A stretch of DNA of 38,671 bases from Nitrospira sp. LK70 (GTDB lineage Bacteria > Nitrospirota > Nitrospiria > Nitrospirales > Nitrospiraceae). Under the pieces are notes generated by a model. The model searched no databases, was not told where the DNA came from, and was given only the letters and a program-made list of their open reading frames with translations. Numbering within the stretch: position 1 is the stretch's first letter; each line of letters begins with the position of its first letter. Of the stretch, positions 1-38,671 are shown piece by piece. The position numbers and the translations under genes are program-made. Location of the stretch: positions 1 to 38,671 of the forward strand of contig PHGD01000030.1 of the NCBI GenBank assembly GCA_011090425.1, written 5' to 3'.

Positions 1-1286
1 GGCTGGATTTTAGTTTCCGTTGGATGGACGGCATCGTGAATTTTGACGGATTTGCGTTTAATCCAGTCACCTTTGCCTCCGATCCGGCGGATGTGTTGGG
101 AGCAGGATCACAAAGCACGCAATACGTCTACGCAGGCACCTATGTGCAACCGATGACCACCTGGTGGTCGCAACAGCTGACCTTGTCACGAGCGACCGAC
201 AATCTTGTGAGCAACGGGGGAACGGTCGAACGTAACCTCGTGACCGGAGCGACAGGACCGATCGGGTTTCCCTTTATGTCTCAAATTGAGACAACGAGCA
301 ACCGGATTGAATGGCAGCACAATATCCAGGTCGGCAAACCGTTATTGTTGACGGCGGGCTATCAGTTTCGGGAGCAGAAAGGCAGCAATATGGATCTGCT
401 CACGCAGGCCGCTACCTTTTCAGATAAGACCCTCAGCAGCCAAGCAGGATTCGGAGAAGCTCAATTGAATCTCTGGGATCGTTTGTTCGGAACCGCCGGT
501 GTTCGGTATGACGCGTACAACGTCTTCGGAAGCGCCACAACGTATCGTGTGACTGGTGGGTATCTGGTCAAGGAAACCGGCACAAAGCTGCGCGGGAGCT
601 ATGCGACCGGATTTCGTGCGCCGACGATCAACCAGTTGTATTTTCCTGGTTTCGGCAATCCGAATCTGCAACCGGAAAAGAGCCAATCGTTGGATGCTGC
701 CCTCGAACAGTCGCTGCCTCATGATCGAGGCAGCATCAGTGTCGGATATTTCTGGACGCGCTATCGTAACCTTATCTTGTCGGTGTTCGATCCGACCGAG
801 TGTACGGCTCCTAATTCGTTCGGGTTCTGTGCTCAGAATGCGGGGTTGGCTAGGGCTCAAGGCGTAGAAGTGACCACGAAGCTGAAAGTGCTTCGCGACA
901 AACCATGGATAAAAAACTTGGATCTGCTTGTCCAATATACCTACGCGGCTACGCAGGATCTCAGCAGCGGTCCCGATATACGTCTTCCCAAGTGGCCGCT
1001 CAATCAAGTTTCGACGGTCATCAGCTATCAGCCCATCGATGGTCTGCGCGCCAATCTGGAGGGGCGCTACTTTGGCCAGCGATTCAACAGCGTTGGGAAT
1101 GAAGGATCGATCCCGGCTTTTTTGGTCTGGAATCTGTCCGCAAGTTACGATGTCACGAAACAGATCCAGGCCTACTTGCGTGCCGACAACATCTTCAATG
1201 AAGAGTACGAAGAAGTTCTTTACTTCGGCACACCGATCCGTTCGATTTTCGGGGGCCTGCGCATGAATTACGATCTTCCGATCTAG
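1..1286 (+). CDS. TonB-dependent outer-membrane receptor, C-terminal part (BtuB-like)
   Basis: The reading frame is open from the first full codon (position 3), so the true start and the N-terminal plug domain lie upstream of the window. About 427 residues are visible. They look like the transmembrane beta-barrel of a TonB-dependent receptor: alternating aromatic and polar strands, the RGSYATGFRAPTINQLY segment followed by NPNLQPEKSQSLD, and a C-terminal RADNIFNEEYEEV segment. These are typical barrel signatures of siderophore and vitamin B12 receptors. The barrel ends in DLPI rather than the common terminal Phe/Trp. The stop (TAG) is 6 nt before the cobyrinate amidase gene, so it is the proximal visible member of the B12 operon. 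A role in cobalamin or cobinamide import is inferred from this context; a siderophore receptor remains possible. Confidence 0.85.
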   Translation, partial: LDFSFRWMDGIVNFDGFAFNPVTFASDPADVLGAGSQSTQYVYAGTYVQPMTTWWSQQLTLSRATDNLVSNGGTVERNLVTGATGPIGFPFMSQIETTSNRIEWQHNIQVGKPLLLTAGYQFREQKGSNMDLLTQAATFSDKTLSSQAGFGEAQLNLWDRLFGTAGVRYDAYNVFGSATTYRVTGGYLVKETGTKLRGSYATGFRAPTINQLYFPGFGNPNLQPEKSQSLDAALEQSLPHDRGSISVGYFWTRYRNLILSVFDPTECTAPNSFGFCAQNAGLARAQGVEVTTKLKVLRDKPWIKNLDLLVQYTYAATQDLSSGPDIRLPKWPLNQVSTVISYQPIDGLRANLEGRYFGQRFNSVGNEGSIPAFLVWNLSASYDVTKQIQAYLRADNIFNEEYEEVLYFGTPIRSIFGGLRMNYDLPI

Positions 1287-1292
1287 AAGACG

Positions 1293-2687
1293 ATGAGACA
1301 TTACCCACGATTGGTCATTGCCGGTACGTCCAGCGGCGTCGGCAAGACGACGGCGACATTGGCGATTCTGGCGGCCTTGCGTGAGCGAGGCCGCCTGGTC
1401 CAGCCGTTCAAGGTCGGGCCGGACTTTATCGACCCGAGTCATCACCGGTCGGTCACCGGCCGTCCGTCTCGAAATCTTGACGGGTGGATGCTGGGGGCGG
1501 ACCTGAATCGTTCGATCTTTGCTCGTGCCGCGGCCGATGCGGACATCTCCATTATCGAAGGTATGATGGGGCTGTTTGACGGCAGCTCGCCGGTGAACGA
1601 GGTGGGCAGCACCGCTGAATTGGCGAAGCAATTGAACGCCCCCGTGCTGCTCGTTGTCGACGGAAGTGCGATGGCCCGTTCCGCTGCGGCGATGGTAATT
1701 GGTTACGCCCGCTTCGACCCGGTGGTTCGTGTGGCGGGGGTGTTGTTCAATCGTGTCGGAAATGAGGGACATTACCGATTACTGAAGGCGGCGGTAGAAC
1801 AGGTGACGGATGTGGTTCCTGTCGGATATTTGCGTTCGGATCCCGCTCTGACTATTCGCGATCGGCATCTCGGGTTGATCCTCGCCTTGGAGCAAGGCGA
1901 GGATCAGCTCTACCGGCGATTAGCGAAGGTTGCGTTGGAAACGGTCGATCTTGATCGTATCGAAGCCCTTGCCCGTTCGAGCGAGACATTTTCGGCAGCA
2001 GCGTCTCCGCCGGTCATAAAGAGCATCGGTCGTACGGTTCGAATCGGCGTGGCACAGGATCGAGCGTTTTGCTTTTACTATCCGGATAATCTTGAGTTAC
2101 TGGAAGCTGCCGGCGCTGAAGTCGTGACGTTTTCTCCGTTGAACGACCATCTATTGCCGGACATCGAGATGTTGTATCTTGGAGGTGGATATCCGGAATT
2201 GCATGGCAAGGCTCTGGCCGAGAACGCAGCGATGCGAGCAGCCATCAAGCAGTTTGCTGAGCGTGGCGGCGCGATCTATGCTGAGTGCGGCGGGATGATG
2301 TATCTCACGGAATCGATCCGTGATTTCAATGGCTGCTCGCATGGGATGGTCGGGATCTTTCCGGCTGAAGCAGTCATGCGGAAGGAAAGCCTCATGTTGG
2401 GATATAGAACGGTGGAATGTTCACGACGCTGCATGCTTGGTGACATCGGCGTCACGGCACGAGGCCATGAGTTCCATTATTCCACGTTGGTTGCGAGGGG
2501 GGCGCTGCGATATTCCTGCGCGCTGAGCGATGCCGGAGGGCTTTCAAAGGGACAGGATGGACTCACAGCCGGCAACGTGTTGGCGCTCTACACCCATCTG
2601 CACTTTGCGAGTCAGCCACAGGTCGGGACAGCGCTGGTGGATGCTGCTCGTCAATCTGCTGGTCGGATGTCCAGAGGGGTGAGTTGA
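1293..2687 (+). CDS. cbiA: Cobyrinate a,c-diamide synthase (CbiA/CobB)
   Basis: A 464-residue cytoplasmic enzyme that amidates the a and c carboxylates of (hydrogeno)cobyrinate using ATP and glutamine. The N-terminal dethiobiotin-synthetase-like domain has the P-loop GTSSGVGKTT (residues 11-20) and the family motif KVGPDFIDPSHH. The C-terminal class I glutamine amidotransferase domain has the LYLGGGYPEL motif and the nucleophile Cys332 in AECGGMMYL, with a THLHF histidine motif near the end. Length matches the family (about 450-470). It begins 6 nt after the receptor gene with only a weak Shine-Dalgarno, which suggests coupling. The name cbiA rather than cobB depends on whether the organism uses the anaerobic or aerobic route, which this window cannot show. 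Confidence 0.95.
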   Translation: MRHYPRLVIAGTSSGVGKTTATLAILAALRERGRLVQPFKVGPDFIDPSHHRSVTGRPSRNLDGWMLGADLNRSIFARAAADADISIIEGMMGLFDGSSPVNEVGSTAELAKQLNAPVLLVVDGSAMARSAAAMVIGYARFDPVVRVAGVLFNRVGNEGHYRLLKAAVEQVTDVVPVGYLRSDPALTIRDRHLGLILALEQGEDQLYRRLAKVALETVDLDRIEALARSSETFSAAASPPVIKSIGRTVRIGVAQDRAFCFYYPDNLELLEAAGAEVVTFSPLNDHLLPDIEMLYLGGGYPELHGKALAENAAMRAAIKQFAERGGAIYAECGGMMYLTESIRDFNGCSHGMVGIFPAEAVMRKESLMLGYRTVECSRRCMLGDIGVTARGHEFHYSTLVARGALRYSCALSDAGGLSKGQDGLTAGNVLALYTHLHFASQPQVGTALVDAARQSAGRMSRGVS

Positions 2688-2689
2688 TT

Positions 2690-2776
2690 GTGGCAGCCGA
2701 TCTTGTGAGAGAGTTGAGGCAGGGGAAGCATCCCTTCCGAAGTGACATCAAAGCGCAGCCGGGGGTTGAATTGTGA
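2690..2776 (+). CDS. Possible 28-residue ORF coupled to the CWC gene
   Basis: A GTG-started frame begins 2 nt after the cbiA stop and ends in TGA overlapping the GTG start of the next gene (GTGA). The peptide would be VAADLVRELRQGKHPFRSDI plus eight residues. It fills nearly the whole gap between cbiA and the CWC gene. No family is recognised. It could be a real small protein, a leader for translational coupling, or chance; there is no clear ribosome-binding site of its own. Confidence 0.25.
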   Translation: MAADLVRELRQGKHPFRSDIKAQPGVEL

Positions 2777-2967
2777 GAGGACCGATCCAGAAAACCTGTG
2801 AGCACTGCGGACAAGCGTTTGAGTGCGGTGGCTACCAGTGCTGGTGTGGCAAGATCGGCATTACTGAGCAGCAGATGGTTTGGATCGCAACACGCTATCA
2901 GGAATGTCTTTGTCCCGTCTGTTTGAAAAAAATCGCGACCGGTGAGCTGGGGATTCGCCCATCATGA
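2773..2967 (+). CDS. Small cysteine-rich CWC-type protein
   Basis: A 64-residue protein with eight cysteines (C9, C12, C18, C23, C25, C45, C47, C50). It opens with a CxxC pair, carries the CWCG core that names the CWC family, and ends with a CLCPVCL cluster. Such an arrangement suggests zinc or metal binding. The GTG start overlaps the stop of a possible upstream micro-ORF. It sits inside the B12 operon between cbiA and bluB. Its function is unknown; a metal-handling role, perhaps linked to cobalt or to a corrinoid enzyme, would be speculation from context only. Confidence 0.8.
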   Translation: MRGPIQKTCEHCGQAFECGGYQCWCGKIGITEQQMVWIATRYQECLCPVCLKKIATGELGIRPS

Positions 2968-2996
2968 ACGAGTGGTGTCACGGAGTGTCCTGAGTA

Positions 2997-3680
2997 ATGC
3001 GGGTTGAAGGCCGGTTTTCGAATGCGGAGCGTACAGCGGTGTACCGCGCGATCTTCGAGCGCCGTGATGTCCGCCGCAACTTTCTGCCGACGCCGATTCC
3101 GGATGACATTGTGAAGCGTGTGTTGACCGCCGCCCACCATGCCGGGTCTGTTGGATTCATGCAGCCATGGGATTTTGTAGTAGTCAGGGATCGCACAATC
3201 AAGAGTGCGGTGAAAAAATTGTTCCAGCAAGCCAATGCCGAAGCCGCAACACGGTACCAAGGTAAACGCGCTGCGCTCTACCGAAACCTCAAGCTGGAGG
3301 GGATCGAGGAAGCCCCGATCAATATCGGCGTGACTTGCAGCCGTCAGCGGGGAGGTCCCCATGTGCTGGGTCGCTCCATGGTGCGTGACACGGACCTCTA
3401 TAGCACTTGCTGCGCCATACAAAACCTGTGGCTGGCCGCACGTGCGGAAGGTATCGGAGTGGGCTGGGTCAGCATTCTCGATCACAGCGCCTTGAAACGC
3501 TTGTTGAGAGTGCCTAATTCGGTCAAAGTACTGGCGTATCTTTGTCTGGGGTATGTATCGAACTTTGCGACACGGCCGGATTTGGAACGTGCCGGATGGC
3601 GAGAACGGATTCCCCTGGACCATCTCATTCACTATGAGTCCTGGGGCCGGACAGTGACGGAGCGTAAGGGGAAACGGTAA
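2997..3680 (+). CDS. bluB: 5,6-dimethylbenzimidazole synthase BluB
   Basis: 227 residues, in the size range expected for BluB. It is a flavin-destructase of the nitroreductase fold that cleaves reduced FMN with O2 to make the lower-ligand base DMB. Visible features are RAIFERRDVRRNFLPTPIP near the N-terminus (nitroreductase FMN-phosphate region), the BluB-typical SVGFMQPWDFV segment, GRSMVRDTDLYS, and GIGVGWVSILD. The O2 requirement fits an aerobic or microaerobic lifestyle. The stop and the start of the adenosyltransferase gene overlap by one base (TAATG). Annotation as a generic nitroreductase is unlikely given the B12 context and the GFMQPWDF motif. Confidence 0.93.
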   Translation: MRVEGRFSNAERTAVYRAIFERRDVRRNFLPTPIPDDIVKRVLTAAHHAGSVGFMQPWDFVVVRDRTIKSAVKKLFQQANAEAATRYQGKRAALYRNLKLEGIEEAPINIGVTCSRQRGGPHVLGRSMVRDTDLYSTCCAIQNLWLAARAEGIGVGWVSILDHSALKRLLRVPNSVKVLAYLCLGYVSNFATRPDLERAGWRERIPLDHLIHYESWGRTVTERKGKR

Positions 3681-4276
3681 TGCGGATTACGAAGGTCTAT
3701 ACCAGAACAGGCGATGCGGGAAAAACACGATTGGCCGGTGGACAGCAAGTATGGAAGGACAGCTTGCGCGTCGAAGCCTACGGGGCGGTGGATGAACTCA
3801 ATGCGTCGATCGGTGTGGTACGGGTCATCAATGCCGACATGAACGAAGCAGTTGAGGCAGCCCGGCAACTCGAAGCAGAGTTGCGCTGGGTGCAAAACAA
3901 ACTGTTCGACGTCGGAAGCATTCTTGCCACGGCGCCAGGGCAGACGTTCAAGAACATGCCGCAGGTGGCGGCGCAGGATGTTGCACGCTTGGAAAAACTG
4001 ATCGATCGCTGTCAGAAAGGTTTGGAGCCGCTCAAAGAGTTCATCCTGCCTGGAGGAGGAAAAGTATCCGGTTTTCTCCATCAAGCGAGGACGATCTGCC
4101 GCAGGGCCGAGCGGGTATGCGTCGCCCTATCGAAAGCTGAACCGGTCGATCCCACCATTATTAAGTTCGTCAATCGGCTGAGCGATACGCTGTTCGTCTT
4201 GGGTCGTTGGGTGGCGAAGACGCAGGGAGAGCCGGAGTTCTTATGGGAGCGCGATGTCGCAAAAAAAGCTGAGTAA
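3680..4276 (+). CDS. pduO: ATP:cob(I)alamin adenosyltransferase, PduO type
   Basis: 198 residues. It transfers the 5'-deoxyadenosyl group of ATP to cob(I)alamin or an incomplete cob(I)inamide. The N-terminal YTRTGDAGKTRLAGG motif is the ATP-binding signature of the PduO/MMAB family. It is followed by RVEAYGAVDELNASIGV, and by the C-terminal helices CRRAERVC and FVNRLSDTLFVLGRW with the conserved Arg residues. The start overlaps the bluB stop (TAATG) and the end overlaps cobU by 23 nt. No CobA/BtuR-type enzyme appears in the window, so this is presumably the enzyme that serves the pathway here. Confidence 0.94.
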   Translation: MRITKVYTRTGDAGKTRLAGGQQVWKDSLRVEAYGAVDELNASIGVVRVINADMNEAVEAARQLEAELRWVQNKLFDVGSILATAPGQTFKNMPQVAAQDVARLEKLIDRCQKGLEPLKEFILPGGGKVSGFLHQARTICRRAERVCVALSKAEPVDPTIIKFVNRLSDTLFVLGRWVAKTQGEPEFLWERDVAKKAE

Positions 4277-4814
4277 ACGTCGATCGGCGCGACGAGCAAC
4301 AGGCCGCATCATTCTCGTGCTTGGCGGAGCGTCATCAGGAAAAAGTGAGGCCGCTCTCAAACTAGCCGGCTCACGAGGCCCACGCGCATTCGTTGCCACG
4401 GGGCAGGGCTTAGATGATGAAATGGCGGCACGAATTGCTCGGCACCAGGCTACAAGGTCGAGGGATTGGGAGACCGTTGAAGAGCCGCTTGAAGTGGAGG
4501 CCTGGTTTGCCAAGCAGGGACCTCGGTACCGGACGATTCTCTTCGATTGCGTCACCCTGTGGTTGAGTAATTTGGTCGGAACCGGCCTAAAGGAATCGGT
4601 CGTTCTCGCCCGAGTTGGAACACTTTTGCAGAGGATGCGCACCGCATTGACCAGGGTCGTCATCGTCAGCAATGAGTTGGGCTTCGGGCTGGTTCCGGCT
4701 GAGCCGTCGGCGCGGGCATTTCGTGATCTTGCCGGACGGGTGAATCAGCAAATTGCCGTCGGGGCGGATGAAGTCCATTTAGTTGTCAGCGGAATATCCC
4801 TTCGCTTGAAGTGA
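4254..4814 (+). CDS. cobU: Adenosylcobinamide kinase / guanylyltransferase CobU (CobP)
   Basis: 186 residues; a bifunctional enzyme that phosphorylates adenosylcobinamide and then adds GMP to give AdoCbi-GDP. It has the P-loop [12 protein letters not shown], the [16 protein letters not shown] segment containing the His expected to be guanylylated, [12 protein letters not shown], and the C-terminal [11 protein letters not shown] and [13 protein letters not shown] motifs. A basic N-terminal extension of about 15 residues ([15 protein letters not shown]) precedes the P-loop strand, partly because the gene starts inside the end of pduO (23-nt overlap). A shorter start is possible but no better candidate with a ribosome-binding site is evident. 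Confidence 0.94.
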
Positions 4815-4828
4815 GGAGAGGAGCCGTT

Positions 4829-5884
4829 ATGTCGATCCAGGACCTATGCCGTCGCATTCAGCCGCTCGATGGAAGTTTGTATGCGAAAGCAAAAGCTCGA
4901 TTGGATCGGTTGATCAAGCCGCCCGGCAGTCTCGGGCGCCTGGAAGAATTGGCGGCGTCCTACGTCGCTATCACCGGCGAGCTGAAGCCAAATGTTCCGC
5001 GCGCTGTGGTCTTTACCTTTGCCGCCGATCATGGAGTGGCTCTGGAAGGGGTGAGCGCTTACCCGCGGGAAGTCACGCCTCAAATGGTGTTGAATTTTCT
5101 ACGGGGTGGAGCAGGGGTGAATGTGTTGGCACGGCATGCCGGTGTGGACGTGAGAGTCGTGGATATCGGCGTCGATTATGAGTTCGGCGCCGTGTCTGGG
5201 CTGCTTGATCGAAAAGTCATGAAGGGTACGCGCAATCTAGCGATCGGGCCGGCGATGACGCGCGACCAAACGGAACAGGCTGTGATGGTCGGGGTCGAAC
5301 TGGCGACTGAGGCAGTGCGAGAAGGATTCGGACTGATTGGGACAGGTGAAATGGGTATCGGCAATACGACGCCCAGCGCAGCTATCACGGCGGTAATGAC
5401 CGGTCGACCTGCAGCAGAAGCGACTGGACGTGGGACCGGCATCGACGAGTCAGGCCGTCTACACAAGGTGGCGGTGATTCAGCAGGCGCTAGACCTGCAT
5501 CGCCCGAATCCGGCTGACGCGCTCGATGTCCTGACGAAGGTCGGGGGCCTAGAAATCGCTGGATTGGCCGGGCTGATACTTGGTGCAGCGGCGGCGCGGG
5601 TGCCTGTTGTGTTGGATGGATTTATTGCCGGTGCAGCGGCATTGATCGCTATTGGGCTTCAGCCATTGTGCCGTGAGTATCTAATCGCCTCCCATTGTTC
5701 GGTCGAGCGGGGCCATCGGATAGTCTTGGACCATTTGAGATTGAAACCGCTGTTGGATCTCGACCTGCGTCTTGGAGAAGGGACAGGGGCTTGTTTGGGG
5801 ATGGATCTGGTCTGTGCCGCGATCAAGATCTATACGGAGATGGCAACCTTCGATGAAGCAGGCGTGTCGGAGCGCAACAGATGA
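4829..5884 (+). CDS. cobT: Nicotinate-nucleotide:DMB phosphoribosyltransferase CobT
   Basis: 351 residues, the usual size. It activates DMB to alpha-ribazole phosphate using nicotinate mononucleotide. Motifs are [13 protein letters not shown] near the N-terminus, [59 protein letters not shown], and the catalytic-Glu region [11 protein letters not shown]. The ATG at 4829 is chosen over an in-frame GTG at 4811 because an AGGAGAGGAG ribosome-binding site lies 5-6 nt before it. The GTG start would sit within the end of cobU. Together with bluB it indicates DMB as the lower ligand. Confidence 0.95.
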
Positions 5885-6645
5885 CGACCTTGGTTCGTCC
5901 GTTCCTCTTCGCATGGCACTTTTTGACTGCGGTTCCCCTCAGTCGGAGCCATCACGAGCCAACGGCTATGGAGTTGGCCTCATCGATGGCCTGGTATTCC
6001 ACCGTCGGTCTTCTGATCGGTGGGACATTAGCACTGGCGGACGCGGTGCTGACGAAGCTGTTTGCGCCAGTAGTTGTGAATGTCTTATTGCTCGTGCTGC
6101 TCATTGCCTTCACTCGAGGATTACATCAGGACGGCCTGGCCGACACGCTTGACGGGATTGCCGGTGGCAGAACATCGGCTGCTCGCCTGGCCATCATGCG
6201 CGACCCGAGGATCGGGGCGATCGGAGCGACCGGCCTGTTTTTGTCGTTGATTCTCCGCTATGCAGCGCTCATGGCCCTCCCACAGCCTCTCCGTGTGCCG
6301 GCTCTTGTCTGTATGCCGGCGCTCGGCCGTTGGACGATGGTCACCCTAGCCTGGCTGTCTCCTTATGCAAGGACAGAGGGAGGCTTGGCAGCGCCGTTCC
6401 TCGTTCATTTGTCCTTTCTTCACGTGCTGGGATCGACATTGGTGCTTGTCGCAGCGCTCATGCTGGCGTTCGGTATCTCCGGGGCAGTAGCAATACTTGT
6501 TGGCGGTAGCGTCGTGATCGTTATGGTTCAAGCAGGTTGTCGAACCTTGTTCGGTGGGATTACGGGGGATACGTTAGGGGCAACGAACGAACTTGTAGAG
6601 ATCCTTTTCTTGCTCATCGTTCCGCTGGTGCTCGTCCTGTCATGA
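5881..6645 (+). CDS. cobS: Adenosylcobinamide-GDP ribazoletransferase CobS (cobalamin synthase)
   Basis: 254-residue polytopic inner-membrane enzyme that joins AdoCbi-GDP with alpha-ribazole (phosphate). The signature [16 protein letters not shown] region, with its acidic Mg-binding residues, is followed by [17 protein letters not shown]. Several hydrophobic helices follow, and a late [16 protein letters not shown] motif is typical of the family. It is coupled at both ends by ATGA overlaps: its start overlaps the cobT stop and its stop overlaps the cbiB start. Confidence 0.95.
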
Positions 6646-7598
6646 CAGGAAGCGAGCTCCTCCTCGCAGCAGGTGTCGATGCCGTCGCCGGGGATCCTCG
6701 ATGGTTTCCCCATCCCGTTCGCGCGATAGGGACAGTGATTGCCTGGTGCGATAAAAACGCCAGAACATTCTGTCGTAATTCCTATGCCTTACGTGCATAC
6801 GGTGTCTTGCTGGCTCTCGGTTTGCCATTGGGTGTGTTCGCTCTCTCTCGCGAAGCCGTCACCATGGCTGAGGGTATAGCCTGGTGGTTCGGAAGCCTCT
6901 TGTCGATCGCCATGGGGTGGACCACACTTGCCGGCCGTGATTTATGGGATCACGTTCATGAGGTAAGGAGGCGACTTGAACAGGACGACCTTACTGGCGC
7001 TCGTCACGCCGTGAGCAGGATCGTCGGGCGGGATACCGAGCGGTTGTCGGAAGAGGAAGTTGTTCGGGCAACGATTGAAACAACTGCTGAAAGCACGAAT
7101 GATGGGATCATTGCGCCGTTGTTTTATCTTGTCGTGGGTGGAGCGCCTCTCGCGCTTGCGTACAAGGCGGTGAACACATTGGATTCCATGATCGGTCACA
7201 AGAACGAACGGTACATGGATTTCGGCTGGGCCTCCGCTCGGTTGGACGACCTGGCCAACTGGATTCCAGCCCGTCTGTCCGCCGTCCTTATTGTCCTTGC
7301 AGCCGGTCTGGTCATAGGCAGCAGTGCGCCTATCAGAACGGGATGGCGTGTATTGTGGCGTCACGGCGGGAACCACCCAAGTCCCAACAGTGGACGGCCG
7401 GAGGCAGCGATGGCCGGCTCGTTGGACATTCAATTGGGAGGGATCAATTATTATGATGGCGTGCCCCACGAACGACCAGTGATCGGAACAGGCACCCGGC
7501 GGCTTGTTTTGATGGATCTTACGATCGCATCTCGGATTATGATTGTCGCCTGTCTTCTGGGTGTCATCCTTGCGGTAGGAACGGCGTGGCTCGTCTGA
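6642..7598 (+). CDS. cbiB: Adenosylcobinamide-phosphate synthase CbiB
   Basis: 318-residue membrane protein that attaches (R)-1-aminopropanol-2-phosphate to adenosylcobyric acid. Motifs are GDPRWFPHPVRAIG at the N-terminus, ESTNDGIIAPLFYLVVGG, YKAVNTLDSMIGHKNERY, NWIPARLSA and PSPNSGRPEAAMAGSL followed by QLGGINYYDG. All are characteristic of CbiB/CobD. The ATG at 6642 overlaps the cobS stop as ATGA and gives the canonical length. The longer frame opening at 6537 lies inside cobS and is not used. The substrate arm is supplied by the next gene product. Confidence 0.95.
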   Translation: MTGSELLLAAGVDAVAGDPRWFPHPVRAIGTVIAWCDKNARTFCRNSYALRAYGVLLALGLPLGVFALSREAVTMAEGIAWWFGSLLSIAMGWTTLAGRDLWDHVHEVRRRLEQDDLTGARHAVSRIVGRDTERLSEEEVVRATIETTAESTNDGIIAPLFYLVVGGAPLALAYKAVNTLDSMIGHKNERYMDFGWASARLDDLANWIPARLSAVLIVLAAGLVIGSSAPIRTGWRVLWRHGGNHPSPNSGRPEAAMAGSLDIQLGGINYYDGVPHERPVIGTGTRRLVLMDLTIASRIMIVACLLGVILAVGTAWLV

Positions 7599-8698
7599 AG
7601 TGTCAAATGCATGGCGGCAATATTTACGCAGCGTCGCGTGAACTTGGCCGGGACCTCACCAAACTCATTGACTTTAGTGCCAGTATCAATCCACTGGGGC
7701 CATCCCCACGCGTCTGGCGTGCCATCATCAATGCTCGTCACCTACTGACTCATTACCCCGACCCTGATTGTTGGGAACTCCGACAGGCACTTGCCAGGTT
7801 GTGCCAACGATCTCCGGCGCACATTGTTGTAGGAAACGGTTCGACGGAATTGATCGATGCGCTTCCTCGCGCACTCCGGATACAACATCTCCTAGTAGTG
7901 CAACCCACCTTCTCCGAATATGCGGCAGCGATGACACGAATCGGTGGGCGTATCAGCGCTGTATCGGCTGTGCGCGCCGAGCAATACGTGCAACCGATCG
8001 ATGGTCTCTGCCGCCTGATAGAGCAGAAGCGGAATGGATCGGACGCCTTCCATGGAGTCATGCTCTGCAACCCCAATAGTCCTAGTGGGCAAGCATGCTC
8101 TGTCGATGAGGTCTGGCGATTGGCGCAAGCCGTTCAACGACGTGGCCTGTGGTTGATGATCGATGAAGCGTTTGTCGATTATTGCCCAGAACGGTCATTC
8201 ATTCCCCAAGCGGCCTCATGGCCGCGTGTCGTGATCTTGCGTAGCCTGACCAAGTTCTACGCCTTACCAGGGTTACGGATTGGCTACGCAGTTGCACAGC
8301 CTTCCGTGATCGAGTTGTTACGTAGGCAAGTACCGCCATGGTCAGTGAATGTCATGGGGCAGGTGGCTGCGCTCGCAGCCTTGGAGGATTCGACCCATGC
8401 TCGAAAGAGCATGCAGTTTATGACGAAAGAACGAGAACGATTTGGAAAACTGCTTGCTGCCTTGCCCGGCTGTTCAGTGATGCCGACGCACGCCAATTAT
8501 TTCCTTATGGAGTTGCCTCGTGGCCGGCACGCGCGCGAAGTGACCGAGCAGTTGCGAACCGATGGACTGTTGATTCGCGACTGCTCATCCGTTCCAGGAT
8601 GCAACGCTCGTTCGATCCGGCTTGCCGTACGATCCCCACAAGAGAATGACCGGCTCATCCAAGTCTTGTCGATTCTGCTTCACCACGAAGCGTCGTGA
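7586..8698 (+). CDS. cobD: L-threonine-O-3-phosphate decarboxylase (CobD/CobC), PLP enzyme
   Basis: A fold-type I PLP aminotransferase-like enzyme that makes (R)-1-aminopropanol O-2-phosphate for CbiB. Evidence is the N-terminal HGGNIYAAS motif followed by LIDFSASINPLGPS, VGNGSTELID, NPNSPSGQ, and the PLP lysine K223 in RSLTKFYALPGLRIGY. The GTG start (7586) has an AGGA ribosome-binding site 5 nt upstream, overlaps cbiB by 13 nt, and leaves eight residues before HGGN, close to the Salmonella layout. ATG 7607, directly at HGG, is the alternative. A histidinol-phosphate aminotransferase misannotation is ruled out mainly by the N-terminal motif and the operon. Confidence 0.92.
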   Translation: MARLKCQMHGGNIYAASRELGRDLTKLIDFSASINPLGPSPRVWRAIINARHLLTHYPDPDCWELRQALARLCQRSPAHIVVGNGSTELIDALPRALRIQHLLVVQPTFSEYAAAMTRIGGRISAVSAVRAEQYVQPIDGLCRLIEQKRNGSDAFHGVMLCNPNSPSGQACSVDEVWRLAQAVQRRGLWLMIDEAFVDYCPERSFIPQAASWPRVVILRSLTKFYALPGLRIGYAVAQPSVIELLRRQVPPWSVNVMGQVAALAALEDSTHARKSMQFMTKERERFGKLLAALPGCSVMPTHANYFLMELPRGRHAREVTEQLRTDGLLIRDCSSVPGCNARSIRLAVRSPQENDRLIQVLSILLHHEAS

Positions 8699-9420
8699 TG
8701 AAGGAAACTACCACGCATGTCAGCACTCGGCATCAAGTGATCGGACCGACGCTCGTGATCAATCTCGGAGGTCGGAGACGTGTCCTTTCATCCGCGCCGC
8801 AAGGTGGTGGATTCAGGTCTGCCTCACACATCATCAATCATCAAGTGGATGCGAACCCCGGTGTGAATGGGCATTTTCCCGATCCAGCTCGTTATCTACG
8901 AAAGTTGGCTTCGCAACTTGGGGTTGGAAGCTACACGGTAGGACTCATGACCGCCGTACCGATGACACGGCTGGTCACGTCCCGAGTTTCGGCAGATGAA
9001 CTCTGGGTAGAATGTTTCGCCACGGTCGGCGTCACGAATGCGGTCTGTGCCGGAGAGTGGCCACAGTATCTCGCTCATCGAAAGAACAAACTTGCGACGA
9101 GAGTCGGAACGATCAATCTCATCCTCATCACGAATGGTAGTCTCTCGACCTCCGCCATGGTCGGCACGGTGCAGGTTGCCACGGAGACAAAGACAGGCGT
9201 CTTGCGGGACCATGCCATACCGAGTTGGAAAGGGAGAGACCTCGCAACCGGGACCGGTACCGATGCGGTTGTCATTGCATGCCGGTCGCGCGGCGAGGGA
9301 CCGCTGCACACCTACAGCGGGACCCACACGATTTTCGGCGCGCTCGTCGGAAGAGCGGTCTCCGATTGTGTCTCCCGCGGCTTAGCCATGGCAAAGAAGT
9401 GGCGGGAGCTGCACCAATGA
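8698..9420 (+). CDS. cbiZ: Adenosylcobinamide amidohydrolase CbiZ
   Basis: 240 residues. CbiZ removes the aminopropanol side chain of (adenosyl)cobinamide or pseudo-cobalamins to regenerate cobyric acid, which allows scavenged corrinoids to be remodelled. Recognisable family segments are VLSSAPQGGGF, GLMTAVPMTRL, TVGVTNAVCAGEW, GTINLILITNGSLS, KTGVLRDHAIPSW, the TGTGTDAVVIACR motif, and SGTHTIFGALVGRAV. The ATG at 8698 overlaps the cobD stop (GTGATGA region); a GTG at 8695 is equivalent. Its stop overlaps the cobQ ATG. Placement immediately before cobyric acid synthase and after the decarboxylase fits a salvage role that feeds CbiB. Confidence 0.92.
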   Translation: MKETTTHVSTRHQVIGPTLVINLGGRRRVLSSAPQGGGFRSASHIINHQVDANPGVNGHFPDPARYLRKLASQLGVGSYTVGLMTAVPMTRLVTSRVSADELWVECFATVGVTNAVCAGEWPQYLAHRKNKLATRVGTINLILITNGSLSTSAMVGTVQVATETKTGVLRDHAIPSWKGRDLATGTGTDAVVIACRSRGEGPLHTYSGTHTIFGALVGRAVSDCVSRGLAMAKKWRELHQ

Positions 9421-10958
9421 AGGCGAGAGCAGTTGCAATCCTCGGTACCGGCTCAGATGTGGGGAAGAGTTTGATCACAGCCGGAATCTGTCGTCTGCTT
9501 TATCGTACCGGTGTCCGTGTCGCACCATTCAAAGCTCAAAACATGTCGTTGAATTCGTTCGTCACTCCTGAGGGCCGCGAAATCGGTAGAGCTCAGGCTC
9601 TGCAAGCAGCGGCGTGCGGCATTCCACCGCATGTTGACATGAACCCGATCCTCCTCAAGCCGGAATCCGACAACTGCTCACAGGTGGTTGTCCTGGGCAA
9701 GGTGTGTGGGAAGCGTGAGGCATCGACGTACTTCGACGGACGACGAGGGCTCTGGTCTGTGGTCGAAGAAAGCTACGCTCGATTGGCAAATCAGTACGAC
9801 GTGCTCGTCATCGAAGGGGCCGGTAGTGCAGCGGAAGTCAATCTCCGTGAACACGATCTGGTCAATTGGCCGGTTGCCAAATTGGCTGATGCGGAGGTCG
9901 TACTGGTCGCCGATATCGATCGGGGCGGGGTTTTTGCGCAAGTTCTGGGAACGTTAGATTTGCTGGAGCCGGACGAACGTGCCAGGGTCCGTGGGGTCAT
10001 CATCAATAAATTTCGTGGTGATGCCAGGTTATTCGTCGATGGGGTGAAGTTCTTGGAAGCACGAAGCGGGCTGCCGGTCTTGGGAGTTGTTCCGTTTCTC
10101 CGCGACCTGATGCTCTATCAAGAAGATAGCCTCGATCTTGATCGGAGCCTACAAACACGCTTTGCATCCAACCGACTCAATGTTGCCGTCATTTTACTGC
10201 CGCATATGAGCAACTTTACCGATTTCAATATTGTGACGTCTGAAGCAGATGTCGCGTTGAAGTATGTGACTTCGCCCTCGATGCTTGCCGAAGCCGACAT
10301 CGTGATGATCCCAGGGAGCAAGAATACGCTGGCAGACCTTTCCTACTTGAAGGAGACAGGATATGTCCCCGCCCTGGACAACCATCTACAGGGTCGTCGA
10401 GAACTGATCGGTGTTTGTGGTGGCTATCAAATGCTCGGTCGCCGGATTTCGGATCCTCACGAGGTCGAGCAAGGCGGTACAAGCTGTGGACTGGGCTACT
10501 TGAATGTCGAGACAGAGCTCACGCAGGTCAAGCGCACCACACAAGTCGAAGCAAGCGCGGAGGGCGTCTTCGCGCGAGAGGAGATCGTGGTCCGTGGGTA
10601 TCGGATCCACATGGGTGTTACGCGACGGGTGAACGAACTTCCATGTTTTAGAGTTCGCTGCCAGTCAGTACTGGGTGAGGAAGCCCACCTGTTGATCCCC
10701 ACGAGCGAAGCAGAGTTCGATGGAGCGATTCGAAAAGACGGCCTTGTGTGGGGCACGTATATCCATGGAGTGTTTGATGAGCCTGGCTTTCGCCGAGTCT
10801 GGCTCAATCGTGCTCGTGTGAGGAAAGGGCTTCCGCCTCTCGACGAGCTCGTCTCAAGGACAGTCACGGTACGATCACGGGGTGAACTTGATCGCTGGGC
10901 TGATCACGTCGCTCATAACCTTGATTTGACCCGCCTCATCGGATATCTCCGCCCATAA
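9417..10958 (+). CDS. cobQ: Cobyric acid synthase CobQ (CbiP)
   Basis: 513 residues. It amidates the b, d, e and g positions of adenosylcobyrinate a,c-diamide using glutamine and ATP. The N-terminal domain has the P-loop LGTGSDVGKSLIT, the diagnostic APFKAQNMSLNSFVT, and IGRAQALQAAA. The C-terminal glutamine amidotransferase domain has the nucleophile Cys334 in GVCGGYQMLG, and GTYIHGVFDEPGF with the catalytic His. ATG 9417 overlaps the cbiZ stop (ATGA) and precedes the P-loop by the normal distance; the longer open frame from 9225 is inside cbiZ. This is the last gene of the B12 operon; no clear intrinsic terminator follows. Confidence 0.95.
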   Translation: MKARAVAILGTGSDVGKSLITAGICRLLYRTGVRVAPFKAQNMSLNSFVTPEGREIGRAQALQAAACGIPPHVDMNPILLKPESDNCSQVVVLGKVCGKREASTYFDGRRGLWSVVEESYARLANQYDVLVIEGAGSAAEVNLREHDLVNWPVAKLADAEVVLVADIDRGGVFAQVLGTLDLLEPDERARVRGVIINKFRGDARLFVDGVKFLEARSGLPVLGVVPFLRDLMLYQEDSLDLDRSLQTRFASNRLNVAVILLPHMSNFTDFNIVTSEADVALKYVTSPSMLAEADIVMIPGSKNTLADLSYLKETGYVPALDNHLQGRRELIGVCGGYQMLGRRISDPHEVEQGGTSCGLGYLNVETELTQVKRTTQVEASAEGVFAREEIVVRGYRIHMGVTRRVNELPCFRVRCQSVLGEEAHLLIPTSEAEFDGAIRKDGLVWGTYIHGVFDEPGFRRVWLNRARVRKGLPPLDELVSRTVTVRSRGELDRWADHVAHNLDLTRLIGYLRP

Positions 10959-11344
10959 TTTCTGGCAGTAGGCAAAGTAACCCCTCTCGACATTTGTCGT
11001 CTCGTTCCTTCCCAGTATGGTTCTACGGATTCCCGCGCCGCCATCGGCTCCAATTTCTCCAAAGGAGTGCCGATATTCACCGTTTTCTTGCCAACGATCA
11101 GCAAGTGGTTACACTGCTTGAGAACAGCGTGAATCGGCATTGTAGGGATAGGGAGAGATGCTTGCACGCGAGAATGTCGCTGATGCCACATTTCCGGTGT
11201 GCCCAGGAACCAAAGCAGCGTGCGGGCCTTGGCCGACATGCACAACAGACAGGAGAAGGAGGAGAACCGGCTGTGCAATCGGTGGGGTGATGGCGCTGCT
11301 TTGAGGACAGCGTCAACATCTGTTGAAGGGAAGGGAAGAGGTGT
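10959..11344. other. 386-bp intergenic region between the B12 and chemosensory operons
   Basis: No convincing gene. Short open frames exist on both strands (for example + 10994-11290), but their translations are rich in Arg/His/Gln/Cys and match no recognised family. The promoter of the downstream operon should lie here, though no strong -35/-10 pair stands out. A purine-rich GGGAAGAGG stretch at about 11330-11339 is the ribosome-binding site of the next gene. No intrinsic terminator is obvious after cobQ. Confidence 0.6.
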
Positions 11345-11707
11345 ATGAGCAAAATCATGCTTGTCGATGACTCGTATGCAGAACTGCAGTTGATCGAGTC
11401 GTACCTTAAAGCTGCCCAACACACAGTTGTATCGTTCACAACTGCGGATGGGTTGGAAGAGAAGGTGGTCTCTGAAAAACCGGACCTCATCGTCCTGGAT
11501 GTAGTTATGCCTGGGCGGAACGGATTTCAGGCATGTAGGGATTTGAAAAGCGATGCCCGCTTCAAGAGCATTCCGATCGTGCTCTGCACCTCGAAAGGAC
11601 AGGAAAGTGACAAGTTCTGGGGGCAGCAACAGGGGGCCAATGGACATGTGGTGAAGCCCTTCAAATCAGAAGACCTTCTGCAAGCGGTAAAACTTGCGCT
11701 TTGTTGA
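11345..11707 (+). CDS. Single-domain response regulator, CheY/PilH-like
   Basis: 120 residues forming one receiver domain. The acidic pocket is D8/D9 (LVDDS), the predicted phospho-acceptor is D52 (VLDVVMP), the switch Thr is T82 (CTSKG), and the conserved Lys is K104 (VKPF). There is no output domain, so it should act by binding a motor or pilus component, or as a phosphate sink. The downstream CheA-like kinase is the likely phosphodonor. The FWGQQQGANGHVVKPF segment resembles PilH-type receivers. It is the first gene of the operon and has a good ribosome-binding site. Confidence 0.93.
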   Translation: MSKIMLVDDSYAELQLIESYLKAAQHTVVSFTTADGLEEKVVSEKPDLIVLDVVMPGRNGFQACRDLKSDARFKSIPIVLCTSKGQESDKFWGQQQGANGHVVKPFKSEDLLQAVKLALC

Positions 11708-11737
11708 GAGAACCGATACTGCCGGAACCGCGAAGCG

Positions 11738-12280
11738 ATGATTTCCATAGATGAGTTGCCTAGACTTCATTCAGACTCAGCCCTAGAACAGACGAAATCC
11801 ACAGAATCATTGAGGGTTTGCCTGGTCACATTGGGAGGAAAAACCTTCGCCATAGATTTACGCCAGGTCATCGAGGTCTTCGAGCCCGAGTCGATCACGC
11901 CTGTACCAGGAATGCCTGCTTCGCTGGTCGGTGTCACCAATCTACGTGGAACCATCATTCCGCTTGCGGATGTGAGAGCCGCCTTGGGCGTATCGGTTTC
12001 CGTCCTTCCGAAATATGCGGTAGTTGTTCGTCACGCGACTCAACAGGTCGGTATCCTGGTCGAGGATGTACCGGAGATTGGCACCATCCACTCCGACGAT
12101 CTAGTGGCTCCCTCGATCCATACTGCGACCGAAACACCGCCCTTGTTTTCGAGGTCCTTCAAAACAGAGAAGAAACTGAGTGCCATATTGGAAATGTCAC
12201 GGCTGTTGGCCTCCATAGAAGGAACGGTTAATGACCAATCCATCGCCTCATATTGTGGGACGATTGTGCCGGCAAGGTAA
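11738..12280 (+). CDS. CheW-like coupling protein (PilI-like)
   Basis: 180 residues with a CheW domain at about residues 25-160: LVTLGGKTFAIDLRQVIEVFE, then GMPASLVGVTNLRGTIIPLADVRAALG, and VGILVEDVPEI. These match the two beta-barrel halves of the CheW fold. It should link the MCP to the CheA kinase at the inner membrane. An N-terminal extension of about 24 residues and a C-terminal tail flank the domain. It lies between a receiver and an MCP, the same order as pilH-pilI-pilJ of Pil-Chp systems. Confidence 0.92.
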   Translation: MISIDELPRLHSDSALEQTKSTESLRVCLVTLGGKTFAIDLRQVIEVFEPESITPVPGMPASLVGVTNLRGTIIPLADVRAALGVSVSVLPKYAVVVRHATQQVGILVEDVPEIGTIHSDDLVAPSIHTATETPPLFSRSFKTEKKLSAILEMSRLLASIEGTVNDQSIASYCGTIVPAR

Positions 12281-12313
12281 ACCCCATCACGAGCAGTGAG
12301 CAGGAGGACAATC

Positions 12314-14203
12314 ATGGCGAAGGTTAGGAAGACATGGAAATGGTCGCCTCGTGCATGGTTCAAAAACCTGAAAGCCCTGCACAAGATCCTTATCGGGTTG
12401 TCCTTCATCATTGTCGCCATGATGGCAATTGGTCTGATCGGTTTGATGGGCCTCGACCAGTTGAAGGGTCAGTTGAGTTCCATTTATGCCGAATCAACCG
12501 TGGGGGTTTCGCATGTCGCGGTGAGTAGCACCAACCTCAGCCTCTATCACAATGCGTTGCTGAGCGTTGGGGAACAGCGACAAAAGAGTGATTTCGACGA
12601 GGCCATCATTCCTCTCGCCGAATTAAAGAGGCGCACTATGACGCCGATTGAGACGTATCGGCCGTCCGCCACGCACGAGACGGTGGATGGCCGCCGTGAC
12701 GGGCAAGAGGTGGATGTCCTCATTTTTGCGTTGAGAGAATACTTTGCGTCGGCTGAAACCGTGGTGGGAGCGTTGAACGATAGTTTTGACCCCTCGCTCA
12801 CGGAGGAGCAACGCCAGTCGATGAGGGAACTGGGACTCACGCTGTTGTCAACTGAAGTGGCCTTGTGGCACGGCCGATCGATATGGCGCTTCCAATGGGT
12901 GGCGCAACTCATTCGAGACTTGGCGAGCGAATTGAATGATAGCGGGCAAAGCCTGGCCGTGCACCTTACCAAGGTCATGCTCGGTGCAGCAGTTGCGGCA
13001 CTCCTCCTGGCGATCGCGATAGGATATTTCCTCGCGCGCAGCATTGTAAGCGATATCATCCATGTAGCCGACGTCGCCACACAGGCTGCCGCTGGAAATT
13101 TGCGCGCCCGTGCAAGATTGGAGAGCGACGATGAAGTCGGCCATATGGCCAAGGCGTTCAACATCATGTTGGATCGAATCACGACCCTGGTCTCGACGGA
13201 AGAAGAGCGGGACAGGATGCAAAAACAACTCGTGCAGTTCCTTGTGTTGGTCTCAGATGTCGGAAAAGGGGATTTGACCAAGCGCGGTGAAGTGACGGCC
13301 GATATGTTTGGAAATCTGGCGGACGGATTCAATCTCATGATTCAGCGCTTTTCGCAGTTGATGAAACAAGTGCGCCAGGCAGCGGAACGTGTCAATACCT
13401 CTGCCAGCAAGCTGAGGGACAATGCCGGGCTGATGGCCGGAACCGCCAAACACCAAGCTGACGAATCGATCAAGGCGCTCGGCGCGATCGAACAGCTGGC
13501 GTCATCGATGCGCCAAGTGACCGAGACAGCGGGAGCGTCGTCCGAAGCGGCCCGCCAAGCCTTACAGGCCACCGAAGCCGGCCGGCTCGCGGTGCAGGAA
13601 ACGGTTCAAGATATGCAGCGTATTCAATTGGCAGTCCAACGGATGTCGAAACAGATCAAAGCACTCGGCGACCGTTCATTGGAAATTTCACAAATCGTAT
13701 CGACCATTCGGGATATCGCCAATCAAACCAACCTATTGGCCCTCAACGCTGCCATTGAGGCCGCCGGTGCAGGTGAGGCCGGAGCTCGCTTCGCCGTGGT
13801 CGCGGATCAAGTGCGGAAGCTTGCGGAAAGCTCGACGCAGGCGACACGCGAGATCGCGGACCTGGTGAAGGTCATCCAGAGTGAAACGCAGCATGCGGTC
13901 GTGGCCATGGAGCACGAAACGCAAGCGGTCGAGGCCGGGTCGGCTTCGGCCTTGCGTACGGGCGATGTGTTTAAGGAAATTTCGACGATTGCTCAACGGT
14001 CTGCAGAACTTGCCCAAAGCATAGCGGCGTCGGCGGCTGCCCAATCAGTTTCAACCGACCAGGTCGGACGTTCAATCAAGGACTTTACCGGAGGTGCCGT
14101 AGCGACACAAAAGGCCACCGATTCGGCACGTGCGACGGTGGAGGACATGGTGACGTTGGCTGAAGGTCTGACTACTTCGGTATCCCAGTTTAAGCTGGCC
14201 TGA
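12314..14203 (+). CDS. Methyl-accepting chemotaxis protein, PilJ-like
   Basis: 629 residues. TM1 is at about 24-46 and TM2 at about 222-241, framing a periplasmic region of about 175 residues that is predicted mostly helical. A HAMP domain follows ([21 protein letters not shown]), then a second HAMP-like segment ([21 protein letters not shown]). The cytoplasmic signalling coiled coil has its tip at about 465-510 ([20 protein letters not shown]). The Arg usual in AARAGE is Gly485 here. ATG 12314 is preferred over GTG 12296 because AGGAGG lies 6 nt before it. No CheR or CheB is nearby, so adaptation by methylation is uncertain. Confidence 0.93.
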
Positions 14204-14256
14204 GAATCTTCCTCATCCGCTGAACGAGAAGAGCCTTCTGGTGTAACGAGGGACCG

Positions 14257-17200
14257 ATGAACTCGGAGTTCGATAGGCAGAATCTCATCAGCATTTTTGT
14301 GCTTGAAGCATCGGATGGGCTGGATGTCCTGACCAAAGCATTGCACCCTCCCGACGGTGCTGTGCCCACCCCTCAAGACCTTACCGATCAATACATTGTC
14401 GCCCACCGTATTTGCGGGGCCGCTGCGCTGTATGGCTTCAGCGGAGTCGCGCAGCTGGCTGAATACTTGGAGATGCTGCTTGAACGAGCGACACCGATTG
14501 TTTCAGCGGAATGGGACCGAACGGTAGACTCGATGCGGACCATCACGGAAAGCCTTCAGGGAATCGTTCGAGCCATCGGACAAGGCGGCGTGGAGGATGC
14601 AGAAGCCGTAGAACACAGTTGGGCGTCGATAAAACAACGAGAGGGAAAACCAAGCGATGAGGCAGCGTTCATGTCCTCCGCGCCGACAATTGAAGGCGCC
14701 TATCTGCTCCCCGTACTCGATGCCGAAATCTTATCCTACTTCATACCCGAAGCTGAGGAGTATCTCGGCACCATTGACGAGCTGATTCGTGTCCTTCGCG
14801 AGAAGCGAGATGATGCAGACTCGATTTACCGGCTCTTTCGTGCGGCACATACCCTGAAAGGCTCAGCGTACACCGTAGGGTTCCAAGTCATTGGAGATGT
14901 CGCTCGTCCGATGGAAGATTGCATGGTTGCGGTTCAGGAACAGCGCCTTCCCCTCAGCAATGACCTTCTTGGCATGTTTGCGAAGGCTGCGGAATTGATT
15001 CGGCTGATCCTTCGTCATGAACCAGTGAATGTGCCACTGCTTCGGCACGATCTGCCGCTTCTTCTCAATCGTTTTAGCGAGGTGGCAGACGGTACAGCCG
15101 CCCCACCTGCACCGGCAACTCCATCCGACGGCCCCGCTAGAGATAACCCGAATCCTGTCCAATGTGAGCCCGTTGTTAGCGCAAAAGGGCCGACCGCGGA
15201 CTCATCCGATAGGTACTTGATCCCGGATTTGGATCCGGAGGTGTTCTCCTACTTTATCCCTGAGGCGCAAGAGTATGTGGAGCTCTTGGAAGCCAATCTC
15301 CTACGATTGGACAGCGAGCCTCAGAACAGAGAACTGATCCATCAGCTCTTTAGGACCGCTCACACGTTGAAAGGCTCAGCCTATACGGTTGGTTTTCAAT
15401 CGATCGGTGATCTTATCCATCACGTCGAAGACTTCATGGGGTCGGTGCGAGACGGGAGCCTCAGCGTGTTACCCGGACATACGGATCTTATGCTTCGGGC
15501 TATCGATGTTGTACGAGTACTCATGCGAAGAGACCTCAGCAAGGTGGACGACACGGGGCAACGATTCGAGGCTGCGCGAACCGAACTGAGACGATTGGAC
15601 CAGGGTGCAGCAAGCGCGACGACGCCGGCACATCAACCCGATGGCGCCTCCCGTTCAGCGAACGCAGGTCACTCTGGAGATGACGTGTCTCGATCACAGG
15701 ATGATGGAGTTCCGAACGAGAAATCACGAGAGGAACGTGAAGTCATTCGTGTCAGTCACGCGCGGCTGGAGCGATTGATGAACCTCGTTGGAGAACTCGT
15801 CATTGGACGCGGAAGATTGGAACAACGATTGCGAGTCCTGGAGCAACTGTCACAGCAAGTATTGGTGTTCAAGAGTCGTTTAGTGGATTCCGTCCAGTCC
15901 TTCGCCGACAAGCACACCTTTAGCTATCAGGACACATCGAGCAGTTCAACCGCGTCTGCGAGTCAAGGACTTCCCGTATTCGGCGATTTCGGAAGCCTCG
16001 AACTCGATAAGTATGATGACTTTAATATCCTGGCTCGCCGCATCGCCGAGGTCACCACCGATATCAGTGAGTCGATGTCGCAGTTGGATGGATCCATCCA
16101 AAGCGCCCATGACGAGATGGCCCGACTGCAACACTTGACGCTGTTGATGCGAGACGAAATTGCCCGTGCCCGCATGGTTCCGATCGGGACACCGTTCACG
16201 AGGTTTCGTCGAGCCGTCAGAGAAATCGCTCGAGCTTCAAACAAGGAAGTGGCCTTGGTCACATCGGGTGAGCAGACGGAAGTTGATACCGGAGTCGTGG
16301 AACGATTGGTGGATCCATTGGTGCATTTGGTCAGGAACGCCGTCTATCACGGAATTGAGCCGGCGGCCGATCGAATCGCGACGGGGAAACCGGCCGTCGG
16401 AACGGTCTACCTCCACGCGGCTCATCGTGGGAATTCGGTCGTCATCGAGGTGGAAGACGATGGAGCAGGGTTGGATCTGGAGAAAATACGGGCAAAAGCC
16501 GTCAAGATCGGAGTCGCACAAGCCCGCCAGGTACAAGCGATGTCGGATGGAGACCTCTTCCAGCTGATTTTCATGCCCGGTTTTTCAACAGTCGACAAGG
16601 TAGGGGAGCAAGCAGGGCGAGGCGTAGGACTGGACGTGGTCAAGCGAGTCATTGAAGGCATGAACGGGCATATCGAGGTAGAGTCTGAGTTTGGTGTCGG
16701 CACCAAATTTACTTTGAATCTCCCTCTCACCCTCCTCATCGCCACCGCGTTGTTCGTGCGGGTGGGGACCGAAAAATATGCGATTCCATTACTGAGCATT
16801 CAGGAAGTGACGATACCGACTCTCTCCGCAGTACGGGAGGAAGGTGATCGTAAACTCTTGCAGCTCGACGAACAAGTTATTGAATTACAATCTCTGTATC
16901 ACATCCTTCGCCGTGAACCAGGAAGCGTCGATTGGAGGATGCCGGTCGTGATTGTCCGAACCGCTGCCGGCCCTATGGGCCTGACAGTCGATGAACTGTT
17001 GGATCGCCAGGAAATCGTCATCAAGCCGCTCGGGCCACTGAAACTGTTGGAGCATTCGCTTTTCGGAGGGGCGATCGTTGATCCAGAAGGACGGATAGTG
17101 CTTGTTATCGATCCAAGCCGTTTGACGTCGAGGGGAACGAAGGAATCGACTGCTCGCGGTCCCTTTCCCAAGACCACACCACTTCAGGAACCGTCCTTAC

Positions 17201-17616
17201 TACAAGAAGAGATGTCGTCGCATAAGTCCCAAGAGACCCGCCTGCTCTTGATAGATGATTCGTTAAGCATTCGGAAGTTCGTCGGAAGAATGTTGGAGTC
17301 GGCCGGATATCCGTTCGATACGGCCGTTGACGGCGAAGATGGCCTCCGAAAGGCATCGGCGGCAAATTATCGGATGATCCTCACCGATCTTGAAATGCCG
17401 AAGCTCAACGGATTCGAAGTTATTCAAGCTCTCAGAAGTCGTCCCGAAACCAGGCAAACGCCGATCGTTGTCATGACGACGAGGGCTCGGGACAAACATC
17501 GACAGATGGCGATGAGCCTCGGTGCCAATTCATACGTCTCCAAGCCGGTGGATGAGCGGATGTTGCTGCATGAGGTTGAACGGTGGCTCGGAAAGGCTCC
17601 GGCGCTGAGCCAGTAA
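14257..17616 (+). CDS. Hybrid CheA-type histidine kinase with three HPt-like domains and a receiver (ChpA/PilL-like)
   Basis: 1119 residues. HPt-like 1 spans about 5-125 with H50 in AHRICGAAALYGF. HPt 2 has H198 and HPt 3 has H369, both in AHTLKGSAYTVGFQ and each preceded by SYFIPEAxEY. After a Pro/Ala-rich linker and an acidic linker come the dimerisation helices (RLERLMNLVGELVIGRGRLE), the ATPase domain with N-box HLVRNAVYHG (690-694) and G1 box EVEDDGAGLD (about 731-740), a CheW-like domain (about 822-955), and a C-terminal receiver with D1000/D1001 and phospho-acceptor D1044 (ILTDLEMP). It should autophosphorylate its HPt histidines and pass phosphate to its own and the neighbouring receivers. 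Confidence 0.95.
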   Translation: MNSEFDRQNLISIFVLEASDGLDVLTKALHPPDGAVPTPQDLTDQYIVAHRICGAAALYGFSGVAQLAEYLEMLLERATPIVSAEWDRTVDSMRTITESLQGIVRAIGQGGVEDAEAVEHSWASIKQREGKPSDEAAFMSSAPTIEGAYLLPVLDAEILSYFIPEAEEYLGTIDELIRVLREKRDDADSIYRLFRAAHTLKGSAYTVGFQVIGDVARPMEDCMVAVQEQRLPLSNDLLGMFAKAAELIRLILRHEPVNVPLLRHDLPLLLNRFSEVADGTAAPPAPATPSDGPARDNPNPVQCEPVVSAKGPTADSSDRYLIPDLDPEVFSYFIPEAQEYVELLEANLLRLDSEPQNRELIHQLFRTAHTLKGSAYTVGFQSIGDLIHHVEDFMGSVRDGSLSVLPGHTDLMLRAIDVVRVLMRRDLSKVDDTGQRFEAARTELRRLDQGAASATTPAHQPDGASRSANAGHSGDDVSRSQDDGVPNEKSREEREVIRVSHARLERLMNLVGELVIGRGRLEQRLRVLEQLSQQVLVFKSRLVDSVQSFADKHTFSYQDTSSSSTASASQGLPVFGDFGSLELDKYDDFNILARRIAEVTTDISESMSQLDGSIQSAHDEMARLQHLTLLMRDEIARARMVPIGTPFTRFRRAVREIARASNKEVALVTSGEQTEVDTGVVERLVDPLVHLVRNAVYHGIEPAADRIATGKPAVGTVYLHAAHRGNSVVIEVEDDGAGLDLEKIRAKAVKIGVAQARQVQAMSDGDLFQLIFMPGFSTVDKVGEQAGRGVGLDVVKRVIEGMNGHIEVESEFGVGTKFTLNLPLTLLIATALFVRVGTEKYAIPLLSIQEVTIPTLSAVREEGDRKLLQLDEQVIELQSLYHILRREPGSVDWRMPVVIVRTAAGPMGLTVDELLDRQEIVIKPLGPLKLLEHSLFGGAIVDPEGRIVLVIDPSRLTSRGTKESTARGPFPKTTPLQEPSLLQEEMSSHKSQETRLLLIDDSLSIRKFVGRMLESAGYPFDTAVDGEDGLRKASAANYRMILTDLEMPKLNGFEVIQALRSRPETRQTPIVVMTTRARDKHRQMAMSLGANSYVSKPVDERMLLHEVERWLGKAPALSQ

Positions 17617-17686
17617 CTTTGCGGAAATACTCGTATCAATTGACGAAATATGACTTGTTACTGAGAATGGGCAAGAAGGACTCGGC

Positions 17687-18154
17687 ATGGACGTCAGGGA
17701 ATTGATGACGGGAAGTTCGTCGCCAGCAAGTCCATCACGATTTCTCATCGTGACAGTAGGCGAACGGTATCTGGCGTTGAATGCCGAATCTATCTGCGGG
17801 TTGATGACTCTCGAAACGATCGGAAATGTTGGAAACCCGACGGTTCATGACAAGGTGTACCGTGCCATCAATCTCGCCGATCGCTTGAGCGTACCGAATG
17901 ATCAGGGTGGGCCGAACACGCGTGTCGTGCTGCTTTCTGAAAGAAAAGTGCATGGAAGCATTCGAGTCACCACGGTGCAGGGACTTCTTGAATTCCCACT
18001 GTCTCAAGTCCTGCCGCTTCCTAGGCAGTTCCGTGGACCGGAACGGCACTGGTACCGAGGCATGATCCTATTCTCAAAAAGCATTGTGTTGGTCTTGAAC
18101 ACAACGTGGGTGCTTGATGAGCGGATGTCGGGCTTCGAAGGCAATAGCGGGTAG
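17687..18154 (+). CDS. CheW-like domain protein
   Basis: 155 residues, essentially one CheW-like domain: RFLIVTVGERYLALNAESI at the N-terminus, VYRAINLADRLSV in place of the usual GxxNLRG...PVxDL segment, and RGMILFSKSIVLVLNTTWVL at the end. It is more diverged than the copy at 11738. AAGAAGGA precedes the ATG by about 6 nt. Its position after the kinase suggests an alternative coupling protein or array component; the precise partner is unknown. Confidence 0.75.
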   Translation: MDVRELMTGSSSPASPSRFLIVTVGERYLALNAESICGLMTLETIGNVGNPTVHDKVYRAINLADRLSVPNDQGGPNTRVVLLSERKVHGSIRVTTVQGLLEFPLSQVLPLPRQFRGPERHWYRGMILFSKSIVLVLNTTWVLDERMSGFEGNSG

Positions 18155-18210
18155 GAAGGCATTTGTGGGCTTGCGGGGGCTCCGAAGATTTCGGTGAACG
18201 ATAGCGAGAC

Positions 18211-18657
18211 ATGCTGAGAACCGGTCAAAAGCATCAGCGGGAAACGTCGCGTCAATCATGGCAGCTGTTGGTGTTTTCGGTGGGTGGGAGACGACTCGCA
18301 GTGAAGACAGTGGATGTCTCGGGTATTTCGCAGTGGAACGAATCTATCCCGGTTGCAGGTCGAACACCTTTTGTCACGGCGGTGGTTCGTCAGTGGCAGA
18401 CCGTGTTACCGGTATTCGATCTGGCCGCGTCCCTTCACCTTACTGTGCAAGGGAGCAGTCCCTTGTGTCTGAAGGTAAGGCATCCCCTCGGAGAAATGGC
18501 GATGCGCATTGATGAGGAGATCCCTGTGCTTCATACCTTTGATCCTGCCGCGCTTCAAACATACCAAGGCGATGATTTACCGGCTGAAGGCAGCTATACA
18601 AATGGCCTGGATGAGATCCCGATTCTCTCGGTATCACGACTTGGGTCGACTGTGTGA
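18211..18657 (+). CDS. Diverged CheW-like protein
   Basis: 148 residues. QLLVFSVGGRRLAVKTVDVSGI, then FVTAVVRQWQTVLPVFDLAASL, and a final beta-rich segment fit a CheW fold with weak conservation. The LRG loop that contacts CheA and MCPs is not obvious (VVRQWQT instead). The stop codon overlaps a GTG of the following frame, indicating tight packing. It is probably a CheW paralogue with altered contacts; an unrelated SH3-like beta protein cannot be excluded. Confidence 0.65.
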   Translation: MLRTGQKHQRETSRQSWQLLVFSVGGRRLAVKTVDVSGISQWNESIPVAGRTPFVTAVVRQWQTVLPVFDLAASLHLTVQGSSPLCLKVRHPLGEMAMRIDEEIPVLHTFDPAALQTYQGDDLPAEGSYTNGLDEIPILSVSRLGSTV

Positions 18658-18695
18658 CGATTTCCCGTGTTCCGGAACGGACGAAAGGTGCAGGC

Positions 18696-20042
18696 ATGCC
18701 GAAGATCTTAATAGCCGATGACAGCATCGCAGTTCGCAAAGTTGCGGAGCGACTGTTGACCGAGGCCGGCCTCGGCGTCACTCTTGCGGCAAACGGAGAA
18801 GAAGCATTGGCCTATTTAGCAAAGGAACGGCCGGATGTTGTTGTGTCCGACGTCATCATGCCGGATAAGAGCGGATATGAGGTCTGTGCCTTTGTCCGTG
18901 GAAACGCAACCCTCGCCGCGACACCCGTACTGCTCATCTCAGGAATCGTGAACGATGAAGTGACCAGGCAAGCCGAGTCTTGCCACGCGAATGGAGTATT
19001 GAAAAAGCCGTTTCAAGGCACATCCCTAAAGGATCGAGTCCTCGAACTGATAGCAAAGCGGCAGGAACCAGCGGCGACCGCGGTCGCCGAGCCTGTTTCC
19101 GTTCTCGCGGCGGCTCCCGCTGAGAGGATGATGCCCATGTCTGACCAACTTCAACAGAGTCTGTGTCAAGAGAGCGGCAAACTCAAAGGGTTTGAAGAAC
19201 AGTTCCAGGCAGAGCGGGCTCGATCAGAGGAGCTGACCAGGCAACTGGCTGAGTCCATGGCGCAGCTCGCTAGAGCCAAAGAAATCGAGGCGCAGCTGGT
19301 AACCGAGCGCAAACGCATCGACGATCTGCAGGAGTCACTCGCTAAGGTTGAAGAACAGTTCCAGGCAGAGCGGGCTCAATCAGAGGAGCTGACCAGGCAA
19401 CTGGCTGAGTCTACGGCGCAGCTCGCTAGAGCCAAAGAAACCGAGGCGCAGTTGGTAACCGAGCGCAAACGCACCGACGATCTGCAGGAGTCACTCGCTA
19501 GAGTCGAGCAACAACTGTCAAGAATCCCTGAGCTGGAATCAACACTGAAGGCGGAGCAGGGTGCGGTCGAAGCCTTCAAGCAGGAGGCCGTGAACTGGCA
19601 AAAAACTTCTGTTCGAATTGCAGAACTGGAGTCTACTCTACACGCTGAGCGGACGGCGGCGGAGCAACTCGTGCAACAACTGGTTGATTTGGAGCAGGTG
19701 TCGATCAAGGCAAAAGACGTGGAAGTAAAACTCACGAATGCGGAACAGCAGAACGGCGAACTTCACCAGAAAATTCGTGACATGGAAGCCGAACTTTCGG
19801 CGGAACGGCGGAAGAGGGAAGAGACAATGGGACACCTTCAAGAATTGGAGAGAGTGGCGACGAGAGTTCAGGAAATGGAAGGGCTTTTGGTCGCAGAACG
19901 GGATCGCAACGGAATACTCGCTCGGGAAGTCGTCGAAGCCGAACAAGCCGCTGACAGCTCCACAAAACGACTTGAGGAAATGGCACGCAAGTTAAGCGAG
20001 ATCGCAGGATTGGCTTCCCAACTCGGACATGGGAGGGGATAA
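18696..20042 (+). CDS. Receiver domain fused to a long coiled coil (FrzS-like layout)
   Basis: 448 residues. Residues 1-120 form a receiver domain with D8/D9 (IADDS), phospho-acceptor D52 (VSDVIMP), Ser82 in the Thr/Ser position, and K104 (LKKPF). From about 150 to the end it is a highly charged Glu/Gln/Arg/Leu-rich coiled coil that includes two near-identical 52-residue units (167-218 and 219-270). The architecture recalls FrzS of Myxococcus, a pole-localised motility regulator, although relatedness beyond architecture is not shown. The ATG at 18696 has AAAGGTG just upstream and starts the receiver correctly; the GTG at 18654 would add 14 residues. Confidence 0.88.
   Translation: MPKILIADDSIAVRKVAERLLTEAGLGVTLAANGEEALAYLAKERPDVVVSDVIMPDKSGYEVCAFVRGNATLAATPVLLISGIVNDEVTRQAESCHANGVLKKPFQGTSLKDRVLELIAKRQEPAATAVAEPVSVLAAAPAERMMPMSDQLQQSLCQESGKLKGFEEQFQAERARSEELTRQLAESMAQLARAKEIEAQLVTERKRIDDLQESLAKVEEQFQAERAQSEELTRQLAESTAQLARAKETEAQLVTERKRTDDLQESLARVEQQLSRIPELESTLKAEQGAVEAFKQEAVNWQKTSVRIAELESTLHAERTAAEQLVQQLVDLEQVSIKAKDVEVKLTNAEQQNGELHQKIRDMEAELSAERRKREETMGHLQELERVATRVQEMEGLLVAERDRNGILAREVVEAEQAADSSTKRLEEMARKLSEIAGLASQLGHGRG
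19194..19505 (+). repeat. Tandem 156-bp duplication inside the coiled-coil gene
   Basis: Two adjacent 156-bp units (19194-19349 and 19350-19505) differ at about 9 positions, roughly 94% identity, and keep the reading frame. Each encodes 52 residues starting EEQFQAERA or VEQ-like and running through LARAKExEAQLVTERKR. The near identity at DNA level suggests a recent duplication. Copy number could vary between strains and change the coiled-coil length. Confidence 0.95.
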
Positions 20043-20096
20043 TCCTGAGCCGGTCACCTGAACATCTCGTGCGATCTTGTCGAAGGGCTGAAACCG

Positions 20097-21035
20097 ATGT
20101 CCGTTGAAAGCGAAAGTGCCTTCCAGAAAGAACTGGTTGAACTGTTCGTTCAAGAGGCACAGGAATGGCTCCAGCAAATTCACGTCGCACTCGATGAGCT
20201 ACAGCAAACTCCGCCTTCCGATCGCCATCGTGTCTTGGCTCAGACGATCAAGGTCGGCATTACGAACCTCGGCGGATCTGCAGCCACGGTCAACTTGTGC
20301 GATGTCGAGCGAGCCAGCTTCGCAGCCCTTCCCTTCGTTGAAGCCGTCCAAGACCCTTCCGTACCAATCTCAACCGATGACTTTATCGCCCTGTGCAAGC
20401 AGCTGGGGCACGTCCATGGAGCTCTGACTCGAGCGACAGGTCTGGCATTTGAGGGGGAACAGGTACCGGCTTACGAAGAAGGCTCTTCAAGAATGATCGC
20501 AACGAAAGAGTTGCTGATATTGCTTCGTGGGCTTCAAGATCAATGCACGGCATCCGACACATTCCATCGCAATGTGGTTCAGACGATGGTGGCCCAGACG
20601 GAGGGATTGATGGGGGGCGGGGTGGAGCAATGCAATGTGGCTTCCATCCGGGAATTTCTTGACCGGTCAGCCGAAGGAGATCAAGGCTTTCTCCAAGCCG
20701 TTCGGCAAGAACTTCCTCATCTGACGGCTGTGCTTCAGACCCTCAAGCATGAGAGCGTTGCTCCTGGCCCATTGTCTTCCGACCTCCATAATGCGGTTGA
20801 ACGTGCCGCGCAGCTATGGTCTGTCGCTCAGCAGGTCAATGCCTCTCATGTGATGGTATTTTTTATGGGATTGCATAGCTTTCTCACGGTTGTGATGCAG
20901 CATCGTGTGATGGTAAGCCCAGACAACTATGACGCAATCCAGTCACGTCTGGACCAGAGCGTGAAGGGAATTGAGGACTGGGCGGAACGCGGTCGAGCGG
21001 AGCGCCTGGCGATACAAGGCGTATTGCCCCACTGA
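20097..21035 (+). CDS. HPt-like protein without the phospho-histidine
   Basis: 312 residues, soluble, predicted all-helical. The first 110 residues resemble an HPt domain: LFVQEAQEWLQQIHVALDEL is like the N-terminal helix of the HPt domains in the CheA here, and TNLGGSAATVNL matches the AHTLKGSAYTVGF block. The position of the phospho-His is T56 and the conserved Lys is G59, so phosphotransfer is not expected. The C-terminal half (about 145-305) is also helical and may be a second four-helix bundle. It lies in the chemosensory operon. A scaffold or phosphatase-like role is possible but unproven. Confidence 0.7.
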   Translation: MSVESESAFQKELVELFVQEAQEWLQQIHVALDELQQTPPSDRHRVLAQTIKVGITNLGGSAATVNLCDVERASFAALPFVEAVQDPSVPISTDDFIALCKQLGHVHGALTRATGLAFEGEQVPAYEEGSSRMIATKELLILLRGLQDQCTASDTFHRNVVQTMVAQTEGLMGGGVEQCNVASIREFLDRSAEGDQGFLQAVRQELPHLTAVLQTLKHESVAPGPLSSDLHNAVERAAQLWSVAQQVNASHVMVFFMGLHSFLTVVMQHRVMVSPDNYDAIQSRLDQSVKGIEDWAERGRAERLAIQGVLPH

Positions 21036-21096
21036 ATGAGCCCCATATCCGAAGGGTCCCTCCGGCTGTGATGCCGAAACGAAAAAGGACATACCA

Positions 21097-21975
21097 GTGC
21101 CGCTTGTCGATGCGATACAAGATCATAGTCTGATTCAAGATTCCGCCTACGAGTCTTATTGGCGACTGCGTCTTCGCCCGTTTGAGAATGTACCGGATCC
21201 GCAGTTTTATGTCCCATCGGTCAAACATGATGCAGCAATGGAACGGATGCTGTACGGGATCCATGCTCGTAAAGGGATCGTGATGCTTACCGGTGAGATC
21301 GGAAGTGGGAAGACACTCCTCAGTCGTGCCGTGATTCTCAAGCTTCCCCGATCCCGCTATGAGATCGGACTGGTATCGAATCCGACTATTCCAGGGAATG
21401 AATTTCTCGGCGAGATCTTGTTTCAACTCGGATTGGATTCTCACGGGACACGCGTGGAGCAGTTGCGTCGCTTGAACGATCAACTGCTTGCCAACTACCA
21501 TCGAGACGTGGACACGGTTGTCGTGGTGGATGAAGCCCAGGCCATCGAACACGACCGCTTGTTTGAGGAGCTGCGTCTTCTCAGCAATTTCCAGCTCAAT
21601 GATCGGTTTCTCATCACCCTCGTGCTCGTAGGACAGCCGGAACTGCGGGACCGTATCGCGCGTATCCCGCAGCTTGCTCAACGTGTGGCCATACAACACC
21701 ACATTGAATATTTGAATCGTGCCGAGACGAAAGCCTATATCCTGACTCGTCTCGCTGCTGCGGGGGGCGAGTTGGCGATATTCTCACCAGGTGCGATTTC
21801 CTCTGTTTATCATCGCACCGGTGGTGTCTGCCGATTGATCAACTCGCTGTGCGATCTGTGTCTCTACGTCGGGCGTGTTTCGGAAGCGCGTCAGATCAAA
21901 CGCTCGTTGGTGGAGAAAGTCGCGAATGACGTGCTGCATCGACAACACAATCCCGGCGCATGGGTGATGTCTTGA
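21097..21975 (+). CDS. ExeA/GspA-type AAA ATPase
   Basis: 292 residues. The N-terminal YWRLRLRPFENVPDPQFYVP block is typical of ExeA-like ATPases. Walker A is GEIGSGKT (66-73), Walker B is VVVVDEAQ (D145, E146), and sensor-like LVLVGQPELRD and QLAQRVAIQHHI segments follow. No transmembrane helix or peptidoglycan-binding domain is seen, so it is a stand-alone cytoplasmic ATPase. Start is GTG 21097 with AAGGA about 7 nt upstream. The 3' end overlaps the next gene by 16 nt. Relatives act in secretin or pilus assembly and in transposition (TniB); the operon favours the former. Confidence 0.88.
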   Translation: MPLVDAIQDHSLIQDSAYESYWRLRLRPFENVPDPQFYVPSVKHDAAMERMLYGIHARKGIVMLTGEIGSGKTLLSRAVILKLPRSRYEIGLVSNPTIPGNEFLGEILFQLGLDSHGTRVEQLRRLNDQLLANYHRDVDTVVVVDEAQAIEHDRLFEELRLLSNFQLNDRFLITLVLVGQPELRDRIARIPQLAQRVAIQHHIEYLNRAETKAYILTRLAAAGGELAIFSPGAISSVYHRTGGVCRLINSLCDLCLYVGRVSEARQIKRSLVEKVANDVLHRQHNPGAWVMS

Positions 21976-23051
21976 CGACCTGGTATCAAGAGGCAGAACA
22001 GGCGTTGGGCGGGATAGCGGCCGCTGTTCTGGAACATCGTTCCATATCACTGGAACCACTTGAGGCCCTTGCGACGAGCGTTGTGTCATCGCTGCAGCGC
22101 AACGATGAGCTTGTCGTACATGCCCTCGCGGGAGCGCCCGGATCACCACTCATCACCAATCTGATCAATGTGGCCATACTCGGAACCAAGGTCGGGATCG
22201 GTCTCGGGTACTATGGGGAAGAGCTACATCGGTTGGCACTGGCGGGATTTGTTCACGATATTGGATTGTTTGCCGTGCCGAAACCCTTGATCACCAAGTC
22301 CGGCCGTTTGACCCAGGAAGAGCGGAAACTCGTCGAGAGGCATCCCGAGCTGGGATATCAAGTTATCGAGAAGTGCGGTCCAGCTTATCGCTGGTTGGCA
22401 CAATTGACGCGCCAGGCTCACGAACGCTTCAATGGAGAGGGATACCCCAATCGACTCGCTGGAAGAGCGGTCAGTGAAATGGCTCTGATCTTAGGTGTGG
22501 TCGACGTATTCGATGCATTGGTGAGCGAGCGTCCCTATCGCCGTCGCCTGCTTCCACACGAAGCGATCAAGGAACTCCTGGTCGCTGAACGAAAAACCTT
22601 TCCTAGAGAAATCTTGAAGGCGCTCGTCGAGCAGTTTTCGGTGTACCCGCTTGGGACGACAGTGCGATTGACGAGCGGAAAAGTAGGAACAGTGGTCAAC
22701 GTGAATAGCCGTTATCCCCTCCGCCCGGTCGTGCGGATGGATGCTCAGCAAGAATATGAAGTAAGTGGTGCTTGTGAGATTGATTTGAGCCGCACGCCAA
22801 TAGTATCGATCGCGGAGATTCTACAGCCTCCTGTCGTCGGACGTATCACATTTTCGGAAGCCCCCTCCAAACCGATAGCGTCCGTTGTGCCGACCGCCGT
22901 TTCTGATTCCTTCACGTCCTTGCTCGAAAGCCTTGACGCGGTTGCGTTGACACTGCAAGGCGTGGTGGACACCAAGAAAGCCTCGTTGAAGCCACCAGAT
23001 GTTGATACCGATATCGGTGCCATAACGGGGATCGATTGCCCGTTTCACTAG
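21960..23051 (+). CDS. HD-GYP-like protein with degenerate metal site
   Basis: 363 residues. The HD-GYP core lies at about 60-215: H99-D100 in VHDIGLFAVP, H128 in ERHPELGY, AHERFNGEGYP (153-163), and D182/D185 in VVDVFDALVSERPYR. Several expected residues differ. The first helix has N67xxN70V where HxxRV is usual, the HDxGK lysine is Leu103, the first His of HHExxDGxGYP is Ala153 and the Asp is Asn158. A C-terminal region of about 150 residues includes LTSGKVGTVVNVNSRYPLRPVV, seen in several HD-GYP proteins. Cyclic-di-GMP hydrolysis is therefore doubtful; sensing or binding is an alternative. The start overlaps the ATPase gene by 16 nt. Confidence 0.85.
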   Translation: MGDVLTTWYQEAEQALGGIAAAVLEHRSISLEPLEALATSVVSSLQRNDELVVHALAGAPGSPLITNLINVAILGTKVGIGLGYYGEELHRLALAGFVHDIGLFAVPKPLITKSGRLTQEERKLVERHPELGYQVIEKCGPAYRWLAQLTRQAHERFNGEGYPNRLAGRAVSEMALILGVVDVFDALVSERPYRRRLLPHEAIKELLVAERKTFPREILKALVEQFSVYPLGTTVRLTSGKVGTVVNVNSRYPLRPVVRMDAQQEYEVSGACEIDLSRTPIVSIAEILQPPVVGRITFSEAPSKPIASVVPTAVSDSFTSLLESLDAVALTLQGVVDTKKASLKPPDVDTDIGAITGIDCPFH

Positions 23052-23085
23052 CAGATCGACATCGAAGGGTCCCCTCGTTCTATTC

Positions 23086-23114
23086 TTTCCAGCAGACATC
23101 CGGATGGTTATAAT
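23086..23114 (+). promoter_or_regulatory. Possible promoter of the membrane-protein gene at 23162
   Basis: A perfect TATAAT hexamer (23109-23114) lies 47 nt before the GTG start. The -35 region at the right distance, TTTCCA at about 23086-23091, is a weak match to TTGACA. It would separate this gene from the chemosensory operon. Confidence 0.4.
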
Positions 23115-23161
23115 AGCGTGCGTCCTCTCCGATATGTCTTGACTATCGCAAAGAGAATCAC

Positions 23162-23701
23162 GTGGCGAAGCTCATCAACGTTCATCATCCACAGCAGGCG
23201 ATGCAGCTGGCCCAGGAGTACGTCAAGACGTACATCCTCATGCCGTCCGGTCTTCTAGGCCTCATCTGTATGATCGGCGCGATCGGAGGTCTGGGACACC
23301 AGTGGCTCTCAACCGGCGACTATACATTCGGTACCTTTTATCAGAGTTCGGGGTTGTTTATATCGGGCGTAAGCTTGGGAGCATTGCAGACGCTCTATCA
23401 ACGGCATCTCTTGCGGGAGTTTCCGGAAGTTCTGGCGGCCCGTATGAAGGAAGGGCTGAATCGGCAGAGAGGCACACTCAAGAAGAGGTCGGATGCGACG
23501 ACCATCAAGCATCCGGGGCGTCAATTCGTTCCGCTCGCATATTTGCTGGGCGCGATGATCTTGATCGGAGGGACCATTGCGGCGTATGTCTACGGCAGCG
23601 TGAACATAGTTCCGGCGCTCTTGATGCCTTGGGCCGGATTTTATTGGGCAAGGCTGTTTTTGTGGCGGAGAGTGATCAAGCTAGGAAAAACCCAGGGCTG
23701 A
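23162..23701 (+). CDS. Small membrane protein of unknown function
   Basis: 179 residues, GTG start. About four hydrophobic segments are visible: MPSGLLGLICMIGAIGGLG (about 32-50), GLFISGVSLGALQTLY (about 66-82), AYLLGAMILIGGTIAAYVYG (about 125-144) and IVPALLMPWAGFYWARLFLW (about 147-167). A charged loop of about 40 residues (REFPEVLAARMKEGLNRQRG onwards) separates the second and third. No family is recognised. The stop is 4 nt from the convergent lpxD stop, and the 3' end forms part of a shared terminator-like hairpin. Confidence 0.75.
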   Translation: MAKLINVHHPQQAMQLAQEYVKTYILMPSGLLGLICMIGAIGGLGHQWLSTGDYTFGTFYQSSGLFISGVSLGALQTLYQRHLLREFPEVLAARMKEGLNRQRGTLKKRSDATTIKHPGRQFVPLAYLLGAMILIGGTIAAYVYGSVNIVPALLMPWAGFYWARLFLWRRVIKLGKTQG

Positions 23702-23714
23702 AGGGTTAGTTCTT
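23685..23714. terminator. Probable bidirectional intrinsic terminator
   Basis: AACCC (23689-23693) pairs with GGGTT (23703-23707) around a 9-nt loop. The hairpin is preceded by an A run and followed by AGTTCTTTTT, so both strands read stem-loop plus T run. It sits exactly between the convergent membrane-protein and lpxD genes and overlaps both 3' ends. The stem is short (5 bp), so efficiency is uncertain. Confidence 0.55.
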
Positions 23715-24806
23715 TTTAGAACGAGCTGCTTTTAAACGAGGCCCTCGACCTGACGAATGTTTTAGCTGCGTTTCAAGGGCTGCCACACGCTGTTCCAAAT
23801 CCCGCACGAGTTGTTTCAATTCGGGGAGCTGAAAAATAGTGCCTTGAACTCTCAGCGCTTTTTCACGCGGCATTGCCGGGATGCCGCCTACCATCTGGTT
23901 GGATCCAATATTCCGATTGACTCCAGCTTTGGCCGCGATCATGACCTGATCTCCGATGGTGAGGTGATCGGCAAGTCCGGCCTGGCCGCCGATTACCACA
24001 TGATGGCCGATGGTTGTGCTGCCGGCGATGCCCACCTGCGCGACGAGAATGCTGTGTTCTCCCACTGTGACATTGTGGGCAATCTGGACGAGATTGTCGA
24101 CTTTGGTGCCCTGCCTTATCAGGGTCCGGCCGAACGTTGCGCGGTCAACCGTTACATTGGCTCCTAGTTCAACGTCGTCTTCGATGACAACGCCGCCGAG
24201 TTGCGGGATCTTATGATGCCGGCCTTGATGCTGCACGTATCCGAACCCGTCGGCTCCGATCACGGTTCCGCTGTGCACGATCACTCGCGCACCAAGTGAA
24301 CAGCCCTCGCGAACGACGACATTGGGGTACAAAACGCAATCGTCCCCGATCGTTGAATCAGATCCTACAAAGACACCCGGATAGAGTGTGACACGATTGC
24401 CGATCGTCACGCGGTCACCCAAGGTCACAAAAGGCCAGATAGAAGGATCGGTTCCGATCCGTACGTCGGCTCCTTGTATCACCTGTTCGGCAATGCCCCG
24501 AGGAGCCGGTTGCCGGACAAAAAAAGCCTGTGCGACTCGAGCGAAGGCCAACATCGGATGGTCCACGACGATTTGCGGCACAGCGAGATCGGGTAAATGG
24601 CGATGAACCAGTAGCGCTGCGACGTGAAGGGCTGCCGCCGCCTTCGACATTTTGTCGTTGGCGATGAATGACAACGCGTCTGGATTGGCTTCGCTGAGAC
24701 TTGTTAAGCCGTAGACCGGTGTCTGGCTGTCGCCGTGAATCGTCCCTCCGACGACCTCCTGGATTTGAGCCAATGTGATTGGAGCAGGCAGTTGGGGCTT
24801 GCTCAT
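23706..24806 (-). CDS. lpxD: UDP-3-O-acylglucosamine N-acyltransferase LpxD
   Basis: 366 residues. It adds the second 3-hydroxyacyl chain from acyl-ACP to UDP-3-O-acyl-glucosamine in lipid A synthesis. The N-terminal uridine-binding domain (about 1-100, LTSLSEANPDALSFIAN) is followed by a left-handed beta-helix of hexapeptide repeats (about 110-320). The catalytic His is H244 in NLVQIAHNV, and VGGIPAMPREKALRV marks the end of the helix. The C-terminus forms a short coiled coil ending in a basic KAARSKKN tail. The ATG overlaps the stop of the ACP gene (ATGA), so acyl donor carrier and acyltransferase are translationally coupled. Confidence 0.95.
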   Translation of the reverse strand: MSKPQLPAPITLAQIQEVVGGTIHGDSQTPVYGLTSLSEANPDALSFIANDKMSKAAAALHVAALLVHRHLPDLAVPQIVVDHPMLAFARVAQAFFVRQPAPRGIAEQVIQGADVRIGTDPSIWPFVTLGDRVTIGNRVTLYPGVFVGSDSTIGDDCVLYPNVVVREGCSLGARVIVHSGTVIGADGFGYVQHQGRHHKIPQLGGVVIEDDVELGANVTVDRATFGRTLIRQGTKVDNLVQIAHNVTVGEHSILVAQVGIAGSTTIGHHVVIGGQAGLADHLTIGDQVMIAAKAGVNRNIGSNQMVGGIPAMPREKALRVQGTIFQLPELKQLVRDLEQRVAALETQLKHSSGRGPRLKAARSKKN

Positions 24807-25252
24807 CGGGTCCCGACTTTCTTTTTCCCTGACGTAACGGCGCCTATCTTCTTCGGCTTTCCGGCGGAGGCGGGTTTTGGTGAAACCGCCTTTTTGGTGG
24901 ATGATGGCTTGGCCGTCTTGCTCGTGGTCGACGTGGTTGATTTCGGCTTGCTCGCGGCGGTCGCGGCTTTGGCCGACTCGGGTTTGGACTCAGACTTTGT
25001 TTCAGTGAGCCGCCGCTGAACATAGGCGGCCACGGTACCAACGGTACTCAACCCCGGGAGGTCTTGATCGGGGATTTGAAGTTTGAATCGTTCCTCGATT
25101 TCGAAGAGCAGTTCGATGATGGCCACCGAGTCGAGGCCCAGATCATCTCGGAGATGATGAGACTCGGTAATCGACGCAGGGTCTCGTTTGAGATAGCTGG
25201 CTAAGGCCTGAGTAATTTTAGAGGTAATCGCGGGATCGACGGGTTCAGTCAT
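24803..25252 (-). CDS. Acyl carrier protein with Lys/Pro/Ser/Thr-rich C-terminal tail
   Basis: 149 residues. The first 82 or so form an ACP domain with the phosphopantetheine attachment Ser42 in LGLDSVAIIELLFEIEERF. The remaining 65 or so residues are a low-complexity tail rich in Lys, Ser, Thr, Ala and Pro (for example KPKSTTSTTSKTAKPSSTKK), strongly basic and probably disordered. Ordinary AcpP is about 78 residues, so the tail is unusual. An AAGGAG ribosome-binding site lies 8 nt before the ATG. The gene is between a ketosynthase gene and lpxD, and it is probably a dedicated carrier for this cluster rather than the housekeeping ACP. Confidence 0.9.
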   Translation of the reverse strand: MTEPVDPAITSKITQALASYLKRDPASITESHHLRDDLGLDSVAIIELLFEIEERFKLQIPDQDLPGLSTVGTVAAYVQRRLTETKSESKPESAKAATAASKPKSTTSTTSKTAKPSSTKKAVSPKPASAGKPKKIGAVTSGKKKVGTR

Positions 25253-25329
25253 TATGGGTACTCCTTAAATGGAATGAGGCTTTTCGCATGTGAATTCCGC
25301 GAGTGGCCCTCGATATCGTTCATCTATGG

Positions 25330-26586
25330 TTATGCCACAAACTTTTTCAAGACTACCGTGGCATTGTTGCTGCCGAATCCGAATGCGTTCAAGAGGGCGT
25401 AACGAATCTTTCGCTCCTGCACGGCACGCCGGATCCCATCCAATAGGCAGGCCGGATCCGGTTCCTCGTAATTCGCAGTGGGATGAATCTGTCCGCTGTG
25501 AATTGAAAGGGTCGTTGCCACAGCACCGATCGCGCCTGCCGCCCCCAAGGTATGGCCGATCAGCGACTTCGTGGCATTGACGGCGATTTTGTCCGCGCGA
25601 TTCTTAAACAGAGTCCTGATCGCTTTGGTCTCAACGGCATCGCCGATCGTCGTGGAGGTCGCATGGGCGTTGATGTAGTCGACCTGATCGGGACCGATGC
25701 CGGCAGAGTCTAGACCGATCTTCATGGTCATGGAGATTTCCTGACCATCTTCCTGCGGAATGACCATGTGATAGGCTTCGCTGGTCGCAGCATATCCGGC
25801 AAGCTCAGCGTAGACTCTCGCTTTCCGTTTCTTGGCATGCGCCCATGATTCTACGACTAATGAGGCAGCGCCTTCCCCCATGACGAATCCATCACGGCGT
25901 CGATCGAAGGGGCGTGAGGCTCGTTCCGGAGCATCGTTAAACTCGCTGGAAAGAGCGCGCAAGGAACAGAATCCGGCAAAGACCAACGGAGTAATGCTCG
26001 CGTCGGCTCCGACGACGATTATGACATCGGCTTGACCGCTGCGAATGCATTGAAGGGCTTGACCAAGGGCATGGGCACTGGATGAGCAGGCCGTCGAGAT
26101 CGTCAGGTTCGGTCCTTTGGCGCCGTATGCCATCGCGACGATACCCGAAGCGGAATTCAGCGTGATTGTGGGAATAAAATTCGGATGTACGCGTTGTGGT
26201 CGTTGAGTTTTAAAGAGCTGAGTAATCTCGCGCTCTCCCATCACCATCCCGCCCATACCGGCTCCGACAATGACACCGACGCGATGGGGAACTTCCTTGG
26301 CCATGCTCAGATCGGCATCGGTGAGCGCTTCTTTCGTGGAGACCAAGGCGAATTGGGCGTAACGATCCACGCGGCTTGATTGTGTCGTCGGCAAATACTG
26401 CTCCGGTGAGAAATTGTGGACCTGTCCTGCAACTCGTGAACGATAGCCGGACATCGGAAACCACCCTAGGGAAGGGATCGCAGTAATCCCAGAATGGCCC
26501 GTGAGGGCCGCCTTCCAGAATTCACTGACGCCGATCCCGATGGGAGATACTACCCCAAGACCGGTAATTACCACGCGCGAGGCCAT
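25330..26586 (-). CDS. fabF: Beta-ketoacyl-ACP synthase II (FabF-like)
   Basis: 418 residues, thiolase fold. It condenses malonyl-ACP with acyl-ACP. The catalytic triad is visible: Cys167 in STACSSSAHALG, His308 in INAHATSTTIGD and His345 in SLIGHTLGAAGA. RRDGFVMGEGA and NAFGFGSNN also match. ATG 26586 is chosen over an in-frame upstream start at 26610 because AGAAGGAGGGA lies immediately before it and MASRVVITGLG is the normal N-terminus. No malonyl transferase, ketoreductase or dehydratase is nearby, so this is either a displaced fatty-acid synthase component or a specialised KS paired with the neighbouring ACP. Confidence 0.93.
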   Translation of the reverse strand: MASRVVITGLGVVSPIGIGVSEFWKAALTGHSGITAIPSLGWFPMSGYRSRVAGQVHNFSPEQYLPTTQSSRVDRYAQFALVSTKEALTDADLSMAKEVPHRVGVIVGAGMGGMVMGEREITQLFKTQRPQRVHPNFIPTITLNSASGIVAMAYGAKGPNLTISTACSSSAHALGQALQCIRSGQADVIIVVGADASITPLVFAGFCSLRALSSEFNDAPERASRPFDRRRDGFVMGEGAASLVVESWAHAKKRKARVYAELAGYAATSEAYHMVIPQEDGQEISMTMKIGLDSAGIGPDQVDYINAHATSTTIGDAVETKAIRTLFKNRADKIAVNATKSLIGHTLGAAGAIGAVATTLSIHSGQIHPTANYEEPDPACLLDGIRRAVQERKIRYALLNAFGFGSNNATVVLKKFVA

Positions 26587-26619
26587 GTTTCTCCCTCCTT
26601 CTGGGCGCACACGGCGCCT

Positions 26620-26648
26620 TTCTTACCGGAAGACCGGTGTACAGTCAA
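26620..26648 (-). promoter_or_regulatory. Possible promoter upstream of fabF
   Basis: On the minus strand TTGACT (26643-26648) and TAAGAA (26620-26625) are separated by 17 nt, 34 nt before the fabF ATG. The spacer contains the inverted repeat ACCGG-tctt-CCGGT, which could be an operator or chance. If used, it would let fabF-acp-lpxD be expressed apart from lptFG. Confidence 0.4.
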
Positions 26649-26663
26649 CTAGGAAACCTCTCT

Positions 26664-27755
26664 TCAATGCCTCACCTTCAATAATAGATAAAGCCCGAAG
26701 CTGAGGAACAGCGCATTGGCCATCCAACCGGCCAGCATGGGAGCCAACGCGCCTCCTCGTCCTAGTGCGATGGCGACGGAGTGGGTTGTCCAGTAGCAAA
26801 ACCCGACGATGAACGCTTGTCCGATACCCATGGCCATGCTTCCACCGCGGACTCCGCTTCGCCGCAAACTGAGCGCAATCCCGACGAGCACCATCACGAC
26901 GGTCACTAATGGGAATGCGACACGGCCGTGGTAATCCGTCAGCAGGCGGGCGAACGAGAAACCTTCGTGCTGAAAGCGCGCAAGGTAATTTCGGATTTCC
27001 CGAAACGTCATGGTATCTGAGTTCCCCACAAGTGAGGAAGAAAAATCATCGGGAATCAACGGAATGTTGATCGTCTGTTCCGTAAACAGAGCCAGCTCGA
27101 CGGTGTCGTCCGATTGGAATCGACGATGATTTCCGTTCAGCAGGACCCAGCCCTGAGGAGTATAGCGGGCTTCAGCCGCTTCCGTAATCCGATCGAGCTT
27201 AAACGGCGGACGAAAATAAAAGATTCGTATGCCTCGAAGGACTGTGCCTGCGGCATCGATCTCATTGACTTCCATCAGGCCGTCGGCGCTGATACGGGCC
27301 CAGGGTTGGACGGCCTTGACGGTGACAGGAGCCGGTCTTTGTTCGATTTGGACCACCCGGATTTCTTCGGCTTTCTCCGAGGCGAGCGGAATCACGGTCG
27401 AGCTGAAGAGAAAGAGAATGACAGCCACGCCGGTGGAAAACAGGAGAAACGGGGAGGTCATCCACAACAAACTGATCCCGCAGCTGCGCATCGCGGTGAT
27501 TTCGTTGCTGCGGGCGAGAAGACCGATCGTCAGTAGGGTTGCTACGAGAATGGCGAAGGGGGCGACTTGAAATGAAATTGAAGGGATCTTCAACGCAAAG
27601 TACGTCAGGATAGGGAGGATGCCGGACTCAAACCGGAGAAACCGGCGGACTTTTTCAAAAAAATCAATGACCACGTAGATCGTCACCAAGCCGGAAAAGC
27701 AGATTCCAAAAATTTTCATGTACTCGAAGAGGATATACCGAAATAGAATCGTCAT
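26664..27755 (-). CDS. lptG: LPS export ABC transporter permease LptG (YjgQ/YjgP family)
   Basis: 363 residues with the family layout: an N-terminal helix set (about 1-125, with PSISFQVAPFAILVATLLTIGLLARSNEITAMRSCGIS), a central periplasmic beta-jellyroll region (about 130-265), and three C-terminal helices (VAFPLVTVVMVLVGIALSLR onwards). It forms the LptB2FG complex that extracts LPS from the inner membrane. It starts 4 nt after the lptF stop. Assignment as LptG rather than LptF rests on gene order and is the less certain part. Confidence 0.88.
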   Translation of the reverse strand: MTILFRYILFEYMKIFGICFSGLVTIYVVIDFFEKVRRFLRFESGILPILTYFALKIPSISFQVAPFAILVATLLTIGLLARSNEITAMRSCGISLLWMTSPFLLFSTGVAVILFLFSSTVIPLASEKAEEIRVVQIEQRPAPVTVKAVQPWARISADGLMEVNEIDAAGTVLRGIRIFYFRPPFKLDRITEAAEARYTPQGWVLLNGNHRRFQSDDTVELALFTEQTINIPLIPDDFSSSLVGNSDTMTFREIRNYLARFQHEGFSFARLLTDYHGRVAFPLVTVVMVLVGIALSLRRSGVRGGSMAMGIGQAFIVGFCYWTTHSVAIALGRGGALAPMLAGWMANALFLSFGLYLLLKVRH

Positions 27756-27759
27756 GATG

Positions 27760-28851
27760 CTAGCGTTTGCTCATCCGTAAGAAGAGCACGATGGTGATCA
27801 TCAGGAATATGACATTGGGCAGCCATGCGCCCCAAAAGGGATGCAGGATCAACGCCGTCACCAGGAAATCGCAGCCGACATTCAGAATATAGAAGGCAAT
27901 GATGATGCCCACACCCACGGCGAATCCGCCTACACGACCGGACCGTTTCGACACGATTCCGACCGGTACTCCCAGCAGACAGAATATAAGCGATGCGGTT
28001 GGGAACGCCAGGTCTTTGTAATATTCCATGAGGCGGCGAAGCGCGCCGGCATCTTTGCCGCCGGTTTCTGCGAGGCGTAGCATAATTTGATCATATGACG
28101 GACGTTCCTCTGTCGCAGAGTAGCTGCTGAGGTTCAGGTTGATCTTGATGTCGTAGCTCGTGAAAGCAATCCGTTGGGACTGATCGACCTGGGGCGGCCT
28201 ACTATGAATCATGCCGTTCTCCAACCGGAGTGCGACGTGGTCATGCTCAGAATCCATGAAGATGTGGTACTGCTCCGCCACGATGACTCGTGGTTCATTC
28301 GGTAGGCGTTCATCCGAGATAAAGATGCCGGGAGCGGGACGTCCCTGCTCACCTTCTGGGACATAGATCATCATGTTCGGAATCGGCTCGTTGAAGGTCC
28401 CACGTTCCAGGGCGAGGGCGAGCTGATCTTTCAGCAGATTAAGCGCGACCTTCTTCAGGTTCAGGGAACTCCATGGTTGCCCCCATTGAGACAATACCAA
28501 GGTCAGCGTAAAGACACACACCGAGAAGAGAAGGACCGGCTGCGAGAGACGAAACAGGCTGAGCCCGGTCGCGCGCATGGCGATCAGTTCCTTGTCAAAG
28601 GACAACCGACCAAATGCTGTAACCGATGCGATCAGGCCCGCGATCGGAAGAGTGAGCACGAGGCCAGAAGGGAGCAGCATAGCGATCACTTTGAGAACTG
28701 CCCAGAAACCGACCCCCTTGGACACCAACAGTTCGACAAGACGCAAGAGTTCCTTGGTCAACATGACAAAGCAGAGCGCGCCGAGGCTGAGACCAAACGG
28801 AGAGAGCAGTTCCGTGAAAATGTAGCGATCGAGCAGCGTTCGTAAGATCAC
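27760..28851 (-). CDS. lptF: LPS export ABC transporter permease LptF (YjgP/YjgQ family)
   Basis: 363 residues. The N-terminal LLDRYIFTELLSPFGLSLGA helix, LPIAGLIASVTAFGRLSFDKE with the coupling-helix region ELIAMRATGLS, a periplasmic domain (about 130-260), and C-terminal helices beginning at AFPTASLIFCLLGVPVGIVS all match the YjgP/YjgQ permease family. The start is GTG with no clear ribosome-binding site. A good promoter lies about 30-60 nt upstream, so it is the first gene of the envelope cluster. Confidence 0.88.
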   Translation of the reverse strand: MILRTLLDRYIFTELLSPFGLSLGALCFVMLTKELLRLVELLVSKGVGFWAVLKVIAMLLPSGLVLTLPIAGLIASVTAFGRLSFDKELIAMRATGLSLFRLSQPVLLFSVCVFTLTLVLSQWGQPWSSLNLKKVALNLLKDQLALALERGTFNEPIPNMMIYVPEGEQGRPAPGIFISDERLPNEPRVIVAEQYHIFMDSEHDHVALRLENGMIHSRPPQVDQSQRIAFTSYDIKINLNLSSYSATEERPSYDQIMLRLAETGGKDAGALRRLMEYYKDLAFPTASLIFCLLGVPVGIVSKRSGRVGGFAVGVGIIIAFYILNVGCDFLVTALILHPFWGAWLPNVIFLMITIVLFLRMSKR

Positions 28852-28881
28852 AGAATGTCAAGATCGGAGAAATGGTGAATA

Positions 28882-28910
28882 CTATAAGGTGAATCCTTCT
28901 TCCCTGTAAA
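28882..28910 (-). promoter_or_regulatory. Promoter of the lptF-lptG cluster
   Basis: On the minus strand TTTACA (28905-28910) and TTATAG (28882-28887) are separated by exactly 17 nt, with the lptF GTG 31 nt downstream of the -10. This is the best sigma-70-like match seen in the window. Confidence 0.6.
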
Positions 28911-28942
28911 CACAGGAGCACATCTTCACCTCAAAGATTCGC

Positions 28943-28970
28943 TTGACACAGCTTGGTGCCTATGTTACAT
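28943..28970 (+). promoter_or_regulatory. Possible cold-shock gene promoter and long 5' leader
   Basis: TTGACA (28943-28948) with TTACAT (28965-28970) at a 16-nt spacing. If used, transcription would give a 5' leader of about 165-170 nt before the cold-shock GTG, which is the kind of long leader known for cspA-type genes. A CTACG...CGTAG inverted repeat lies near 29104-29121. The stretch 28971-29130 holds no gene. Confidence 0.4.
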
Positions 28971-29144
28971 GCAGCGCGACTTTCCTCAAATGATGGGTTC
29001 CGTGAGCGATGCATCATTCCTTACAGATGCCCGTCCCATCAACTATCCCGATTCTTGCCCAATCTGTTTGCAATTTTATTACAGGGTCGATTGAGTGGAG
29101 TCGCTACGTAACCAATCGTAGTTGTTGACAAAAGGAGGGCTTCT

Positions 29145-29363
29145 GTGAAGACAAAAGGAACGGTCAAGTGGTTCAACGATCGAAAAGGGTTTGGATTCAT
29201 CCGGCTGGATAGCGGAGAAGACGTCTTCGTCCACTACTCCGCTCTACAAGGAGAAGGTTTCAAGACTCTCAAGGAGGGGGAAAACGTCGAGTTTGACATC
29301 GTACAGGGAGCCAAGGGTCCTCAAGCGGCCAATGTGCTCAAGGCGGCGATCGCCGCGTCCTAA
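29145..29363 (+). CDS. Cold-shock domain protein (CspA family)
   Basis: 72 residues, a single OB-fold that binds single-stranded nucleic acid and acts as an RNA chaperone. RNP1 is KGFGFI (residues 14-19) and RNP2 is VFVHY; the GTVKWFND start and the length are standard. It starts with GTG behind a perfect AAAGGAGGG ribosome-binding site. It lies alone, divergent from lptF and followed by a strong hairpin. Confidence 0.96.
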
Positions 29364-29386
29364 GTCGTCATATCTTCCATTTGGCT

Positions 29387-29433
29387 CGGTAGAAGGGCCG
29401 ATCATCCGACAAGAGTGGTCGGCGCTTCTACCG
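29387..29433 (+). terminator. Long hairpin downstream of the cold-shock gene
   Basis: CGGTAGAAG (29387-29395) pairs perfectly with CTTCTACCG (29425-29433). After one G-G mismatch, GCCGATCA pairs with TGGTCGGC (one wobble) around an 11-nt loop, giving a stem of about 17 bp. No T run follows, so it may be an mRNA-stabilising hairpin or a mobile repeat rather than a classic intrinsic terminator. Confidence 0.5.
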
Positions 29434-29521
29434 GCATGTGCACCGTCTGATTCAGCCATTTCCTAGACAAAAACCATTGACACTGTTAGCTTTTGGCTGT
29501 TCTGTTCCTGGAGGTATTGTT

Positions 29522-31435
29522 GTGCCATCGGATCGAAGTCGAGTCCTTCAACAAGCGCAGTTTCTGGCGTCCCGCGGACAGTACGAAGCGGCCATAGCCG
29601 AATGGAAGAGGTTGGCCACAGAAACCCCCGCCGACGGCACCGTTCATAATACGATCGGTGATTTGCACTTGAAGCGAAACGCTCCGGAGGAAGCTGCCGC
29701 TGCATTCTTGCAAGCGGCCTCGGCCTTCCGAGCCGAAGGCGCTACTCTTAAGGCAATTGCTGCCTTTAAGAAAGTCCTTAAATGCGATCCCTCTCGCTAC
29801 GAAGTCTATCGCCACCTTGGAGATCTGAACGTCGAACGCGGACTCATCAGCAGTGCGGTTCAGGATTACCTCACCTTAGGGAAGCACTACCTGAAAGGAC
29901 GTCGGGGAAAAGACGCGCTCGAAATCTACAAGAAGATCGTCCTTCATGATCCATCGAATCTCGACGCGCAGCAACGCGTCGCCGAGCTCTGTGTCCAGGA
30001 AAACCATGAGGATGAAGCGACAAAAGTGTATCTCCAGTTGGGCCGAGAGCGATCGGCGCAAGGGCGGTACGATGAGGCGAAAGACGCCTATCTCGCCGCG
30101 CTCAGGATCGATCCTGCGAACAACGAGGCGGCCCAATTCGTAGAAAGCATGAAGAAGGGTGGAACCGCATCGATTAAGGCGGTCAAACCAGGATCAACAG
30201 CACCCGTACAGAAACCATCCGAACCGGTCGATTTGCTGGCTGAGGCAGTTCGGCGCATCGACGAAAAGCAGTATGCCGGCGCGGAAGCGATCCTGAACCA
30301 AGTGCTCACACGAGAACCAGGGAATCCCCAAGTCTGTCAACTCCTGGCTCGATTGCATTTACAACGCGGGGATGTGCAAGTGGCGCTGGGGGAATATCGG
30401 TTCTTGGCCGGCGCAGCGTTGCGGGCGCATGACATTGCTCTTGCTGAATCGTTGATTCAGGAATTCTTGGCTGTTGACCCGAACTCCGTCCCCTTACTGG
30501 AACTAAACGGAGAACTGCGCGAAGACCAAGGTGATAGCGGGGGGGCCGCACAGCAGTATGCGAAGGCCATCGAACTCTTGTTGGAGCATCCCGAGCCCGG
30601 CATGGAGAGTCTGCATGAAGAGCTCTTCGAAAAGGTACGGTCGTTGTCGGGAGATGAGGCATTCGTGAATCGGCTGGCGACGAGGATGAGGGGAGGATCC
30701 ACGGCAGATCAGAACGGGCCAGCTCAAAATGAGTCTGTGCCGGAAATGCCGTCGGACCTTGTATCTGCTTTAGCGGCCAATGATGACTCTTCTCCGATTC
30801 ATTCCGAAGCTACTCAATCGACCAGTCCGAGTGACCAGGCTCAAGAGGACTCGAAATTCTCGCTGACCGGTGCTGCGCCAGACGACGTCGGTCCTTTTGC
30901 AGGGATCAACGAGATGCAAAAGGCAGAAGACCCAGCATTGTCGGTTTCGCACTCAACCGAGCCATCTGTCATTCAGACTGCCGTGGAATCGACTGTTCCC
31001 GACAAACTAAGCACTCTTCCCAGGCCGGCAATAACGGAACCGCCGCCTGATTACGAGGCGCACTATACGTTGGGCGTGGCGTACAAGAACATGGGATTGT
31101 ATGAAGAGGCAAGAGAAGAGTTTCAGGTGTCGATGAACAGCGACTCGTTTTATCTCGATTCTGCGTTAATGACGGCAGTCTGTTTCAAAGAGGAGCGTCT
31201 TATCGCTCAAGCAATTCTAGAGCTGGAAACGGTCTCGGCTGATCCTCGTTGCCAAGGGGCCAAGGGGCAGGCCATTCGTTACGAGTTGGGCTTCCTGTAT
31301 GAAGCAGAGGAACAATGGGAAAAGGCCGTGCACGCCTACCAATCCATTTCTTCGTTTCATGACGTCCCGCAGCGACTGACCGCGTTACTGGGAAGACCAG
31401 GGGGGAGGGACGACGGTTTTCGGTATGCATCGTAA
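29522..31435 (+). CDS. Tetratricopeptide repeat protein
   Basis: 637 residues. The N-terminal 200 or so residues contain consecutive TPR units (LASRGQYEAAIAEWKRLATE; HNTIGDLHLKRNAPEEAAAA; HLGDLNVERGLISSAVQDYL; YDEAKDAYLAALRIDPANN). A second TPR block is at about 235-340, then a Ser/Glu/Pro-rich linker (about 390-510) and a last TPR block (YTLGVAYKNMGLYEEAREEF). No signal peptide is seen with the GTG 29522 start, which has GGAGG 7 nt upstream; the longer frame from 29438 lacks such a site. Probably a protein-interaction scaffold; no specific function can be assigned. Confidence 0.88.
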   Translation: MPSDRSRVLQQAQFLASRGQYEAAIAEWKRLATETPADGTVHNTIGDLHLKRNAPEEAAAAFLQAASAFRAEGATLKAIAAFKKVLKCDPSRYEVYRHLGDLNVERGLISSAVQDYLTLGKHYLKGRRGKDALEIYKKIVLHDPSNLDAQQRVAELCVQENHEDEATKVYLQLGRERSAQGRYDEAKDAYLAALRIDPANNEAAQFVESMKKGGTASIKAVKPGSTAPVQKPSEPVDLLAEAVRRIDEKQYAGAEAILNQVLTREPGNPQVCQLLARLHLQRGDVQVALGEYRFLAGAALRAHDIALAESLIQEFLAVDPNSVPLLELNGELREDQGDSGGAAQQYAKAIELLLEHPEPGMESLHEELFEKVRSLSGDEAFVNRLATRMRGGSTADQNGPAQNESVPEMPSDLVSALAANDDSSPIHSEATQSTSPSDQAQEDSKFSLTGAAPDDVGPFAGINEMQKAEDPALSVSHSTEPSVIQTAVESTVPDKLSTLPRPAITEPPPDYEAHYTLGVAYKNMGLYEEAREEFQVSMNSDSFYLDSALMTAVCFKEERLIAQAILELETVSADPRCQGAKGQAIRYELGFLYEAEEQWEKAVHAYQSISSFHDVPQRLTALLGRPGGRDDGFRYAS

Positions 31436-31462
31436 AGTCCGGCCCCATTCTTCGGTCACACC

Positions 31463-32431
31463 TTAGTTCACTCGATTCGGCGCCGGTCTGCCTCCTAATA
31501 CGGCTGCAATATTGTCCAGACAGATGAATCCCATGCGAACGCGAGTCCCGAGCGTGGCTGATCCCAGATGTGGAAGGAGGACCACATTCGGCAGCGATCT
31601 CAAACGGGCATGGACCGTCGGTTCGTGCTCGTAGACATCCAGCCCAGCACCCGCGATCGTTCTTGCCTCAAGCGCCGACACCAAGGCAGACTCGTCGATG
31701 ACAGGACCTCGCGACGTATTGATCAGGTAAGCAGTCGGCTTCATCAGGGCCAGCTTGCGTCGGTCTATGAGATGCCGAGTGCTCTCGGTGAGCGGGACAT
31801 GGAGCGAAAGACAATCACTCTCCGCGACTACTTCATCTAGGGAGCGCCAAACCCACGAGATGCCGGGTGGATTGCAAACACTCTCGCGGCCCGCATAGAT
31901 CACCGGCATCCGAAACCCAGCCGCCCGTTGCGCGACCGCCTGTCCGATCCGTCCCATGCCGACGATGCCCAGCGTTTTCCCTGACACGTCGGCCCCCAGC
32001 ATCTGTGTCGGTGTCCATCCCGGCCAGGTACCGGTTCGCACCCAGGCATCTCCCTCAACGATCCGTCGCATCAGCGCGAGCATGAGACCCCAGGTCAGGT
32101 CAGCGGTGGCATCGGTCAGCACGTCTGGTGTATTGGTAACGACGATGCCGCGCTGAGCTGCGGCGGCAAGATCGATATTGTTGTAGCCGACTGCATAGTT
32201 GGCGATGATTTTCAATCGTTTGGCCTGGGACAACAGCGAGGCATCGATACGATCCGTCAGGGTGCAGATTACCGCCTGTGCCTCGGCAAAACCATGACGC
32301 AGCTCTTCCTCCTTCGGCGGCAAATCTGTCGGTTCGGTCAGCATCCGATACTGTCCGAGGATTGAGTCCAGCACCGGTCGTGGCAACAGACGGGTCACGT
32401 ATAAGGTCGGACGTTCCATGGGCGGATCCAT
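31463..32431 (-). CDS. D-isomer-specific 2-hydroxyacid dehydrogenase (glyoxylate/hydroxypyruvate reductase type)
   Basis: 322 residues. The NAD(P)-binding Rossmann motif is LGIVGMGRIGQAVAQRAAGF. Catalytic residues are the Arg in INTSRGPVIDESAL, the Glu in DVYEHEP and the His in VVLLPHLGSAT. The N-terminal substrate domain includes NYAVGYNNIDLAAAAQRGI. It would reduce glyoxylate or hydroxypyruvate, or a related 2-oxoacid, to the D-hydroxyacid. The gene is divergent from an FAD/Fe-S D-hydroxyacid dehydrogenase, so the two may act on the same metabolite pair. A second Met four residues in is an alternative start; neither has a clear ribosome-binding site. Confidence 0.9.
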   Translation of the reverse strand: MDPPMERPTLYVTRLLPRPVLDSILGQYRMLTEPTDLPPKEEELRHGFAEAQAVICTLTDRIDASLLSQAKRLKIIANYAVGYNNIDLAAAAQRGIVVTNTPDVLTDATADLTWGLMLALMRRIVEGDAWVRTGTWPGWTPTQMLGADVSGKTLGIVGMGRIGQAVAQRAAGFRMPVIYAGRESVCNPPGISWVWRSLDEVVAESDCLSLHVPLTESTRHLIDRRKLALMKPTAYLINTSRGPVIDESALVSALEARTIAGAGLDVYEHEPTVHARLRSLPNVVLLPHLGSATLGTRVRMGFICLDNIAAVLGGRPAPNRVN

Positions 32432-32507
32432 TGTAGGAGAATTCGTAGGCGACCGACAACGACTCTGGTTCTTCGAACTGTTTGCGAGCTAAGATGTAGA
32501 ACTATCC

Positions 32508-35345
32508 ATGACGACTTCACCCAGCTTGATCTTGCCGACGAGAGCGCATGCCATCGCCCGTGATCTGCGCGCTCTGTTAGGAGCCGAGAAAGTCAAAGAT
32601 GACGTGCCTACGATCACGGCCTATGCCGTGGATGCCGGCATCTATCGCGTGCTTCCACAGGCGGTTGTCCTTGTTGAATCAGAAGAGGACATCGGTGCCA
32701 CCGTTGCCTACGCGGTGACAAGGGGTATTCCTCTTACGCCACGGGCAGCTGGGACCAATCTGACCGGTTCCGCCATCGGCTCAGGCATCATTCTGGATGT
32801 GTCGCGTCTCAATCGAATCCTTGAAGTGAATCAGGAAGAGAGGTGGGCTAGGGTCCAGCCAGGGATCGTCTTGGCGGAGTTGAACAAGCGACTCGGTTTG
32901 CAGGGGCTGTTGTTTGGGCCGGATCCCTCGAGCGGGGACATGTGCAAGCTGGGCGGCATGGTCGCCAATAATTCTTCGGGACCTCACACTCTTCGCTACG
33001 GGTCGGTAAAAGACAATGTCCAAAGTCTTCGGCTATGCCTCACCTCAGCAACGTGGATCGAGGCGCGCTCCTATGCCTTCGATGATCCGTCGCTGGAGCG
33101 CCTCCTGACAGCTGTGCCGGCCCTGCGTGACGTGCTTGTGATGACACAGACCCATACAGACCTTATCGCCGCGAAGCGGCCTACGGTCAGCAAAAATAGT
33201 TGCGGGTACAATCTCTTTGGACTGGCCGATGGGCTCGCACGGGGCTATTTCGACCTCCCGAAGTTATTCGTCGGCAGCGAAGGGACGCTGGGTGTGGTGA
33301 GTGAAGCCCGGCTCACCCTGGTCAACAAGCCCAAGGCTACCCTGACCGCGCTCATTCATTTCCGGAGCCTTGAAGAAGTCGGCGAGGCGGTGCCCCAGCT
33401 TCTGACGCTCCAGCCCAGTGCCTTGGAAGTCATGGATGCCAATACGCTCAACTTGATCGGACGAGGGAAGCACGGTATCCCGGCTGATGCAGCGGCGACG
33501 TTGCTGGTTGAGCTGGATGCGGATTCGCTTGAGGTGGATCTCCGCGAGCGGGCCGAAGCCATGGCCACAGTCTGCCAGCCGTACAAGCTGGCGGCGGAGC
33601 TGACGCTGGCGTTCGATGCCGAGCGTCGGGAGCAGCTCTGGAAAGCGCGGAAGGCCCTCTATCCCACTCTCTATCGATTTGATCCAAAAAAGAAACCGAT
33701 CAATTTTGTCGACGACGTCGTCGTGCCGGCTGGACGCATCAGCGAGTTGATCCGATACTTGGAGGAGTACTTCGAAGGACAGCGGGTGCCGGTGGCGATC
33801 TTCGGCCATATCGGAAACGGAAATGCGCACATCGTCCCCCTGTTGGACGTAAACGATCGCTACGATTTCGAGAAGATGGTGAGCGCCTATCGGGACATCC
33901 ATACGACCGTTCTGAATGGATTCGGCGGCTCGATTTGCGGCGAGCATGGCGACGGCCGTGTCCGTGCCGAGTTCGTCAGGACCATGTTCGGCGAGGCACT
34001 CTACGATCTCTTCGTACAGGTCAAGAAGGTATTCGACCCAGGGAACGTACTCAATCCCGGCATCAAGCTGAGCGAGACCCCCTTCACGGAACATATCGAT
34101 TACACCAGACTCTCAAAATCTTGTGCCACCTGTGCCAAGTGCAATTCAGTCTGCCCCGTATACGATGTCTTTCAATCCGAGGACATGAGCTCACGGGGAT
34201 GGTTCGAGATCGTGACCGCCAAGGATTACAGCTATCTCGATTCCAAGCGGGTGGTAGAAGCTTGTCTGAACTGCAAATCCTGCCGCACCATCTGTCCGGC
34301 CGGTGTGGACGTATCTGACCTGATTCTGCAGAAGCGGGCGGAGCATCCGAACCGGTTGGCCGGTTGGATCTTCAAACAGCAGGCACGGGGAGGAGCCTTT
34401 GAATCGTTCTTGCGGTTCCTGGGGAGCACGCAGAACATGTGGGACCGTCCCTTCTTCAGGAAGCTGTTGGAACGGATCACGACACCGATCATGAAGGCCT
34501 TGGCCCCGACGGCACGCTTGCCGCAAGACCTCCGGTTGCCGAGGCTAGCCTCACGGCAGTTGCGTGAACGGTATGCGCATTTGATTCCCGGTGCGATAGA
34601 CTCCTCGGCAACCCGACCAGTAGCCTATTTCCATGGCTGCGCTGCCAACTATTTCGATGACGGCGTAGGGGATGCCGTCATCGAGGTGTTGAAGAAACAT
34701 GGGGTCGAGCCGGTATTGCCACCGCAACGTTGTTCAGGGACTCCGATCCAAACCTATGGACAGGCCGACCTGGTTCGAGACGGAGCGCGATTCAATCTTC
34801 GCTCGTTGGCTCCCTATCAAACGGTCGTGACCGGTTGCGCCTCCTGCACGCTCATGCTGAAAGACTATCCCACACTTTTTTCAGAAGGGACCGAGCGACG
34901 GCAAGCCGAAGAACTGGCCAAGAAAGTCGTGCATATTTCGGAATTCGTCGCCCGCTCGCCTCAACATCCTCATATGGCCAAAGCCGATAAGACGACGAAA
35001 CGCGTGACGTATCATTCATCCTGTCATCTGCGGGCGGCCGGGGTGACGAAAGAGCCACGGCAGGTGCTATCGTCATTGCCGGGGGTCAATTTCATCGAGA
35101 TGCAGGATGCCGATCGTTGTGCCGGAGGCGCTGGCACCTACCTCATAAAGGACTACGCCACATCGCAGAAGATTTTCGATCGGAAAACCCGCGCGATCGC
35201 ACAGGCCGGTGCGAACGTCGTGGCGACAAGTTGTCCTGCCTGCATGATCCAGCTCAAGAACGGAGTGGGAGACTCGGTACAGGTAAAACATGTCGCCCAG
35301 CTCCTGCAAGAAGCTTATCGGGCGGCAGAGCGTGAGCAGAGCTGA
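32508..35345 (+). CDS. Fused FAD-linked dehydrogenase / Fe-S oxidoreductase (GlcD-GlcF or D-lactate dehydrogenase type)
   Basis: 945 residues. The N-terminal PCMH-type FAD-binding domain (about 30-230) has PRAAGTNLTGSAIGSGIILD and GGMVANNSSGPHTLRYGS. The FAD-oxidase C-terminal domain (about 255-520) has FGHIGNGNAHIVPL and GEHGDGR. Two 4Fe-4S clusters are ligated by C539/C542/C545/C549 and C586/C589/C592/C596. Two CCG domains follow (GCAANYFDDGVG, GCASCTLMLKDYP; SSCHLRAAG, TSCPACMIQLKNG). Such single-chain proteins oxidise D-lactate, glycolate or another D-2-hydroxyacid and pass electrons to the respiratory chain. The exact substrate cannot be told from sequence. Confidence 0.92.
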   Translation: MTTSPSLILPTRAHAIARDLRALLGAEKVKDDVPTITAYAVDAGIYRVLPQAVVLVESEEDIGATVAYAVTRGIPLTPRAAGTNLTGSAIGSGIILDVSRLNRILEVNQEERWARVQPGIVLAELNKRLGLQGLLFGPDPSSGDMCKLGGMVANNSSGPHTLRYGSVKDNVQSLRLCLTSATWIEARSYAFDDPSLERLLTAVPALRDVLVMTQTHTDLIAAKRPTVSKNSCGYNLFGLADGLARGYFDLPKLFVGSEGTLGVVSEARLTLVNKPKATLTALIHFRSLEEVGEAVPQLLTLQPSALEVMDANTLNLIGRGKHGIPADAAATLLVELDADSLEVDLRERAEAMATVCQPYKLAAELTLAFDAERREQLWKARKALYPTLYRFDPKKKPINFVDDVVVPAGRISELIRYLEEYFEGQRVPVAIFGHIGNGNAHIVPLLDVNDRYDFEKMVSAYRDIHTTVLNGFGGSICGEHGDGRVRAEFVRTMFGEALYDLFVQVKKVFDPGNVLNPGIKLSETPFTEHIDYTRLSKSCATCAKCNSVCPVYDVFQSEDMSSRGWFEIVTAKDYSYLDSKRVVEACLNCKSCRTICPAGVDVSDLILQKRAEHPNRLAGWIFKQQARGGAFESFLRFLGSTQNMWDRPFFRKLLERITTPIMKALAPTARLPQDLRLPRLASRQLRERYAHLIPGAIDSSATRPVAYFHGCAANYFDDGVGDAVIEVLKKHGVEPVLPPQRCSGTPIQTYGQADLVRDGARFNLRSLAPYQTVVTGCASCTLMLKDYPTLFSEGTERRQAEELAKKVVHISEFVARSPQHPHMAKADKTTKRVTYHSSCHLRAAGVTKEPRQVLSSLPGVNFIEMQDADRCAGGAGTYLIKDYATSQKIFDRKTRAIAQAGANVVATSCPACMIQLKNGVGDSVQVKHVAQLLQEAYRAAEREQS

Positions 35346-35426
35346 GGCCAATCTTGCTGATTGTGCATCGTACGGGCATGGCTCACGGTTGGAAACGAGA
35401 TATTCGCTCGACTCGTTGGAGGTCCA

Positions 35427-35705
35427 ATGGTTTCGGTACAGATTTTTGGCCAAACTCTGCGCTCGGTGGTTGAGGAGAGCGAACTTGAAATTCCAGTGAC
35501 AGGCCCGACCACGGTAAAACAGCTGATTGAAGCGAATCCTGAGCAATTGGGCGTCTTGTTGCCGTACATCAAGAACCGCGAAGCCCTCATCACGATCAAC
35601 AAAAAGATCGGGTCGGAAGATTCACCGGTTCATGACGGGGACGTCGTCAAGCTCTCGTTCCAATCTCGTGCCTCCTACGATGGTACAAGGGACATTCCAA
35701 CGTGA
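35427..35705 (+). CDS. MoaD/ThiS-like beta-grasp protein without C-terminal Gly-Gly
   Basis: 92 residues. VSVQIFGQTLRSVVEES, TTVKQLIEANPEQLGVLLPYI, REALITINKKIGSEDSPVHDGDVVKL follow the MoaD/ThiS beta-grasp pattern (small hydrophobic strands, NxK loop, then DGDxVxL). The chain ends SRASYDGTRDIPT instead of a terminal GG, so sulfur-carrier thiocarboxylation as in MoaD or ThiS is not expected unless the tail is processed. ATG 35427 has GGAGG a few nt upstream. It lies 81 nt after the dehydrogenase and may be in the same transcript. Confidence 0.75.
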   Translation: MVSVQIFGQTLRSVVEESELEIPVTGPTTVKQLIEANPEQLGVLLPYIKNREALITINKKIGSEDSPVHDGDVVKLSFQSRASYDGTRDIPT

Positions 35706-35819
35706 GCATTCACGTTTGCTGGGCCGTTCGCCTCACAGAGAAACTTGGTACAAGGTATGGTGCCTTCCGGCATTACCTTGCATCATCCTGATTTGCTTGA
35801 GAATATATCCTTGCAGATT

Positions 35820-36686
35820 ATGAGTCATTGGACGACAAGGCAGGGAAGTAGGCGCTGGGCCTGGTGTGTCGCTACGCTCTTAGTCGCCCTCACCGGCTGC
35901 TCGCTCGTCACCACCGCCTACCGTTACGCCGACCGAATCATCCTCTGGAAGCTCGACCAGTACTTCGACCTCAATCGTAACCAGCGTCATGATCTGGCAC
36001 AACGCCTCACCCCATTACTCGACAAGCATCGGCAGGAGGCCTTGCCGCAATATGAAACGTTCCTTCGAGAGATCGGTCAGCGAGTCGAGCGGGGGCTCAC
36101 GATTCCGGATGTCGACTGGGCCTATACCACCTACGATCGTCTGCGCACGGACCTCTTTGAACGTCTAGTAGCCGACAGCGGAGCCTTTCTCGCCTCGGTC
36201 GATGCCAGGCAGGTGCGCACCTTCGAAGCGGCGTTGCAGAAGGACAACACGAAAACTGCGCACCTCGTACAGATTTCCACGTCGGAACGCCTGAATAAGC
36301 AGGCCGAGGCGACCCTCGATTGGCTGAAAGACTGGCTGGGGCCCTTGACCAACGAGCAGCAGACGCAGATCCGCGAATGGAGCCTTGCACTCCCTGATGT
36401 GGAACCGATGTGGGTCGCCTACCAGCAGCAACGCCGGCAGGAGCTCGTGGCCCTCCTCCATCAGCCTCGGACTCCCGAGCAAATCGCCCGAGAACTCCGA
36501 TCCATGTTCGTCTACCACGATCAGACCGCGCCCCAGTCCTATCAAGACGCGGTCCGCTACATGCGCGAAAATGCCAAGACCATGGCCCTGGCCATTGATC
36601 AACACATGACTCCCGAACAGCGCCGCCACGTCGTCACTAAACTCCAACGGCTCATCGACCAGATCCACGATCTCCAGGCGGGATAG
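35820..36686 (+). CDS. DUF6279-like lipoprotein
   Basis: 288 residues. A lipoprotein signal peptide is clear: basic N-region (TTRQGSRRW), hydrophobic core AWCVATLLVALTGC and lipobox LTGC with the acylated Cys. The mature part is helical, starting SLVTTAYRYADRIILWKLDQ and YFDLNRNQRHDLAQ, which matches my recollection of the DUF6279 lipoprotein family. ATG 35820 fits the signal peptide; upstream in-frame Met codons (35745, 35757) would add a non-signal extension. Function is unknown. It precedes the decayed restriction gene and is not obviously linked to it. Confidence 0.8.
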   Translation: MSHWTTRQGSRRWAWCVATLLVALTGCSLVTTAYRYADRIILWKLDQYFDLNRNQRHDLAQRLTPLLDKHRQEALPQYETFLREIGQRVERGLTIPDVDWAYTTYDRLRTDLFERLVADSGAFLASVDARQVRTFEAALQKDNTKTAHLVQISTSERLNKQAEATLDWLKDWLGPLTNEQQTQIREWSLALPDVEPMWVAYQQQRRQELVALLHQPRTPEQIARELRSMFVYHDQTAPQSYQDAVRYMRENAKTMALAIDQHMTPEQRRHVVTKLQRLIDQIHDLQAG

Positions 36687-36694
36687 CCTCCATC

Positions 36695-36715
36695 GGCCAT
36701 AGGCCATACGCCATT
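36695..36715 (+). repeat. Short GGCCATA tandem repeat
   Basis: Two copies of GGCCATA (36695-36701, 36702-36708) are followed by a degenerate CGCCATT (36709-36715), just after the lipoprotein stop. It is a small simple repeat of a type often found between genes; no function is apparent. Confidence 0.5.
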
Positions 36716-36831
36716 AGCTCCTAACGACGGAGGCGTGATTTCTTAGAGAGAAACGGATATCCTTCCCGGAGAATTGTTCTAAGGAATCCAAGCTTATCGA
36801 GCCTTCTGCAGTCGATGAAAGGCGCTTGAGA

Positions 36832-38422
36832 ATGCCGACCCCGGAGGACAAGGCACGCGAAAAGATCGATGATGCGCTGCAGAAGGCCGGTTGGCAGGTT
36901 CAGGACTACAAGAATGCAAATCTTCAGGCGGGGCGAGGAGTCGCGCTTAGAAATTTTCCCCTGGCCAGCGGGCACGGGTTTGTCGACTATCTGCTGTATC
37001 TTGGCGGGAAAGCCGCGGGAGTCGTGGAGGCAAAGAAGGAAGGATTCCCTTTAGTAGGCGTTGAAATTCAGGCCGCAAAGTACAGCCAAGGACTGCCGAA
37101 GGATCTTCCAGCTCACTTCCGACCCCTTCCGTTCCTGTATCAGAGCACCGGCATTGAAACGCGATTCACTAACGGCCTCGACCCCGAGCCGCGAAGCCGG
37201 AGGGTGTTCAACTTCCATCGTCCGGACACACTTGCCGTGATTTTGCCGCAACGAGACGGCATACCGACAGATCTGGGAGGTGCCTCGCGTGCGGCCGAGG
37301 GCATCGCTACCTTTCGCGGCAAACTGCGCGACCTTTCGCTTGCCCACCCCCTCAAGACCAAAGGCCTGTGGTCCGCACAGATCACCGCCATCACGAATCT
37401 CGAATAGTCGATGACTCAAGACCGTCCTCGGGCACTCATCCAAATGGCGACCGGCAGCGGAAAAACCTTTACAGCGATCAACTTCATCTATCGCCTCATC
37501 AAGTTTGCCGGTGCCAGGCGGGTGCTCTTCCTCGTGGATCGAGGCAATCTGGGCGATCAGACATTGAAAGAATTTCAGCAGTACGTCTCCCCCTACAACA
37601 ACTTCAAGTTTACCGAGGAATTCATCGTCCAACGGCTTGCCGGCAATCAGCTCGATAAAACGGCGCGCGTCTGTATTGGAACCATCCAACGGCTCTATTC
37701 CATGTTGAAAGGCCGAGAGCTGGCCGAAGAAGACGACGAAGCATCCCTGTCAGGCCTTGAGCGACTCTTCAAAAAACCGGACCCCATCGAATACAACCCA
37801 GCTATTCCTATCGAAACCTTCGATGTGATCCTCACCGATGAATGTCATCGATCCATCTACAACCTTTGGGCGCAGGTGCTCGAATACTTCGACGCTCATC
37901 TCATTGGCCTCACGGCCACACCCAACAAACAGACCTTCGGTTTCTTCAACCAGAATCTCGTCATGGAATACAACCACGAGCAGGCCGTGGCCGATGGCGT
38001 GAACGTCAACTACGACGTGTACCGCATCCGCACCGCCATCACCCAGGCAGGATCCAAGGTCGATGCCGGTTTCTTTCTGGAAAAGCGTGACCGCGAGACC
38101 CGTGCCACGCGCTGGGAACAACTCGACGACGACTTTGCTTACAACCCCGACGACCTCAACCGCGACGTGGTCGCTCCGGATCAGATCCGTACCATCATCA
38201 AAACCTTCAAAGAGAAGGTCTTCACCGAAATCTTTCCCGGTCGCACCTGGGTGCCGAAGACCCTCATCTTTGCCAAAGACGACTCCCATGCCGAGGACAT
38301 CGTGAAGATCGTGCGCGAGGAATTCGGCAAGGGGAACGACTTCGCCCAGAAGATCACCTATCGCACGACCGGCGTCGATCCCAAGTCGCTCATCCAAGCG
38401 TTCCGTAATAGCCCTAGCCCGC
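36832..38422 (+). pseudogene. hsdR: Type I restriction enzyme R subunit (HsdR), interrupted and truncated
   Basis: The N-terminal piece (36832-37407) is the HsdR endonuclease domain: AGWQVQDYKNANLQAGRGVA, FVDYLLYLGG and VVEAKKEG give the D...ExK site. It ends at TAG (37405-37407) in NLE-stop-S. The same frame then resumes at once and encodes the motor domain (37411 onward) with Walker A MATGSGKT, box II DECHRSIYN, GLTATPNKQT, and KTLIFAKDDSHAEDIV. Homology stops near 38421 after FRNSPSP, where IS1380-type sequence begins; the fused tail ends at 38478. The gene is therefore broken twice. No hsdM or hsdS is in the window. TAG is a normal stop elsewhere here (receptor gene), so recoding is unlikely. 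Confidence 0.9.
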
Positions 38423-38671
38423 ATTATTCACGACTCAGGCCAGAAAAAAAGCCATCGAGGCTCCGAACTGTGCTATAGGAGCGGCGACCAAGCAGCTTCT
38501 ACGGACAGTGACGGAGGAACCCGATGACGACAGCGTGTAGACCGCAACTGACGTTCGAATTCCATCCCAAGCTGAAGACCGTGGCTCGCTTCGACCAGGC
38601 GCAGGCCAGTACCGATGGCGGAGTCGTCTTGCTCAAGGCGCTGGATGACCGGCTCCGACTGACCGACCAGT
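38423..38671 (+). mobile_element. IS1380-family insertion sequence, left part
   Basis: The hsdR reading frame loses homology at about 38421-38424, which should be the left end of the element. About 100 bp of non-coding end sequence precedes the transposase ATG. The right end, inverted repeat and target duplication lie outside the window, so the exact boundary is uncertain. Confidence 0.7.
38524..38671 (+). CDS. IS1380-family transposase, N-terminal fragment
   Basis: 49 codons are visible before the window ends. The pattern LTFEFHPKLKTVARFDQAQA followed by STDGGVVLLKALDDRLRLT is the typical N-terminus of IS1380 DDE transposases (FDxxxxSSDGGxxLLxxxD). GGAGG lies 6 nt before the ATG. The catalytic domain is beyond the window. 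Confidence 0.85.
   Translation, partial: MTTACRPQLTFEFHPKLKTVARFDQAQASTDGGVVLLKALDDRLRLTDQ

Follow-up and report, generated by a model that had tools for sequence, protein, structure and literature searches.

Why does an acyl carrier protein (ACP) encoded next to lpxD end in a long, strongly basic tail? ACPs are small acidic proteins that are recognized by basic patches of their partner enzymes. The protein considered here is basic overall, and most of the tabulated Nitrospira orthologues have a pI near 10. Its gene lies in the window, that is, the whole stretch of 38,671 nucleotides from Nitrospira sp. LK70 that was analyzed. The preliminary description had placed it at 24803 to 25252, and these coordinates are exact, with the amendment that the gene reads on the minus strand: the ATG is at 25252, the TGA ends at 24803, and the plus-strand frame over the same positions is interrupted by stops. 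The gene and its parts are as follows.

24803..25252, minus strand: tailed ACP, 149 amino acids (open reading frame and translation; PF00550, 52.9 bits; orthologues)
25007..25252, minus strand: predicted ACP four-helix core, residues 1 to 82, with the attachment site Ser42 (PF00550, AlphaFold2)
24806..25006, minus strand: predicted disordered Lys/Ser/Thr/Ala/Pro tail, residues 83 to 149 (about 67 amino acids), net charge +14 (composition, pLDDT)
24806..24835, minus strand: terminal Lys cluster (GKKKVGTR end; K/R count), the DNA of which is also a possible place for the lpxD Shine-Dalgarno sequence, a confounder

The PP-binding domain (PF00550) covers residues 12 to 78 and scores well above its cut-off of 20.8 bits; Ser42 sits in a DLGLDS motif, and AlphaFold2 places helices at residues 7 to 21, 42 to 56, 62 to 67 and 71 to 88, with pLDDT values mostly of 70 to 90. 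The modeled core is that of an ACP, a four-helix bundle. The preliminary description had claimed a long, strongly cationic, low-complexity tail behind this domain, and the tail is indeed real, conserved (see below) and predicted to be disordered, with pLDDT values below 50 at residues 87 to 144 and 146 to 149 (one residue excepted). The last 68 residues have a net charge of +14 and consist of 25% K/R, 57% S/T/A/P and 4% D/E. The K/S/T/A/P fraction was 0.81 in the tail versus a maximum of 0.53 among 9,605 stretches of 68 amino acids from the 31 other open reading frames of the window, while the beginning of one other frame also contained stretches with a net charge of +14. In the complete congeneric genome G024, the orthologue of the tailed ACP ends in a 60-mer with a net charge of +16 and 92% K/R/S/T/A/P, and a C-terminal 60-mer with a net charge of at least 12 and at least 70% K/R/S/T/A/P was found in 0 of 321 sampled proteins (predicted with a simple longest-ORF caller, a few of them not being real genes). 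A protein search of the genome with the tail alone returned, besides the query, a single weak match (E = 0.49), bias correction making this search insensitive. DNA repeat expansion was rejected as the origin of the tail, the only tandem array being short and outside it.

If the tail was the product of a frameshift or a sequencing error, it should be missing from homologues. In fact, all 109 distinct intact orthologues have an uninterrupted basic tail, and this explanation was rejected. Left out before this count were the copies that are broken or contain N (L012, L055, L020, L071, L028 and L078), a tail-less paralogue (L191), the housekeeping ACP of genome G213 (L192), three incomplete reading frames (L029, L080 and L083) and a Bacteroidota ACP below the score limit (L084). 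Assembly faults seem to account for the few broken copies: in L071 (identical to L020) the tail goes on in a different frame and lpxD comes next, L055 (identical to L012) enters unrelated sequence, and L078 (identical to L028) has a run of N. The intact tails range from 18 to 102 amino acids (median, 63) and from +5 to +27 in net charge, and charge tracks length with r = 0.94 over the 109 sequences. All 109 tails together contain two aromatic residues. The dN/dS ratio was 0.26 to 0.35 in the tail versus 0.011 to 0.080 in the core (six clades), so it appears that composition and charge were kept while sequence and length drifted. In 66 representative tails, K-P pairs were enriched (160 observed versus 99 expected); upstream of the C-terminal 12 residues KKK was depleted, and KK/KKK clusters were not enriched.

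The tailed ACP is the second ACP of the genome and not the housekeeping AcpP. With the AcpP equivalog model TIGR00517 it reached 52.5 bits, below the cut-off of 70.45. The genome encodes one other free-standing ACP, which is tail-less; in the relative G024 the housekeeping ACP is part of plsX-fabH-fabD-fabG-acpP-fabF-rnc, and this fab cluster thus holds a tail-less ACP and not the tailed one. Three more carrier domains occur in one open frame of 3,093 amino acids (G000:C104), which probably encodes a non-ribosomal peptide synthetase. A search of 295 Nitrospirota genomes with a profile of the core found tailed-ACP orthologues in 83, all of them in the order of the window: 40/40 in the genus, 36/39 in the rest of the family, 7/18 in family f3, 0/1 in family f2 and 0/197 elsewhere (counted by hand from the search table). 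One further f2 genome, G053, also has a tailed ACP. E-values were 7e-41 to 4e-33 within the group, 8e-28 for the tail-less paralogue, and 1e-19 and weaker thereafter, and the genomic data support an orthologous group of its own within the order. The paralogue (L191, on G281:C103) lies outside the operon beside frames that, from their translations, resemble an aminotransferase and a phosphatase; it possibly serves another specialized pathway.

The genes around the tailed ACP are all on the same strand, in the order lptF-lptG-KS-ACP-lpxD, where KS is a ketoacyl-ACP synthase.

23706..24806, minus strand: LpxD, UDP-3-O-acylglucosamine N-acyltransferase (TIGR01853, 359 bits; cut-off, 242.5)
23709..23783, minus strand: basic C-terminal tail of LpxD, residues 342 to 366, outside the alignment with solved E. 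coli LpxD chains
25330..26610, minus strand: ketoacyl-ACP synthase of the FabF type, the second KS of the genome (TIGR03150, 505 bits; cut-off, 493.75)
26664..27755, minus strand: LptG-like LPS export permease (PF03739, 258.7 bits)
27760..28851, minus strand: LptF-like LPS export permease (PF03739, 257 bits)

The labels LptF and LptG were assigned from gene order. The LpxD of the window is the only match above the TIGR01853 cut-off in the genome, and the ACP stop and the lpxD start overlap as ATGA here and in many members of the genus and are a few bases apart elsewhere. A link of the tailed ACP to lipid A and LpxD had been suggested before, and the conserved operon supports it: all 43 ACP orthologues fetched from outside the genus have the basic tail and are directly followed by lpxD, and KS precedes in 41 of the 43, the exceptions being one contig edge and one 29-bit fragment. 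The latter belongs to L187 (G277), in which the tailed ACP and lpxD are kept and KS is apparently missing or damaged. Given that its operon includes lpxD, we infer that the tailed ACP supplies lipid A with an acyl chain. The lpxA gene of the genome is on another contig (C123), where the order and length of the neighboring genes suggest fabZ, lpxI, lpxB and msbA. A membrane-protein-like gene without a Pfam match (23162-23701, plus strand) converges with lpxD; this neighbor is conserved across the order, even where KS and ACP are missing.

Several f3 genomes have lptG and lpxD without KS-ACP between them (L228, L237, L239, L242 and L243), and other members of the same genus, g3, do have KS-ACP (G052, G262 and G277). 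In G213, a remnant at about 1139 to 1420 of L231 lies between lptG and lpxD; it fuses a KS-like start to a fragment of the ACP. The KS-ACP pair is therefore an optional insert in the lpt-lpxD operon, and since G213 keeps LpxD with only the broken remnant, LpxD can work without the tailed ACP. The genome of G213 is small and gave no LpxA match over the cut-off. Two further genomes of one genus, G162 and G209, keep LpxC, and no LpxA over the cut-off, no LpxD and no tailed ACP were found in them; this pattern, LPS loss or assembly gaps, is weak evidence of co-loss.

The most telling result is the LpxD tail, which lies outside the feature originally described. The LpxD of the window aligned to the solved E. 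coli LpxD chains up to residue 341 and continues beyond it. Where LpxD is encoded beside a tailed ACP, its last 20 residues had a net charge of at least 4 in 104 of 105 cases, the tail being made of K/R/S/T/A/P, versus 12% of the 321 sampled proteins; its whole-protein net charge had a median of +4. LpxD proteins from genomes without a tailed ACP mostly have no basic tail (7 of 28 at or above the threshold; median, +2), and it was absent in the three f4 LpxD proteins examined. The f2 LpxD proteins have a strong tail, with a net charge of +8 to +11 over the last 20 residues in 7 of 7 located, and a tailed ACP accompanies it only in G053; in the other genomes (L240 and L251 to L255), LpxD ends in a long K/A/P/S/R tail and no tailed ACP was found. 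The tails of ACP and LpxD are thus not strictly coupled, and the basic tail looks like a trait of the LpxD module and not of the ACP only. In the genome of the window, LpxA, FabZ and LpxB lack such a tail, so it is not general to the pathway. The operon KS, too, is cationic, with a net charge of +1 to +11 (median, +7; n = 107) versus -3 to -11 in seven housekeeping FabF proteins. If the ACP tail bound LpxD, as the preliminary description had proposed, its partner should offer negative charge. LpxD and KS are themselves positive, and the correlation with ACP tail charge was weak (LpxD charge, r = -0.13; KS charge, r = 0.23). Mutual attraction through the tail is therefore unlikely, the ACP tail probably does not bind LpxD, and a shared negative target is the simpler explanation.

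Our best explanation, to which we give slightly less than an even chance, is a KS-ACP-LpxD module dedicated to lipid A, the tails of which would dock on a shared polyanion, most likely an anionic lipid of the inner membrane. KS would elongate the acyl chain on the tailed ACP, and the 3-hydroxyacyl-ACP would be handed to the co-translated LpxD. The ACP tail may act as an evenly charged, Lys-Pro-rich spacer with a Lys cluster at its end, and together with the shorter LpxD tail and the cationic KS it would hold the module at the common polyanion. The likeliest surface would be the cytoplasmic face of the inner membrane, the site of later lipid A enzymes, and acyl chains would then be made and spent at the membrane, separate from bulk fatty acid synthesis. 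Since the tail has hardly any hydrophobic anchor, binding to a membrane would be purely electrostatic and possibly weak. Of the tethers considered in the preliminary description, one to the membrane or another polyanion reads best, whereas LpxD is not supported as the binding partner. A bolder version makes the cationic tails a shared address label by which KS, ACP and LpxD gather electrostatically next to LptFG, as a patch for lipid A acylation at the inner membrane, and make an acyl chain distinct from those of bulk fatty acid synthesis; we consider it rather unlikely.

Judged from sequence, a membrane, RNA and LPS precursors fit equally as targets, and the same charge would bind nucleic acid or polyphosphate. 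A histone-tail-like role, in which nucleic acid, ribosomes or polyphosphate would be the target of the tail, so that the ACP is concentrated or lipid A synthesis coupled to growth, is unlikely in our estimate. A tail so positive and so poor in hydrophobic residues would match polyanions of any kind, and its Lys/Ala/Pro/Ser make-up is like that of the tails of histone H1-like proteins. Yet H1-type motifs were not enriched in the 66 representative tails ([ST]P[KR][KR], 5 observed versus 7.7 expected; [AP]KK, 48 versus 64), so that a DNA-binding tail of the SPKK type was rejected, and the similarly tailed LpxD points to a site common to lipid A enzymes.

The tail might instead fold back on the acidic ACP core or shield its charge, so that housekeeping enzymes ignore the carrier and the cationic operon KS and LpxD use it. 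Indeed, the core has a net charge of -4 to -10 in the 109 orthologues, opposite to that of the tail, and helices II-III have lost acidic residues (median charge, -4 versus -8 to -10 in five housekeeping ACPs; 108 of the 109 sequences, without L188, in which the motif reads DLGLNS), just as the charge of KS is opposite to that of housekeeping FabF. But the similar tail of LpxD is left unexplained, and AlphaFold2 gives the ACP tail no confident position; we regard this as distinctly unlikely.

Least probable is a loosely constrained solubility or spacer sequence, the terminal Lys cluster of which is kept as its AAG/AAA codons form the lpxD ribosome-binding site. All 109 tails have four or more K/R among their last 10 residues, and in a Shine-Dalgarno scan one clade had a good site (-7.2 kcal/mol) within its terminal KKR codons; the terminal Lys codons thus coincide with a possible ribosome site, and the Lys cluster alone is weak evidence for a function of the protein. 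The fast evolution of the tail, its variable length and the lack of Lys clusters farther upstream also fit this reading, but the tail without its last 10 residues was still net positive in 109 of 109 orthologues, its dN/dS is well below 1, and the gene after lpxD is convergent, so that the basic tail that LpxD has nevertheless kept cannot serve as the ribosome site of a downstream gene. A ribosome site only was therefore rejected for most of the tail, the terminal cluster excepted.

How does the tailed ACP compare with known specialized ACPs? AcpXL is encoded in an operon with dedicated KS genes and serves a late acyltransferase, whereas the neighbor here is LpxD, and to our knowledge it has no basic tail. 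With NF005079/PRK06508, which we take to be the AcpXL family, the tailed ACP reached 26.4 bits (cut-off, 83). The part of the source available describes AcpXL of rhizobia as a specialized ACP for certain lipid A species beside the housekeeping ACP (PMC9386255), and in this it resembles the tailed ACP. The same excerpt describes AcpR of Rhodobacteria, a second ACP that is likewise dedicated to one lipid pathway, that of sphingolipids, with its own partner enzymes; these are unlike those here, an acyl-ACP synthetase and serine palmitoyltransferase, and the word "tail" occurs 0 times in the available text (PMC9386255). Among solved structures, the best match was AcpM (1klp; E = 4.6e-13), although the tailed ACP reached only 50.1 bits with the AcpM model NF040636 (cut-off, 146). 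AcpM, the meromycolate extension ACP of mycobacteria, has a flexible C-terminal extension according to the available part of PMC6151718; the accessible text of PMC7305291 adds that it works in envelope lipid synthesis and is found on the cytoplasmic face of the membrane enzyme EmbB. AcpM is thus like the tailed ACP in its extension and its envelope lipid role and is, on these partial sources, a precedent for an ACP held on a membrane enzyme. However, AcpM binds a positively charged loop of EmbB through helices II and III (PMC7305291, same portion), whereas in Nitrospira the tail itself is strongly positive, and operon and lipid are different. A precedent for charge-aided docking in the lipid A pathway itself is LpxB: in the available part of PMC5785501, a basic surface is thought to mediate membrane association of this and other peripheral lipid A enzymes, but LpxB also needs a hydrophobic patch, and the ACP tail has none. 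In the open-licence PMC literature, we found neither a lysine-rich ACP tail nor this Nitrospira ACP described, and no work devoted to lipid A synthesis itself in these nitrifying bacteria.

The tailed ACP belongs among the specialized ACPs, a known class, and its polycationic tail is a new variation. New as well are the basic C-terminal tail of LpxD in the same operon and the contrast between a cationic operon KS and acidic housekeeping FabF. The tail of the ACP and the shorter one of LpxD suggest that a negatively charged surface, for example that of the inner membrane, serves as the docking site for both proteins. An order-wide family of basic ACPs that is linked to lipid A acylation and has a counterpart in the LpxD tail suggests that charge places part of lipid A synthesis, and it offers a testable case, in nitrifying bacteria, of how a cell with two ACPs may separate bulk fatty acids from the acyl chains of LPS.
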